Positions 1 to 50,333 of a stretch of DNA of 50,333 nt are shown piece by piece (position 1 is the first letter of the stretch; every line of letters begins with the position of its first letter). The position numbers and the translations under genes are program-made. The DNA comes from Ignavibacteriae bacterium HGW-Ignavibacteriae-1. GTDB lineage: Bacteria > Bacteroidota > Ignavibacteria > Kapaibacteriales > UBA2268. The stretch is taken from contig PGYU01000020.1 in NCBI GenBank assembly GCA_002839825.1, positions 1 through 50,333 on the forward strand. The letters are read 5' to 3'. The notes under the pieces were generated by a model. It did not search any database. It was not told the origin of the DNA and worked only from the letters and a program-made list of their open reading frames with translations.

Positions 1-299
1 TTATGAAAACTGATAGACGCGGAATAGCCGGCAGAGCCGAAGACGACAATTACGTTTACACGTCGCTCGAAATCGAACGGAGAAAAAATCTTATGCTTTA
101 CTTAACTACTGATGGCTTCGCCGACCAAATGAACGAATCAGGGAAAAAATACAGTTCTAAACGTTTCACAGAACTTTTAAATTCAATCGCCGATAACCCG
201 CTTTCGGAACAATATAAAATCTTGAATAATGAACTCGCTGCTCATCAAGGCGACAAGCACCAGATTGACGATATAACAATACTAGGGGTGAGAATATGA
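1..299 (+). CDS. SpoIIE-type PP2C phosphatase, C-terminal fragment (cut by window edge)
   Basis: The open frame enters from the left edge, so the ATG at position 3 is an internal Met. The 98 visible residues are the end of a SpoIIE/PP2C-like serine phosphatase domain. They contain LYLTTDGFADQM, in which the Asp-Gly pair is a metal-binding motif of the family, and end IDDITILGVRI. The first 71 bases are identical to 2025-2095 in the next gene, and the last ~90 bases are nearly identical to 2225-2313. The stop overlaps the next start (ATGA at 296-299), which suggests translational coupling. The upstream part presumably carries TPR repeats and a membrane span like its neighbours. Confidence 0.85.
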   Translation, partial: MKTDRRGIAGRAEDDNYVYTSLEIERRKNLMLYLTTDGFADQMNESGKKYSSKRFTELLNSIADNPLSEQYKILNNELAAHQGDKHQIDDITILGVRI

Positions 300-2119
300 G
301 AAAAGTAATAATACTATTTGTATTTTATTTGGCAACAGTAAACATCAGTTTTGCTCAACTTCAGGGCCAAGAGAAAATAAATTCACTTTTGAAAGAACTC
401 CCTAAGTTGAAGGAAGATACTAATGGAGTATATTTGTATGCAAATTTATCTTTTGAGTATTATTTAATAAATCCTGAGGAAGGAATCAAATATGGGGAAA
501 AAGGTCTCGAACTCGCTGAAAAAATTGCATGGAAAGAAGGAAAAGCAATATGTTATAGTGCTTTAGGTGTTAATTATGAAGGTGGAATATCAGACTTCTC
601 CAAGGCTATTGAATTCTATTATAAATCATTGAGAATTAATGAAGAATTAGGAAACAAACCCGGTATTGCAATAAATCATGGAAATATTGGGAGTATTTAT
701 TTTCGACTATCCAACTTTACAAAAGCACTCGAATATTATCACAAATCACTAAAATATCTCGAGGAGTTAGGCAATAAGAGAGGTATTGGAGCGACCTTGG
801 GAAATATTGGTATTGTATATGCTGAACAAACTAAATATTCAAAAGCCCTTGAGCATTACTTCAAAGCATTGAAAATCAATGAAGAACTTAACAATAAGAA
901 TGGGATAGCTATAAATCTTGGACATATTGGAAATGTTTATGCAAAACAATCGCATTATCCTAAGGGAATTGAATATTACTCAAAAGCTCTTAAAATTAAC
1001 AAAGAGTTAGGAAACAAATCAGGAATTGCAACCAATATGGCTAATTTTGGCATTATATATCTAACACAAGCTCAAGATTCAGTAATTGAAGTTAGTGAGA
1101 ATAAAATAGAATTATTGCTTAATAAAGAAATTAATATAGATAAAGCAATTGAGTATTCACAAAAATCAATTGATATTTACAAAGAACTAGGTGAATTACA
1201 CAACCAATCCAGTATTTTTAAAAATTTATCTGATGCTTACTTTGTAAAAGGCGATTTCAAAAAAGCATTTGAGGCATTTAAGGAATACAAAACCTTACAA
1301 GATTCTGTTTTCTCTATGGATAAGCAAAAGGAATTTGCTAATCTTGAAGCAAAAAGAGAAAATGAACTGAAAGATGCTGAAATAATAATTTTACAAACTG
1401 AAAAGAAGGCGCAGCAGTTTCAGTCTTATCTTCTAGCTGGTGGTGTAATCGTGCTTTTTAGTGCATTTGGTATTGCTTTTTTCCGTTTCCGCGAAAAGAA
1501 GAAATTAAGCGAAAAACTTGCAATCCAAAAGTCAGAAATTGAAAATCAGAAATTACTAGTAGAGGAGAAGAACGAGCAAATTTACGCCTCAATTAGGTAT
1601 GCTTCCACAATCCAAAATGCAATATTGCCTTGGGACGCTATATTAGGCAAGGCTTTTAGTGATTTCATGATTTTCTTCAAGCCGAAGGATATTGTGTCCG
1701 GTGACAGCTATTGGTTCAAGGAAGTTGACGGAGTGAAGTTTCTGGCAGTCATAGATTGCACCGGTCACGGCATTCCGGGCTCAATGCTGACTGTAATAGC
1801 TTCATCAGTACTTGACGATGCAGTTTTGGGCAAGAGGCTCAAAAACACGGGCGAAATCCTAACATATATGAACGATAAAGTCACCGAAGTGCTAAACCAA
1901 AGGCTCAAAGAAAATGAAGTCCGCGACGGAATGGAAGTTGCGCTAATCGCTATTAATGCACACAAAGTCCAATTTTCAGGAGCCGGGCGTCCATTATACA
2001 TGAAAAACAACACATCATTTGAAATTATGAAAACTGATAGACGCGGAATAGCCGGCAGAGCCGAAGACGACAATTACGTTTACACGTCGCTCGAAGTAAC
2101 AATCTTATGCTTTACTTAA
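296..2119 (+). CDS. TPR-repeat membrane sensor with SpoIIE phosphatase domain, frameshift-truncated
   Basis: A signal peptide (residues 1-20, ending SFAQ) is followed by tetratricopeptide repeats of about 40 residues (roughly 45-340). A membrane span at about 375-397 and a short coiled coil (about 400-430) lead into a SpoIIE/PP2C-like domain from about 435 on, with GDSYWF and DCTGHGIPG motifs. The family architecture implies a periplasmic TPR sensor driving a cytoplasmic serine phosphatase, probably in partner switching. The frame breaks near 2095: the other copies have 15 bases where this one has 5, a net loss of 10. The product therefore ends LEVTILCFT and lacks the TTDG metal-binding motif. 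Start shared with its neighbours by an ATGA overlap. Pseudogene or assembly error. Confidence 0.8.
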   Translation: MRKVIILFVFYLATVNISFAQLQGQEKINSLLKELPKLKEDTNGVYLYANLSFEYYLINPEEGIKYGEKGLELAEKIAWKEGKAICYSALGVNYEGGISDFSKAIEFYYKSLRINEELGNKPGIAINHGNIGSIYFRLSNFTKALEYYHKSLKYLEELGNKRGIGATLGNIGIVYAEQTKYSKALEHYFKALKINEELNNKNGIAINLGHIGNVYAKQSHYPKGIEYYSKALKINKELGNKSGIATNMANFGIIYLTQAQDSVIEVSENKIELLLNKEINIDKAIEYSQKSIDIYKELGELHNQSSIFKNLSDAYFVKGDFKKAFEAFKEYKTLQDSVFSMDKQKEFANLEAKRENELKDAEIIILQTEKKAQQFQSYLLAGGVIVLFSAFGIAFFRFREKKKLSEKLAIQKSEIENQKLLVEEKNEQIYASIRYASTIQNAILPWDAILGKAFSDFMIFFKPKDIVSGDSYWFKEVDGVKFLAVIDCTGHGIPGSMLTVIASSVLDDAVLGKRLKNTGEILTYMNDKVTEVLNQRLKENEVRDGMEVALIAINAHKVQFSGAGRPLYMKNNTSFEIMKTDRRGIAGRAEDDNYVYTSLEVTILCFT

Positions 2120-2313
2120 CTACCGATGGCTTCGCCGACCAGATGAACGAAGACGGCAAAAAATTCAGCACCCGCCGCTTTTTGGCATTAATAGAATCAA
2201 TCGCCGATAAGCCACTATCGAACCAATATAAAATCTTGAGTAATGAACTCGCTGCTCATCAAGGCGACAAGCACCAGATTGACGATATAACAATAATAGG
2301 GGTGAGGATATGA
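2107..2313 (+). pseudogene. Out-of-frame 3' end of the truncated SpoIIE phosphatase
   Basis: These 68 codons are the missing end of the preceding phosphatase domain in another frame. They begin LYLTTDGFADQM and end IDDITIIGVRI. The ATG at 2107 corresponds to an internal Met in the intact paralogues, so this is a remnant and not a separate gene. Bases 2140-2209 match the intact third copy (around 4558-4627) almost exactly, whereas bases from about 2225 match the first copy. This indicates exchange between copies. The stop overlaps the ATG of the third gene (ATGA at 2310-2313). Confidence 0.8.
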
Positions 2314-4733
2314 GAAAAGTAATAATACTATTTGTATTTTATTTGGCTACAATAAACATCAGCTTTGCCCAGCTTCAGGGACAAGCGAAAATTGATTCTC
2401 TCAAAGCGGAGATACCAAAAGCAAAGCAAGACACTAACCATGTAAACTTGCTTCATCAAATATCTTTTGCCTTCAATTCTATCGACCCGGATAAAGGAAT
2501 CGAATACGGAGAAAAGGGCTTAGAACTCGCCCAAAAACTATCATGGAGAAAAGGAGAAGCATATTGCTATAACTCGCTTGGAGCTAATAACGATGCAAAA
2601 TCGGATTATACCAAAGCACTTGAGTATTATCACAAAGCACTTAAAATTAATACCGGTACAGGGGATTTAAAAATGATGATATATAATCTCCATAAAATTG
2701 GCGATGTATATCATAAGCAATCCAAATATTCTGAGGCTGAGAATTACTTTAAACAAGTTATAGATGTAATCAAAAATGATGAGCTTATAATCGAGAAAGC
2801 TACTACATTTAAACGGTTAGCCTTTGTACATGAAGAACAGGGTGATTTTACAAAAGCTATGGATTATCATTATAAAGCATTAAGAATCTTTGAAGCTGAA
2901 GATGATAAAAGGAACATTGCTGGTGAATTACATAACATTGCAAATAATTATTTGACTCAATCAAATTATCCCAAAGCTCTGGATTATTTTCAGCAAGCAT
3001 TGAAAATAAACGAAGAAATTGGAAATTTTAGATGGAAGGCTTACAATTTAGCTAGTCTAGCTATAGTTTACTCTGAAGTTTCTGAACATTCTAAGGCTGT
3101 GGAATTTAATCAACAAGCCTTGGAATTGTTTGAAGAAATGGATAACCAATATGCTATTGCCGGATTATTGCACAATATAGGTGCCAATTATACAGATATT
3201 TTTGAACATGAAAAAGCCAAGGACTTCTATTTGAGAGCTATGAAAATGAATGAAGAAATGGGTAATTTGCACTGGTTAACCAACAATTTAGATGCCTTAG
3301 GAAATGTTTATAAATATTTGGCGGATTATTCGAAAGCAATAAAGTTCTTTGAAAGAGCATTATCAATATCTGAAGAAATCGGAGATAAGTCCGGTATAGC
3401 CACAAGTTTAGGAAATATAGGATATTATTACCTATCTTTAGCTCAGGATTCAATAATTAATAAAAGCGAAAATAAGGTGCAGTTATTAATTAACAAAGAT
3501 ATAAACCTTGCCAATTCAATTAAATATTTACAGAGGTCAGTATCCTTACATATTGAAACCGGAGAACGGATTTTTCAATCCTATAGCCTTTTTAATTTAT
3601 CAAGAGCTTACGAATTAAAAGGTAACTACAAAAAAGCATTTGAGGCATTTAAGGAATACAAAACCTTACAAGATTCTGTTTTCTCGATGGATAAGCAGAA
3701 AGAAATTGCGAATCTTGAAGCAAAACGCGAAAATGAATTAAAAGATGCTGAAATCATCATTTTAAACACAGAAAATAAAGCTCAACAGTTCCAATCATAT
3801 TTGCTTGGCGGTGGAGCGATAGTTCTTTTGGGTGCTTTCGGTATTGCTTTCCTGCGTTTCCGCGAAAAGAAAAAACTGAGCGATAAACTTGCACTTCAAA
3901 ACGCTGAAATAGAAAATCAAAAAAACATTGTTGAATCTCAAAAAGCAATTGTTGAGGAGCAAAAGTTCGTACTTCAAGAAAAAAATGACCATATTTATTC
4001 ATCTGTACAATACGCCGCTACAATCCAGCAAGCGATTTTACCTTGGGACAGTATAATCAATTCTGCTTTTTCAGATATTTTAATTTTCTACAAACCGAAA
4101 GACATCGTTTCTGGGGACTCCTACTGGTTTCAGGAAGTTGAAGGTGTCAAATATTTAGCCGTTATTGATTGCACCGGTCATGGAATTCCCGGAGCAATGC
4201 TGACAGTAATTGCCTCTACAGCGTTAGATGATGCGGTTCTTGGCAAAAGATTAAACGATCCGGCTGAAATTCTGACATATATTAATGAAAAAGTAACAGA
4301 AGTATTAAATCAAAAATTAGCTGAAAACAACATTCGCGATGGAATGGAAGTAGCGTTAATTGCCATTCATCAAGATAAGATTACGTTTTCAGGTGCCGGG
4401 CGACCATTGTATCTCAAAAATGGCACATTAGAAATTATCAAAACCGATAAACGCGGAATTGCCGGAAGTACCAAAAATGATGAATACCAATTCAATTCCG
4501 TGGAAATCGAAAAAGCGGAAAATATTACACTTTACCTCACTACAGACGGTTACGCTGACCAGATGAACGAAGACGGCAAAAAATTCAGCACCCGCCGCTT
4601 TTTGGCATTAATAGAATCAATCGCCGATGCCCCAATTTCGGAACAAACCGCAATTTTAGAAAAAGAATTCAACAATCATCGTTGCAATCGCGAACAAATT
4701 GACGATATAACAATAATTGGAGTGAGGATATGA
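2310..4733 (+). CDS. TPR-repeat membrane sensor with SpoIIE-type PP2C phosphatase domain
   Basis: This is the intact, longest copy of the array (807 aa). It has a signal peptide at 1-20 (nearly identical to the preceding gene, ending SFAQ) and about nine or ten TPR units of ~40 residues (about 45-450). A membrane span at ~495-519 and a coiled coil rich in Glu/Gln/Lys (~520-560) lead to a SpoIIE/PP2C domain (~565-807). That domain has GDSYWF, DCTGHGIPG and LTTDGYADQM motifs, so the metal-binding residues look complete. Predicted inner-membrane sensor with periplasmic TPRs and a cytoplasmic phosphatase that would dephosphorylate an anti-sigma-antagonist-type partner; no such partner is visible here. 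A perfect hairpin follows the stop. Confidence 0.9.
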   Translation: MRKVIILFVFYLATINISFAQLQGQAKIDSLKAEIPKAKQDTNHVNLLHQISFAFNSIDPDKGIEYGEKGLELAQKLSWRKGEAYCYNSLGANNDAKSDYTKALEYYHKALKINTGTGDLKMMIYNLHKIGDVYHKQSKYSEAENYFKQVIDVIKNDELIIEKATTFKRLAFVHEEQGDFTKAMDYHYKALRIFEAEDDKRNIAGELHNIANNYLTQSNYPKALDYFQQALKINEEIGNFRWKAYNLASLAIVYSEVSEHSKAVEFNQQALELFEEMDNQYAIAGLLHNIGANYTDIFEHEKAKDFYLRAMKMNEEMGNLHWLTNNLDALGNVYKYLADYSKAIKFFERALSISEEIGDKSGIATSLGNIGYYYLSLAQDSIINKSENKVQLLINKDINLANSIKYLQRSVSLHIETGERIFQSYSLFNLSRAYELKGNYKKAFEAFKEYKTLQDSVFSMDKQKEIANLEAKRENELKDAEIIILNTENKAQQFQSYLLGGGAIVLLGAFGIAFLRFREKKKLSDKLALQNAEIENQKNIVESQKAIVEEQKFVLQEKNDHIYSSVQYAATIQQAILPWDSIINSAFSDILIFYKPKDIVSGDSYWFQEVEGVKYLAVIDCTGHGIPGAMLTVIASTALDDAVLGKRLNDPAEILTYINEKVTEVLNQKLAENNIRDGMEVALIAIHQDKITFSGAGRPLYLKNGTLEIIKTDKRGIAGSTKNDEYQFNSVEIEKAENITLYLTTDGYADQMNEDGKKFSTRRFLALIESIADAPISEQTAILEKEFNNHRCNREQIDDITIIGVRI

Positions 4734-4744
4734 ATTAGAAAGAA

Positions 4745-4775
4745 ATGAGTTCAAATTTGTCAAATTTGAACTCAT
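4745..4775. terminator. Perfect 14-bp hairpin between convergent genes
   Basis: The arms at 4745-4758 and 4762-4775 are exact reverse complements with a 3-base loop. The hairpin sits 12 bases after the SpoIIE phosphatase stop and 33 bases from the stop of the convergent minus-strand gene. The T-tracts are weak on both sides, so it may act as a bidirectional terminator or as a 3'-end stabiliser. Confidence 0.65.
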
Positions 4776-4807
4776 AATTAAATAATATCGATGAAAAATA
4801 TTAAATA

Positions 4808-6961
4808 TTATCTGAACTTTAGCAATTTTTCAATAGCTGAATTACCTTTTTCATCGCTGATTTTGATGAAATAAACGCTTTGTTCAGTATTTGGAATATT
4901 GAGACTTATTTGATTATTTCCAATGTTATAATCTTCATAATCTTTTAGAGTTGCTATAAATTTGCCATCATAGTTGAATAATTCGAATCTTAGCCTACTA
5001 TTGGCTTTTAATGCAAACCTGATGTGAAGTACATTATCTGTCATTGGGTTAGGATATAGACTGATGGATTTGAATAACTCGTTGTAAAGCTTACAGATAC
5101 CCAGGTAAGAAGTCTCGCCCTTTAATGCCTCACAAGCATTTTCAGGAGATAGGTAGCCATCTTCTACTTGCGAAATAATATCAAGCTCATTCAAAATTGG
5201 CGTTCTGTATCGTTCAGGTAGTAGTTGTGCAAATTTCTTGCTCACATGATACCAAAAATCTACTTGATTTTGAATTGTGTCACCGTCTTCGTATTCCTCC
5301 CAACTGAAATGCACTGGTATCAAATTCCCGTAAAGTGGTTTGTATTCGCCCAAGGAGTCCATTTTGATTAGATTATCCAATTCAATATATCCTCCAAAAG
5401 CAGAATCAAATTTCAATAATGGTGATTGCGATGTATGTGTAAATATGGCATGTGATTTTTCGCCATCTTTATATTTTATTGATTGATATGTGATGCATAC
5501 AGCTGCTTTTTCTGACCAAACTTCGTAGTCCCAACCTGTATAAATCACAGGTTCGATAACGATTCCACTTGGCTCGGGATTGAACATAATCAAATACGGT
5601 TTGGATTTAAGTAAGATATTTACTTTAGTTGTATCGTAAGCAAACATTTCACTTATCATTTCCAAACCGCCGGGAGGAATATTGTCTTTGTTTACGTAAT
5701 CCTCAAAATTGCATGATAAAATATCGCCGGTACGGTTAATTCCAATCTTTTCAGACTCTTCAAAAGTTAAAACCAGTTTTTCAATACCGGCAATTTGCTG
5801 TATTTCATCAACATCTTTATTTTGGAGTGATTCGTTATTTGAAGGAGATTTTGCACAAACATTGCCAATTTCCTGAACAGCACTCTGGAATTGATTGTTA
5901 ATTTTCACTAAATCAATTTCATCTTGCAAATCATTGAACAAGTGGTTATGATGAGTGCGTTTGTATCTTTCAGGCAGCATTTTGATAAAATTATCAGTTG
6001 CAAGATAGGTTACAATTATATAGCCTGTAGTTTTTGAGGATTTAACTCTAAGACAAACAGGTATTGCTCCTTTCAAATCCTGGTTTTGTGTTGCATCGAA
6101 ATATACTTTGATTGAATTCACTTCACCATTAGGGCCCAATTTTTGGCGCAAATCCGATTGAAGATTCCCGCCTATGACTGTATTATTCGCAATAATTTTA
6201 GGTAATTTAATCAAACTTGTACCAAATGATGTTGTGAAGAAGCTTAAATTTGCGCCATTACCTTTATGAATTCGTAAAACTTCCGGAAAAATCCCGGGTG
6301 ATTTTGTCATACTCCAATCTGGATTGCTCAAAATACTTATTTGTGAAAATCCTGTATCATTCACTAAATGAATCATTCTAACCATACCTTTCTCGGGGTA
6401 TCCGTATTCGCTTATGTTTTTGAATTTTCTTGGGTCGTAGCTGGGAAAGATTGATTCCGTCAAAAACAGGTAACCACAATCAACTTTTTTGATATTAATT
6501 CTCTCAAGTTCCTCATCTGTCAGTACGAGTACATCAATTGAATCAATATTTTCACTTTTTGTGTCTTCAGCATAATAGTGAAATCTAATGTCAGTCTTTT
6601 CTGTCAATGAATTGTTTGATGATGACAACATATCTGAAGTTCTTACGCTTGCTAAATCATCGCTCGTGCTTAAATTTGCTTGCGGTGAATTAGATTGCTT
6701 TTTTTCTATTGAGGTAGAATAATCAGCTGTTATCGAGCTTTCTTTGATATTTTCTGACTTTTGCATGAAAGTCAAGTTTAGAGCTATTATTATTAATGCA
6801 GCTATGATACTCATAGTAAGTATTCCCTTTTTATTTAAAAATTTGAATTTATTGCTTTTATCAATTTCAGTAAGTCGATTTCTGATATACGTATCCTCAA
6901 GTGGGAAAGGTGGAATTTCCGTTTGGGACATTTCTTCGAATAATTTATCTAATTTCTTCAT
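4808..6961 (-). CDS. Putative anti-sigma factor: single-span membrane protein with duplicated domain and T9SS type A tail
   Basis: The N-terminal ~45 residues are charged and cytoplasmic-looking and have no signal peptide. One membrane span follows at about 47-66, then a Ser/Asn-rich linker. The extracytoplasmic part holds two related halves (about 143-337 and 395-587), each opening with an LVLT-x-EE-type motif and closing with LPERY. The last ~87 residues (631-717) look like a T9SS sorting domain (LYPNP start, Gly/Asn-rich beta-strand pattern, short basic end). The start overlaps the end of the ECF sigma gene by 17 bases, which suggests it is the cognate anti-sigma factor. This is inference from position and topology; no anti-sigma zinc motif is visible. 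A T9SS tail on a protein with an N-terminal anchor is odd. Confidence 0.7.
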   Translation of the reverse strand: MKKLDKLFEEMSQTEIPPFPLEDTYIRNRLTEIDKSNKFKFLNKKGILTMSIIAALIIIALNLTFMQKSENIKESSITADYSTSIEKKQSNSPQANLSTSDDLASVRTSDMLSSSNNSLTEKTDIRFHYYAEDTKSENIDSIDVLVLTDEELERINIKKVDCGYLFLTESIFPSYDPRKFKNISEYGYPEKGMVRMIHLVNDTGFSQISILSNPDWSMTKSPGIFPEVLRIHKGNGANLSFFTTSFGTSLIKLPKIIANNTVIGGNLQSDLRQKLGPNGEVNSIKVYFDATQNQDLKGAIPVCLRVKSSKTTGYIIVTYLATDNFIKMLPERYKRTHHNHLFNDLQDEIDLVKINNQFQSAVQEIGNVCAKSPSNNESLQNKDVDEIQQIAGIEKLVLTFEESEKIGINRTGDILSCNFEDYVNKDNIPPGGLEMISEMFAYDTTKVNILLKSKPYLIMFNPEPSGIVIEPVIYTGWDYEVWSEKAAVCITYQSIKYKDGEKSHAIFTHTSQSPLLKFDSAFGGYIELDNLIKMDSLGEYKPLYGNLIPVHFSWEEYEDGDTIQNQVDFWYHVSKKFAQLLPERYRTPILNELDIISQVEDGYLSPENACEALKGETSYLGICKLYNELFKSISLYPNPMTDNVLHIRFALKANSRLRFELFNYDGKFIATLKDYEDYNIGNNQISLNIPNTEQSVYFIKISDEKGNSAIEKLLKFR

Positions 6962-7496
6962 TTGACCCTCTTTGAGTTATGATTTGTGATTCATCACTTG
7001 ATTTGATTTCTAAACTCATCAACAATTTAAGCTGAATTTTCCCTCGATACAATCTTTGCTTCAGCGTTTCAAGTTTGGTATTCTGAATTTCTGATGCGAG
7101 ATTCTGAGAATAACCCAATATATTACATAGGACAATTGCTTCTTTTTGCTCAATCGGTAATTTGTCTAATGCTTTGTAAAGTAACTTTATCTCGTAAATA
7201 CTGTCCGGTTGTAGTTCTTCAGATTCGATTAAATCAAAGTAATCATCGGATACGAGTTCAGTTCTTTTTCTCTTCACAAATCTTGCATGGTTAAGCCGCG
7301 AAGCTATCGAAAACATCCACGATAAAAATGTTCTACTATCATTGAGCTTTTCAAATTCTATGTAAGCAGTTTCAATCGTATCTTGTAGCAAATCTTTCGC
7401 GTCCTCATATGTAGGGGAGACCGAGATACAAAACCTCCATAAATTTTTCTTTAGAGGTTCAAATTCACTTAGAAACTTATCTTGTTTACTTTGCAT
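6945..7496 (-). CDS. RNA polymerase sigma factor, ECF subfamily
   Basis: 183 aa, normal ECF length. The region 2-like part (about 10-85) contains EDAKDLLQDTIETAY and a SWMFSIASR segment. The region 4-like part (about 108-160) contains ALDKLPIEQKEAIVL followed by a helix-turn-helix ending LKQRLYRGK. It should direct RNA polymerase to a small regulon. The downstream overlapping gene encodes a membrane protein that is the natural candidate anti-sigma factor. It is transcribed divergently from the cyclophilin pair. Confidence 0.9.
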   Translation of the reverse strand: MQSKQDKFLSEFEPLKKNLWRFCISVSPTYEDAKDLLQDTIETAYIEFEKLNDSRTFLSWMFSIASRLNHARFVKRKRTELVSDDYFDLIESEELQPDSIYEIKLLYKALDKLPIEQKEAIVLCNILGYSQNLASEIQNTKLETLKQRLYRGKIQLKLLMSLEIKSSDESQIITQRGSNEEIR

Positions 7497-7539
7497 TTAA
7501 ATTCGTTTTTGTATTACTAACTGTAAGAGTGTTAAAATA

Positions 7540-7572
7540 GAAAAAAGGTGACAATTCCGAATCACTTTTTTC
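7540..7572. promoter_or_regulatory. Terminator-like hairpin in the divergent sigma/cyclophilin intergenic region
   Basis: An A6-GGTGA arm (7540-7551) pairs with TCAC-T6 (7562-7572) apart from one bulged G, around a 10-base loop. Both sides carry an A/T tract, so it resembles a bidirectional intrinsic terminator, yet it lies upstream of both genes. It could be a leader attenuator or a remnant. No function can be assigned from sequence alone. Confidence 0.35.
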
Positions 7573-7725
7573 ATATTATCTTTGATTTTGATAATATAGA
7601 AGCATTATAGCTGTGGTGAAATTTGAAAATGACTGAACATCACATATCAAATTTGAAATAGATTTATATGATTTTCTTGTTAATTCGTCATAATGTTTTT
7701 GTTTAACTATAAGGTACTATATATT

Positions 7726-8316
7726 ATGAATAAAATATTTGCAATTCTCTCAGCCCTGTTTTTTATGAACGTTCTTGTGAGCTTCTCGCAGGACACTCCC
7801 GTCAAGGGACCGCAATACGAAATTACTGTCAAACAAATATCTACTGAAAATGGCACAGCTACTGAATTGGGCAAGATTGTTATCGAACTTATGCCTGACG
7901 TAGCACCTTTGCATGTCAAGAATTTTGATAGTCTTGTGGCAGTAAAATTTTATGACGGCACAGCTTTTCACCGTGTAATTCCAAATTTCATGATTCAAGG
8001 TGGCGACCCTAATTCAAAAAGTAAGCCACGTAATACTTGGGGAATGGGTGACCCGAGCCAAGCACGTGTAAAAGCTGAATTTAGTTCGGTCAAACACGAA
8101 CGCGGTATCGTTTCGATGGCTCGCAGTAACGACCCAAATAGTGCTTCTTCACAGTTTTTTATCATGCATGGCAACTCACCACATCTTGATGGTAAATATT
8201 CCGCTTTTGGCAAAACTGTCAGTGGCTTAGATGTAGTTGACAAAGTAGTCGCAGCAAAGAGAAACGGTGAAAACCCGATTGACAAGATTGAAATGACAAT
8301 AAGGAAATTGAAATAA
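7726..8316 (+). CDS. Secreted peptidyl-prolyl cis-trans isomerase (cyclophilin type)
   Basis: The start at 7726 is chosen over an upstream ATG at 7693 because it gives a clean signal peptide (MNKIFAILSALFFMNVLVSFS). The rest is a single cyclophilin domain with the catalytic block FHRVIPNFMIQGGDP, then SSQFFIMHG and HLDGKYSAFGKTVSG. It catalyses proline isomerisation during protein folding, here in the periplasm. Its stop overlaps the start of a second, leaderless cyclophilin by one base (TAATG), so the two are co-translated paralogues serving different compartments. Confidence 0.92.
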   Translation: MNKIFAILSALFFMNVLVSFSQDTPVKGPQYEITVKQISTENGTATELGKIVIELMPDVAPLHVKNFDSLVAVKFYDGTAFHRVIPNFMIQGGDPNSKSKPRNTWGMGDPSQARVKAEFSSVKHERGIVSMARSNDPNSASSQFFIMHGNSPHLDGKYSAFGKTVSGLDVVDKVVAAKRNGENPIDKIEMTIRKLK

Positions 8317-8822
8317 TGTCCGAAAATACTAATCCAAAATATATTATAAAAGTCGCTACTAAAGGCGAACAAATCGGCACTATCACTGTAGAAACATTGC
8401 CCGAAATTGCTCCAAAGCATTCGGCAAATTTTGAAGATTTGGTTACTTCCGGTGCTTATAATGGAACTGCATTTCACCGTGTTATACCGGGATTTATGAT
8501 TCAAGGCGGCGACCCCAATTCGAAGGATAAAGCTCGTGATACATGGGGCTATGGCGACCCAAATCAAAAGAAAGTACCTGCTGAATTCAACAGCACATCT
8601 CACAAACGCGGGATAATCTCAGCAGCAAGGTCACAAGACCCAAATAGCGCCTCATCTCAATTTTTCATTTGCGTTGCTGATGCAACTTTTCTTGATGGTC
8701 AATATACAGTTTTTGGTCGCGTTACCGAAGGCATGGATATAGCCGACCAAATTGTTGATGCTCCGAGAGACCGAAGTGACAATCCTTATGACAAAATCGA
8801 AATGACAATAGAGAAATTATAA
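8316..8822 (+). CDS. Cytoplasmic peptidyl-prolyl cis-trans isomerase (cyclophilin type)
   Basis: 168 aa, one cyclophilin domain with FHRVIPGFMIQGGDP, SSQFFICVA and FLDGQYTVFGRVTEG. No signal peptide, so it is probably cytoplasmic. It is coupled to the secreted cyclophilin upstream by a TAATG overlap and is clearly a tandem paralogue of it. A strong symmetric terminator follows 20 bases after the stop. Confidence 0.93.
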   Translation: MSENTNPKYIIKVATKGEQIGTITVETLPEIAPKHSANFEDLVTSGAYNGTAFHRVIPGFMIQGGDPNSKDKARDTWGYGDPNQKKVPAEFNSTSHKRGIISAARSQDPNSASSQFFICVADATFLDGQYTVFGRVTEGMDIADQIVDAPRDRSDNPYDKIEMTIEKL

Positions 8823-8841
8823 TTTCCAACTTTTATAGTTC

Positions 8842-8885
8842 AAAAAAAATGTTGAAAAGACTTTGTTCTCTTCAACATTTTTTTT
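8842..8885. terminator. Bidirectional intrinsic terminator
   Basis: A perfect 15-bp stem (8842-8856 with 8871-8885) carries A8 on one side and T8 on the other, with a 14-base loop. It lies between the cyclophilin pair (plus) and the TonB-dependent receptor (minus) and can end transcription from both. Confidence 0.85.
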
Positions 8886-8911
8886 GTTCATTAGTTATTT
8901 AGCCGTATTTT

Positions 8912-11191
8912 TTAAAACTCCAAACTGACGCCTATTGTGGGTAATATGCCGAAAGATTCTTGGTATTCGGATACTTGGTCGCGCGCATTCCATCTGACGC
9001 CCGATACATTTTTGCGAGCGTATACATTTTGAATATCAATGTAGAAAATCAAATTTGTAGAGCTGAAATTCCAGCGCCTGTCTGCTCTTATATCAAGGCT
9101 ATGATAAAGCGGTAACCTTTCGCCTTCGTTATATCGGACGAAATCTCGCGAACCTGTCGGCAAGAATGGCGTTGTAGGCACTCCAGTGGCAAGTCTGAAT
9201 TTGCTGCTAACTTCCCAATGTGAGTTGATTCGCCATCCGGCAGATATATTGAAAATAAATCTGCTGTCATATGCTCCCGGTCGTTCCAATCCGTCTAAGG
9301 CGATAAAATCAGACTCTGAATACGTCGCACTTAGCAATCCGTAAATCGGGATTTCGCTGAATTTCTTTTGTATGAATAATTCAATTCCTCGCGACCTGCC
9401 CGTAGCGGAATTTGAAAGTGGTTCCAACCCAAATGGAATATCTGACGTGACATCATCGAAACCTGATGGGGATAATACTGCTTGTGGTCGGTAAACTCTG
9501 CCCGGATAATTCGCATAATCTTTGTAGAATACCTCCAGTTGGACTTTCACATCCTGCAAAGGTGTGTGAGCATATCCAATTACTACTTGGTCAGCACGAA
9601 TAGCTTTCAATTTATTATTCGGGTCGCCCAAAAGCCAAATGTATGATGGAGATTGATAAAATCTGCCGACACTAAATACAAATGAAGAAAGCTCGTTTAG
9701 CGTGTAAATATACGATAATCGTGGCGAGAAATAAAGCTCTTCATCGGTAAAATTGTAGTAATCCATTCTGCCACCGATTGTGAAACGATGATGCCCAATG
9801 GCAGAACTCAATGAAAAGTATGTCCCATTTTTGACGGATGAGAAACTCGTATCAATAGCTAATGGCTGCTCGGTACCGTTATTGTCAACGCGTAGAAAGC
9901 CGGGGATTAGGATACTATAATCTAAGATTGCTCCATATTTAATTTGATTTCCGAACGTTAGTTCGGTTTTGCTGCCAAGCTGAAAGTCCAAGTCAGTTTT
10001 TAAAATCAATTCCCCTTCCTTAGATTCATTTCGGAAAATTTCCACCAAATTGGAATCATTTTGAAAAGTAGAAAATCTCGTATAAGCATTCCCGAGTGTG
10101 ACAGTAGCGAATCCATCCTTGAATAAATGCCGCCATGTCAATCCCGAAAAATTGCGATATTGGTCAGGTACAGCAACTTGGCTATTGCTGAAACGTTTGT
10201 CGTCATCCTCATTGTTCAATTTGACATTATTCAATGCCGTCACGAAAAGATAAGTCAATTGATTTTTTGAATTCAGCCTGTAATTTGCTTTCCCTTGGAA
10301 ATCCCAATATTGAGGGACAAATCCAAATCCTGCCGCTTGGAAAATGAAATCAAGATAGGAGCGGCGAGCACTGAAAAACCACGAACCATCATCAGCGATA
10401 GGACCTTCGAGATTCAAACCAAACTGCGAAGCTGAAATAGTAGCTTTCCCGCCAAACTGTTCCTCGCTGCCATTTCTGAGTGTAATGTTGGTCAGCGAAG
10501 ATGTTTTATCGCCATATTTCGCTCCAAATCCGCCTGACGAGAAATCCACATTCCGAACGAAATCAAGATTTATCATGGAAAGTGGACCACCGGTTGAGCC
10601 CTGCGAACCGAAGTGATTGATGTTGTCAACTTCGATATTATCCACAATGAAAAGATTCTCGAAAGGCGCTCCACCACGCACGATTAAGTCATTCCGGCCT
10701 GCTCCGGTCACATTCACACCGGGCAATAATGCAGTTGCTCTGATAACATCCTCTTGCGCTCCCGGCGAACGTCTGATTTCTTCAAAGCTGAAACTCTGAG
10801 TACTCGTAACGGATTCAATTCGTTTCACAAAATAAGATGCCGTGACTTCTGCACCTTCAAGCTCAATAACTTTTTCTATCAATTCGATTTCTAAGAAAAT
10901 CGGTCGTCCTGAGCCTAATGCAATGTCCGTTTGGACGTAAGTTTCGTAACCAATGCTCGAAAATTGGAGTTGAACGATTCCGACAGGTACATTTTCAACT
11001 CTGAAATTCCCGTTGCTTTGGGAAATCGCTCCCAAATTTGTATTTAATAATCTTACAGTGACTCCCGGCAAGGGCTGTTGTGTCATTTTGCTTGTAATTC
11101 TACCGGTAATGGTGCCGGTTTGCTCTTGAGCAGTAAGTAAGTTTGGCAATAATAAGAAAGTCAATAAGGCATAAATAAGCCTAAGCTGCAT
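8912..11191 (-). CDS. TonB-dependent outer-membrane receptor
   Basis: A signal peptide (1-21, ending LLTAQ) is followed by a carboxypeptidase-regulatory-like beta-sandwich (about 25-110; GTITGRI...PLPGVTVRLL). A plug domain covers about 130-235 (RATALLPGVNVTGAGRNDL, then RGGAPFENLFIVD). A 22-strand-type barrel follows, ending in Phe (GVSLEF), as expected for BAM insertion. It imports an unknown ligand using TonB energy. No SusD-like partner lies next to it, and the plug wording resembles SusD-independent receptors. It is transcribed away from the ECF sigma operon at 11374. Confidence 0.92.
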   Translation of the reverse strand: MQLRLIYALLTFLLLPNLLTAQEQTGTITGRITSKMTQQPLPGVTVRLLNTNLGAISQSNGNFRVENVPVGIVQLQFSSIGYETYVQTDIALGSGRPIFLEIELIEKVIELEGAEVTASYFVKRIESVTSTQSFSFEEIRRSPGAQEDVIRATALLPGVNVTGAGRNDLIVRGGAPFENLFIVDNIEVDNINHFGSQGSTGGPLSMINLDFVRNVDFSSGGFGAKYGDKTSSLTNITLRNGSEEQFGGKATISASQFGLNLEGPIADDGSWFFSARRSYLDFIFQAAGFGFVPQYWDFQGKANYRLNSKNQLTYLFVTALNNVKLNNEDDDKRFSNSQVAVPDQYRNFSGLTWRHLFKDGFATVTLGNAYTRFSTFQNDSNLVEIFRNESKEGELILKTDLDFQLGSKTELTFGNQIKYGAILDYSILIPGFLRVDNNGTEQPLAIDTSFSSVKNGTYFSLSSAIGHHRFTIGGRMDYYNFTDEELYFSPRLSYIYTLNELSSFVFSVGRFYQSPSYIWLLGDPNNKLKAIRADQVVIGYAHTPLQDVKVQLEVFYKDYANYPGRVYRPQAVLSPSGFDDVTSDIPFGLEPLSNSATGRSRGIELFIQKKFSEIPIYGLLSATYSESDFIALDGLERPGAYDSRFIFNISAGWRINSHWEVSSKFRLATGVPTTPFLPTGSRDFVRYNEGERLPLYHSLDIRADRRWNFSSTNLIFYIDIQNVYARKNVSGVRWNARDQVSEYQESFGILPTIGVSLEF

Positions 11192-11233
11192 TGTACAACT
11201 CCATAAAAAAAATTTTGAAACAAATTAGAAATT

Positions 11234-11249
11234 ATGTATTTTAATACAT
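11234..11249. promoter_or_regulatory. Inverted repeat upstream of the TonB receptor
   Basis: Two 7-base arms (ATGTATT and AATACAT) face each other across 2 bases, about 43 bases upstream of the receptor start and 125 bases upstream of the sigma gene. The size and symmetry suit a dimeric regulator. No regulator is identified. Confidence 0.3.
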
Positions 11250-11373
11250 CAATTAACGTATTCGGTTTACCAATATTTATTGAAACGCACTTGGTTTAAA
11301 CTTTTTTCAAATATTTTGTTCCTTTTTTGATTTTGAAGTGTCATTATAATAGTTTTGATTACGGAATTTGAAA

Positions 11374-11928
11374 ATGTATACTTTTAACGATAGCGAAATA
11401 TTAAATATTATATATAAAGGTTCGAAACGAGACATCGAGCAAGCTTATCGGTTTTTGTATGCGAAGTACTCGAAGATGATTCACGCTTACTGTGCGTGTA
11501 TAATAAAAGATAAGGACTTGGTCGAGGACATTTTTCAAGAGACTTTCATACGATTTTACAATGCAGTGACTCAGGAAAAGACGATTACGAACATACCGGG
11601 ATTTTTGACGATTACATCGAGAAACTTGTGCTACAATGCAATTCGGAGCAGAAAGAATAATGTCGAGCTTGATGAAAATATGCTCGTGGATAGGGCAGAG
11701 GATAAGTACGAGAAAAAGGAAATGCTCGAAATCATCATTAGTGCAGTCGAGTTTATTGATGAAAAATACCGGACGCCTTTTATGCTGCGCGAATTTGAGG
11801 GGCTTTCCTATTCCGAAATCGCAGAACTATTGAACATTACTGCAGACAACGCAAAAGTTAAGACTACAAGAGCAAAAAAAATGATTATCAAAGTTTTACA
11901 ACCGTATTTGAAAGATATTAGCAATTGA
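11374..11928 (+). CDS. RNA polymerase sigma factor, ECF subfamily
   Basis: The ATG at 11374 is preferred to an in-frame TTG two codons upstream; the product is 184 aa. Region 2 (about 15-85) contains DLVEDIFQETFIRFY and an IPGFLTITSRNLCYNAIR segment. Region 4 (about 118-172) contains FIDEKYRTPFMLREFEGLSY, SEIAELLNITADNAKVKTTRAKK. It heads a three-gene operon with a membrane protein 10 bases downstream and a lipoprotein, and is divergent from the TonB receptor. Confidence 0.93.
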   Translation: MYTFNDSEILNIIYKGSKRDIEQAYRFLYAKYSKMIHAYCACIIKDKDLVEDIFQETFIRFYNAVTQEKTITNIPGFLTITSRNLCYNAIRSRKNNVELDENMLVDRAEDKYEKKEMLEIIISAVEFIDEKYRTPFMLREFEGLSYSEIAELLNITADNAKVKTTRAKKMIIKVLQPYLKDISN

Positions 11929-11938
11929 GAGGTAAAAA

Positions 11939-13210
11939 ATGAATTACTCAGAAATTTTATATGATTTTGCCGAAGGCAATTTTAACGAAGCAGTCGAATC
12001 GGAGCTTTTCTTCGAGATGGCTTCCAATTCAGAGCTTCGCACGGAATTCAAGAACATCTTGTCGGTCAATACGGCATTGAATTCCAATCGTGGAATGTAT
12101 GCCGTGCCCGAGGAATCAACAAAAGCTATTTTCAGTTCTGTTGGAATGCCTGCCGTTGCTTCTACTCTCAATCCGGCTTTTATCAGTTCTTCGGCAGCAG
12201 GAATTTCCAAAACGAAGTTCGTTTCCTCGCTTATTGCTGCTACAATTGTAACTGCTCTTCTGACTTTATTTTTAACTGATAATATTACTAATAAAAATGT
12301 GGAACATTCTTCAGCACAAGCATTATTTCTAAACAATCAAGCATCTAATAAGCTCTCTGACTATTTTGCTGAAAATGCCTATGATGCCACTGAGCCAATA
12401 ACTTATAAAACTTTTGCAAAAGCTACTTATCCTATATCGCCAAAATCAAGTAAGCCTATGATAGCATCGGCTGACAATAATATAATAGCTGAAAATTCAA
12501 AATCGGACCAAGTGGAAATTATTGATTCCGAGATTACTTTAGAAAATATTCAAAATGTTCCCGATAACGAATTACAAATCATTGATTCCGAAACAACTTT
12601 GGAAAATGTGAAGGATGTTCCAGATAATCAAGAACCTTTATTGAATGATAATAATACAATTGATAATACAAATTTGGCAGATTTAGATAATGGTTTGATT
12701 TCCAATGAGCTTGAATCTGAAAGCTTTTGGAACAAACTCAATCTCGAAGTCAAGAACACGCAAGATTGGATGATGCCGGCACCAACGACGACGCCATCTA
12801 AATTTGCAGCATTTCATAACTTATCATTAGCATTGAATTACGAAATTAACGATAACTTAAGCTCAGGATTTGAAGTCAGACGCGAGACTTTTTTCCAAAA
12901 GTTTGATTTTCGTGACGACGAAAATTTACTTACTATAATAGAACAACAACCTAATTTTACGACCTTTTACCTTACAGGCAAATATTCCCATAAATTGAGT
13001 GAACTAATTTCACCATATATCCAAATTAGTGCCGGCGCTAATAAAGTTGGTTTCGTAGGGAAATTTTCCGGTGGGCTAAATTATGATTTGACAAACAGTT
13101 TTGGAGTTTTGATTGGTGTCGAGTATGCCAACATGATTTACGGGTATCGTGGCAATACTTTCAATTCTTCAAAGATTGGGTTCTTGTGGGGTTTGAATTA
13201 TAAATTTTAA
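11939..13210 (+). CDS. Putative anti-sigma factor with C-terminal outer-membrane beta-barrel-like domain
   Basis: A GAGG ribosome site precedes the start. The N-terminal ~90 residues look cytoplasmic and resemble the short acidic domain placed before the span in some Bacteroidota anti-sigma proteins. One membrane span lies at about 93-113. An acidic Asn-rich linker follows, with a 20-residue tandem repeat (194-213 and 214-233, each IIDSExTLEN...VPDN). The C-terminal ~140 residues alternate polar and hydrophobic residues, are rich in Gly/Tyr/Phe, and end GLNYKF, like a small outer-membrane beta barrel. Position behind an ECF sigma gene suggests it is the anti-sigma factor. Both roles are inference. 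Confidence 0.65.
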   Translation: MNYSEILYDFAEGNFNEAVESELFFEMASNSELRTEFKNILSVNTALNSNRGMYAVPEESTKAIFSSVGMPAVASTLNPAFISSSAAGISKTKFVSSLIAATIVTALLTLFLTDNITNKNVEHSSAQALFLNNQASNKLSDYFAENAYDATEPITYKTFAKATYPISPKSSKPMIASADNNIIAENSKSDQVEIIDSEITLENIQNVPDNELQIIDSETTLENVKDVPDNQEPLLNDNNTIDNTNLADLDNGLISNELESESFWNKLNLEVKNTQDWMMPAPTTTPSKFAAFHNLSLALNYEINDNLSSGFEVRRETFFQKFDFRDDENLLTIIEQQPNFTTFYLTGKYSHKLSELISPYIQISAGANKVGFVGKFSGGLNYDLTNSFGVLIGVEYANMIYGYRGNTFNSSKIGFLWGLNYKF

Positions 13211-13233
13211 TAATATATATAGGAGATTTAATC

Positions 13234-14541
13234 ATGAAAAAGATTCTTTTAACAATAGCAGTATCTGCTATGCTATGGCTGACATCTTGCGAAGATCCGC
13301 TCGGTGTAGATGAAAATTACAGAATGACTCAAGAAGTAACATTCGAGACAGTATTGAAATCAAATCGCTCATATCAGGGCGAAACTGAAATCAAAGCTGT
13401 AATACGAAGCAAAGCTGAAGAAGAAGCTGTTTTATCGGCTTTGACATCCATTCGATTCGATGCTACAGGTGAAATAAAGAATGTCTCAATGGGAGAAATA
13501 GATTACGGTAAAGAAATGCTTGTTGTATTCTTTGGAGGACCCAAACCAAGCAGTTCAATTTATGTCGAAATCTCATCAATTATTCAAAATAATGGCAAAC
13601 TTGTCATCGGGACTAAGGAGTATCAACCCGAAAATGGCACAACTGATATTGGACATCCAATTCACATCGTTGTCACAAAACATATTTCCGGCGAAGTTGA
13701 ATTTGAATCAACTAAAGTTGTGAAATTGCCAAATAATGATGAGTTTAAGGAACTCCCATTTGAAAGCATCAGAACCGGCTCGCACGGTATCGAAGCTGAA
13801 ACTGCTGTAAAAATGGCTATTCGCAGCAAAGCTGATGAAGAAGCATTTTTGAAATTGGTCAAATCTAATCAATACGAAGGAAATGTGCAGGTTCCGGTGA
13901 CTTTACCTGACATTGACTATTCGCAAGATATGTACATAATCGTAATGAACGGACCGACTAGCAGTGGCAGTATGTATCTCAGGATTACTTCTGTAATCTT
14001 GCAAAACCAACAAATTACCGTAAATTCCACTTTGTTTATTCCGCAAATTGGCACTGATGACATTGGCTATCCATTTCATTTAATTAAACTGAAAAAACGC
14101 GCTGAAGTTGTCGTTTTTGCCGAAACAGATGAGTTTCATCTTGAAGGTGAAGACGACCCGATAGAACAAAATCCTAATTATTTGAAGTTGTCGGCTTGGT
14201 CTTGGGTATCTTTCGAGGACTCGAACGGAAACGTTAATTTCCCGGATAAGCTCACGATTCCTATACTTTCAGAATTTACTATCATTTTCAAAGAAGACTT
14301 CTACGGTTCAGGATTCGCAGGTTGTAATGCCTATAGTTTTGGGTATTTTACAAACAAAAGTAATGAACTCGAAATTAAGATGGGTTATTCTACATTAGTA
14401 CATTGTGAATTGACTGCGGAATTTATGGAAGCTATAGGGCAAGCTGAAAGCTACAAACTAATGGACGACAAATTAATTATTACAACTAAATCATCAACTT
14501 ACACAAAGATGAGCTTCCGTAAAATTGCATATGTTGAATAA
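13234..14541 (+). CDS. Lipoprotein with two PrcB-like repeats and a META/HslJ-like domain
   Basis: A strong AGGAGA site lies 8 bases before the ATG. The signal sequence ends in an LTSC lipobox (Cys at 19). Two homologous repeats follow (about 25-145 and 150-285). Each has a RSKA-EE(A) segment, an IDY-(G/S)-(K/Q)-(E/D)M core and a GTxDIGxP(I/F)H end, resembling the PrcB C-terminal domain family. Residues ~310-430 resemble a META/HslJ domain (GFAGCNAYS, then a short segment with a second Cys at VHCEL). It is the last gene of the ECF sigma operon, so it may be the envelope output or a sensor component. Function unknown. Confidence 0.7.
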   Translation: MKKILLTIAVSAMLWLTSCEDPLGVDENYRMTQEVTFETVLKSNRSYQGETEIKAVIRSKAEEEAVLSALTSIRFDATGEIKNVSMGEIDYGKEMLVVFFGGPKPSSSIYVEISSIIQNNGKLVIGTKEYQPENGTTDIGHPIHIVVTKHISGEVEFESTKVVKLPNNDEFKELPFESIRTGSHGIEAETAVKMAIRSKADEEAFLKLVKSNQYEGNVQVPVTLPDIDYSQDMYIIVMNGPTSSGSMYLRITSVILQNQQITVNSTLFIPQIGTDDIGYPFHLIKLKKRAEVVVFAETDEFHLEGEDDPIEQNPNYLKLSAWSWVSFEDSNGNVNFPDKLTIPILSEFTIIFKEDFYGSGFAGCNAYSFGYFTNKSNELEIKMGYSTLVHCELTAEFMEAIGQAESYKLMDDKLIITTKSSTYTKMSFRKIAYVE

Positions 14542-14545
14542 TTAA

Positions 14546-14580
14546 CCTCACCCAAACCCTCTCCAACGAGAGAGAGAAAG
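14546..14580. repeat. Dispersed intergenic repeat, family R3
   Basis: This stretch (CCTCACCCAAACCCTCTCC followed by GAGAGAGAG) matches in reverse orientation the segment at 47032-47064. It is imperfectly palindromic and non-coding. Confidence 0.55.
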
Positions 14581-14584
14581 GCAT

Positions 14585-14623
14585 AAAAAAAGAGGCTGTC
14601 CCAAAAGGGCAGCCTCTTTTTTT
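14585..14623. terminator. Strong symmetric intrinsic terminator
   Basis: A GAGGCTG-T-CCC stem pairs with GGG-CAGCCTC around an AAAA loop (one bulged T), flanked by A7 and T7. It ends the sigma/lipoprotein operon on the plus strand and can also act on the minus strand. Confidence 0.88.
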
Positions 14624-14631
14624 ATAATTTA

Positions 14632-14680
14632 ACCCCAAAATCCGTTCCCCCTCTTGTAAGAGGGGGTTAGGGGGTGTTCT
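14632..14680. repeat. Dispersed intergenic palindromic repeat, family R1, copy 1
   Basis: The core CCGTTCCCCCTCT-n4-AGAGGGGGTTAGGGGGTG recurs at 24013-24056 (same orientation) and 46976-47020 (opposite). The CCCCCTCT/AGAGGGGG arms form a hairpin. It lies between the lipoprotein terminator and the end of sucC. Confidence 0.7.
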
Positions 14681-14717
14681 GTTTTGATTTTTTTTTTTGA
14701 CTTTCTAGAATGATTTT

Positions 14718-15956
14718 CTAATTCTTCATCACATCATTAACCAACTGCGCAGCATGTTCAAAATTTTCGGCTACTTTAAATGATAGCCCCGATTTTGAAA
14801 GCATGAGCTTGGCTTCCTCTGCATTTGTACCGTCTAAGCGGACAATCACCGGCATATTAACATGCACGGTATTCAGCGCTTGAATTATACCTTGAGCAAC
14901 TCTATCACAGCGCACTATTCCGCCGAATATATTAATTAATACAGCCTTAACATTTTTGTCGCTCATCATTATTCGGAATGCGTTCGCAATTCTTTCAGGA
15001 TTTGCACCACCGCCCACATCTAAGAAGTTAGCCGGTTTGCCGCCCGAAAGTTGAATCAAATCCATTGTAGCCATTGCCAATCCTGCACCATTTACCATAC
15101 ATCCGACGTTTCCGTCCAATTTGATATAGTTCAGATTATACTTTGACGCTTCAACTTCCAACGGGTCTTCTTCAGTAATGTCTCGTAATTCCATATATTC
15201 GGGATGACGGAACAAAGCATTTTCATCAAAAGTCATTTTGCAATCCAAAGCAATCATTTTGCCTTCATTTGTAAGCACCAAAGGATTGATTTCTACCAAA
15301 CTGCAATCCAAATCTTCGTATGCTTCGACCAAATTATTGATGAATTTCACGAAATTATTGAATGCTTCGCCTGCAAGTCCGAGACCGAAGCCAAGACTGC
15401 GTGCTTGGAATTGTTGGAATCCCGTAGCAGGGTCAATGTGTTCCTTCAGAATTTTTTCGGGAGTCTCTTCTGCAACTTTTTCAATCTCAACGCCACCTTC
15501 GGTCGAAACCATGATAACGTTTTTGCCTGTAGTTCTGTCCAATGTGATGGATGCATAGAACTCGCGGTCAATTGCCACGCCTTCTTCCACTAAAACTTTG
15601 GAAACTACGCTTCCTTCATCGCCTGTTTGGATGGTAACGAGACGATTGCCCAATATTTCTCTCGAATATTGATATACTTTGTCGGAAATATTGCCATTGC
15701 GAATGATATTTACACCTCTGACAGGGCTATCAAACAAGTAGATTGGCTGCCCGGTTTCGATATTTTTAACTGTGCCTTTGCCTCGTCCGCCGGCATGTAT
15801 TTGAGCTTTCAAAACGACTGTGCCAATTCCTTGCGATTCAAATTCATCATAAGTAATCTTTCCTGCATCGAATGCATTGAAAATCACTCTGTTTTTCAGA
15901 ACCGGTACCTTGTAACGCTTCAGCAATTCTTTGGCTTGGTACTCATGAATTTTCAT
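14718..15956 (-). CDS. sucC: Succinate-CoA ligase (ADP/GDP-forming) beta subunit
   Basis: 412 aa, slightly longer than the usual ~390. It begins MKIHEYQAKELLKRYKVPV, typical of SucC, followed by the ATP-grasp domain (KAQIHAGGRGKG) and the conserved EINPLVL, DVGGGANPERIA and NIFGGIVRCDRVA blocks. With the alpha subunit (SucD, not in this window) it interconverts succinate and succinyl-CoA with nucleotide phosphorylation in the TCA cycle or in propionate metabolism. It is a single-gene unit with its own promoter at 16000-16029 and an AAAGG ribosome site. The Na+ methylmalonyl-CoA decarboxylase at 24141-27741 is a plausible pathway partner. Confidence 0.95.
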   Translation of the reverse strand: MKIHEYQAKELLKRYKVPVLKNRVIFNAFDAGKITYDEFESQGIGTVVLKAQIHAGGRGKGTVKNIETGQPIYLFDSPVRGVNIIRNGNISDKVYQYSREILGNRLVTIQTGDEGSVVSKVLVEEGVAIDREFYASITLDRTTGKNVIMVSTEGGVEIEKVAEETPEKILKEHIDPATGFQQFQARSLGFGLGLAGEAFNNFVKFINNLVEAYEDLDCSLVEINPLVLTNEGKMIALDCKMTFDENALFRHPEYMELRDITEEDPLEVEASKYNLNYIKLDGNVGCMVNGAGLAMATMDLIQLSGGKPANFLDVGGGANPERIANAFRIMMSDKNVKAVLINIFGGIVRCDRVAQGIIQALNTVHVNMPVIVRLDGTNAEEAKLMLSKSGLSFKVAENFEHAAQLVNDVMKN

Positions 15957-15999
15957 GCTAAACCTTTAATTATTTTATTTCCGAAAATATGTCATATTA

Positions 16000-16029
16000 C
16001 AAAATTAATAAATCGTTTCTAATAGCAAA
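16000..16029 (-). promoter_or_regulatory. Bacteroidota-type promoter of sucC
   Basis: Reading the minus strand, TTTG (16029-16026) is followed after 18 bases by TAATTTTG (16007-16000), matching the TTTG/TAnnTTTG consensus of Bacteroidota primary sigma promoters. The inferred transcript start near 15993 leaves a leader of about 37 bases before the sucC ATG. Confidence 0.6.
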
Positions 16030-16128
16030 TTATTTTTATTATGTTATGATTTTTTAATTTTCGAGATACTTCATCTTTTTAATTTGCGTCTTTCTTGTGA
16101 AAAATAATACCTGAACTATCATAATAAA

Positions 16129-16165
16129 AGGTCATTATAAACACTTGTCAGTGTAGATAATGACC
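16129..16165 (-). terminator. Hairpin terminator of the Kelch/T9SS gene
   Basis: AGGTCATTAT and ATAATGACCT form a 10-bp outer stem, with an inner ACACT/AGTGT stem and a 4-base loop. On the minus strand it is followed by TTTTATTAT, and it lies 33 bases after the stop of the minus-strand gene ending at 16198. Confidence 0.75.
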
Positions 16166-16197
16166 TAAAATATTGAATATAAATTATGTTTATTGAT

Positions 16198-18093
16198 TTA
16201 TCTTACTATGCTAAATTTGGTTGAATATCGTTGCCCACCAATTTCGCAAACCAAAAAGTAAATTCCGTTTGCTAAAGTACTCAAATCAAATGTGTATTCG
16301 AGTTTATCGCCATTCACTGAAAATGAATCGGTCACAGCAGTTCCATTCAAATCGCTAATGTGCATTTTTTCGATTTGCCTAATATTCATATTATTGAAAT
16401 TGATGTTAAGTTGACTTATAGCCGGATTGGGAAATAAAGAAAGGTAATCGCTCAAATCGAAATCCCTAACGCTATTAGGAGTAGATATTCCCTCTCCGGA
16501 AAGATTGATTTCCACCCATTTATTAGCTATATCATTGGTTTCAATGATTACAGATGCATTATACACTCTGGTTTCAGTAGGGGAGAATGCAATTTGGACT
16601 ATCATATCATTACCCGGTTGAATAGTAGAAATCATAGAAGATGCAAATGAAAAGTATGATTTATCTAAACCATCAAATCCAATTGTTTCTATTTCCAAGT
16701 CTGCATCTCCTGTGTTACTGATTGTAAATTGGCTTGTTTTATATTCAGTCAATTCAACTTCGCCATAATCCAAAGATTGAACTGACAGTGTCATACTTGG
16801 TGAACCTACTGCAAGAGCATCCCCAAATATATTGACAAGCTCTGTAACTACATTAGTTGCATTCGATTCGATTACCATTAAACCATAATAATGTTCTGCA
16901 ATTTTGGGATTGAAAGTTACTTCGATATCCAAAAATGCATTCGGCTGAATTATAACTCCTTCGTAAGTATCAGGAATCGAATAACCAAAGAACTCATACT
17001 CAACAACTTCAATTAAATCAATCACCAATGGAGCATCACCCGGGTTATGCAAACGAACTGTTTGTTTGGCTGTTTCATTTACATTAATTGTCCCAAAATC
17101 CAAAGTATCAGTATTTACTGTTAATTTGGGCTCTTTGGGTTTTTCGCCGAATGAATATTTATAGAAATTTCGCGAAAACTGGAAGTCCGGCAAAGTAACA
17201 CCTGTACCGTAATAAATTTCTTCGCCAATTGTAAAACCGCATGACCAAGCTGTATTATTATATGGTAAATTCAACCCGTTCATTAGTTTCCAGTTATTTG
17301 TCTTTGGGTCAAATTCGTAGCAATCTTTGTAAGTCTGTGTGTATTGGCTTTGTCCGCCTACGATATACACTTTGCCTTTCATGGCATATGCAACTGCTGT
17401 TTGTCTGGCAGTTCCGGTAAAAGATTTCTTCGGTGTAAAAATATATGTAGAGGGATTGAACTCATACCATGTTATATATTCGGCTACACCGAAAGATAGA
17501 TTGCCCAAACCAACGAAGACTCTATCATCAACAACGATTGCACTAGAAAATAATATACCATCTTCCGGGTAATCTGTTATATATGTCCAAGAATCATTGC
17601 TCGGGTTATACTCCCAAACGTCCCTATGAACACCGCCACCGTCTCCGCTGAATCCGCCACCGATATAACCTTTGCCGTTTATCGAGAAGTTAAAGCAAGC
17701 GTCACGTGGTCCGCCGGGGAAATCTTTCAATTGTGTCCATTGCTTGGTCGAAGGGTCAAATTTCCAAAAATCTTTTTTTAATGATTGTAAATTCCCTTCC
17801 GGGTCGCCACCACCAACGTAAGCAATGCCGTCAATTACGAAATGGAAAGCCCAGCCTCGCTCGCCGCCACCTATGTCGGGCATCTTTTCCCAGCTATTGT
17901 TGCTTGGGTCATATCGCCAGAAATTTTTCTCATTAGGTCCGCCACCAACGTACCCAAATCCATCAATTTCAAAAGAAATGCAACCATCTGTTTCCGGTCC
18001 ACCATAATCTGCAATTCTCTCCCAAGAACTTGCGTTAAGAGTGAAGCATACCATACAAATGATTGCTGCTAAATATAATTTATAGTAACTCAT
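16198..18093 (-). CDS. Secreted Kelch-repeat protein with ASH/HYDIN-like domains and T9SS type A sorting domain
   Basis: 631 aa. A signal peptide (1-23) is followed by about six Kelch blades (about 25-320) with recurring GYVGGG/AYVGGG turns and N-x-W-(E/T) strands, predicted to form a beta-propeller. Two immunoglobulin-like ASH/HYDIN or choice-of-anchor-D modules follow at about 330-425 and 430-535 (DTLDFGTINVNE, SLDYGEVELTE). The T9SS tail (about 553-631) has LFPNPA at its start and NGIYFLVCEI near the end. Predicted to cross the outer membrane by T9SS and stay on the surface or be released. Ligand or role unknown. Single-gene unit. Confidence 0.85.
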   Translation of the reverse strand: MSYYKLYLAAIICMVCFTLNASSWERIADYGGPETDGCISFEIDGFGYVGGGPNEKNFWRYDPSNNSWEKMPDIGGGERGWAFHFVIDGIAYVGGGDPEGNLQSLKKDFWKFDPSTKQWTQLKDFPGGPRDACFNFSINGKGYIGGGFSGDGGGVHRDVWEYNPSNDSWTYITDYPEDGILFSSAIVVDDRVFVGLGNLSFGVAEYITWYEFNPSTYIFTPKKSFTGTARQTAVAYAMKGKVYIVGGQSQYTQTYKDCYEFDPKTNNWKLMNGLNLPYNNTAWSCGFTIGEEIYYGTGVTLPDFQFSRNFYKYSFGEKPKEPKLTVNTDTLDFGTINVNETAKQTVRLHNPGDAPLVIDLIEVVEYEFFGYSIPDTYEGVIIQPNAFLDIEVTFNPKIAEHYYGLMVIESNATNVVTELVNIFGDALAVGSPSMTLSVQSLDYGEVELTEYKTSQFTISNTGDADLEIETIGFDGLDKSYFSFASSMISTIQPGNDMIVQIAFSPTETRVYNASVIIETNDIANKWVEINLSGEGISTPNSVRDFDLSDYLSLFPNPAISQLNINFNNMNIRQIEKMHISDLNGTAVTDSFSVNGDKLEYTFDLSTLANGIYFLVCEIGGQRYSTKFSIVR

Positions 18094-18236
18094 GTTACCT
18101 CCAGATAAAAGTTGAAAATGATAATTATTTATCCATACTCATGTCTCCTATTGAATTTACAATAATATTAGCACGACTTATCTTCAAAGCATAGAGACTA
18201 ATTTTAAAAACACTAAAAAAAATAGTTAAAAAGGAA

Positions 18237-18722
18237 TCAATTTGGCTTATCCTTCTTGACAAAATAAGCAACAATTACTGTGGTTATGATACCCATAACC
18301 GGTGCTCCAATTAGCCCCTGAATCATATAACTTTGGAGATTGTAGTAATCGCTTGCTGCGGCATGAGTCATTTGACCGGATTCAACTACATAATTGATTA
18401 TATTCGGGAAATATTCCGGTGTAATCACTGTTGATGTTATATATTGAGTCACCGGACTTAATATTGTGACTATCAATGTAATTATCAGACCTGTGATAAC
18501 GCCGTTTTTGTATGACATTATGCCATTATAATAATTTTTTCTCTTATCGAGCAAAGCAAATACATATATTGCAATCGCAGGAATAGCAACAAAATTCGTA
18601 TAAATCGCATGCTTATCAATATGCTCTGAATGCAATCCCAATGCTTTTTCTAACAACATCCAAAGCAACATCATAGCTGCAAATATTAATGCCCACTTTA
18701 TTTCAATTTTGTATTTGTTCAT
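18237..18722 (-). CDS. DUF4199-type integral membrane protein
   Basis: 161 aa with four predicted membrane spans (about 9-26, 41-60, 75-95 and 133-155) and a lumenal-looking loop between spans 3 and 4 (YITSTVITPEYFPNIINYV). The layout, including an LDKRKNYYNG-type loop, matches DUF4199 proteins of Bacteroidota, whose function is not known. It lies 15 bases after the VOC protein gene and probably shares a transcript with it. Confidence 0.75.
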   Translation of the reverse strand: MNKYKIEIKWALIFAAMMLLWMLLEKALGLHSEHIDKHAIYTNFVAIPAIAIYVFALLDKRKNYYNGIMSYKNGVITGLIITLIVTILSPVTQYITSTVITPEYFPNIINYVVESGQMTHAAASDYYNLQSYMIQGLIGAPVMGIITTVIVAYFVKKDKPN

Positions 18723-18737
18723 GATTTTTTCCTGCGT

Positions 18738-19100
18738 TTAACCGTTCAACTCTTGCCATATACCATGAATATTCCCGTCGGGGTCAGTGAAATAGCATAA
18801 CCAACCAACGCCCGGAACTTCCATTTTCGGCAATACGATTTGCCCACCTGAGCTTACAATTTTCTCAGCGGTCTCGTCAATACTTTCGACAACAATTGAA
18901 TTTACCATGGGTTGCTTCGGGTCTTTTTTTGCCATCACGGCTCCATTAATGCCCGGTGTGCTGCTATCGCCGGAAACTGCGAACCAATACTCATCTTCGC
19001 CAAATTGCTGGAAATTCCAACTGAAAACTTCCTCGAAGAATTTCATGGTTTTTGCAGGACGATCGCAAGGAATCTCGAAATGCACTACTCTATTATACAT
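18738..19100 (-). CDS. VOC-family (glyoxalase/bleomycin-resistance fold) protein
   Basis: 120 aa forming one VOC module: VVHFEIPCDRPAKTMKFFEE at the start, an FSWNFQQFGEDEYWF strand, and a PGVGWLCYFTDPDGNIHGIW end with the typical DPDGN turn and a C-terminal metal-site-like Glu/Gln. Members are metal-dependent lyases, dioxygenases or binding proteins. The substrate cannot be read from sequence. Followed closely by the DUF4199 gene. Confidence 0.85.
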   Translation of the reverse strand: MYNRVVHFEIPCDRPAKTMKFFEEVFSWNFQQFGEDEYWFAVSGDSSTPGINGAVMAKKDPKQPMVNSIVVESIDETAEKIVSSGGQIVLPKMEVPGVGWLCYFTDPDGNIHGIWQELNG

Positions 19101-19193
19101 ACAAACCTCATTAATTTATTGAATAAACTTAATCCAATACAAAAATAAAGTTAGTCAATCAAAATAATCTTGTCATATGATAAGAAAATACGG

Positions 19194-19775
19194 CTATTTG
19201 CATGAGATATATTTACGGATACGGCTCAATGAAGTATCGGTGATACCTAAATACGATGCTACATGCTTAAGCGGTGCATATTGCAATATCTCGGGTTTTT
19301 CCCGCAAAAGTGCAAGGTATCTGTCTGTAGCCGAATCGGTAATCATCGCAAGTGAGCGCTGTTTGGTAGAAAATAGCACCCCTGCCATCCATGTCCGACC
19401 CCATTCGGTGAACGCATTAATATTCTGGAACAATTCCTGAAACGAACAGTACGATATTTTCCAACATGTGCAATCAGTCAGAGCCTGGATGTTTTCTTTC
19501 GTCGGGCTACGCAAAAAAAGCGATGACACTTCTATCACGATATCGCCCGGGCTGAAAAATGCTGTGGTTACTTCGTTGCCTTCGAAACTATTTGCATAAG
19601 CGCGCAGCAAGCCTTCTTCCAAGCAAAAGTATTCGTTTTCAATTTGCCCTTCGCGGAGCAAAAAATCACCTTTTGCAATCCGAACCTTTTCGTGGCGCGA
19701 ACAAATCATATCGTAATCGCTCGCTTTCAGACTCGGGTATTTATATATTTCTCTTACAGTTGTAAACTCACTCAT
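19194..19775 (-). CDS. Crp/Fnr-family transcriptional regulator
   Basis: 193 aa. A cyclic-nucleotide-binding-type beta barrel (about 25-115) contains VRIAKGDFLLREGQ and FFSPGDIVIEVSS. A dimer helix follows and a C-terminal helix-turn-helix (about 165-190) with LKHVASYLGITDTSLSRIRK. No Fnr-like cysteine cluster, so it is more likely a small-ligand-responsive regulator. The target is unknown; it is divergent from the small-RNA candidate on the plus strand. Confidence 0.88.
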   Translation of the reverse strand: MSEFTTVREIYKYPSLKASDYDMICSRHEKVRIAKGDFLLREGQIENEYFCLEEGLLRAYANSFEGNEVTTAFFSPGDIVIEVSSLFLRSPTKENIQALTDCTCWKISYCSFQELFQNINAFTEWGRTWMAGVLFSTKQRSLAMITDSATDRYLALLREKPEILQYAPLKHVASYLGITDTSLSRIRKYISCK

Positions 19776-19948
19776 AATTCTTCCAATATGTATTGATAAA
19801 TCATCTATAAAATATTAAAAATTCAAAGCTCAAATTCAAGAAAATAATTAATTATGACCATTCCATATTTGACATGACACATGAAAGGCGAAAAAGTCAC
19901 CAACTTTTTTCGATTTGTGGAAAATTTATTCAAAAAAAGTGAATTATA

Positions 19949-19978
19949 TTTGGAATTTTGAAAGATTTTGTATATTTG
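19949..19978 (+). promoter_or_regulatory. Bacteroidota-type promoter of a candidate small RNA
   Basis: TTTG (19949-19952), an 18-base spacer and TATATTTG (19971-19978) match the TTTG/TAnnTTTG consensus with the same spacing as the sucC promoter. A second TATATTTG overlaps the upstream element at 19945-19952. No open reading frame starts downstream before an intrinsic terminator at 20016-20050. Confidence 0.6.
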
Positions 19979-19984
19979 CAATGT

Positions 19985-20055
19985 ACTATTAGTACAACAT
20001 TGTTCAAATTACTCTACCAAAGCGAGCACCCCTTGTCTCGCTTTGGTTTATTTTA
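19985..20055 (+). ncRNA. Candidate small RNA (about 70 nt)
   Basis: The interval lies between a promoter-like element ending at 19978 and a perfect terminator stem at 20016-20047, with no protein-coding gene on this strand. Around the expected start there is a short stem (TGTACT-ATT-AGTACA, 19982-19996; alternative pairing CAATGT/ACATTG, 19979-20002). A single-stranded AT-rich stretch follows, then the terminator hairpin with a C-rich loop (CACCCCTTGT). No family is recognised. The start position is inferred from the promoter. Confidence 0.5.
20016..20055 (+). terminator. Intrinsic terminator without an upstream protein gene
   Basis: A perfect 11-bp stem (20016-20026 with 20037-20047) with a 10-base loop is followed by TTATTTTATA. 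Only the plus strand has the U-rich tail. The nearest upstream gene is on the opposite strand, so this must end a non-coding transcript, or be a remnant. Confidence 0.75.
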
Positions 20056-20148
20056 TACCTCGCATTCTAATACCTTCACAAACATAGCCCATGAATTTAT
20101 TCGTGGGAAAACCAATTTACCTCACCCCGAAAGACCGCCCTCCTTTCT

Positions 20149-20250
20149 GTCCCGTCAGTTGTTCTATCCCGTCTTTGTTCTCTGTCTCGAAAATTGTTCT
20201 CTGCCCCGACTTTGTTCTCTGTCCCGTTTTTGTAACAAAAACGGAACGAG
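20149..20250. repeat. Direct repeat flanking the restriction-modification gene, left copy
   Basis: This 102-base element is about 90% identical to 23148-23252. It contains four tandem units of 17-19 bases, each with TTGTTCT(CTG) and ending in a C-rich CCG/TCG (unit starts near 20155, 20172, 20190 and 20209). It ends in a hairpin, CCGTTTTT-GTAAC-AAAAACGG. It lies about 80 bases upstream of the gene's start codon. A minus-strand frame through it is open but has no other sign of coding. Confidence 0.8.
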
Positions 20251-20330
20251 AAATAATGACACACTATTTCGTTAAAAATGTTAATTTTGTAATGTGATTT
20301 TGACTGTTGCAACAAATTAACAAACGGTAC

Positions 20331-23135
20331 ATGGCTGAGAACATCAAAGACAAACTGAACAAATTAGTTTTCGATTTTAAATTGTCCAACTATCGCGATT
20401 TAAACGAGAGCCAAACACGAATTTCTTATATTGACAGATTTTGGGAGCTTTTGGGATGGAATGTCCGCAATCCACTCGAAGTCCAAGTGGAGCGCACCGA
20501 CAAAAGCTATATGGGCAGAAGACCCGATTACCGCTTCATCAAAGGGAACAAAACCCTGTTTTTTGTGGAGGCGAAAAAACCTGCCGAAGATTTGACCAAT
20601 CCCCGACACATCTATCAGACCAAGCTCTATTGCTGGAACGGTAAAGTGCCGATTGCCATATTGACGGATTTTGAAGAGTTCCGTCCATTCAGGGCACTCG
20701 GCAAACCGCTGATTACCGATGCAAAAAAGGGGCTAATCAAAGAATTGGACATGCTTTGCGAGGAATATCCCGACAGAGTTGACGATTTGTTGGCTACATT
20801 TGGGCGAGAAGCCGTGTTTGCGGGCTCTTTGGACGAACTTGTCAAACCCACTCAATTAGAACTTCGCGATACTGTGGATAAACATTTCCTCAATTCGCTT
20901 TCGGAGTGGAGAATCAAACTCGCATCGCTAATCGCAAAAAAGAATCATTTCGATAATGAGTTCGCGCTTGCCGAAGCCACTCAACGAATCTTGGACAGAC
21001 TTGTGTTTCTGCGGATTTTGCAAGATAGGGACATCGAAAACACCGATTTCATCAAGAGCATTCTCGAGCATCGAGTCGGCAATTCCTATGCTGCATTTCT
21101 GATGATTTGTAAGGAACTCGCACCGAAATACAACGGGCTGATTTTCAATCCGCATCCACTATCCGAAAATCTCACAATCGAAGCATCGCTATTCAAAAAT
21201 ATCGTCAAAGAGCTGAATGTGGAGGATTCGCCCTACAGATTCGACGAAATCCCCGTAGAAGTGCTCGGCACAATTTACGAACGGTTCTTGGGTGACGAAA
21301 TCAGCTTCGACAAGGGCAGACAAGTTGTCATAGACCAAAAGCCCGAAGTGCGGAAAGCGGGCGGCGTTTACTACACTCCGCAGTACATCGTCGAGTACAT
21401 CGTCGCAAACACCGTCGGCAAGCTTTTGGAGCAAGCCCGAACACCGGACGATGTCAGCCGACTCAAAATACTCGACCCCGCATGTGGCTCCGGCTCATTC
21501 CTTTTGGGGGCATTCGATGCACTAATCAAATGGCACGAGGATTACTACAACGCTCATATCACCGAAATTCACGAAAAGAAGGGCAGAAACACACATTTGC
21601 TGGCATTCATGGACGAAGAGACCGGCAAGTTGAGATTGACCGCACGAAAAAAGGGCAGAATACTCCAAAACAACATTTACGGAGTGGATATAGACAAGCA
21701 GGCGACCGAAGTGGCACAGATGTCGCTCTATTTGAAAGTGTTGGAGGGCATAGCCAAGGAGCCGCTCGCAGTCTTGGGATTCCAAGATGCGCTGCTGCCA
21801 AAGATGGACGACAACATCAAATGCGGCAACTCGCTAATCGGGAGCGACTTCATCAGCGATGACTTTTTCGGGATGTCCGAGCGGGAGCGGCACAAAATCA
21901 ATCCATTCGATTGGGAAGTCGCATTCCCATTCCTGAAAGTGACTGGTGGCTTCGATGCCGTCATCGGCAATCCGCCGTATATAGATTACCGACTGTTAGG
22001 TGAAAAGCAGAATAAGTATTTTACATATACTTATATTTCAACAAAAGTTAAAGAAAAGTGGAACATATACATTATATTTATCGAATTAGGAATAAGAATT
22101 TTAAAACAAACAGGTTATTTTGGTTACATTGTACCTAATGCGTTTTTAGTTTCGGATTTTGGAATAGAATTAAGAAAACTTTTACTACAGAATACTTCAA
22201 TATTAAAATTAATTGATGTATCAAAGTTGAAAGTTTTTGGTGATGTTGCGACGTACCCTGTTCTATTGTTTTATCAAAACCTCAAATCTGAAAGTAATAT
22301 AGTAAAAATTTTATATCCAAGAATTGTTGATGAACTATATTTTGAAAACTTTATCGAAATAAAACAGTCTGAACTGCAAAATTCAAATCATAAGTACATT
22401 TTGTCAACAAATTTTACCAATTCAAATTTGATAATAGTCAATAAACTTGAATTGAATTCAAAGAAATTAAAAGATGTGTGTAGTAATTTTGTCTGGGGAA
22501 CTTCAATTAGTGGATTCAAAAGTTACAAAATAAAAAATGAATCTTATATTGAACTTCCTTCAGAAATGCAACAACAGTATTCAAAAGTAATTCAAACCGC
22601 TGACATTAAAAGATACAATATCAAATGGCAAGAAGAATTCATCTCAAATAATATCTATTCAGAGAATCTAAAATTGACATTTAGCAAGAAAAAAATTGTA
22701 ATTGCAAGACTTACAAAGAGAATTCAGGCTACTCTTGATGATGATAGATTTTATGTTGGGAAATCATCCATAATAACTTCCTTCAATGTGAACGAGAAAT
22801 ATTTACTTGGAATACTGAACTCCAAATTGATGTATTATTATTTTTTCACAAAGTTTGAAAATACTCATATGAGTGGTGGATATATAAGGTTTGATATACC
22901 ATATTTAAAAGAATTACCGATTAAATCAGACCCGAACCCCCAAACCCACGACAAAATCATCGAACTCGTCGAGCGAATGTTGCGACTGCACAAGGAATTA
23001 CAAAAAGCCACGGAGTTCGACCGCAAGCACATAGAGCAATACATCTCCCGCACCGACAAAGAAATAGACGCCCTCGTTTACCAACTCTACGCCCTCACCC
23101 CCGAAGAAATACGAATTGTGGAGGGGGGAGAGTGA
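20331..23135 (+). CDS. Type IIG restriction-modification enzyme (fused nuclease, N6-adenine methyltransferase and specificity domain)
   Basis: The ATG at 20331 is preferred over an in-frame TTG at 20307; the product is 934 aa. The N-terminal PD-(D/E)xK-type nuclease has D66 in RRPDYRF and E80-x-K82 in FFVEAKKP. The methyltransferase has motif I LDPACGSGSF (about 381-390) and motif IV NPPY (547-550). A target-recognition region follows (about 557-863) and then a helical C-terminus. One polypeptide should both methylate adenine and cut DNA at a specific site, protecting against phage. Bases from about 22000 to 22915 are much more AT-rich than both ends, as if the specificity region had been exchanged. 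Direct repeats flank the gene. No separate partner subunit is present. Confidence 0.9.
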   Translation: MAENIKDKLNKLVFDFKLSNYRDLNESQTRISYIDRFWELLGWNVRNPLEVQVERTDKSYMGRRPDYRFIKGNKTLFFVEAKKPAEDLTNPRHIYQTKLYCWNGKVPIAILTDFEEFRPFRALGKPLITDAKKGLIKELDMLCEEYPDRVDDLLATFGREAVFAGSLDELVKPTQLELRDTVDKHFLNSLSEWRIKLASLIAKKNHFDNEFALAEATQRILDRLVFLRILQDRDIENTDFIKSILEHRVGNSYAAFLMICKELAPKYNGLIFNPHPLSENLTIEASLFKNIVKELNVEDSPYRFDEIPVEVLGTIYERFLGDEISFDKGRQVVIDQKPEVRKAGGVYYTPQYIVEYIVANTVGKLLEQARTPDDVSRLKILDPACGSGSFLLGAFDALIKWHEDYYNAHITEIHEKKGRNTHLLAFMDEETGKLRLTARKKGRILQNNIYGVDIDKQATEVAQMSLYLKVLEGIAKEPLAVLGFQDALLPKMDDNIKCGNSLIGSDFISDDFFGMSERERHKINPFDWEVAFPFLKVTGGFDAVIGNPPYIDYRLLGEKQNKYFTYTYISTKVKEKWNIYIIFIELGIRILKQTGYFGYIVPNAFLVSDFGIELRKLLLQNTSILKLIDVSKLKVFGDVATYPVLLFYQNLKSESNIVKILYPRIVDELYFENFIEIKQSELQNSNHKYILSTNFTNSNLIIVNKLELNSKKLKDVCSNFVWGTSISGFKSYKIKNESYIELPSEMQQQYSKVIQTADIKRYNIKWQEEFISNNIYSENLKLTFSKKKIVIARLTKRIQATLDDDRFYVGKSSIITSFNVNEKYLLGILNSKLMYYYFFTKFENTHMSGGYIRFDIPYLKELPIKSDPNPQTHDKIIELVERMLRLHKELQKATEFDRKHIEQYISRTDKEIDALVYQLYALTPEEIRIVEGGE

Positions 23136-23147
23136 AGGGAAAATTTG

Positions 23148-23252
23148 CGTCCCGTCAGTTGTTCTGTCTCCATCTTTGTTCTCTGTCTCGAAAGTTGTTC
23201 TCTGCCACGACTTTGTTCTCTGTCCCGTTTTTGTAACAACTGACGGAACGAG
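23148..23252. repeat. Direct repeat flanking the restriction-modification gene, right copy
   Basis: Starts 12 bases after the enzyme's stop codon. It is bounded by 16-base terminal inverted repeats with one mismatch (CGTCCCGTCAGTTGTT at 23148-23163 and AACAACTGACGGAACG at 23235-23250) and holds the same four TTGTTCT-type units as the left copy. In the left copy the right-hand inverted repeat has changed to AACAAAAACGG. The structure resembles a small non-autonomous mobile element. Confidence 0.8.
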
Positions 23253-23282
23253 AGCTGAGTGGAAAAAAAAATGTTGAAAACT

Positions 23283-23294
23283 TCTCAATTGAGA
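23283..23294. promoter_or_regulatory. 12-base palindrome upstream of the orphan gene
   Basis: TCTCAATTGAGA is a perfect palindrome 32 bases before the orphan's ATG, in a plausible position for an operator overlapping the promoter. Regulator unknown. Confidence 0.25.
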
Positions 23295-23325
23295 GTAGTA
23301 TATTGAAAAAGCAAAAGGTGCTAAT

Positions 23326-23922
23326 ATGTTTTTTAAACAAATAAAAGGGGCGATTATGATTTTTGATAAAACAAAAGGTTTGATGCATGTATTGTATGAA
23401 ATGAAAATGTTTGCACATACAACAAGTTACTTAATGAAAGCTGATAGTAATAAAATGACAAACGATGACTACGTATATTTAGAGTCTTGGACTATACACC
23501 TAAGAAATTTTCTTTACTTTTTTAAAGATGAAGGAAGTTTTAAATATGTGAAAGATCAAAAAGTCCCTAATGATGATATAATGTATTTTGATTATGTTTC
23601 AAAGAATAAGAAAATAATTGATAAAATTGCGAATTTAAATTATATTAGAGGAAAGGTTGATAAATATACAGCCCACTTATCCTGCAAAAGGATTAATGAA
23701 TATTCATGGAAAATTTATCCCAAATACGAAATAATCAGCAAAGCTTTTGAAATTTTTCTACAAGAGTTAGATTCAAATTATATTACGAACTTTGTGAGAG
23801 AAATTGAGGAGATAAAAGAATTGGATTCAAAAATTAAATCGGAAAGGAATCAATCTATTAATTCAAAAGTAAAGGAACCCAATCAGATGAATTCTAATGT
23901 ACAAGCTTTGAATTCATACTAA
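23326..23922 (+). CDS. Hypothetical AT-rich protein (orphan next to the restriction-modification gene)
   Basis: 198 aa, not recognised. An AAAGGTG site precedes ATG 23326, and an AAAAGGGG site precedes an alternative ATG at 23356; both are credible. The protein is mostly helical and rich in Lys/Asn/Tyr, with no signal peptide or membrane span. A segment with HLRNFLYFF (about 54-62) followed by an NDDIMYFDYV stretch, and a later KVDKYTAHLS, vaguely recalls HEPN-like helical proteins of defence loci. That is a weak impression. The last ~40 residues are low-complexity Ser/Asn. Composition and position suggest it belongs to the accessory segment. Confidence 0.6.
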   Translation: MFFKQIKGAIMIFDKTKGLMHVLYEMKMFAHTTSYLMKADSNKMTNDDYVYLESWTIHLRNFLYFFKDEGSFKYVKDQKVPNDDIMYFDYVSKNKKIIDKIANLNYIRGKVDKYTAHLSCKRINEYSWKIYPKYEIISKAFEIFLQELDSNYITNFVREIEEIKELDSKIKSERNQSINSKVKEPNQMNSNVQALNSY

Positions 23923-23954
23923 ATTTAGTCCATAAATATCTTAAACTAAACCCC

Positions 23955-23990
23955 AAACAAAAATCGGGTGGCAAATTCTTGCGACCCGAT
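23955..23990 (-). terminator. Terminator of the methylmalonyl-CoA decarboxylase operon
   Basis: On the minus strand an ATCGGGT stem (23984-23990 with 23963-23969), an inner GCAA/TTGC stem and a 4-base loop are followed by TTTTGTTTGG. It lies about 150 bases beyond the mmdB stop, after a block of dispersed repeats that would form the 3' untranslated region. Confidence 0.65.
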
Positions 23991-24009
23991 ATAAAATTAC
24001 ACCAAAAAT

Positions 24010-24078
24010 CCCCCAAAAGCCGTTCCCCCTCTATCAAGAGGGGGTTAGGGGGTGTGTTCTGACAATCTATTTTAGGAC
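24010..24078. repeat. Dispersed intergenic repeat, family R1, copy 2, with TGACAA tail
   Basis: CCCCAAAAGCCGTTCCCCCT leads into a CCCCCTCT/AGAGGGGG hairpin and then a tail TGACAATCTATTTTAGGAC at 24060-24078. The same tail recurs at 45526-45544 and, reversed, at 46953-46971. Confidence 0.7.
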
Positions 24079-24094
24079 AACAAATCCAAAACAA

Positions 24095-24137
24095 CCACCC
24101 CGTCTGCTTCGCAGCCACCCCTCAAGAGGGGAATTTA
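24095..24137. repeat. Dispersed intergenic repeat, family R2, copy 1
   Basis: The reverse complement of 45453-45495 with very few differences (CCACCCCGTCTGCTTCGCAG, then CCCCTC-AA-GAGGGG). It abuts the stop codon of mmdB. Confidence 0.75.
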
Positions 24138-24140
24138 TTT

Positions 24141-25289
24141 TTACCAGCCCACTTTCATCAAGTAGCTGAGCAAAATACCGGCGGCTACTGCCGAACCGAT
24201 TACACCGGAGACGTTTGGTGCCATTGCGTGCATCAGCAAGTAGTTGGATTTGTCTTCCTTTTGTCCCAATTGATGTACTACGCGGGCACTATCGGGCACT
24301 GCCGATACACCTGCCGCTCCTATCATAGGGTTGAGTTTGTTGTCGCCCTTCAAGAATAAATTCATGAATTTGGCGAATAATACACCACCAGCTGTTGCAA
24401 CCATGAATGAGACCGCTCCAAGCCCGAAAATCAGGACTGATTGCGGTGTCAAAAATGTTGTAGCTTGTGTAGATGCCCCGACCGATACACCCAACAAAAT
24501 CGTTACTATGTCAATCAATTGTTTGCTTGCGGTGTCTGCCAATCGTTTTGTGACGCCTGATTCCTTGAGCAAATTGCCAAAGAATAGCATCCCGAGCAAA
24601 GGCAATGCACCGGGAGATATAAATGTAGTGAGCAATAGCCCAACGATTGGGAATATCATTTTTTCAGTTTTAGAAACTGCACGTGGCGGTTTCATTTTGA
24701 TTAGTCGTTCTTCTTTTGATGTCAATAATTTGATAATCGGCGGTTGAATCACGGGCACTAATGCCATATACGAATAAGCTGCAATTGCTATCGCTCCAAT
24801 GAGTTCGGGCGCCAATCGTGACGACAAGAATATCGCCGTAGGACCGTCAGCACCACCGATAATACCGATTGCGGCTGCTTGGTTGAGCGTGAATCCGAGT
24901 GCTAATGCAGTCAAAAATGTCAGAAATATACCGATTTGAGCGGCTGCACCCAACAACATCAATCTGGGATTGGAAAGCAATGCCGAAAAGTCGGTCATCG
25001 CTCCGATTCCGAGAAAAATCAAGGGTGGATAGAGCCCTTTGAGCACGCCAAAATACAGCATATTCATTACGCTGCCGTCTTCGTAAATCCCGATTTGCAT
25101 CCCCATATTTTCCATGAAGGGAATATTACCGATTAGGATACCAAATCCAATTGGCACGAGTAAAAGTGGTTCATAATCTTTGGCTATCGCCAAATAAATA
25201 AAAATCAACCCTACCAATATCATGATAAGGTGTCCCCAGGTAACGTTAGCAAAACCCGAGAGCTCCATAAAATGCATTACACCTTCCAT
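24141..25289 (-). CDS. mmdB: Na+-translocating decarboxylase beta subunit (OadB/MmdB family)
   Basis: 382 aa, normal length for OadB/MmdB/GcdB. Many membrane spans, with the family motifs GGADGPTAIFLSSRLAP (about 142-158) and GAAGVSAVPDSARVVHQ (near 325-345). It is the integral-membrane subunit that decarboxylates carboxybiotin and exports Na+. Its start shares one base with the stop of the biotin carrier (TGATG), so they are coupled. As the last gene of a four-gene operon with a methylmalonyl-CoA-type carboxyltransferase, the complex is most likely methylmalonyl-CoA decarboxylase rather than oxaloacetate decarboxylase. Confidence 0.92.
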   Translation of the reverse strand: MEGVMHFMELSGFANVTWGHLIMILVGLIFIYLAIAKDYEPLLLVPIGFGILIGNIPFMENMGMQIGIYEDGSVMNMLYFGVLKGLYPPLIFLGIGAMTDFSALLSNPRLMLLGAAAQIGIFLTFLTALALGFTLNQAAAIGIIGGADGPTAIFLSSRLAPELIGAIAIAAYSYMALVPVIQPPIIKLLTSKEERLIKMKPPRAVSKTEKMIFPIVGLLLTTFISPGALPLLGMLFFGNLLKESGVTKRLADTASKQLIDIVTILLGVSVGASTQATTFLTPQSVLIFGLGAVSFMVATAGGVLFAKFMNLFLKGDNKLNPMIGAAGVSAVPDSARVVHQLGQKEDKSNYLLMHAMAPNVSGVIGSAVAAGILLSYLMKVGW

Positions 25290-25729
25290 CAGTCGCCACT
25301 CCCGATTTCAATCAAAACGTCTCCTTCGAGCACCGAATCATTAACGTTGACTTTGATTGAAACGATAACTCCGCTATTATCAGCCTTGATGTCGTTTTCC
25401 ATTTTCATGGCTTCCATTACCAATATAGTATCGCCAACATTGACGGTATCGCCCTGGCGCTTTTTGATTTCGAGAATTGTTCCCGGTAAGGGTGCTTTGA
25501 TTACCCCAACACCTTTTTTATCGGTAGGTTTGTTGGTCTTTTGCCCCGGATTATAATTAGGCGGCGCAGTCGCACGTGTTAATGTTGGAGTTTTAGTAAT
25601 TTTTTGTTGAGTATGAATATCAACTTTGTAAATTGTACCATTAACATCAATTTCAGCTATGTTGTCTTCGATGTTAATAATATCAACACCATATTTGTTT
25701 CCGTGGATTGAGAATTCAAATTTTTTCAT
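25289..25729 (-). CDS. mmdC: Biotin carrier subunit of the Na+-translocating decarboxylase
   Basis: 146 aa. The N-terminal ~45 residues form a short beta-rich part. A Pro/Thr/Lys-rich flexible linker follows (about 45-75), then a biotinyl domain (about 76-146) with the attachment site EAMKMEND (Lys is biotinylated) and APLPGTI at its start. It shuttles the carboxyl group from the carboxyltransferase (gene at 26182) to the membrane subunit. It starts 2 bases after the end of the OadG-like gene and overlaps mmdB by one base. Confidence 0.92.
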   Translation of the reverse strand: MKKFEFSIHGNKYGVDIINIEDNIAEIDVNGTIYKVDIHTQQKITKTPTLTRATAPPNYNPGQKTNKPTDKKGVGVIKAPLPGTILEIKKRQGDTVNVGDTILVMEAMKMENDIKADNSGVIVSIKVNVNDSVLEGDVLIEIGSGD

Positions 25730-25731
25730 GA

Positions 25732-26163
25732 TTAAATCCGGTAATTATTATAAATATCTCTTAAACTAAATATCTTCGAACTCCAAGGCGAGTATGGTCG
25801 CGGAGCTCTTTTTATTGTAAGCACAGCAGCTTCATCATCGTGAATTTCGCCGTAATAAAGGCTCAATGCCATAGCAATGGCAGCGTTAATTTCGCCTGAA
25901 ACTGCAATATCTTGTGTTTCAGTTTTTTCAACCCCTTTCGTTTTCAATCTTTTTCTTTGTTTGAAATTCAAAACAGTTGAAATGTTAAAAACTACAAAAG
26001 CAAGTATAAGCAAGGCAGAAAATACGACCAACATCCCAACAACTGACATTCCCAAAGCTTCATCCATCCATTGATTTTGCAAGTCAAATGTGATAGTAGT
26101 AATGGGCGCCGGCGATGTTTGCATCAACACACCGGAAATTAAATTATAAGTTTCATTTATCAT
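25732..26163 (-). CDS. mmdD: Small membrane subunit of the Na+-translocating decarboxylase (OadG family)
   Basis: 143 aa. One strong membrane span (about 36-60; SVVGMLVVFSALLILAFVVF) with a preceding short periplasmic part and a cytoplasmic tail containing SGEINAAIAMALSLYYGEIHDD, typical of the long OadG type in Bacteroidota. It stabilises the complex and links the carboxyltransferase to the membrane subunit. It lies 18 bases after the carboxyltransferase gene and 2 before the carrier gene. Confidence 0.85.
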   Translation of the reverse strand: MINETYNLISGVLMQTSPAPITTITFDLQNQWMDEALGMSVVGMLVVFSALLILAFVVFNISTVLNFKQRKRLKTKGVEKTETQDIAVSGEINAAIAMALSLYYGEIHDDEAAVLTIKRAPRPYSPWSSKIFSLRDIYNNYRI

Positions 26164-26181
26164 TTTGTTTATCCCTCATTA

Positions 26182-27741
26182 TTACAATGGTATATTATCA
26201 TGTTTTTTGAGCGGATTTGTATCTTTTTTCGATGACAGCATTTGTAGCGCTCTGATTACTCTAAATCTTGTATTTCTCGGTTCGATAACGTCGTCTATGT
26301 AGCCATGTTTAGCAGCTACGTATGGATTAGCAAATTTTGAACGGTACTCTTCTTCCTTATCTGCAATGAATTTTGCTCTTTCTTCGAGATTTTCAATTTC
26401 CATCGATTCCTTTTGGTACAGTACTTCGATAGCGCCCTTTGGTCCCATTACGGCAATTTCGGCTGAGGGCCAAGCGTAATTGATGTCACCGCGTAAATGC
26501 TTCGAACTCATTACATCGTAAGCGCCACCATATGCTTTGCGGAGAATAACCGTAACTTTGGGTACAGTTGCTTCGCCATAAGCGAACAATAATTTAGCAC
26601 CGTGAATGATTATGCCGCCGTACTCTTGAGCTGTTCCGGGTAAAAATCCGGGTACATCTACTAAGGTAAGAATCGGAATATTGAAAGCATCGCAGAAACG
26701 TACAAAACGTGCTGCCTTGCGAGATGCATTAATATCGAGCACACCTGCTAAGTAGTTCGGTTGATTGGCAACTATTCCTACAGGAGTTCCGTTGAATTTC
26801 GAGAACCCGATTACGATATTTTGGGCATAATGGCGATGAATTTCCAGAAATTCTTCGTCATCTGCAATCGAGTGAATAACATCTTTCACGTCGTAAGGTT
26901 TGTTCGGATTGTCAGGGACAATGTAATTCAAACTATTTTCGAGCCTGTCAATTGGGTCTGAGCAAACATAAATGGGTGGGTCTTCGTGGTTATTTTGTGG
27001 CAAATAGCTCAATAATTTACGAATGAGCAAAAGCCCTTCGTCTTCGCTATCGGCTACAAAGTGAGTTACGCCGGATTTTGTTCCGTGTACTCTTGCACCG
27101 CCGAGTTCTTCGACGGTCACATCTTCGTTCGTCACTGTTTTCACAACTTTTGGACCAGTCACAAACATATAACTTGTGCCTTGGCTCATGATTGTAAAGT
27201 CAGTCAATGCCGGAGAATAAACCGCACCACCGGCGCAAGGTCCGAATACGGCAGAAATTTGCGGCACCACACCCGAAGCCATTATATTACGTTGGAAAAT
27301 TTCGGCATAACCACCGAGGCTTTTCACACCTTCTTGAATCCTTGCACCACCTGAATCGTTGATACCAATTACGGGAGCGCCGACTTTCATCGCTTTGTCC
27401 ATCACTTTGCATATTTTTTGTGCAAACATTTCGGAAAGCGATCCGCCAAAAATCGTGAAATCTTGCGAAAAAATAAAAACGAGCCTGCCGTCAATTGTCC
27501 CGTAACCGGTTACAACACCATCAGAAAGATATTCTTCGACGTCGCTGCCGAAATCCGTCGGTTTACTCGACACGAACATGTCAAATTCCTCGAAACTTCC
27601 TTCGTCCAACAACTTCTCAATTCTTTCCCTTGCAGTGTATTTACCTTTTTTATGTTGCGATTCAATCCTCTTTTCTCCACCTCCAAGCCTCGCTTTTTCC
27701 CTAAGAGCCATCAATTCTTTGATTTTTTCTTCAATTGCCAT
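26182..27741 (-). CDS. mmdA: Methylmalonyl-CoA decarboxylase/acyl-CoA carboxylase carboxyltransferase subunit
   Basis: 519 aa, the usual length of MmdA/PccB. The crotonase-like carboxyltransferase halves are clear: [19 protein letters not shown] and [16 protein letters not shown] in the first, and [25 protein letters not shown] and [18 protein letters not shown] in the second. It transfers CO2 between methylmalonyl-CoA and biotin. First gene of the operon, followed by OadG-, carrier- and beta-subunit genes, which identifies the Na+-pumping complex. A GAGGA ribosome site precedes the start. The same subunit could also serve a biotin-dependent carboxylase working in the other direction. Confidence 0.92.
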
Positions 27742-27942
27742 GAAATCCTCAATAATATTCTATTAAAAAAATGTAATAATTCCATATACAAAATTAAGTA
27801 ATTCCATACAATAAAAAAACGATTTAATGTGAAAAGTGTGTGAATTAACACGATTATTTTTGTCATCTACTAAACTAAATAGATGCAATAAGAATACATA
27901 AAAATTGTCTTATTATCAAAATTTATAAATTGAGAAAAATTA

Positions 27943-28425
27943 ATGAACAGTAAATTCAAGTCTTATGCACCTGTATTCGGGGTTTTGGCAATCGTAGTAG
28001 TCCTTAGCATCATTGCTTATAAGAATTTTAGAGTTGGCGAGGACATCGTAATGCCAAAGGTTATGGACGAACTTATCAAGCCTTATGTCAAACTCATCGG
28101 CAATGGCGACTTCGACCAAGCTTATTCAAATCATACTTCGATTGATTATAAACGCAAATATACCCAAGCTCGGTATTTGGCTGCGCAAGATTCCAATTTT
28201 ACTAAATTTGGCAAGATAACAGACATCAAGCCCGTTTCGGGAATTATGATAAGCGAAAAATCAACAAGCAAGCCCTGGATTTACAAAGGCACATTTGCTT
28301 ATATCGGCGAAAAGGACACTATGAGAATTGTAATTGATGTCACGCTCGAAGATGGAGTTTTTAAAATCTATAACACATATAATTCTTACTTGGCAATTAG
28401 TTCGGTCACTCCGGTGATATATTAG
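27943..28425 (+). CDS. Membrane-anchored protein of unknown function
   Basis: 160 aa. One N-terminal span (about 9-27; FGVLAIVVVLSIIAYKNF) and a periplasmic domain of about 120 residues with a helix-then-sheet pattern (a DELIKPYVKLIGNGDFDQAY helix, later four or so beta-strands). This may be an NTF2-like fold, which is a guess. Its stop overlaps that of the convergent TrhP/U32 gene by 4 bases. It is divergent from the decarboxylase operon. Confidence 0.7.
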   Translation: MNSKFKSYAPVFGVLAIVVVLSIIAYKNFRVGEDIVMPKVMDELIKPYVKLIGNGDFDQAYSNHTSIDYKRKYTQARYLAAQDSNFTKFGKITDIKPVSGIMISEKSTSKPWIYKGTFAYIGEKDTMRIVIDVTLEDGVFKIYNTYNSYLAISSVTPVIY

Positions 28426-29663
28426 TTTTCACTTTCGACAATTTTGTATAATTTATCAGCTTTTCTGAGACGTTGCCCGACAGGTATCGAAACGACCATT
28501 CCTTTTTCGGCAACTTCTATATTGCCTTGCCCGTCACGCAATTCGCTGACTGTTGATTCCCATATACCGGAAGTCGGTCCAACGACCATAATTTGTTCGC
28601 CTATTGCCAACTCTCCTGCACGAATCCGAAACTCTGCAACTTCAATTTTTGAAAAGTAATTTGTAACATCGCCGATGTAAACCTTTTTTGTTGTAGCTTG
28701 CGAACCGTACTTGCTGCTCCATTCGCCCAATTTTTGTCCCAAATAGTATCCGTCCCAAAAGCCGCGATTAAATACGCGAGAAAGTTGAGTTTCCCATTCG
28801 GCGATTTTTTCCGGTGTGTAAGTACCTTCGGAAATTGCTGTCACAGCTTCTTTGTAACATTCGGCAACGGTTTTGACATAATCAGCCGACCTGCCTCGAC
28901 CCTCAATTTTCAGTACACTGACGCCTGCTTCAATAATCTTATCCAAAAAGTGAATCGTTTTCAGGTCTTTCGGCGACATAATGTATTGGTTATCAACTTC
29001 AAGCTCGTAACCCGTTTCTTTGTCCGTCACAACATAGCCACGACGGCATGTTTGGTAGCACGAACCGCGATTTGCCGATTTGTTGAACTCATGCAAACTC
29101 AAATAGCATTTGCCGGAAACTGCCATACATAAGGCTCCGTGAGCAAATATTTCCACCCGAATCAAATTTCCCGAAGGTCCGCGAAGTTGATTGATTTCAA
29201 TTTGCTTAGAAATTTCCGCCACTTGGTCTAAGTTCAATTCTCTCGCCAAAACCATTACATCTGCAAACTTTGCCCAAAATTCGACTGCAGTGTAATTGGC
29301 GATATTCAATTGTGTCGAAATATGGATTTTTTGCCCGATTGAATTTGCATATTGAATTACCGCGATATCCGAAGCAATCACAGCGTCAATCTCATTTTCT
29401 TTAGCTTGATTGACAATTTCACGCATTAGCGACAAATCATCTTGGTAAATTTCAGTGTTTAGCGTTAAATAGGTTTTGATTCCATTTTCATGACAACGCT
29501 CACGAATCAGCTTCAAATCTGCAAATGTAAAGTTGACCGATGAGCGAGCCCGCATATTCAATTTGTCAATCCCGAAATAGACTGAATCCGCTCCGGCTTG
29601 GATAGCCACTGCCAAGGACTCGAAAGAGCCAACAGGTGCCATTATTTCAATTTTATTTTGCAT
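28422..29663 (-). CDS. Peptidase U32 family protein (TrhP/YegQ-like, tRNA hydroxylation)
   Basis: 413 aa. It starts IEIMAPVGSFESL(AVAIQ) with GADSVYFG, and carries the U32 signature EIFAHGALCMAVSGKCYLS plus further cysteines (SCYQTC) expected to bind an iron-sulfur cluster, and KIEGRGRSADYV. By family, TrhP makes 5-hydroxyuridine at tRNA position 34 using prephenate; older annotations call these collagenases or proteases. The start overlaps the end of the flippase gene by 11 bases. Confidence 0.88.
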   Translation of the reverse strand: MQNKIEIMAPVGSFESLAVAIQAGADSVYFGIDKLNMRARSSVNFTFADLKLIRERCHENGIKTYLTLNTEIYQDDLSLMREIVNQAKENEIDAVIASDIAVIQYANSIGQKIHISTQLNIANYTAVEFWAKFADVMVLARELNLDQVAEISKQIEINQLRGPSGNLIRVEIFAHGALCMAVSGKCYLSLHEFNKSANRGSCYQTCRRGYVVTDKETGYELEVDNQYIMSPKDLKTIHFLDKIIEAGVSVLKIEGRGRSADYVKTVAECYKEAVTAISEGTYTPEKIAEWETQLSRVFNRGFWDGYYLGQKLGEWSSKYGSQATTKKVYIGDVTNYFSKIEVAEFRIRAGELAIGEQIMVVGPTSGIWESTVSELRDGQGNIEVAEKGMVVSIPVGQRLRKADKLYKIVESEN

Positions 29664-31131
29664 TTCGTTTGATTAATCTTTTCAACAATTCGATTTCGTC
29701 CTTTTTCAGGAAATTCATGAAATATAAAGCGATAAAGTAAACAAATATACCCAAAAAGCGGATTAAAATATTATATAAATCATTTCCGAAATCAATCACA
29801 TGGCTGAATATGAAATATATCGCTAATGCCAAAATGATAATAAAAGTGACTCGCGACCATTCGTAGCTGATTTTGTAATATTTTTGAGCATAGTAATATA
29901 TGATGATTGCACTTATCAAATATCCGCCAAATTGAGCAAACGCCGCTCCATACATCCCAAAGTGGGGGATTAGGGCGAAATTCAGTATGATATTTGCCAA
30001 AGCAGCGGCACCGATAGCAATTGGCAGATATTGAGTTTTCTTTTCAATCAATATTCCGGCATTGAAATTCGTGAAAGCACCATTGAAATAATATGCCCCG
30101 AGTATAATTGGTACGATTCCAAGCCCGTTCCAATACATCGGATTGATTAATTTGCCGCCGATTCCGGGCATCGCAACGATGTATTCCAAGAAAAATGAAA
30201 AGAACAAAAATATGAATGCCGAAATTAGCGTGAAATAGGTGAAGATGCGCGAATACATTTCCTTCGCGTTTTCCTCTTTAAAGGTGCTCAGGTAAAATGG
30301 TTTCCAAGCGTATTCAAAAATCGTCACAAATAGCATCATCGGAATTCCGAGCCGGTGGTTGGTCTGATATGTAGTCAGGAACTCTGGCGAATCGTTGAGC
30401 ATTTTGATTATCGGGCGGTCGGCTACTTGCAAAATGATTGCCGAAAAATTTGCCGGAAGCGTCGGCAAGCCAAACTTCAGCATCTGAATGAATAGCTTTA
30501 TATCAAAAGTTAGGTTGATATTTTTGAAAATCAGAGGTATAAATAGCAAAAATCCTATGATTGAGGAGATTAATTGAGCATAGAAAACTCCTGCTGCGCC
30601 TAATCCATCGAACACCACAAACTTGAAATTAAGCGCAACGGCAATCAAAATGAGCACAAATTTGGTCATTGCAAATTTCATAGCCTTATTGGTCATTCGC
30701 AAGTAGGCAAAAGGAATCAGGATTAAGGCATCAAAAAATGGGATGAAAGCCGCTGTTCGGATAAGAAATCCCGGATTGTCAATATCGCCGCTTGCTATGT
30801 AAGCTCCAAAAGTTTCGGAATTCAAGTAAATAAAAATTGTGCCTATGATGCTTAAAAGTTGAATCGCCGCCCACGAATGAGTGAACACTTTTTGCGAATC
30901 TGCGACTGTACCGCTCTTGAAAAATCTGAAATAGGAAGATTCGAGCCCAAACGAATACAAAATGTTCACAAAAGCAATCATGGAGTAAGTATAAATCACG
31001 AAATCGAATTCGACGTGATTGAGGTAGTTTGTATAAACAGGGGTGAGCATGAAAGTCAGGAATCTCCCGATGATTGTCGAGAGTCCATATATTAGAGTTT
31101 CCGTGCCTAATCTCTTTAATTGTCCGAACAT
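29653..31131 (-). CDS. Polysaccharide/lipid-linked oligosaccharide flippase (MATE/MVF superfamily)
   Basis: The ATG at 31131 is preferred over an in-frame TTG seven codons upstream; the product is 492 aa with about 14 hydrophobic spans. The beginning (LKRLGTETLIYGLSTIIGRF) is typical of Wzx-like polysaccharide exporters of Bacteroidota. It would flip lipid-linked sugars across the inner membrane. No glycosyltransferases are adjacent, so the substrate is unknown. It sits 94 bases after the amidase gene and overlaps the TrhP gene. Confidence 0.85.
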   Translation of the reverse strand: MFGQLKRLGTETLIYGLSTIIGRFLTFMLTPVYTNYLNHVEFDFVIYTYSMIAFVNILYSFGLESSYFRFFKSGTVADSQKVFTHSWAAIQLLSIIGTIFIYLNSETFGAYIASGDIDNPGFLIRTAAFIPFFDALILIPFAYLRMTNKAMKFAMTKFVLILIAVALNFKFVVFDGLGAAGVFYAQLISSIIGFLLFIPLIFKNINLTFDIKLFIQMLKFGLPTLPANFSAIILQVADRPIIKMLNDSPEFLTTYQTNHRLGIPMMLFVTIFEYAWKPFYLSTFKEENAKEMYSRIFTYFTLISAFIFLFFSFFLEYIVAMPGIGGKLINPMYWNGLGIVPIILGAYYFNGAFTNFNAGILIEKKTQYLPIAIGAAALANIILNFALIPHFGMYGAAFAQFGGYLISAIIIYYYAQKYYKISYEWSRVTFIIILALAIYFIFSHVIDFGNDLYNILIRFLGIFVYFIALYFMNFLKKDEIELLKRLIKRNAK

Positions 31132-31225
31132 TTCAAAATGTAATTTTAACAAACATCAAAACTACATAGAATTTATCCAACAAAAAAATCCGCTTCCATT
31201 CAAACATTTTATTCAAGTCCTCAAC

Positions 31226-32413
31226 TCACTTTATTGCATTCAGCAAACCGTCGCGAAGCCAATTTGCAATTGCTTGACGATTGTTTTGTTCGATAAGGCG
31301 GATTTGGTCTCTTTGATTTTGAATATTGCCAATTTCGATGAAAATCATTGTTGGAATAGTATTGCGAATCATATATAAATTTCGTGAAGTCACAGTACCG
31401 TCATAGCCTCGTCCGGGCTGTGCCTTGTGATACTTATCTTCTATAGTAGTCAGCAAAATATCTGCAACTCGTTTGCCTTCGGTGCTTGTTTCGCCATGAT
31501 AGAAGAAAATATCAATCATTTTGCCGGTGTAGCGCGAATCAACGTGCGTTTCTATACTGTACTGCTTTTTGCCTGTAGCTTGGTTTTTGTAATACAAATC
31601 ATTGATAATTTCAACACGTTTTTTTAATCGTTCTAATTGATTAATTGATATTGCCGAACCATCAATATAAACCTCATTGTAGGAGTTGTTGAGGTAATAC
31701 CCGTCGCGAATACCATCGCTCGAATCTTGCACAATGACATACACTTCGGCACCATATTCGATTAAATTACGAGCAAGCCGTAGCGATACATCGTAGGCGT
31801 ATTCGTCTTCGTGCAATTCATAATTATCTCTGTAACCAACAGCTCCGGGGTCTGGTCCGCCATGCCCCGAAACGATGTAAAAAATGCAATCTTTCAGTTT
31901 GTGGCTGAGAATTTTTACATTTTTGTATTGCTCGCCGAATAAATCAACAACTACTTCAGTTGGAAGTTTTTCCTTTGCTTTTTTGGCAGATTTAGATTTA
32001 TTTGGCGAATCAAGCTCAAATTGTGGCAGCCACAGAATATGATCTTTCCGGTAATTTCCAGCTTTGACAGCCTTGCGGTGCATGTCGTCATTATAATCTT
32101 GGATGCTTACGGCATATGCATAATCATTATTCTCGATAGTAGAACGAATTGATTTGCCGTTGTATTCGAAAACAAGAATGGGGAGCAGATAGCTTTCTGA
32201 AAGTTTCAAGCCGTCTTGCCCGACGAATTTGCCGGCATTACGCTCCATAAACCAATTGAACATTTCTTCAATTTTGGGGATGTCATAGCGATCGAAAATG
32301 ACTTTGATGCCATCTCCGGGCTTAGGTTTGATTTCAAGATAGTTATCTTGGGCAATCAAGTTGCAAAAATTTAAAATCCAAATCGAAAAGACTATTACAA
32401 TTTTTAGATTCAT
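31226..32413 (-). CDS. N-acetylmuramoyl-L-alanine amidase (amidase_3)
   Basis: The start at 32413 gives a signal peptide (MNLKIVIVFSIWILNFCNLIAQ); an upstream in-frame start at 32443 lacks that logic. 395 aa. The N-terminal ~150 residues are unassigned and may bind peptidoglycan. The catalytic domain (about 170-395) has the zinc ligands in SGHGGPDPGAVG, the Glu in NYELHEDEYAYD and the His in IETHVD, with the catalytic Glu in FIEIGNIQN. It cleaves the peptide stem from peptidoglycan glycan strands in the periplasm during division. Confidence 0.9.
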   Translation of the reverse strand: MNLKIVIVFSIWILNFCNLIAQDNYLEIKPKPGDGIKVIFDRYDIPKIEEMFNWFMERNAGKFVGQDGLKLSESYLLPILVFEYNGKSIRSTIENNDYAYAVSIQDYNDDMHRKAVKAGNYRKDHILWLPQFELDSPNKSKSAKKAKEKLPTEVVVDLFGEQYKNVKILSHKLKDCIFYIVSGHGGPDPGAVGYRDNYELHEDEYAYDVSLRLARNLIEYGAEVYVIVQDSSDGIRDGYYLNNSYNEVYIDGSAISINQLERLKKRVEIINDLYYKNQATGKKQYSIETHVDSRYTGKMIDIFFYHGETSTEGKRVADILLTTIEDKYHKAQPGRGYDGTVTSRNLYMIRNTIPTMIFIEIGNIQNQRDQIRLIEQNNRQAIANWLRDGLLNAIK

Positions 32414-32547
32414 TTGTCCAAAGCAATATTCAAATAAATTCAAAGATACGGCATTAAGGTTTATAATAAAAACCTAAAACGATTAAGTGCAAATAAATAT
32501 TAATGGTCTTATAACGTTTCAGAGATATTTTCCAATTAGAATTGAAT

Positions 32548-34398
32548 ATGTTAGATAGAGAAACAATATTAGAAAGGATTCGGAACGGTGTGCTATTATT
32601 CGATGGCGGATTCGGCACCGAACTGTATAATCGAGGAGTGTTCATCAACCGTTGCTATGATGAGGTCAATCTCACTAATCCGACCTTGGTGAAGCAAATT
32701 CATGAAGATTACAAACGCGCCGGTGCTGACGTCATTCAGACGAATACTTTCGGGGCAAATAGATATAAATTAGCGAAATTTCAGTTAGCCGATAAGCTAT
32801 ACACAATCAACTTTGAAGGCGCCAGACTTGCAAGAGCAGTAGCGGAAGATGACATCAACGTTGCGGGTTCTATCGGTCCATTAGGCATTAAAATTGAGCC
32901 ACTCGGACCAACCTCTCGCGAAGAAGCAAAATTAGCTTTTACTGAGCAAATTGAAGCCCTGCTCGCAGGTGGAGTGGACATGCTAATTTTCGAGACTTTT
33001 ATCTATCCTGAAGAATTACAAATAGCTACTGAAGCTGCTCGTGAAATTTGTGATTTGCCGATTATAGCAGAAATGACAATTGATGAGGACGGTACATCAC
33101 TGACAGGCGCTGAACCTGAATTCATCATCAAGCAAATGGAATTGCTCAAAGCTGATGCAATCGGTGTGAATTCGACTGTCGGACCTCAAGTCATGCTCAA
33201 ATGGCTCGAAACTGTTCGCCCCTTGACCAAAATGCCGCTTTCAGTTATGCCATCGGCAGGTAAGCCCAAAAATATTGACGGTAGAAATTTATATCTTACT
33301 TCGCCTGAATATATGGGCGAATACGCAAAGCATTTCATCCAAGCAGGTGCTAATGTTATCGGCGGCTGTGTTGGTACAGGACCCGAGCATATCAAACGTA
33401 TGCGGAATATGCTCAATGCAATCAAGCCCGAAATCAGCAAACGAAAATTTGAATTTCTTGAAATCAAGCGTCCCGATGATGTTGTGATTATCGAATCGCC
33501 TGACAAATCTCGATTTGCCAGACGATTGAGTGCCGGACATTTTGTGACTTCTGTGGAGCTTTTGCCACCGCATGGACTTGGTTCTAAAGCAGTTATTGAC
33601 AAAGCAAGAGAATTGTTTTATCACGGCATAGATTGTATCAATATTCCCGATGGTCCGCGTGCAAGTGCGAGAATGTCGGCAATGTCATTAGCTGTTCAAA
33701 TCCAGAATATTGTCGGAATCGAAACGATTCTGCATTACGTTTGCAGAGACCGCAATGTAATCGGTATCCAATCCGATTTGCTCGGCTCATACGCTTTGGG
33801 TTTGAAAAATATTCTTGCGATTACCGGAGACCCGCCCAAATTAGGCAATTACCCCGATGCTACCGCTGTTTTCGATGTTGATTCGATAGGTTTAGTCAAT
33901 ATCATAAACAGATTGAATCACGGGCTCGACATTGCGGGAAATCCCATTGGCGAACCCACGGGCTATTTCTGTGGTGTCGGCGCTAATCCGGGTGCAGTCA
34001 ATCTTGATGAAGAGTTAGCTCGGCTTGACTGGAAAATCAATGCAGGAGCGGAGTATATCATCACGCAACCTGTATTCGATTTGAATGTTTTCGAGAATTT
34101 TCTTAATAGGATTCAGCATGTTGATATTCCTGTGATTGCAGGGCTGTGGCCCCTGACTTCAATTAGAAATGCTGAATTCATGAACAACGAAATTCCCGGA
34201 TGCGACGTACCCGATAAAATTTTGGGTAGATTACGCAAGCATCAGGATTCTAAAGAAGATTCATTGAAAGAGGGCATTGAAATCGCGCGCGAAACGCTCG
34301 AAATCATGAAAGAATACATTGCCGGAGTGCAGATTTCTGCACCATTCGGGCGCGTACAGAGCGTTATCAACGTACTCGACGGGATTCAGCTATATTAA
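32548..34398 (+). CDS. Fused homocysteine S-methyltransferase-like and methylenetetrahydrofolate reductase protein
   Basis: The ATG at 32548 is used (an in-frame TTG lies two codons upstream); 616 aa. Residues ~1-295 form an HMT/MetH-type barrel (DGGFGTEL, NTFGANRYKL). Residues ~320-600 form an MTHFR barrel (AGHFVTSVELLPP, HYVCRDRN, ITGDPP). The layout matches bifunctional YitJ-type proteins that reduce methylene-THF and may pass methyl groups to homocysteine. In the HMT half, the first zinc Cys is Ser (VNST, residue 209) and the GGCCG motif reads GGCVG (274-275). The zinc site, and hence that activity, is doubtful. The MTHFR half looks intact. Confidence 0.88.
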   Translation: MLDRETILERIRNGVLLFDGGFGTELYNRGVFINRCYDEVNLTNPTLVKQIHEDYKRAGADVIQTNTFGANRYKLAKFQLADKLYTINFEGARLARAVAEDDINVAGSIGPLGIKIEPLGPTSREEAKLAFTEQIEALLAGGVDMLIFETFIYPEELQIATEAAREICDLPIIAEMTIDEDGTSLTGAEPEFIIKQMELLKADAIGVNSTVGPQVMLKWLETVRPLTKMPLSVMPSAGKPKNIDGRNLYLTSPEYMGEYAKHFIQAGANVIGGCVGTGPEHIKRMRNMLNAIKPEISKRKFEFLEIKRPDDVVIIESPDKSRFARRLSAGHFVTSVELLPPHGLGSKAVIDKARELFYHGIDCINIPDGPRASARMSAMSLAVQIQNIVGIETILHYVCRDRNVIGIQSDLLGSYALGLKNILAITGDPPKLGNYPDATAVFDVDSIGLVNIINRLNHGLDIAGNPIGEPTGYFCGVGANPGAVNLDEELARLDWKINAGAEYIITQPVFDLNVFENFLNRIQHVDIPVIAGLWPLTSIRNAEFMNNEIPGCDVPDKILGRLRKHQDSKEDSLKEGIEIARETLEIMKEYIAGVQISAPFGRVQSVINVLDGIQLY

Positions 34399-35273
34399 TC
34401 GTTGTCCGGCGTTTCGATTTCGAATGATACCAAAACCGGACAATGGTCGGAAATCATTTCGGATTGGTGTTCCCAATGACTTTGGAATATGTCGTAAACA
34501 AATTCTGAACCTTCGACGAATCTGGTTTTTGCACTTTTGTTTGCAGCTATATGGTCTATCAAGTCCCAGCGTGGATTTTTGCAACTACCCATATCTTGAG
34601 TAAGAAATGAAAATTCGCCATCATGCACTAATTGCTCTAAGTTTCGCATATTAGTACGATTCGGATTGTCGTTAAAGTCGCCAATAATTATTACGTCCTG
34701 TTCCGTACCAGATGTGACGAGTGAATCAGCCCATTTCCTGAGCGCTTTCGATTGGAGTTGGCGTAATTGGAAACTTTCGGCTTTTAATTCCGGCGTATTA
34801 TCATATGAGGATGTTGATTTCAAATGCACAACCATCATATGAAAATCGAAGTTCTCTTTACGGACTTTTACCCAAAGACCTGCGCGAGTTTTGTTTTCCT
34901 TTACTGCCAAAGGTTGATAATTATTTATAAACCTGACGTCAATATTTTTGCGGAAAATTATTGCCGGATTCTGAACCCAACCTGTATTGCCCATCACATA
35001 GCTGAAATCCGGCAAATGAACCATGAGTTTGAGTAATGCCTTTTCATTTTCGATTTCTTGCAAACCAATTAAGTCCGCATCCAACTTTTCTATGACTTCG
35101 GCAATGCGTAAGTAATCTGACTCCTCACGCATTTTCTTGTCATCTATACCATCGCCGAGCCATTCAATGTTGAATGTTGCGATCCGAATCGTTTCAAATT
35201 CATATTTTACAGGTTTAGTGCTGCACGAAAATATGAACAAAAGGGACAATGCGAAAAATATTCTATTTATCAT
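34395..35273 (-). CDS. Endonuclease/exonuclease/phosphatase family lipoprotein
   Basis: The start at 35273 is chosen because it overlaps the proline dehydrogenase stop (TAATG) and gives a signal sequence with an FSCS lipobox-like end. 292 aa. All catalytic blocks of the DNase I-like fold are present: ATFNIEWLGD (Asn, Glu), GLQEIEN (Glu), IIIGDFNDNPNR (Asp, Asn) and SDHCPV (Asp-His). Members hydrolyse phosphodiesters in nucleic acids or lipids; the substrate here is unknown. The convergent HMT/MTHFR gene shares the stop region (TTAA). Confidence 0.85.
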   Translation of the reverse strand: MINRIFFALSLLFIFSCSTKPVKYEFETIRIATFNIEWLGDGIDDKKMREESDYLRIAEVIEKLDADLIGLQEIENEKALLKLMVHLPDFSYVMGNTGWVQNPAIIFRKNIDVRFINNYQPLAVKENKTRAGLWVKVRKENFDFHMMVVHLKSTSSYDNTPELKAESFQLRQLQSKALRKWADSLVTSGTEQDVIIIGDFNDNPNRTNMRNLEQLVHDGEFSFLTQDMGSCKNPRWDLIDHIAANKSAKTRFVEGSEFVYDIFQSHWEHQSEMISDHCPVLVSFEIETPDND

Positions 35274-36175
35274 TAGTTTTGATTTAGTCCAAAAATTGAT
35301 TTTACTATATGACCCACCATTTGTGGATTTTCTTTCAAACGGCGTGACGAATAACCATACCAATCATGTCCGAATGGTACATAAATGCGGACTTTGTGAC
35401 CTTGTTTGAGCAATTCGTCGCGACGATTCTCTCTAACTCCGAGCAACATTTGGAATTCGTATTCATCATATTTGAGCTTCTTTTCGGCTACTTTTTTTAA
35501 TCCATACTGAATCAAAGCTTCATCATGAGTTGCAATCCCCACGTAAAGCCCGTTATCTAACATTAGGTCGAGCAATTTCTTGAAATTTGTACGAATTTCT
35601 TCGTAACCCTTGTATGCGATTGATTCCGATTCGTTATAAATGCCCTTGCAAAGTCTGATGCTCGGTTTGTACGGTAGTAATGCAGTCACATCGTCCATAC
35701 TGCGTTTCATGTATGCTTGGATAACGAATCCAACGTTATCGAAACCTTCATCCCGAAGTTTTTTGTACAAATCAAGTGTGGTTGTAGTATAAGGGGAGTT
35801 TTCCATATCTAATCGAACAAAAATACCTTTCGATTTGGCAATGCTTATAATTTCTCTAATATTGCTCAATCCAAAATCGAAATCCAGACCGAGACCTAAA
35901 GATGTGGGCTTCACGGAAAGGTAAGTGTCGAGTGCATTGTCTTGTACTGCATTCAATACCTCAATACTCATCTTTTTCTCGAGTGTGGCTCTGCCTTTTT
36001 CGGTAACAAATTCGCCCAGAACATCAATTGTGCTTGAGCCGTTAATTTTCATTAATTCTTGAGTTACAGCGACTGCATCTTTGAGTTCAGGTCCGGCAAT
36101 ATACTTCTTAGCAAACAAATAGATGATAGATTTAGGGATAAAAGGCATAGTTTTGATTATTATCTGATTCAGCAT
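35273..36175 (-). CDS. Proline dehydrogenase (monofunctional PRODH)
   Basis: The ATG at 36175 is preferred to an in-frame TTG eight codons earlier; 300 aa. A beta/alpha barrel with LDMENSPYTTTTL, RLCKGIYNES, IATHDEAL, FQMLLGVRE and a C-terminal RIYVPFGHDWYGYSSRRLKE block that binds proline and FAD. It oxidises proline to pyrroline-5-carboxylate, passing electrons to quinone. It is shorter than PutA and has no aldehyde dehydrogenase part. It is coupled to the downstream phosphodiesterase-like lipoprotein. Confidence 0.92.
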   Translation of the reverse strand: MLNQIIIKTMPFIPKSIIYLFAKKYIAGPELKDAVAVTQELMKINGSSTIDVLGEFVTEKGRATLEKKMSIEVLNAVQDNALDTYLSVKPTSLGLGLDFDFGLSNIREIISIAKSKGIFVRLDMENSPYTTTTLDLYKKLRDEGFDNVGFVIQAYMKRSMDDVTALLPYKPSIRLCKGIYNESESIAYKGYEEIRTNFKKLLDLMLDNGLYVGIATHDEALIQYGLKKVAEKKLKYDEYEFQMLLGVRENRRDELLKQGHKVRIYVPFGHDWYGYSSRRLKENPQMVGHIVKSIFGLNQN

Positions 36176-36267
36176 AAAAGTTCCAATGTTAAATGACAAT
36201 TATTAATTTACAAAAATAATCAAAATACAAGTACCAAAATATATGTGAAGAATGTATTCATAAAACT

Positions 36268-36879
36268 TTATTTGTTGTGGGATTTCATATCAATAAACGA
36301 CACAATTTTCCTATGTGTTGCTTCAATATCTCCCGTAGCATCAATTATCACAAATCTCTCAGGTTCGGATGCTGCAATTGCATCGAAACCCTCAAGTACA
36401 CGTAGGAAAAACTCACGTCCGGCTCTTTCCATTCTGTCCGGATTTTTGTGAGCAGAGCGTTCTAATGATTCCTCTAACGACAATTTTAGGTAGAATGTCA
36501 AATCGGGCTTGATACCGAAAGTTGCTATTTTGTGGCAATTTAGCACTTCTTCGAGATTCAACTCTCTGCCATAACCTTGATATGCGGTTGTCGAATCGTA
36601 AAATCTGTCGCATAGAACATAGAATCCATTTTTCAGAGCAGGAATTATAACTTGTTCGGTGAGATTGGCTCGAGCGGCTTCAAATAGCAATAATTCAGAA
36701 ACGGGATTGATTTCGACATCTTTGTTCAACAAAATATCTCTGATTAATTCCGAAAAAGCTGTACCACCGGGCTCTCGTATAATGACGGTATGATTGCCGC
36801 AAGATTCGATGTAATCCTGCAACAGCTTAATTTGCGTGGTTTTGCCACTGCCGTCAATTCCCTCAAATGTTATAAACAT
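36268..36879 (-). CDS. tmk: Thymidylate kinase
   Basis: 203 aa, normal length. P-loop FEGIDGSGKTTQ at 4-15, DRFYDSTTAYQGYGR for the DR(Y/F) signature, and a GGT-containing REPGGTAFSELI segment. It phosphorylates dTMP to dTDP. Last gene of the minus-strand run aminotransferase-tadA-rsmI-tmk with gaps of 4, 0 and 6 bases, so it is very likely co-transcribed. Confidence 0.95.
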   Translation of the reverse strand: MFITFEGIDGSGKTTQIKLLQDYIESCGNHTVIIREPGGTAFSELIRDILLNKDVEINPVSELLLFEAARANLTEQVIIPALKNGFYVLCDRFYDSTTAYQGYGRELNLEEVLNCHKIATFGIKPDLTFYLKLSLEESLERSAHKNPDRMERAGREFFLRVLEGFDAIAASEPERFVIIDATGDIEATHRKIVSFIDMKSHNK

Positions 36880-36885
36880 GTTTTC

Positions 36886-37575
36886 CTATTTTTGATTTTT
36901 CCCATCTATCAAAATAACAAATTCTCCCTTAAATTCTGAAAGTTTTTCAAAATCTTCCAATGCTCTTTGTGTTGTCGTTCTAACGTAAGTTTCGTGAATT
37001 TTGCTGATTTCTTTTGCTATCACTATTTTTCGGTCATCGTCAAAAATTTCTTTGATTTCCTTAAGTAATCGTGGTAATCGGTGAGGTGATTCGTAAAAAA
37101 CTGATGTTAGGAGCGAATTTTTCGTATTCTCGAGGAATGTTTTGCGACCTTTTTTTTGGGGAATGAAGCCGAAGAATGAAAATCCGTGTACTGCCAAGCC
37201 GGAAGCTGCGATTGCCGGAACAAACGCTGTTGCTCCCGGGAGTGAGATAATTTTGCAACCTGATTCGATTGCTTTTTGAACCAATCTATAACCCGGGTCG
37301 GAAATCAAAGGTGTGCCGGCATCGCTGACAAGTGCAACGGATTTGCCTTCCGAGATGATTTTAGCGATTTCCTCTGCTTTTTGAATTTCATTGTGGTCAT
37401 GGTACGAAATTAATTTTTTGCCGGAAATATTTAATAATTTCAACAAAATCCCCGTATGTCTTGTGTCTTCGCATGCAATGAAATCCACAGTTTCTAATGT
37501 CTTGACTGCTCTGATAGTGATGTCATCAAGGTTGCCTATTGGCGTTGGGACTATATACAGTGCAGTTTCGAACAT
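36886..37575 (-). CDS. rsmI: 16S rRNA (cytidine1402-2'-O)-methyltransferase
   Basis: 229 aa. The tetrapyrrole-methylase fold starts LYIVPTPIGNLDDITIRAV, continues with ACEDTRHT, ALVSDAGTPLISDPGYRLV and FYESPHRL, all classical RsmI motifs. It uses SAM to methylate C1402 of 16S rRNA in the cytoplasm. The gene starts on the base right after the tadA stop and sits inside the tmk operon. Confidence 0.95.
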   Translation of the reverse strand: MFETALYIVPTPIGNLDDITIRAVKTLETVDFIACEDTRHTGILLKLLNISGKKLISYHDHNEIQKAEEIAKIISEGKSVALVSDAGTPLISDPGYRLVQKAIESGCKIISLPGATAFVPAIAASGLAVHGFSFFGFIPQKKGRKTFLENTKNSLLTSVFYESPHRLPRLLKEIKEIFDDDRKIVIAKEISKIHETYVRTTTQRALEDFEKLSEFKGEFVILIDGKNQK

Positions 37576-38043
37576 TTAATTATCCTTTTGAATACGTAAT
37601 TTTTCAAAAAAATCTTTCAATAATTTGCCGCAAACATCAGACATTATCCCGCCGATTACTTCTACTGTATGGTTTAGTTTTGGTTCGGCAGGTATAGAGA
37701 ACAGGCTTCCACAAGCTCCCATTTTAGGGTCGTCAGCTCCATAAACTATGCATTTCATTCGAGCAAGAACAATTGCTCCAGTGCACATTATACAAGGCTC
37801 TAAAGTCACATACAGAGTGCTATCGTAAACAAATTTTGCACCAATATTTTCCGAGGCTTCACGCAAGGCAATGATTTCGGCATGTAAAGTTGGGTCGCCC
37901 AATTTTTCCACCATATTATAACCCGTTCCGATAATTTCCTCGTTACGCACTACAATTGCCCCGACAGGCACATCTCCGTGGGTTATAGCTTTACGAGCTT
38001 GTTCCAATGCTAATAGCATATATTTGTGATGCACACTTTTCAT
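37576..38043 (-). CDS. tadA: tRNA-specific adenosine deaminase / nucleoside deaminase
   Basis: 155 aa. Zinc deaminase motifs HAEIIALREA (His and catalytic Glu) and TLEPCIMCTGAIVLARM (two Cys), and DVPVGAIVV at the start. TadA converts A34 to inosine in tRNA-Arg; a few relatives act on guanine instead. The family fit to TadA is good but the substrate is inferred. It starts 4 bases after the aminotransferase stop and abuts rsmI. Confidence 0.9.
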   Translation of the reverse strand: MKSVHHKYMLLALEQARKAITHGDVPVGAIVVRNEEIIGTGYNMVEKLGDPTLHAEIIALREASENIGAKFVYDSTLYVTLEPCIMCTGAIVLARMKCIVYGADDPKMGACGSLFSIPAEPKLNHTVEVIGGIMSDVCGKLLKDFFEKLRIQKDN

Positions 38044-38047
38044 TTTT

Positions 38048-39214
38048 CTACGAATTTATAGCCTTAATTAAATTTTCAGCTCCCTTTATCAAAGTTTCAT
38101 CCTTCTTCGCAAAGCACAGCCTGAGCAACGTATTGCCTTCGGAAGACTTGGAATAAAAAACTGATGGGGGAATTACTGCTACTCCGAATTCGGAAACTAA
38201 TCTCATTGCTGCATCAACGTCGCCGTCAAATTTTTTTGGCACATCAATCATCATGAAATAACTTCCTTCAGGTAAGTATGGCTTGTATTCTGTGCCTTTC
38301 AGTGCGTTGAACAACAAATCTCTTTTGCTTTGGTATAATGCACGAAAATCGGGCAAATAGGTGTCGAGTGTACCGAATGCATCAGCCATCGCATGTTGAG
38401 CCGGTGTGTTGACGGCGAACGTTGTCCATTGGTGCACTTTTCTAATCGCATCGGTCAATTCTTTTGCTGCACATACGTAACCAATTTTCCAACCGGTTGA
38501 GCCGAATGTTTTGCCGGTTGATGAAATCGTAATACAACGTTCTTTCATTCCTTCGAGCTTTGCTATAGGAACATGTTTGACCGCATCGAATGTCAAAAAT
38601 TCATAAACTTCATCACTGACGACGAGCAAATCATGCTTGATTGCAATCTTGGCAATCATCTCCAATTCAACTTGCGAAAACACTTTGCCGGTCGGGTTGT
38701 GGGGAGAATTTAGGACTATCAATTTAGTCTTTGGTGTAATAGATTGTTCTAATTCTTCTTGAGTAAACGAAAAATCGGGTTTATGCAGAGTAACGAATTT
38801 TGGAATTCCTCCGGCTAAAATTACATCTGCATAATGAGCATCATAGTAAGGCTCGAATAAAATTGCTTCATCTCCGGTGTTCAAAAAAGCCTGCATTACG
38901 CAGTACAACCCTTCTGTGGCTCCTGCTGTAATAGTTATTTCCGTATCAGGATTATATGCTATACCGTAATGATTACTATTTACCTCGCTTATGACATCTC
39001 TGAGCGATTTGATTCCCGGGCTTGGGGCGTACTGATTTTTGCCCTCTTTCATTGCACGATATGCACTTTCAAATATCATCGCATAGCCATCAAAATCCGG
39101 AAATCCCTGACCAAGATTAACTGCATTTTTTTCAAAGGCTAATTTACTCATAGTAGTAAAAATAGATTCACCCATTGTAGAAATTCTTTCGGAACTAACA
39201 TTTTTAAGCATCAT
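38048..39214 (-). CDS. PLP-dependent aminotransferase, class I/II
   Basis: 388 aa. Fold-type I aminotransferase with the cofactor-binding Lys in SSTGKTFGSTGWK, the NSPHNPTGKVF block, and an LNTGDEAILFEPYYDAHY segment. The start NLGQGFPDFDG and overall pattern are closest in style to the methionine/glutamine-phenylpyruvate (kynurenine aminotransferase-like) group. Substrate not settled. Two consecutive Met codons could start it (39214 or 39211). It leads the tadA-rsmI-tmk run. Confidence 0.9.
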   Translation of the reverse strand: MMLKNVSSERISTMGESIFTTMSKLAFEKNAVNLGQGFPDFDGYAMIFESAYRAMKEGKNQYAPSPGIKSLRDVISEVNSNHYGIAYNPDTEITITAGATEGLYCVMQAFLNTGDEAILFEPYYDAHYADVILAGGIPKFVTLHKPDFSFTQEELEQSITPKTKLIVLNSPHNPTGKVFSQVELEMIAKIAIKHDLLVVSDEVYEFLTFDAVKHVPIAKLEGMKERCITISSTGKTFGSTGWKIGYVCAAKELTDAIRKVHQWTTFAVNTPAQHAMADAFGTLDTYLPDFRALYQSKRDLLFNALKGTEYKPYLPEGSYFMMIDVPKKFDGDVDAAMRLVSEFGVAVIPPSVFYSKSSEGNTLLRLCFAKKDETLIKGAENLIKAINS

Positions 39215-39283
39215 TTCAACTTTAATTTTGATTTTAATAGTGACTACAAATGTAAGGATAAATGCGATTTGATTTCGGAAAAT

Positions 39284-39320
39284 AAAAAAAGCTGCCCCAA
39301 AATTGAGACAGCTCTTTTAA
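39284..39320 (-). terminator. Terminator of the PsbP-like lipoprotein gene
   Basis: An AGCTG/CAGCT-based stem with two mismatches (39290-39313) is flanked by A7 on the plus strand, giving a T-run on the minus strand. It sits about 20 bases after the stop of the gene ending at 39339 and before the aminotransferase gene. Confidence 0.6.
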
Positions 39321-39338
39321 TAAAAAAATCAAAAATAA

Positions 39339-40364
39339 TTAGTCAAATTTGAATGATTGAACAGATTTTTCAAATGGAGGCAAGAAATCAGCTTCTTCAT
39401 CAGTAAACCAGTTGATAACAACTCTATAAAGCTTGTCACCGTTTATAGCAAACCAAACTTTACCTTTCACTTTTCCGGCTGGTTTATAGTCAATTCTATA
39501 TGCTTCTTTGCCGCCAAGTGTTGTTTTTTGGGGAGTGCCGTTTCCAAAGAATTTTCTGTTTTCTTCAACAATTTCCTTCAATTTGTTGTTTTTTGAAGCA
39601 TCAAAAGTTTCAATTTTGATGAAAGAATCGCCTCTACGTTTTCCTAAGAAGCTCCATGATTTCAATGCACCGGCTGATTTGCCAATATTTTCGGCACCAA
39701 AATTATCAGGAATACCTAATGAAAATCCGTCACCTGAACGAACTGCAAGGGTCAATGAAGGTGGTTCGGCTTCTTCGGTTTGGAATACAGTGTCAGTAGT
39801 TTGGCGTGGTGTTTCGGCTAATTGCAAGGATGCAATTATTTCATCGAATTTGTCTTTATAAACTTCGTACGTGCCTGCGAAAGTCTCAAAAGTCAATACT
39901 GTTGCACGTCCACCATCTTTAGTAGCAAAAATCATCAGACCGTTAAACATCCCGTCTTCTAATTCAAACGAGTAAGATAGCTTTTTACCTTCAACTCCGC
40001 CAACTGTAGTGTTTGCTGTTTCGTACAAAGATGGGTCAAATATCTTAGAACCCGCAATAACACTATCTAAAGTCTTTGTGCTATCAAGTGCTACTACAAT
40101 CACATCCATTTTAGCTCCGGGGAATCCTTCCGGATCATATTGATTGAAACGACGGCGGACTTGGTCATGCGAAAATGCTACAAAGCGAGCTCCTGCAACA
40201 CTTTGATTCTCCCAATTAGAAGGATAGAGTACCGAAAATTTAGTTGCCGGATCTGAATATGTTTTTAGTTCCCCAATTTCGACCGGTTTCGGTCCTTGGT
40301 CGCAACTTGCAAGTATCAATATTGATATCAATGCAGTAAAAAAAATGGCATGAAAATTTTTCAT
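39339..40364 (-). CDS. Lipoprotein with two PsbP/Mog1-like domains (function unknown)
   Basis: 341 aa. The signal sequence ends in a LASC lipobox (Cys at 21). Two similar alpha/beta halves, about 35-185 and 200-341, each start with a strand such as FSVLYPSNW or FSLGIPDNF and end with helix-strand pairs (DKFDEIIASLQL; FEKSVQSFKF). They are separated by an acidic linker (about 186-205). The halves resemble PsbP/Mog1 folds seen in many bacterial lipoproteins. No function can be assigned. Single-gene unit. Confidence 0.75.
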   Translation of the reverse strand: MKNFHAIFFTALISILILASCDQGPKPVEIGELKTYSDPATKFSVLYPSNWENQSVAGARFVAFSHDQVRRRFNQYDPEGFPGAKMDVIVVALDSTKTLDSVIAGSKIFDPSLYETANTTVGGVEGKKLSYSFELEDGMFNGLMIFATKDGGRATVLTFETFAGTYEVYKDKFDEIIASLQLAETPRQTTDTVFQTEEAEPPSLTLAVRSGDGFSLGIPDNFGAENIGKSAGALKSWSFLGKRRGDSFIKIETFDASKNNKLKEIVEENRKFFGNGTPQKTTLGGKEAYRIDYKPAGKVKGKVWFAINGDKLYRVVINWFTDEEADFLPPFEKSVQSFKFD

Positions 40365-40463
40365 CGAACATCTCCTGAATTTTTCCGTTTTACAAAATAC
40401 CTTTTCAAAATATTAATTTGATTAAACACAAATATAATATCTATTTTGATTTGGAAAAATAAA

Positions 40464-40859
40464 TCAGTTGTTTTTTGCACCTTCATTTACCCAAGTTCGC
40501 ATTCCGGTAAGATGATTTTGGTTAATTCTGGAACGCTCATAATAGGTGAAATGGGGCAATTTTTCTTCAAGAATCTGAATCAATTGGCTTCCATCAGCAT
40601 TTCCGGGGATTACAAGACCGGGCTCTTTCATCATTTCGAAATAGTCGTTCAAAACGATGCCTCCTGCTGCGGATTGACCATGGCATCCGACAAAAGCACA
40701 AGTGAAACGCAAGAATGGTTCAACTTGGTGCAAATAACTTACATCTTTTTCGGCAAAAACTATGTCGTCCAAATTTGTAAGTGAGTTGCTATTGCAAGCG
40801 TACACCAAAATGAGTGATGAAAGCAAGATGACGATGACGCTATAAATTTTGTTTCTCAT
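40464..40859 (-). CDS. Small c-type cytochrome-like lipoprotein with CX4CH motif
   Basis: 131 aa. The signal sequence is followed by a Cys (VYAC, Cys at 22) that could be lipidated. A haem-like motif C54-AFVG-C59-H60 has four residues between the cysteines instead of two. The end GMRTWVNEGAKNN is typical of small c-type cytochromes of the Planctomycete/Bacteroidota type, in which a Met near the end can ligate iron. It starts on the panB stop (TAATG). Role probably electron transfer or sensing; unproven. Confidence 0.65.
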   Translation of the reverse strand: MRNKIYSVIVILLSSLILVYACNSNSLTNLDDIVFAEKDVSYLHQVEPFLRFTCAFVGCHGQSAAGGIVLNDYFEMMKEPGLVIPGNADGSQLIQILEEKLPHFTYYERSRINQNHLTGMRTWVNEGAKNN

Positions 40860-41686
40860 TAATAACTTTCCTTTTCATTGGGGAACTTGGAGTTCCTGAT
40901 ATCATCGGAATAATGCCCGACAGCTTTTTTCATTATTTCGTTCAAATTCGAGTATCTTCGTACAAATCGTGGATTGAAGTCAATCGTAATGCCGAGCATA
41001 TCCGTATAAACTAAGATTTGCCCGTCGCAATGCGGTCCGGCTCCTATTCCGATAGTCGGAACTGATAGAGAATCTGTAATTCTTTTGCCGAGTTCCGCAG
41101 GGATTTTTTCTAAAACGATTGCAAAAGCTCCTGCTTCTTGAAGCGAAAGAGCATCATTGTATATTTGATTTGCTTCTTCAGAGTTAGTGCCTCTGGCGCG
41201 ATAGGAACCGTATTGATTGATGCTTTGAGGAGTCAGCCCCAAATGTCCCATTACCGGAATTCCGGCTTCGGTCATTCGTGAAATTGCTTCAGTTACATTG
41301 CGGCAACCTTCCAATTTAACGGCATTACATCCGGTTTCTTTCATGATTTTCCCTGCATTTGTAAATGCTTCATTGGCTGAAACTTGATAGCTCATAAAAG
41401 GCATATCCGCGACTATTAATGCACGTTCCGTTCCATTTACGACGGCTTTTGTGTGATAAATCGTATCTTGGAGCGTTACCGAAAGTGTTGTTTCGTGTCC
41501 TTGAACAATATTGCCCAATGAGTCACCAACCAACATCAAATCAATGCCTGCTTCGTCAAAAATTTTGGCAATAGTCGCATCATAAGCTGTAAGGCAAGCT
41601 ATTTTGATGCCCAACTTCTTCATTTCTTTTAGTCTAAGTGTCGTTACTTTTCTTTTTTCAAAATCGTAATGCGGAACTATACTCAT
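40859..41686 (-). CDS. panB: 3-methyl-2-oxobutanoate hydroxymethyltransferase
   Basis: The ATG at 41686 is preferred over an in-frame TTG two codons upstream; 275 aa. PanB motifs: ACLTAYDATIAKIFDEAGID, VGDSLGNIVQGHETT, VKLEGC, GHLGLTPQS and GIGAGPHCDGQILV. It adds a hydroxymethyl group to 2-oxoisovalerate in pantothenate (CoA) synthesis. Its stop overlaps the start of a cytochrome-like lipoprotein gene, an unexpected partner. Divergent from pdxB. Confidence 0.95.
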   Translation of the reverse strand: MSIVPHYDFEKRKVTTLRLKEMKKLGIKIACLTAYDATIAKIFDEAGIDLMLVGDSLGNIVQGHETTLSVTLQDTIYHTKAVVNGTERALIVADMPFMSYQVSANEAFTNAGKIMKETGCNAVKLEGCRNVTEAISRMTEAGIPVMGHLGLTPQSINQYGSYRARGTNSEEANQIYNDALSLQEAGAFAIVLEKIPAELGKRITDSLSVPTIGIGAGPHCDGQILVYTDMLGITIDFNPRFVRRYSNLNEIMKKAVGHYSDDIRNSKFPNEKESY

Positions 41687-41765
41687 TATCAATCTTTGTT
41701 AGTTTTTTTGTAAAATTATCATTCTTTTGTATTACAAACTTAATTCAATTTAGAATAAAGATTAT

Positions 41766-42890
41766 ATGCTTAAAAAATATTCAATTGTAATAGACGAGAA
41801 TATCCCGATTATTGATGTAATTTTGTCCGATTATCATCATATCACCAAAGTTTCGGGACGTGAAATTACGAATCAGTTGCTAAAATCAACGGATGCAAAT
41901 TGTTTGATATGCCGCTCTCAGACAAAGGTGACTCAAAATTTGCTCGAAGGAACTAAAATTAATTTCGTTGCCACCGCTACATCCGGTTCAGACCATATTG
42001 ATACAAATTATCTCACGCATAAAAAAATCACTTTCAATTCTGCCATCGGCTCGAATGCCACTTCTGTCGCCGAATATGTCATCTTTTCCATTTTGCATTG
42101 GTCAAAAATTAATCAAATCTCTTTGCAAAACAAAAGGCTTGGCATAATTGGATTTGGGAATATCGGCAAAAGATTGGCGAACTTTGCAGAGCAAATCGGA
42201 CTAATAATTATTGTCAATGACCCACCGCTTCGCAAATCCGGCTTTAGTTTCCCGCAAAATTTGTCATATTGCGAAATTGACGATTTATTCAATTCCTGCG
42301 ACATTATCACCAATCATGTCCCTCTGACCAAAAATTGTGAATTTGCTACTGCTAATTTGATAAATTCAGATTTGATTGCAAAAATCCGGAATAATTCGCT
42401 CTTTATACATACTTCTCGCGGTGGAATTGTTGATGAATCAGCATTAAATGAAATCGAAACCGAACGGAACATAAGTTTCGTCATTGATGTTTGGAATTCA
42501 GAGCCAAATTTCGATTCCGTTCTGGCTCAGAAATGTTTGATAGCCACACCACATATAGCAGGTTATTCGTTTGACGGCAAATTGAATGGTGCTTTGATGA
42601 TGATGAATGCACTAACGCTGCATACAAGCGTTGCATATGATTTGAAATTGCTGAATGAAGCCCATTCGCATGATAGTAAAATCGCAATTGAAAAACTTGA
42701 TAAAAGCGAGCTTTATGATAAGCTGAATGAGAGGAGAGCTTTTTTGAGAGATAATGAAATCTTTGCACAAACTTTTGTAACTGATTCAGCCGGGAAAGCT
42801 CAAATGTTTGATGAAATTAGGAGAAAATATCCTGTCCGACGAGAACTATTAATTTCCGCATTTGATGAACTGACAATCAGCCAAAGGTAA
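41766..42890 (+). CDS. pdxB: 4-phosphoerythronate dehydrogenase
   Basis: 374 aa, normal for PdxB. It starts IVIDENIPIIDVILSDY, then SQTKVTQNLLEGTKINFVAT and ATSGSDHIDTNYL. The NAD-binding fold is GIIGFGNIGKRLANF, followed by the acid-base residues in HTSRGGIVDESAL and PHIAGYSFDGKLNG. The extra C-terminal domain distinguishes PdxB from other D-2-hydroxyacid dehydrogenases. It oxidises 4-phosphoerythronate in pyridoxal phosphate synthesis. Divergent from panB. Confidence 0.88.
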   Translation: MLKKYSIVIDENIPIIDVILSDYHHITKVSGREITNQLLKSTDANCLICRSQTKVTQNLLEGTKINFVATATSGSDHIDTNYLTHKKITFNSAIGSNATSVAEYVIFSILHWSKINQISLQNKRLGIIGFGNIGKRLANFAEQIGLIIIVNDPPLRKSGFSFPQNLSYCEIDDLFNSCDIITNHVPLTKNCEFATANLINSDLIAKIRNNSLFIHTSRGGIVDESALNEIETERNISFVIDVWNSEPNFDSVLAQKCLIATPHIAGYSFDGKLNGALMMMNALTLHTSVAYDLKLLNEAHSHDSKIAIEKLDKSELYDKLNERRAFLRDNEIFAQTFVTDSAGKAQMFDEIRRKYPVRRELLISAFDELTISQR

Positions 42891-42961
42891 GTAAATCGAA
42901 TTTAGGAATTCGAAAATCGCGAACGAGCCTTGCTTTCTACCGTTGAGAGTAGTTCAGATGA

Positions 42962-42980
42962 TTGCAAAGATTATTTGCAA
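42962..42980. terminator. Short hairpin between convergent pdxB and LolA-like genes
   Basis: TTGCAAA (42962-42968) pairs with TTTGCAA (42974-42980) around a 5-base loop. It sits in the 98-base gap between two convergent stops. No good T-tract, so only a possible bidirectional terminator. Confidence 0.3.
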
Positions 42981-42988
42981 ACAAGTTT

Positions 42989-43600
42989 TCATCGTATGTC
43001 AATCATTTCAATTTTGTCATCAGCTTTAAATATGAAAGTATTATCGGCTATTTCGGGGTTAATCTTGAGTTTGCTGATTAGCCAAGTGTCAACAACGTAG
43101 TTGTTAGTCAATGTTACTTCCGCTATTATTCTGCTTTCGGGGAAGTATGCAATTTCAATTTTACGATTTGGGTCTGCAGTCGAGACCAAATCAAGAAGCA
43201 TCAATTTGTTGCCCGCAGAATTGGTCGAGCTTGTTAATCCAATCGGCTTATGAGTATCGAGCATCGTAAAAAAGATTGTTTCGATTGAATTTTCATCGCC
43301 ATGCGATTCAAATTTGCTTACGATTACGTTATTTTCATCTTGTGAATAATTCCATACATTATTCCCGTCACAACGAATTGTTCGATTTCCGAATTGTAAT
43401 TTGAATTTATTTCCGCGTTTGGCAATCAAAGAGCCATGAATATTAGGATTGTCTTGATTTTCAAAATTGAAGGAAACGGTTTTCATATTTCCGTAAATTT
43501 TCTTTATAGCATTGAATTCAGCATCGGCATTAGCTTTTGCGTCAACTATTCCCAAAAATGTTATTAAAAGTGAAATTAATATGATTGCGTATTTTTTCAT
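42989..43600 (-). CDS. LolA-like outer-membrane lipoprotein carrier protein
   Basis: 203 aa. A signal peptide (1-22 or so, ending VDAKA) precedes a domain with the LolA pattern: an AFNAIKKIYGN-type helix, then repeated strands with GSLIAKRGNKFKLQF, RCDGNNVWNYSQD and NTFIF near the end. LolA carries lipoproteins through the periplasm to the outer membrane. The start overlaps the stop of the DUF3108 gene (ATGA), suggesting a linked envelope function. Confidence 0.85.
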   Translation of the reverse strand: MKKYAIILISLLITFLGIVDAKANADAEFNAIKKIYGNMKTVSFNFENQDNPNIHGSLIAKRGNKFKLQFGNRTIRCDGNNVWNYSQDENNVIVSKFESHGDENSIETIFFTMLDTHKPIGLTSSTNSAGNKLMLLDLVSTADPNRKIEIAYFPESRIIAEVTLTNNYVVDTWLISKLKINPEIADNTFIFKADDKIEMIDIR

Positions 43601-44427
43601 TGTTTTGCCTTTAGAGGACCTCGCAGTCCTGAATATCGTGATAATTTTGCTTCAACATAACCAATTGGAATTTTCGAGGCTACTTTGACGGGTATTTTTC
43701 GCTCGTCATCAGAAACCCATACTATGATATTGCCTTCGCTTTGGAATAAGCCACCTTCAGTTACCATAGGTTCAATTACGATGCACTTGAAGGTCCCTGC
43801 GTCAACCTTGATTGTTTCTTTACCCAGAATTTTAACTCCCAAAGAATATGTAGTATCGTCCCAAAAGTTTTGCAGATAAAACACAGAGTCTTTCGGCATA
43901 TTTGTCAAATCAAGTGTCCGAACGTAAAAGAAGGCAGACACTATATCGTGAGTATAGTCCGGTACATTGTAAGTTTTTTCCTTCACTTTTACTTGGTTGA
44001 TCGCTTGTTCAAATACTGCTCTGAAATCTCTGCGATAGTTACCTTCGCGGACTCGTTGTTCAAATTCCCAAGGGAAAATGCCGCTCACATCAAGAACAGT
44101 CCTATATTGGTCTCTAACTCTGTAGAGCCAATCCAAACTTGGCATTGATTGTACCTGAAAGCGTATGTCGTAGGCTTCTCTACCGTTGCGGTAAATTGGT
44201 TTGGACTGAATGTGGAAATATCCCGTTCCGGCTGTGATAAACTTGTACCCGACATTATATTCGAGCTTTTCGCCATATCCGTATGCTTCGTTGGTAAGGT
44301 ATCGGAACTTAGTTTTCCTATTGTCACTTGCTTTACTTACAAACATCGGCAAAGCGATAAGTATAAGCAACAAGGCAATTGACAGCCCGTAAATTTGTTT
44401 AGATTCTATTTTTATTCTTAATTTCAT
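43597..44427 (-). CDS. DUF3108 family envelope protein
   Basis: 276 aa. A hydrophobic N-terminal segment (about 14-32) acts as a signal peptide or anchor. A DUF3108 domain fills about 45-265, with GEKLEYNVGYKFITAGTGYF, a GTFKCIVIEP block and DDERKIPVKV near the end. These are periplasmic or outer-membrane beta-rich proteins of unknown role in Bacteroidota and Proteobacteria. Its last bases overlap the LolA-like gene, so it may work in lipoprotein or cell-surface transport. Confidence 0.85.
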   Translation of the reverse strand: MKLRIKIESKQIYGLSIALLLILIALPMFVSKASDNRKTKFRYLTNEAYGYGEKLEYNVGYKFITAGTGYFHIQSKPIYRNGREAYDIRFQVQSMPSLDWLYRVRDQYRTVLDVSGIFPWEFEQRVREGNYRRDFRAVFEQAINQVKVKEKTYNVPDYTHDIVSAFFYVRTLDLTNMPKDSVFYLQNFWDDTTYSLGVKILGKETIKVDAGTFKCIVIEPMVTEGGLFQSEGNIIVWVSDDERKIPVKVASKIPIGYVEAKLSRYSGLRGPLKAKQ

Positions 44428-44512
44428 TGTTTCATTTTTTATTTATCTAAAAATAATCATTAAATTGAGTATTATCAAATGTTAATTTATAAAAATATGA
44501 CGGACTAAAAAT

Positions 44513-45403
44513 ATGAAAGTTGCTGATGCTCATTGTGATACTTTAACCAAATTCCCCGATAACCCGTTCCATTCTGAATTAGCAAGTTGGAACCTTGAAA
44601 AGTTTGCCAAATCGAACGGTGTATTGCAATATTTCGCTATTTTCACGCCCGACAATTTTTCCGGTGACTCGGCTCTTCGATTCGCCTTTGAAACCGTTGG
44701 CAACTTCATTGCCAAAAATAAAAATGAGGTAATTTGGTTGAAATCACCGTCCGATTATGACGAAAATAGAATCAATGTCTTGCTTTCTCTCGAAGGCGCG
44801 GCTCCAATTATCAACAATATTAATAATCTGTATGCATTTTACGAGCTTGGAATTCGGGCAATGGGTCTGACTTGGAATCATCGCAATTTTGTTGCTGATG
44901 GCATTGATACTGATTTTGGGCTGACACCTTTCGGGATTGAAGTCATTAAGGAAATGGAACGAATCAATATGATTATTGATGTTTCGCATCTCAACGAAAG
45001 CGGTTTCGACGATGTTGTCAAAAATACAACTAAAGGCTTCATAGCATCTCATTCCAATTCTCGCTTCATGTACGAACATAGACGTAATTTGCATGATGAC
45101 CAAATTCGCGAAATTATTTCACGAAAGGGCTTCATTGGATTGAATTATTATAACGAATTTGTTGCCCAAAGTGATGTTCAGATGACTTTTTACAGGCATA
45201 TTGAACATTTCTTAAAATTGGGGGCTGAAAACGTGCTCGGGATGGGCGCTGATTTCGATGGCATTCCAATGGGAGTATATCCCGATGTTTTGTCGTATGT
45301 TGAAATTGCCGAAAACTTACTGAATGAAATGCAGTTAGATAGGGCGTTAGTCGAAAAAATTATGCACCGAAACTTGGTTGATTGCACTTTGAGAGCGATT
45401 TAA
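44513..45403 (+). CDS. Membrane dipeptidase-like zinc peptidase (M19)
   Basis: 296 aa. All the zinc and catalytic positions of M19 dipeptidases are visible: VADAHCDTL (His, Asp), LLSLEGAAPI (Glu), IDVSHLNESGF (His), ASHSNSR (His) and GADFDGIP (Asp). No signal peptide is seen, so it may be cytoplasmic. It cleaves dipeptides; some relatives process D-amino-acid or cysteinyl-glycine dipeptides. Single gene, followed by a repeat block. Confidence 0.93.
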   Translation: MKVADAHCDTLTKFPDNPFHSELASWNLEKFAKSNGVLQYFAIFTPDNFSGDSALRFAFETVGNFIAKNKNEVIWLKSPSDYDENRINVLLSLEGAAPIINNINNLYAFYELGIRAMGLTWNHRNFVADGIDTDFGLTPFGIEVIKEMERINMIIDVSHLNESGFDDVVKNTTKGFIASHSNSRFMYEHRRNLHDDQIREIISRKGFIGLNYYNEFVAQSDVQMTFYRHIEHFLKLGAENVLGMGADFDGIPMGVYPDVLSYVEIAENLLNEMQLDRALVEKIMHRNLVDCTLRAI

Positions 45404-45452
45404 GCAAGTAATTGAATGTGGATGAATCTATAATTCACCAATCCCTACGACA

Positions 45453-45495
45453 TAAATTCCCCTCTTGAGGGGTGGATGCGAAGCAGACGGGGTGG
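45453..45495. repeat. Dispersed intergenic repeat, family R2, copy 2
   Basis: The reverse complement of 24095-24137 with few differences (TAAATTCCCCTCTTGAGGGG and then GCAGACGGGGTGG). It lies between the dipeptidase and the minus-strand T9SS gene. Confidence 0.75.
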
Positions 45496-45525
45496 ATGTC
45501 TTATCTTTTCCCCGTGGGCTATGTT

Positions 45526-45614
45526 TGACAATGTATTTTAGGACTAAAACAAGACAAATCCCCCTGCTCGCAAGCTCGCTTTCCCCCTTTCCAAAGGGGG
45601 ATTAAGGGGGATTT
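45526..45614. repeat. Dispersed repeat block: TGACAA tail plus nested CCCCC/GGGGG hairpins
   Basis: A TGACAATGTATTTTAGGAC tail (45526-45544; the same as 24060-24078) is followed by nested inverted repeats: AAATCCCCCT with AGGGGGATTT (45556-45565 / 45605-45614) and CCCCCTTT with AAAGGGGG (45583-45590 / 45593-45600). It abuts the T9SS gene's stop on the minus strand and may also serve as its 3' hairpin. Confidence 0.65.
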
Positions 45615-45618
45615 CTTA

Positions 45619-46860
45619 TTACTCCACCACCCAAAATTTAGCTACATATTCCATACCACCATCCTTGATATGTAAAAAGTAAGTACCGCTTATGAGCTTA
45701 ATTGGTATGCGAATTTCTCCTGTTGATGTGTTAAGTTCAATATGTCGGATTAACTTTCCGTTAATATCCAATATTTGACCTGTTAGTCGCAAAGAATTGA
45801 ATATGAAATTACGTATAGACAATGTGTTACTTTCATATACTAATGAATAAGGGGTAATATTTTCAAATGAATCCTCTATTCCAGATATTATTTTCATATA
45901 ATCAAATGCATAGATTTGTGCTCTAAACTTTATTAACCAAAGTTGTTTTTGGATTATAAATTCCATTGCTTCGGCAGACAAATTGTCGTTTCGATAAATG
46001 ATTTTATTTAATTCAAAATCTTCAATCTTTAAGAAATAATTTTGAGTCCAAAAATCAATAACATCACCATAAGCAATAATAGAATTTGTTATGAAACAAA
46101 AGCTGTAAGCATCAAATTTCTTTCTTAATGAAAAATCCATAGTATTATAAATATATACCCTTTTTGGGTCAACACCAAACCCAACCAATCTCGAATCGGG
46201 TGAGAATTTGATTGAATTGACCGAGTTGAAATACTCAAATTCGCCCAAAACTTTTATCGGTTCAAGAGTTTGGGCATCCCATAAAATTAACCGCGTATAT
46301 TCATTGTCAGAAGCGTCAAAATATCTACCACCAGTTGCAACGAATCTACCGTCAGGAGAAACTGATATCGCCCCTGATGTTGTATTGGATACTTGTTGTG
46401 AACTTGTTAAATATCTTTTAGTTTCTATATTATATGATCGAAGTTTGAGATTCCCTTTTAACTCACCGATTTTTTCTATGACAAAATATACCAAAGTTTT
46501 GTTATCAGGCATAAATTTAGGGAAAGTGTTTTCATTTGTAAATCGGTCAATGACTTCTAGTGTTTCGTAGTCAATCACACATCTTTGGTCAGTAAGTGCA
46601 GAGATATACTTTCCGTCAGGGCTTACATCATAAATGATAACTTGATAAGGGAACTCTCGAATGATTTCCCCTGTATTGCCATCAAGTTCTACCTCTGTAG
46701 AGTGTTTTCCTGCAAGAATATTTCCATTCGGGTGAACAAGGAATCTGATGTATCCTTGCTCCGTTACCCACAATAGGTTCGGGTCAGGGTCGGGCTCTTG
46801 AGCCAGTGTAATGTTGCAAAGCAGTATTGCAAAAGCGAAAAATAAAAATGCTCTTTTCAT
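45619..46860 (-). CDS. Secreted WD40-like propeller protein with T9SS type A sorting domain
   Basis: The start at 46860 gives a signal peptide ending ITLAQ (an in-frame start at 46881 does not help); 413 aa. The body (about 25-320) holds repeated beta-propeller-like units (VSPDGKYIS, FMPDNKTLVYF, VSPDGRFVATGGRYFD, FSPDSRLVGFG) of WD40/PQQ-like type. The last ~75 residues are a T9SS-type tail with NGKLIRHIELNTSTGEI and SGTYFLHIKDG, but it lacks the usual LYPNP start, so it may be a divergent or shortened tail. Ligand unknown. Confidence 0.8.
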   Translation of the reverse strand: MKRAFLFFAFAILLCNITLAQEPDPDPNLLWVTEQGYIRFLVHPNGNILAGKHSTEVELDGNTGEIIREFPYQVIIYDVSPDGKYISALTDQRCVIDYETLEVIDRFTNENTFPKFMPDNKTLVYFVIEKIGELKGNLKLRSYNIETKRYLTSSQQVSNTTSGAISVSPDGRFVATGGRYFDASDNEYTRLILWDAQTLEPIKVLGEFEYFNSVNSIKFSPDSRLVGFGVDPKRVYIYNTMDFSLRKKFDAYSFCFITNSIIAYGDVIDFWTQNYFLKIEDFELNKIIYRNDNLSAEAMEFIIQKQLWLIKFRAQIYAFDYMKIISGIEDSFENITPYSLVYESNTLSIRNFIFNSLRLTGQILDINGKLIRHIELNTSTGEIRIPIKLISGTYFLHIKDGGMEYVAKFWVVE

Positions 46861-46952
46861 AAAATTCTCCCTGAAATACATTTTCCGTATATATATCTAT
46901 GACACATGAATGCGTAATTTATCTCAAAATTAGGGAAAATAGTTGGTATTGA

Positions 46953-47020
46953 GTCCTAAAATAAGTTGTCTTAACACCCCCTAACCCCCTCTTATTAGAG
47001 GGGGAACGGCTTTCGGGGGA
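46953..47020. repeat. Dispersed intergenic repeat, family R1, copy 3 (reverse orientation)
   Basis: Reverse orientation of 24010-24078, including the TGACAA-type tail (46953-46971) and the CCCCCTCT/AGAGGGGG hairpin with its CGGCTTTCGGGGGA flank. It fills most of the gap upstream of the T9SS gene start. Confidence 0.7.
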
Positions 47021-47031
47021 TTTTATGTTTT

Positions 47032-47064
47032 TCTCCCTCTCTTTCGGAGAGGGTCGGGGTGAGG
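47032..47064. repeat. Dispersed intergenic repeat, family R3 (reverse orientation)
   Basis: The reverse complement of the segment at 14546-14580, with some substitutions. Imperfect palindrome CCCTCTC...GAGAGGG. Confidence 0.55.
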
Positions 47065-47090
47065 TGAATTGATTGTCTCTGTCTCGTCCT

Positions 47091-47124
47091 AAAAAAAAAC
47101 ATCGGATTCAATTTGAGTCCGATG
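47091..47124 (-). terminator. Intrinsic terminator of the ABC transporter operon
   Basis: On the minus strand CATCGGA pairs with TCCGATG and is followed by a run of nine T. It lies 23 bases after the permease stop at 47147. Confidence 0.85.
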
Positions 47125-47146
47125 CTTTGTATTTAAGAATAAAAAA

Positions 47147-48442
47147 TTATTTTGCTAATTTAAACCACTTGACCATATCCTTGAATGTTGGCTTTTTGCC
47201 ATACATAAGTATTCCTATTCGGTAAATTTTCGCTGCAAAGTATAGACAAGCGAAAAATGTAGCTGCCAACAAAACTACCGAAAGCGCTATCTGCCAAATT
47301 GGTACGCTCGTAGCTGCAATTCGTGCTATCATCAAAATCGGCGTAAAGAATGGAATCAATGACAATACCACCGCCAAAGTCCCATCGGGATTTGACATCA
47401 CATTTGCAATGAACATTATCGGAATAATAATCGGCAATGTAACGGGGATTTGCAATTGTGCTGCGTCCGACTCTTGGTCAACTGCCGAACCCACAGCTGC
47501 AAACAATGTGGAATAGATGAAATATCCCGCAAGGAAATAAAACAAAAATGCTACAATCAACCATGGCGAAATCGAAATATTGTTCAACATTTCAATCATA
47601 GCGTTTTGGTCTTGCATTTCAGCACCCGCAGTTGCCATATCAGGAGTGCCCATAAATCCTGCAGCAATCGAACCGCCGAAAGAAACAAATATCCCCATCA
47701 GCACTATCCAAAACAGCACTTGTGTCAGCCCGACAGCACCAATACCGATAACTTTACCCATCATAATTTCAAAGGGCTTAACTGATGAAGCAAGAACTTC
47801 TACGATTCTGTTGGCTTTTTCTTCGATTACACCACGCATTACAAAAGCACCGTAGGTAAACATCAAACCGTATATCACAAATCCCATCACGTAGCCCATG
47901 ATGGCAAATACCTGCGAATAGTCGTCTTGGGTACCTTCCTGGGTTACTTTCATAGTTGATAGCGATATTCCGCGATTGACAAGTTCTTTGACGCTCTCGT
48001 CAGCTCCGATTTCATCCAATCTCAAATTGACAATGATGTCTTTGGTATTTCGTTCAATTAAAGTCACAAAACCCAAACCACCGCCACCGCTTGTATAAAC
48101 AGTCGCTGCTCCTTTTTCAGCAAAATCTGCGGGCATTACCAAATATCCGTCAATTTCGCCTGTTAACACTTTTTCGTTTAATTCTGCTTCGGTCAAATCG
48201 GTCAAGAAAAACTTCGATGTGTCACGCTCTACGAGCATTGCACCGATTCTTTCGGTGTAGTCAACGATTGCAAGTTTTTTGGTGGTTTGGTCGGCAGACA
48301 TTACAGCAACTAAAATGATAATTCCATATATAACAATTATACCGACGGGAGCCAATATTGTGCCTATAATAAAGCCCTTAGACTTGATTTTGGACAAATA
48401 CTCGTGCTTTATAATTGTGCCTATTTTGCTTTTAGTTTTCAT
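47147..48442 (-). CDS. ABC-2 type transporter permease (NatB-like)
   Basis: 431 aa. One N-terminal span (about 23-45), a long periplasmic domain (about 60-180), then a block of about five to six spans (about 190-410), the layout of NatB/ABC-2 permeases. It should form the membrane half of an exporter with the ATPase encoded just upstream; their genes overlap by 11 bases. Substrate unknown; NatAB exports Na+ in Bacillus, but similar pairs export other compounds. Confidence 0.88.
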   Translation of the reverse strand: MKTKSKIGTIIKHEYLSKIKSKGFIIGTILAPVGIIVIYGIIILVAVMSADQTTKKLAIVDYTERIGAMLVERDTSKFFLTDLTEAELNEKVLTGEIDGYLVMPADFAEKGAATVYTSGGGGLGFVTLIERNTKDIIVNLRLDEIGADESVKELVNRGISLSTMKVTQEGTQDDYSQVFAIMGYVMGFVIYGLMFTYGAFVMRGVIEEKANRIVEVLASSVKPFEIMMGKVIGIGAVGLTQVLFWIVLMGIFVSFGGSIAAGFMGTPDMATAGAEMQDQNAMIEMLNNISISPWLIVAFLFYFLAGYFIYSTLFAAVGSAVDQESDAAQLQIPVTLPIIIPIMFIANVMSNPDGTLAVVLSLIPFFTPILMIARIAATSVPIWQIALSVVLLAATFFACLYFAAKIYRIGILMYGKKPTFKDMVKWFKLAK

Positions 48443-49364
48443 TTGTCGCCTCCTTTATACCTAACTTTTGTTTTGCTACTTCCGTAATGAAAATTTCATG
48501 TAAACTTGGTTGAACTTTCTCGAATCTTATGATGTCAATTTTATTCACGAGGTCTTTCAAAATCTCGGACGCTTTGGGAGAATTGGCTCCTAATCTGAAT
48601 TCTATTCGATGATTTGACCTATCGGTAATTTTAATGTCAGCAATTTCATCAATAACCGAAGAATCGCCGTCAAATTCGATTATAACAGTGTCTTCGCCAT
48701 AACGGGCTTTGATTTCACTCACCTTGCCGTCCACAATGATTTTGCCCTTGTTGATGATTACAATATCGTCGCAAAGTTGCTCAACTTGGCTCATAACATG
48801 TGTTGAAAGGATTATCGTTTTTCCGCGTGATTTCATATCGAGAATTATAGATTTGAGCATTTCGGTATTAATCGGGTCAAATCCGGAAAAGGGCTCATCG
48901 AGAATCAGAATTTTCGGGTCGTGCAAAATCGTGGCAATGAATTGTACTTTTTGTTGCATACCCTTGGATAGCTCTTGGATTTTCTTATTTTCCCAACCTC
49001 CGGCGCCTAATTTCACCAGCCATTCCATAGCTGTATGTTCGGCATCTTTCGCGTTGACTCCCTTCAGTTGAGCGAAATACTTGAGTTGCTCGATGACCTT
49101 TAATTTTTTGTAAAGCCCGCGCTCTTCCGGCAAATATCCGATTAGCGATTGAGTATCGTAACCGTTTTTCATACCGTCAATAGTGATTTTGCCCTCATCG
49201 GGAATGATTATATTGGTAATCATTCGGATTGTGGTAGTTTTCCCGGCTCCGTTGGGTCCCAACAAGCCGAAAATCGTACCCTGAGCGACATCGAAACTAA
49301 CGCCGTCAACGGCAGTATAGTCCCCAAATGTCTTTTTTATAGAGTTAATATTTATGATGTCCAT
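48432..49364 (-). CDS. ABC transporter ATP-binding protein (NatA-like)
   Basis: 310 aa. Walker A LGPNGAGKTTT, ABC signature ELSKGMQQKV, Walker B ILILDEPFSGFDP, and H-loop STHVMSQ. A C-terminal ~80-residue domain (about 225-310) is typical of the NatA/DUF4162-type ATPases. It drives the permease encoded by the overlapping next gene. No dedicated regulator is adjacent. Confidence 0.93.
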   Translation of the reverse strand: MDIININSIKKTFGDYTAVDGVSFDVAQGTIFGLLGPNGAGKTTTIRMITNIIIPDEGKITIDGMKNGYDTQSLIGYLPEERGLYKKLKVIEQLKYFAQLKGVNAKDAEHTAMEWLVKLGAGGWENKKIQELSKGMQQKVQFIATILHDPKILILDEPFSGFDPINTEMLKSIILDMKSRGKTIILSTHVMSQVEQLCDDIVIINKGKIIVDGKVSEIKARYGEDTVIIEFDGDSSVIDEIADIKITDRSNHRIEFRLGANSPKASEILKDLVNKIDIIRFEKVQPSLHEIFITEVAKQKLGIKEATNEN

Positions 49365-49604
49365 ATATTCCCTGAATATTTGTTCAAATTCTTTATCTCA
49401 TTTGCCAATTTGCACACTTCATAAATACGAAAAACTCTTTGCTCTGTTTCATTTATAAGAAATTAAAATATATTAATCTTTATTTCACATTAAAAATCAC
49501 TATAAAGTAATGCAATCACAAATAAAATAATATTATGATACACTATCACAATAAATTATTCGTTCAAACAATTTGTATTCACAATATTATAAATGGTGGG
49601 AATC

Positions 49605-50042
49605 ATGAGAGCTAAAGATATTCTTACAATTAAAGGTCCCGAAGTTATCACTATCGGTGCCAATCGTACATTGCCTGAAGCAATAGAAACACTAACCAAA
49701 AACAATATTGGCGTTTTGCTTGTAATAAATGAAGAAGGCAAATTGTCCGGTATAATTAGTGAGCGTGATATAATCCGAGCAATCGGCAGCAATTTCGACA
49801 CGTTTTCTGAAATTAAAGTTAGCGACATCATGACGCGTAAAATCATTTACGCCGACACTGAAGACCCCATAGATTACTTAGAGACTATCATGACAAACAA
49901 CCGAATAAGGCATATTCCCATAATTCACAACAAAGTCCTCGTCGGCTTAGTTTCAATCGGCGACGTCGTCAAGCATATGCTGACCGATGTGGTTGCCGAT
50001 AACAAGTACATGTTCGACATGATAAGCGGCAATGTGAAATAG
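49605..50042 (+). CDS. CBS-domain protein (paired CBS)
   Basis: The start at 49605 has a GGTGGG site 5-10 bases upstream, so it is preferred over the ATG at 49593; 145 aa. Two CBS motifs: the first (about 1-65) with LPEAIETLTKNNIGVLLVIN and GIISERDIIRAI, the second (about 75-135) with DPIDYLETIMTNNRIRHIPI and VGLVSIGDVVKHML. Such pairs bind adenosine nucleotides and gate partner proteins. Possibly an energy sensor; its partner is unknown. Confidence 0.88.
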   Translation: MRAKDILTIKGPEVITIGANRTLPEAIETLTKNNIGVLLVINEEGKLSGIISERDIIRAIGSNFDTFSEIKVSDIMTRKIIYADTEDPIDYLETIMTNNRIRHIPIIHNKVLVGLVSIGDVVKHMLTDVVADNKYMFDMISGNVK

Positions 50043-50059
50043 GGGAGAAGGTGGGTAGC

Positions 50060-50091
50060 AGATGTGCACACCGCCGAGGTGTGGCACATCT
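50060..50091. repeat. Hairpin downstream of the CBS-domain gene
   Basis: AGATGTGC-ACACC pairs with GGTGT-(G)-GCACATCT around a GCCGA loop, with one bulge. It has no T-tract, so it is more likely a REP-like palindrome than a plain terminator. Confidence 0.5.
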
Positions 50092-50099
50092 AATAAACT

Positions 50100-50175
50100 A
50101 TGTCATTCTGAACGAAGTGAGGAATCAAGTTTTCATATTAATCATGGATTTTTCGCCTTCGGCTCAGAATGACAT
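50100..50175. repeat. Inverted repeat of the CATTCTGAACGAAGTGAGG type
   Basis: ATGTCATTCTGA (50100-50111) faces TCAGAATGACAT (50164-50175) across 52 bases that contain the ACGAAGTGAGGAATC motif, a sequence style common in dispersed bacterial intergenic elements. Only one copy occurs in the window. Confidence 0.55.
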
Positions 50176-50226
50176 TTACAATGTCATTTTTCTTTACCCT
50201 ATGTCAAAATATTTTTTGTTTTCATC

Positions 50227-50333
50227 TCATTTCTCCACAATAATTTTAACTGATTCGTTAAATTCTTTTGAAGAAATTTTGCAAAAGTAAACACCTGCGG
50301 GGATTGATTTCGTGTCCCAATCAAAAGAATGCT
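50227..50333 (-). CDS. T9SS cargo protein, C-terminal fragment (cut by window edge)
   Basis: On the minus strand an open frame enters from the right edge and ends with TGA at 50227-50229. The roughly 34 residues visible read WDTKSIPAGVYFCKI, followed by a short basic strand ending VKIIVEK. This is the end of a type A T9SS sorting domain, in which a (G/A)GVYF-type strand precedes a K-rich last strand. The rest of the gene lies outside the window, so nothing more can be said of its function. Confidence 0.7.
   Translation of the reverse strand, partial: HSFDWDTKSIPAGVYFCKISSKEFNESVKIIVEK

What the first reader, a model, noticed from the sequence alone, without database searches (positions are those of the whole stretch)
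20149..23252. Restriction-modification gene bracketed by ~100-base direct repeats that are themselves TIR-bounded elements
A type IIG enzyme gene (20331-23135) lies between two ~90% identical elements (20149-20250 and 23148-23252). Each holds four 17-19-base units. The right copy has 16-base terminal inverted repeats with one mismatch; in the left copy the right-hand inverted repeat has changed. No copy occurs elsewhere in the window. This could be a mobile cassette excisable by recombination between the repeats, or two insertions of a MITE-like element around a defence gene.
Basis: seen in the sequence. Interest (0 to 1): 0.75.

Follow-up and report, generated by a model that had tools for sequence, protein, structure and literature searches.

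The report
Repeat-bracketed roaming restriction-modification gene
A bacterial DNA-cutting defence gene sits between two copies of a small hairpin-ended repeat, and comparison with two related genomes indicates that the gene moves between genomes and sites while swapping its target-recognition part; this resembles known restriction-gene mobility, but the repeat at its edges has an unusual build.

Summary
Two direct copies (20149-20251, 23148-23252; 92% identical) of a hairpin-bounded array of ~18-base units bracket a type IIG restriction-modification (RM) gene; they are the only full copies found in the genome. The terminal palindrome alone occurs at 33 sites (15 examined, all between ORFs), so it is REP-like. 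The array unit is different: in three congeneric genomes all 11 exact units lie at this site or, in G001, just upstream of the RM gene at another locus. In G001 this site holds one array and no RM gene; its RM cassette lies beside tRNA-Pro, between direct repeats of 220 bp that contain the same hairpin. RM third-codon identity between species is 91-92%, against 54-84% for three flanking genes, so the cassette probably spreads horizontally. Its target-recognition domain differs in all three. No transposase or recombinase was found in the cassettes, and no target-site duplication. Best reading: a small defence cassette carried by homologous recombination through intergenic repeats, like RM units with long direct repeats; the repeat's anatomy recalls the BrickBuilt MITE. 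Excision between the two window copies is possible but not shown. New variant of a known kind.

The parts
20149..20251 (-). Left array element (eL): hairpin end, about four 18-base units, opposite end; its inner end now forms a private 9-bp hairpin. By the GTTCC motif the inner edge is 20247
20255..20280 (+). Cassette leader AATGACACACTATTTCGTTAAAAATG, left edge of the block shared with G001 at 96.4%; also in front of RM in G001 and G002 and in front of TcmP in G002
20331..23135 (+). Type IIG restriction-modification gene (934 aa; Eco57I / N6_Mtase / TaqI_C)
21981..22946 (+). Exchanged target-recognition region: aa 551-850 only 20-45% identical between genomes (851-900: 57-74%); G+C 26% against 48% and 52% on either side
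   Evidence: DNA breakpoints
23136..23148 (+). Short tail of the RM module ending ATTTGC; in G002 a similar tail runs into a second leader copy, here into eR (the last base is counted in both)
23148..23252 (-). Right array element (eR) with intact 16-nt terminal inverted repeats
23326..23922 (+). 198-aa ORF, 26% G+C, no match in Pfam, NCBIfam or PADLOC at E 0.001; stands where G002 has TcmP + DUF5131
23954..23999 (.). Terminator-like stretch shared with the gene-less site of G001 and with G002
19955..20056 (+). Promoter-terminator block (TATATTTG at 19971, hairpin from 20016, T-rich end). Relatives of it lie on both sides of the RM cassette in G001
24138..24140 (.). Breakpoint just behind the OAD-beta stop codon: alignment with G001 and G002 ends here, 3 bp short of where their array e1 begins; the window has 138 bp of other repeats instead

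Best explanation
The RM gene, with its own leader (and in relatives a partner gene plus DUF5131), is a small mobile defence cassette without a recombinase of its own. It sits in gaps filled with short intergenic repeats, and its edges lie at or near copies of a hairpin-ended repeat. Shown by comparison: it occurs at two different sites and is more alike between species than its neighbours; at all three known positions it is bracketed by direct repeats of 100-220 bp that are the hairpin array or contain the hairpin; the recognition domain is exchanged while the rest stays constant. Inferred: movement uses the host's homologous recombination between repeat copies (crossover of incoming DNA or a circle with a resident repeat), which leaves the cassette between direct repeats and would in principle allow loss or tandem amplification. 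The hairpin itself is a REP-like repeat; the arrays probably grew by tandem duplication of one arm.
For: (1) G001's orthologous site has one 2-unit array and no RM gene. (2) G001 carries the RM cassette elsewhere, by tRNA-Pro. (3) RM aa 1-550: third-codon identity 91.1 / 92.4 / 91.8% for the three pairs; three flanking genes 54.1-68.4% (window-G001) and 74.2-83.8% (window-G002). (4) Exact units: 4, 2 and 5 in G000, G001 and G002, all 11 at the OAD-beta/cNMP site or 47 bp before the RM leader in G001; 0 in G008, G015, G009. (5) Bracketing direct repeats: window 105 bp 92%, G002 103 bp 93%, G001 220 bp 88%; the G001 right copy ends at 13521 and synteny resumes at 13523 (G000) and 13532 (G002). 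(6) The promoter-terminator block occurs by pattern at 3 places in G001 (one on each side of the cassette, one at the gene-less site) and 2 in G002, both at the OAD site. (7) Against G001 the shared block starts at 20255, 3-7 bp from the eL edge depending on where that edge is drawn.
Against: No excision junction, circle or read evidence. The G001 gene-less allele is not a simple excision product. In G001 the bracketing repeat is the block plus hairpin, not the array; only a one-unit remnant lies upstream. Bracketing repeats (88-93%) are less alike than the RM constant part is between species (96-97%), so they are not fresh duplications. Concerted evolution of the arrays is not clear: eL-eR and e1-e2 are 94.1%, eL-e2 89.1%, but e1 of G002 and e1 of G001, at the same position, agree at 65 of 67 aligned bases. 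The DNA background is uneven: one flanking gene (26182-27741) is 91.2% identical between window and G001 where others are 80-87%. The stretches fetched from the corresponding tRNA-Pro site of G002 and G000 show no block, so the repeats may have come in with the cassette. Only three genomes. tRNA-Pro proximity leaves room for a vanished integrase.
Confidence: 0.58

Rival explanations
1. Two independent insertions of a MITE-like element around a resident RM gene; the gene itself is not moved by the element.
For: Terminal inverted repeats, an internal minisatellite and intergenic position as in the BrickBuilt MITE. The end palindrome occurs at 33 sites. An array is also at the site in G001 without RM.
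Against: No target-site duplication: mean best flank match 0.85 bases in 20 elements, 1.22 in re-paired controls. No transposase among 20 of 28 neighbours of solo hairpins scanned. Exact array units are confined to this site and to the RM gene in G001, and the gene has moved.
Confidence: 0.2
2. Insertion with long target duplication, as proposed for other RM units: an RM unit enters and about 100 bp of target is duplicated.
For: One array in the gene-less allele, two around the gene in the window; lengths near 100 bp. PMC3874152 (passages) says some RM systems insert with target duplications of the order of 100 bp.
Against: The duplicated sequence is related to an interspersed repeat, and G001 has a different bracketing repeat at the other site, with no copy in the stretches fetched from the corresponding sites. 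The single array in G001 is beside OAD-beta, not at the insertion point.
Confidence: 0.2
3. REP-like elements that happen to be common around a variable site; the arrays act as mRNA 3'-end or terminator structures and play no part in RM mobility.
For: Palindromic, between ORFs at 15 of 15 examined sites, none in a divergent gap by the ORF set (L118 would be divergent by the stricter set). At 6 of 14 sites the palindrome is within 45 bp of an ORF's 3' end. Paired changes: 9 of 17 two-mismatch sites keep the palindrome.
Against: eL lies in a divergent gap. It does not explain why exact array units track the RM gene. REP spread by a Y1 transposase finds no support: G001 has 16 palindromes and no Y1_Tnp hit.
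Confidence: 0.15

Closest known systems
RM units with long (~100 bp) direct repeats / 'insertion with long target duplication' (Nobusato 2000; Furuta 2010; both seen only as cited in PMC3874152 and PMC3031569)
   Same: RM gene bracketed by about 100-bp direct repeats, no linked transposase, mobility inferred by genome comparison
   Different: Here the repeat is a hairpin-bounded minisatellite related to a genome-wide palindrome, and a second site uses another hairpin-containing repeat; the single copy of the gene-less allele is not at the insertion point
BrickBuilt MITE of Porphyromonas gingivalis (PMC4596501: abstract, outline and passages)
   Same: Tandem ~20-nt units without spacers between end segments with small inverted repeats; intergenic
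   Different: 18-base units that resemble one hairpin arm; 2 or 3 full arrays per genome rather than 19 copies; an IS with matching ends was not searched for genome-wide here; tied to a defence gene
REP / CGTC-tagged palindromes (PMC3733652: passages; abstract start in the listing)
   Same: Small palindromes, 8-9 bp stems, mostly downstream of coding regions; CGTC families reported in Bacteroidetes and Chlorobi and without a dedicated transposase
   Different: CGTC here lies inside the stem, not as an unpaired tag; the loop is about 3 nt; arrays present
Target-recognition-domain exchange in RM genes (Helicobacter; PMC3983042 passages, PMC3077401 search listing)
   Same: Constant parts nearly identical, recognition domain replaced
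   Different: Single-chain type IIG enzyme, exchange between genomes of one genus, sharp G+C shift

Membership tests
MITE (non-autonomous DNA transposon) | Terminal inverted repeats | tested here: met
   16 nt, 1 mismatch, in eR; GTTCC...GGGAC ends in the 6 arrays aligned; eL's inner end is changed
MITE (non-autonomous DNA transposon) | Target-site duplication | tested here: not met
   6 arrays and 14 palindromes, mean 0.85 against 1.22 in control
MITE (non-autonomous DNA transposon) | Autonomous relative: transposase between the same ends | tested here: inconclusive
MITE (non-autonomous DNA transposon) | Many dispersed full-length copies | tested here: not met
   2 full copies in G000, 3 in G002, 1 short one in G001, all at this site; a shorter array-like form exists at L114
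REP (RAYT-associated) | Intergenic palindromes in many copies with conserved pairing | tested here: met
   33 sites at up to 2 mismatches, control 0; 9 of 17 two-mismatch sites are paired changes; between ORFs at 15 of 15
REP (RAYT-associated) | RAYT gene flanked by the same repeat | tested here: not met
   Y1_Tnp: G000 1, G001 0, G002 3, G015 1, G008 3; in their 8 loci (about 2.5-3.3 kb each) the palindrome shows only near one weak fragment of G008 (L075), plus one poor match in L068
RM unit with long direct repeats | RM gene between direct repeats of order 100 bp | tested here: met
   window, G002 and G001
RM unit with long direct repeats | Empty allele with exactly one repeat copy at the insertion point | tested here: inconclusive
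   G001 site has one array but beside OAD-beta; a solo palindrome lies at the insertion point
Type IIG RM enzyme | Nuclease, N6 methylase and TRD in one chain | tested here: met
   the nuclease part only by weak HSDR_N (22.7 bits, cut-off 25.1) and the PADLOC model; activity not tested
Composite transposon / IS-linked RM | IS with transposase on each side | tested here: not met
   No transposase domain in the genes scanned around RM in the window, G002 and G001; some of these ORFs have no family match

The most novel reading that the evidence does not exclude
The hairpin arrays are dedicated recombination platforms: a family of intergenic palindromes that, where expanded into arrays, serves as a docking and exchange site for defence cassettes in this genus, so that RM genes and partners are shuffled between sites by repeat-to-repeat crossover (or by an unknown hairpin-recognising enzyme) without an integrase of their own. 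A hint beyond the RM site: the one array-like form seen elsewhere (L114) stands 58 bp from an ORF with an Mrr_cat restriction-nuclease domain.
Probability: 0.15. Interest if true: 0.8.

Novelty: new variant of a known kind. Interest (0 to 1): 0.5.

Why it matters
How RM genes without a transposase or integrase move is still inferred mostly from genome comparison. Here three close genomes give a gene-less allele, two occupied alleles and a second site, with hairpin repeats at the edges in each case. The repeat-recombination model can therefore be tested directly by sequencing more strains. It also ties a BrickBuilt-like minisatellite to a gene that it may help to move.

Tried and rejected
RAYT/REP mobilisation: searched Y1_Tnp in 5 genomes and scanned the 8 loci found; a palindrome lies near one weak Y1 fragment of G008 (L075), in a genome with 101 palindromes, and one poor match in L068; none in the loci of G000, G002 or G015. 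Rfam on 19700-24300: two hits far below their gathering scores. Phage origin: 0 exact matches of the palindrome in viral contigs. Excision between e1 and e2, or between eL and eR, as origin of the G001 gene-less allele: rejected (terminator kept, 198-aa ORF absent). RM homologues of other genera: 6 loci of 5 genera fetched (G014, G017 twice, G006, G011, G015); no array, one poor 3-mismatch match in G017; the remaining homologues were not looked at. The leader as a general attachment site: rejected, it occurs 4 times, in 3 of 60 genomes, before RM or TcmP, and looks like a shared promoter region (promoter consensus recalled). Paper search for RM + MITE + Bacteroidetes + intergenic + direct repeats: 0 papers.

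REP rival raised from 0.13 to 0.15.
Full report
Observation. The right one has 16-nt terminal inverted repeats with one mismatch. Read on the - strand an element is GTTCCGTCAGTTGTT, then tandem units of about 18 bases (AGAGAACAAAGACGGGAC and variants), then AACAACTGACGGGAC. The units resemble the closing arm, so the array looks like one opening arm followed by several closing arms (my reading). In the left copy the opening arm has become CCGTTTTTG, which pairs perfectly with the next unit. The gene between them is a type IIG RM enzyme.

The repeat in the genome. Searching the whole genome (3.2 Mb, 43 contigs) with the right element finds only these two full copies and two short pieces. The terminal palindrome GTCAGTTGTNACAACTGAC is common: 33 sites at up to two mismatches, with 0 for the reversed control. 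Of 54 genomes of the family searched with one mismatch, 8 have it: 16, 16 and 20 sites in the three congeneric genomes, 101 each in G008 and G015, 2 in G009, and 1 each in G011 and G034. Of the 17 sites with two mismatches in G000, 9 keep the palindrome by paired changes (8 T-A to G-C, 1 to A-T; counted from the list; copies, not independent events). All 15 examined sites lie between ORFs: 4 convergent, 11 tandem, none divergent. ORFs are mechanical; L121 rests on short ORFs, and L118 would be divergent with the stricter ORF set. At 6 of 14 sites the palindrome is within 45 bp of an ORF's 3' end. Of 20 neighbours scanned out of 28, several are ordinary genes (ribosomal protein S16, ClpB-type AAA, amylase, cytochromes, an AI-2E transporter) and none is a transposase; two have domains also seen in defence or toxin genes (Fic at L108, Mrr_cat at L114); some had no match. 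At L114 the palindrome is followed by two further closing arms, an array in the making, beside the Mrr_cat ORF. No target-site duplication was detected in 6 arrays and 14 palindromes.

The site in relatives. The gap between a cyclic-nucleotide-binding protein gene (19194-19775) and the oxaloacetate decarboxylase beta gene (24141-25289) is variable. G002 has the array e1 at that same place with four units, then terminator, DUF5131, TcmP, RM, array e2, a promoter-terminator block, array e3 and a second block. In the window the e1 position is taken by 138 bp of other repeats; the alignment breaks at 24138, 3 bp short of where the array starts in the others. eR lies 13 bp behind the RM stop codon.

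The cassette moves. G001 carries an RM gene 75% identical in protein at a different place, C66. Its DNA matches window 20255-21980 at 96.4% and 22928-23135 at 92.8%, with no BLASTN match between. It is followed by a DUF3800 protein and a DUF5131 gene 95.7% identical in DNA to that of G002 (third codon 87.4%). The region lies beside tRNA-Pro. G002 has other genes there (a Fic/RhuM protein and others); in the 16 kb fetched from G000 only the peptidase M3 side of the region is found. Third-codon identity over RM residues 1-550 is 91.1% (window-G001), 92.4% (window-G002) and 91.8% (G001-G002). For OAD-beta, the cNMP gene and a kelch gene it is 65.8, 54.1 and 68.4% (window-G001) and 83.8, 74.2 and 79.1% (window-G002). 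The near-equal values for the three RM pairs do not follow the species relations, so transfer between lineages is the simplest reading. The background is uneven: the carboxyltransferase gene at 26182-27741 is 91.2% identical in DNA between window and G001, where the other flanking genes are 80-87%; I did not compute its third codons.

Repeats travel with it. The exact unit TTTGTTCTCTGTYYY occurs 4, 2 and 5 times in G000, G001 and G002, and 0 times in G008, G015 and G009. In G001 the two places are the gene-less OAD site and a remnant 47 bp before the RM leader at C66. If positions were random, one of two units falling within 140 bp of the RM start would have a chance of about 1 in 10,000 (my arithmetic, uniform model). 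One-mismatch hits away from these sites number 29 in the six genomes, against 35 for the reversed control. The promoter-terminator block found by pattern occurs in G001 at C66 on each side of the RM cassette and at the gene-less OAD site, and in G002 twice at the OAD site. That pattern misses the window's own copy at 20014 and a further G001 copy at L096 8051, which a looser expression finds, so the count is a lower bound. The G001 cassette thus lies between direct repeats of 220 bp, 88% identical, each with the hairpin near its end. The right copy ends 2 bp before synteny with G000 resumes and 11 bp before synteny with G002 resumes. As a control, in 16 held stretches of 236 kb in all, the other direct repeats of at least 90 bp and 80% within 10 kb are in the window's first 4 kb, L034, L098 and L102; I did not establish for all of them whether they are coding.

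Edges of the module. Against G001 the 96% block starts with AATGACACACTATTTCGTTAAAAATG at 20255, 3-7 bp from eL. Against G002 the aligned block runs on through the array. The same leader stands before TcmP in G002, directly after an RM tail ending ATTTGC; in the window a similar tail runs into eR. The leader occurs 4 times, in 3 of 60 genomes. It is followed by TAATTTTG or TATATTTG, which fit the Bacteroidota -7 consensus (recalled; that the host is a bacteroidote is my inference from gene content and a related record title), so I read it as a shared promoter region rather than an attachment site.

Specificity exchange. In 50-residue bins, residues 1-550 are 94-100% identical among the three genomes, 551-850 are 20-45%, 851-900 are 57-74% and 901-934 are 97-100%. 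The variable part has 26% G+C against 48% and 52% on either side. The recognition domain has been replaced.

Mechanism and limits. I favour homologous recombination at interspersed repeats as the carrier. This step is inferred. The similarity of the arrays gives no clear help: eL-eR and e1-e2 are 94.1% alike, eL-e2 (corresponding positions) 89.1%, eL-e1 92.2%, but e1 of G002 and of G001 agree at 65 of 67 aligned bases. Against a fresh duplication: the bracketing repeats are less alike than the RM constant part is between species. No excision product was seen, and the G001 gene-less allele is not one. The direction of movement cannot be told from three genomes.

Literature. PMC3874152 (passages) and PMC3031569 (passages) describe RM units moving without known mobile elements, some with target duplications of the order of 100 bp. 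The original papers were not read (Nobusato 2000 seen as a citation; Furuta 2010 not held). BrickBuilt (PMC4596501; abstract, outline and passages) is the closest anatomy. CGTC REPs (PMC3733652; passages) are the closest palindromes. Domain movement: PMC3983042 passages and PMC3077401 search listing. One search combining RM, MITE, Bacteroidetes, intergenic and direct repeats found no paper. I did not search for this exact sequence in print.

Noticed in passing
window 19955-20056; L028 11374-11528 and 11810-11934; L096 7757-7883, 7937-8085, 13308-13451; L029 8118-8250: A promoter-plus-terminator block (TATATTTG or similar, 40-100 variable bases, then hairpin CCAAAGCGAGC...GCTCGCTTTGG and a T-rich end) that looks like a small-RNA gene; by pattern in 5 genomes it occurs only at this site and around the RM cassette in G001.
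   Followed up: partly
L028 6342-7984; L096 11183-13184: The RM gene's partner genes vary (TcmP-like PDC-M41A in G002, a DUF3800 protein in G001) while the DUF5131 gene after them is 95.7% identical: a constant-variable-constant cassette.
   Followed up: partly
window 23326-23922: 198-aa ORF of 26% G+C without a family match in three libraries, placed where G002 has TcmP and DUF5131; may be an unknown defence gene.
   Followed up: no
L114 1440-2443 (G000 C26): The palindrome followed by two further closing arms, next to an ORF with ATP-cone and Mrr_cat (restriction endonuclease) domains.
   Followed up: no
window 24000-24137: Two other interspersed repeats with near copies at window 46953-47024, 45452-45499 and 14633-14677 fill the place of array e1.
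   Followed up: no
L066 (JAGXRP010000082.1): The record is titled Desulfobulbaceae bacterium, but its contig matches genome G001, which lies in the same genus as the window; the related record JAGXRQ is titled Bacteroidetes, so the title may be a mislabel.
   Followed up: no
window 1-378 and 2025-2392; 1223-1552 and 3594-3923: Direct repeats of 82-87% within the first 4 kb, mostly over ORFs at 296-2119 and 2310-4733, probably duplicated genes.
   Followed up: no
G008 and G015 (same family): 101 copies each of the palindrome, in G015 often beside a second form GTCGGTTGTTACAACCGAC, while 46 of the 54 family genomes searched have none.
   Followed up: no
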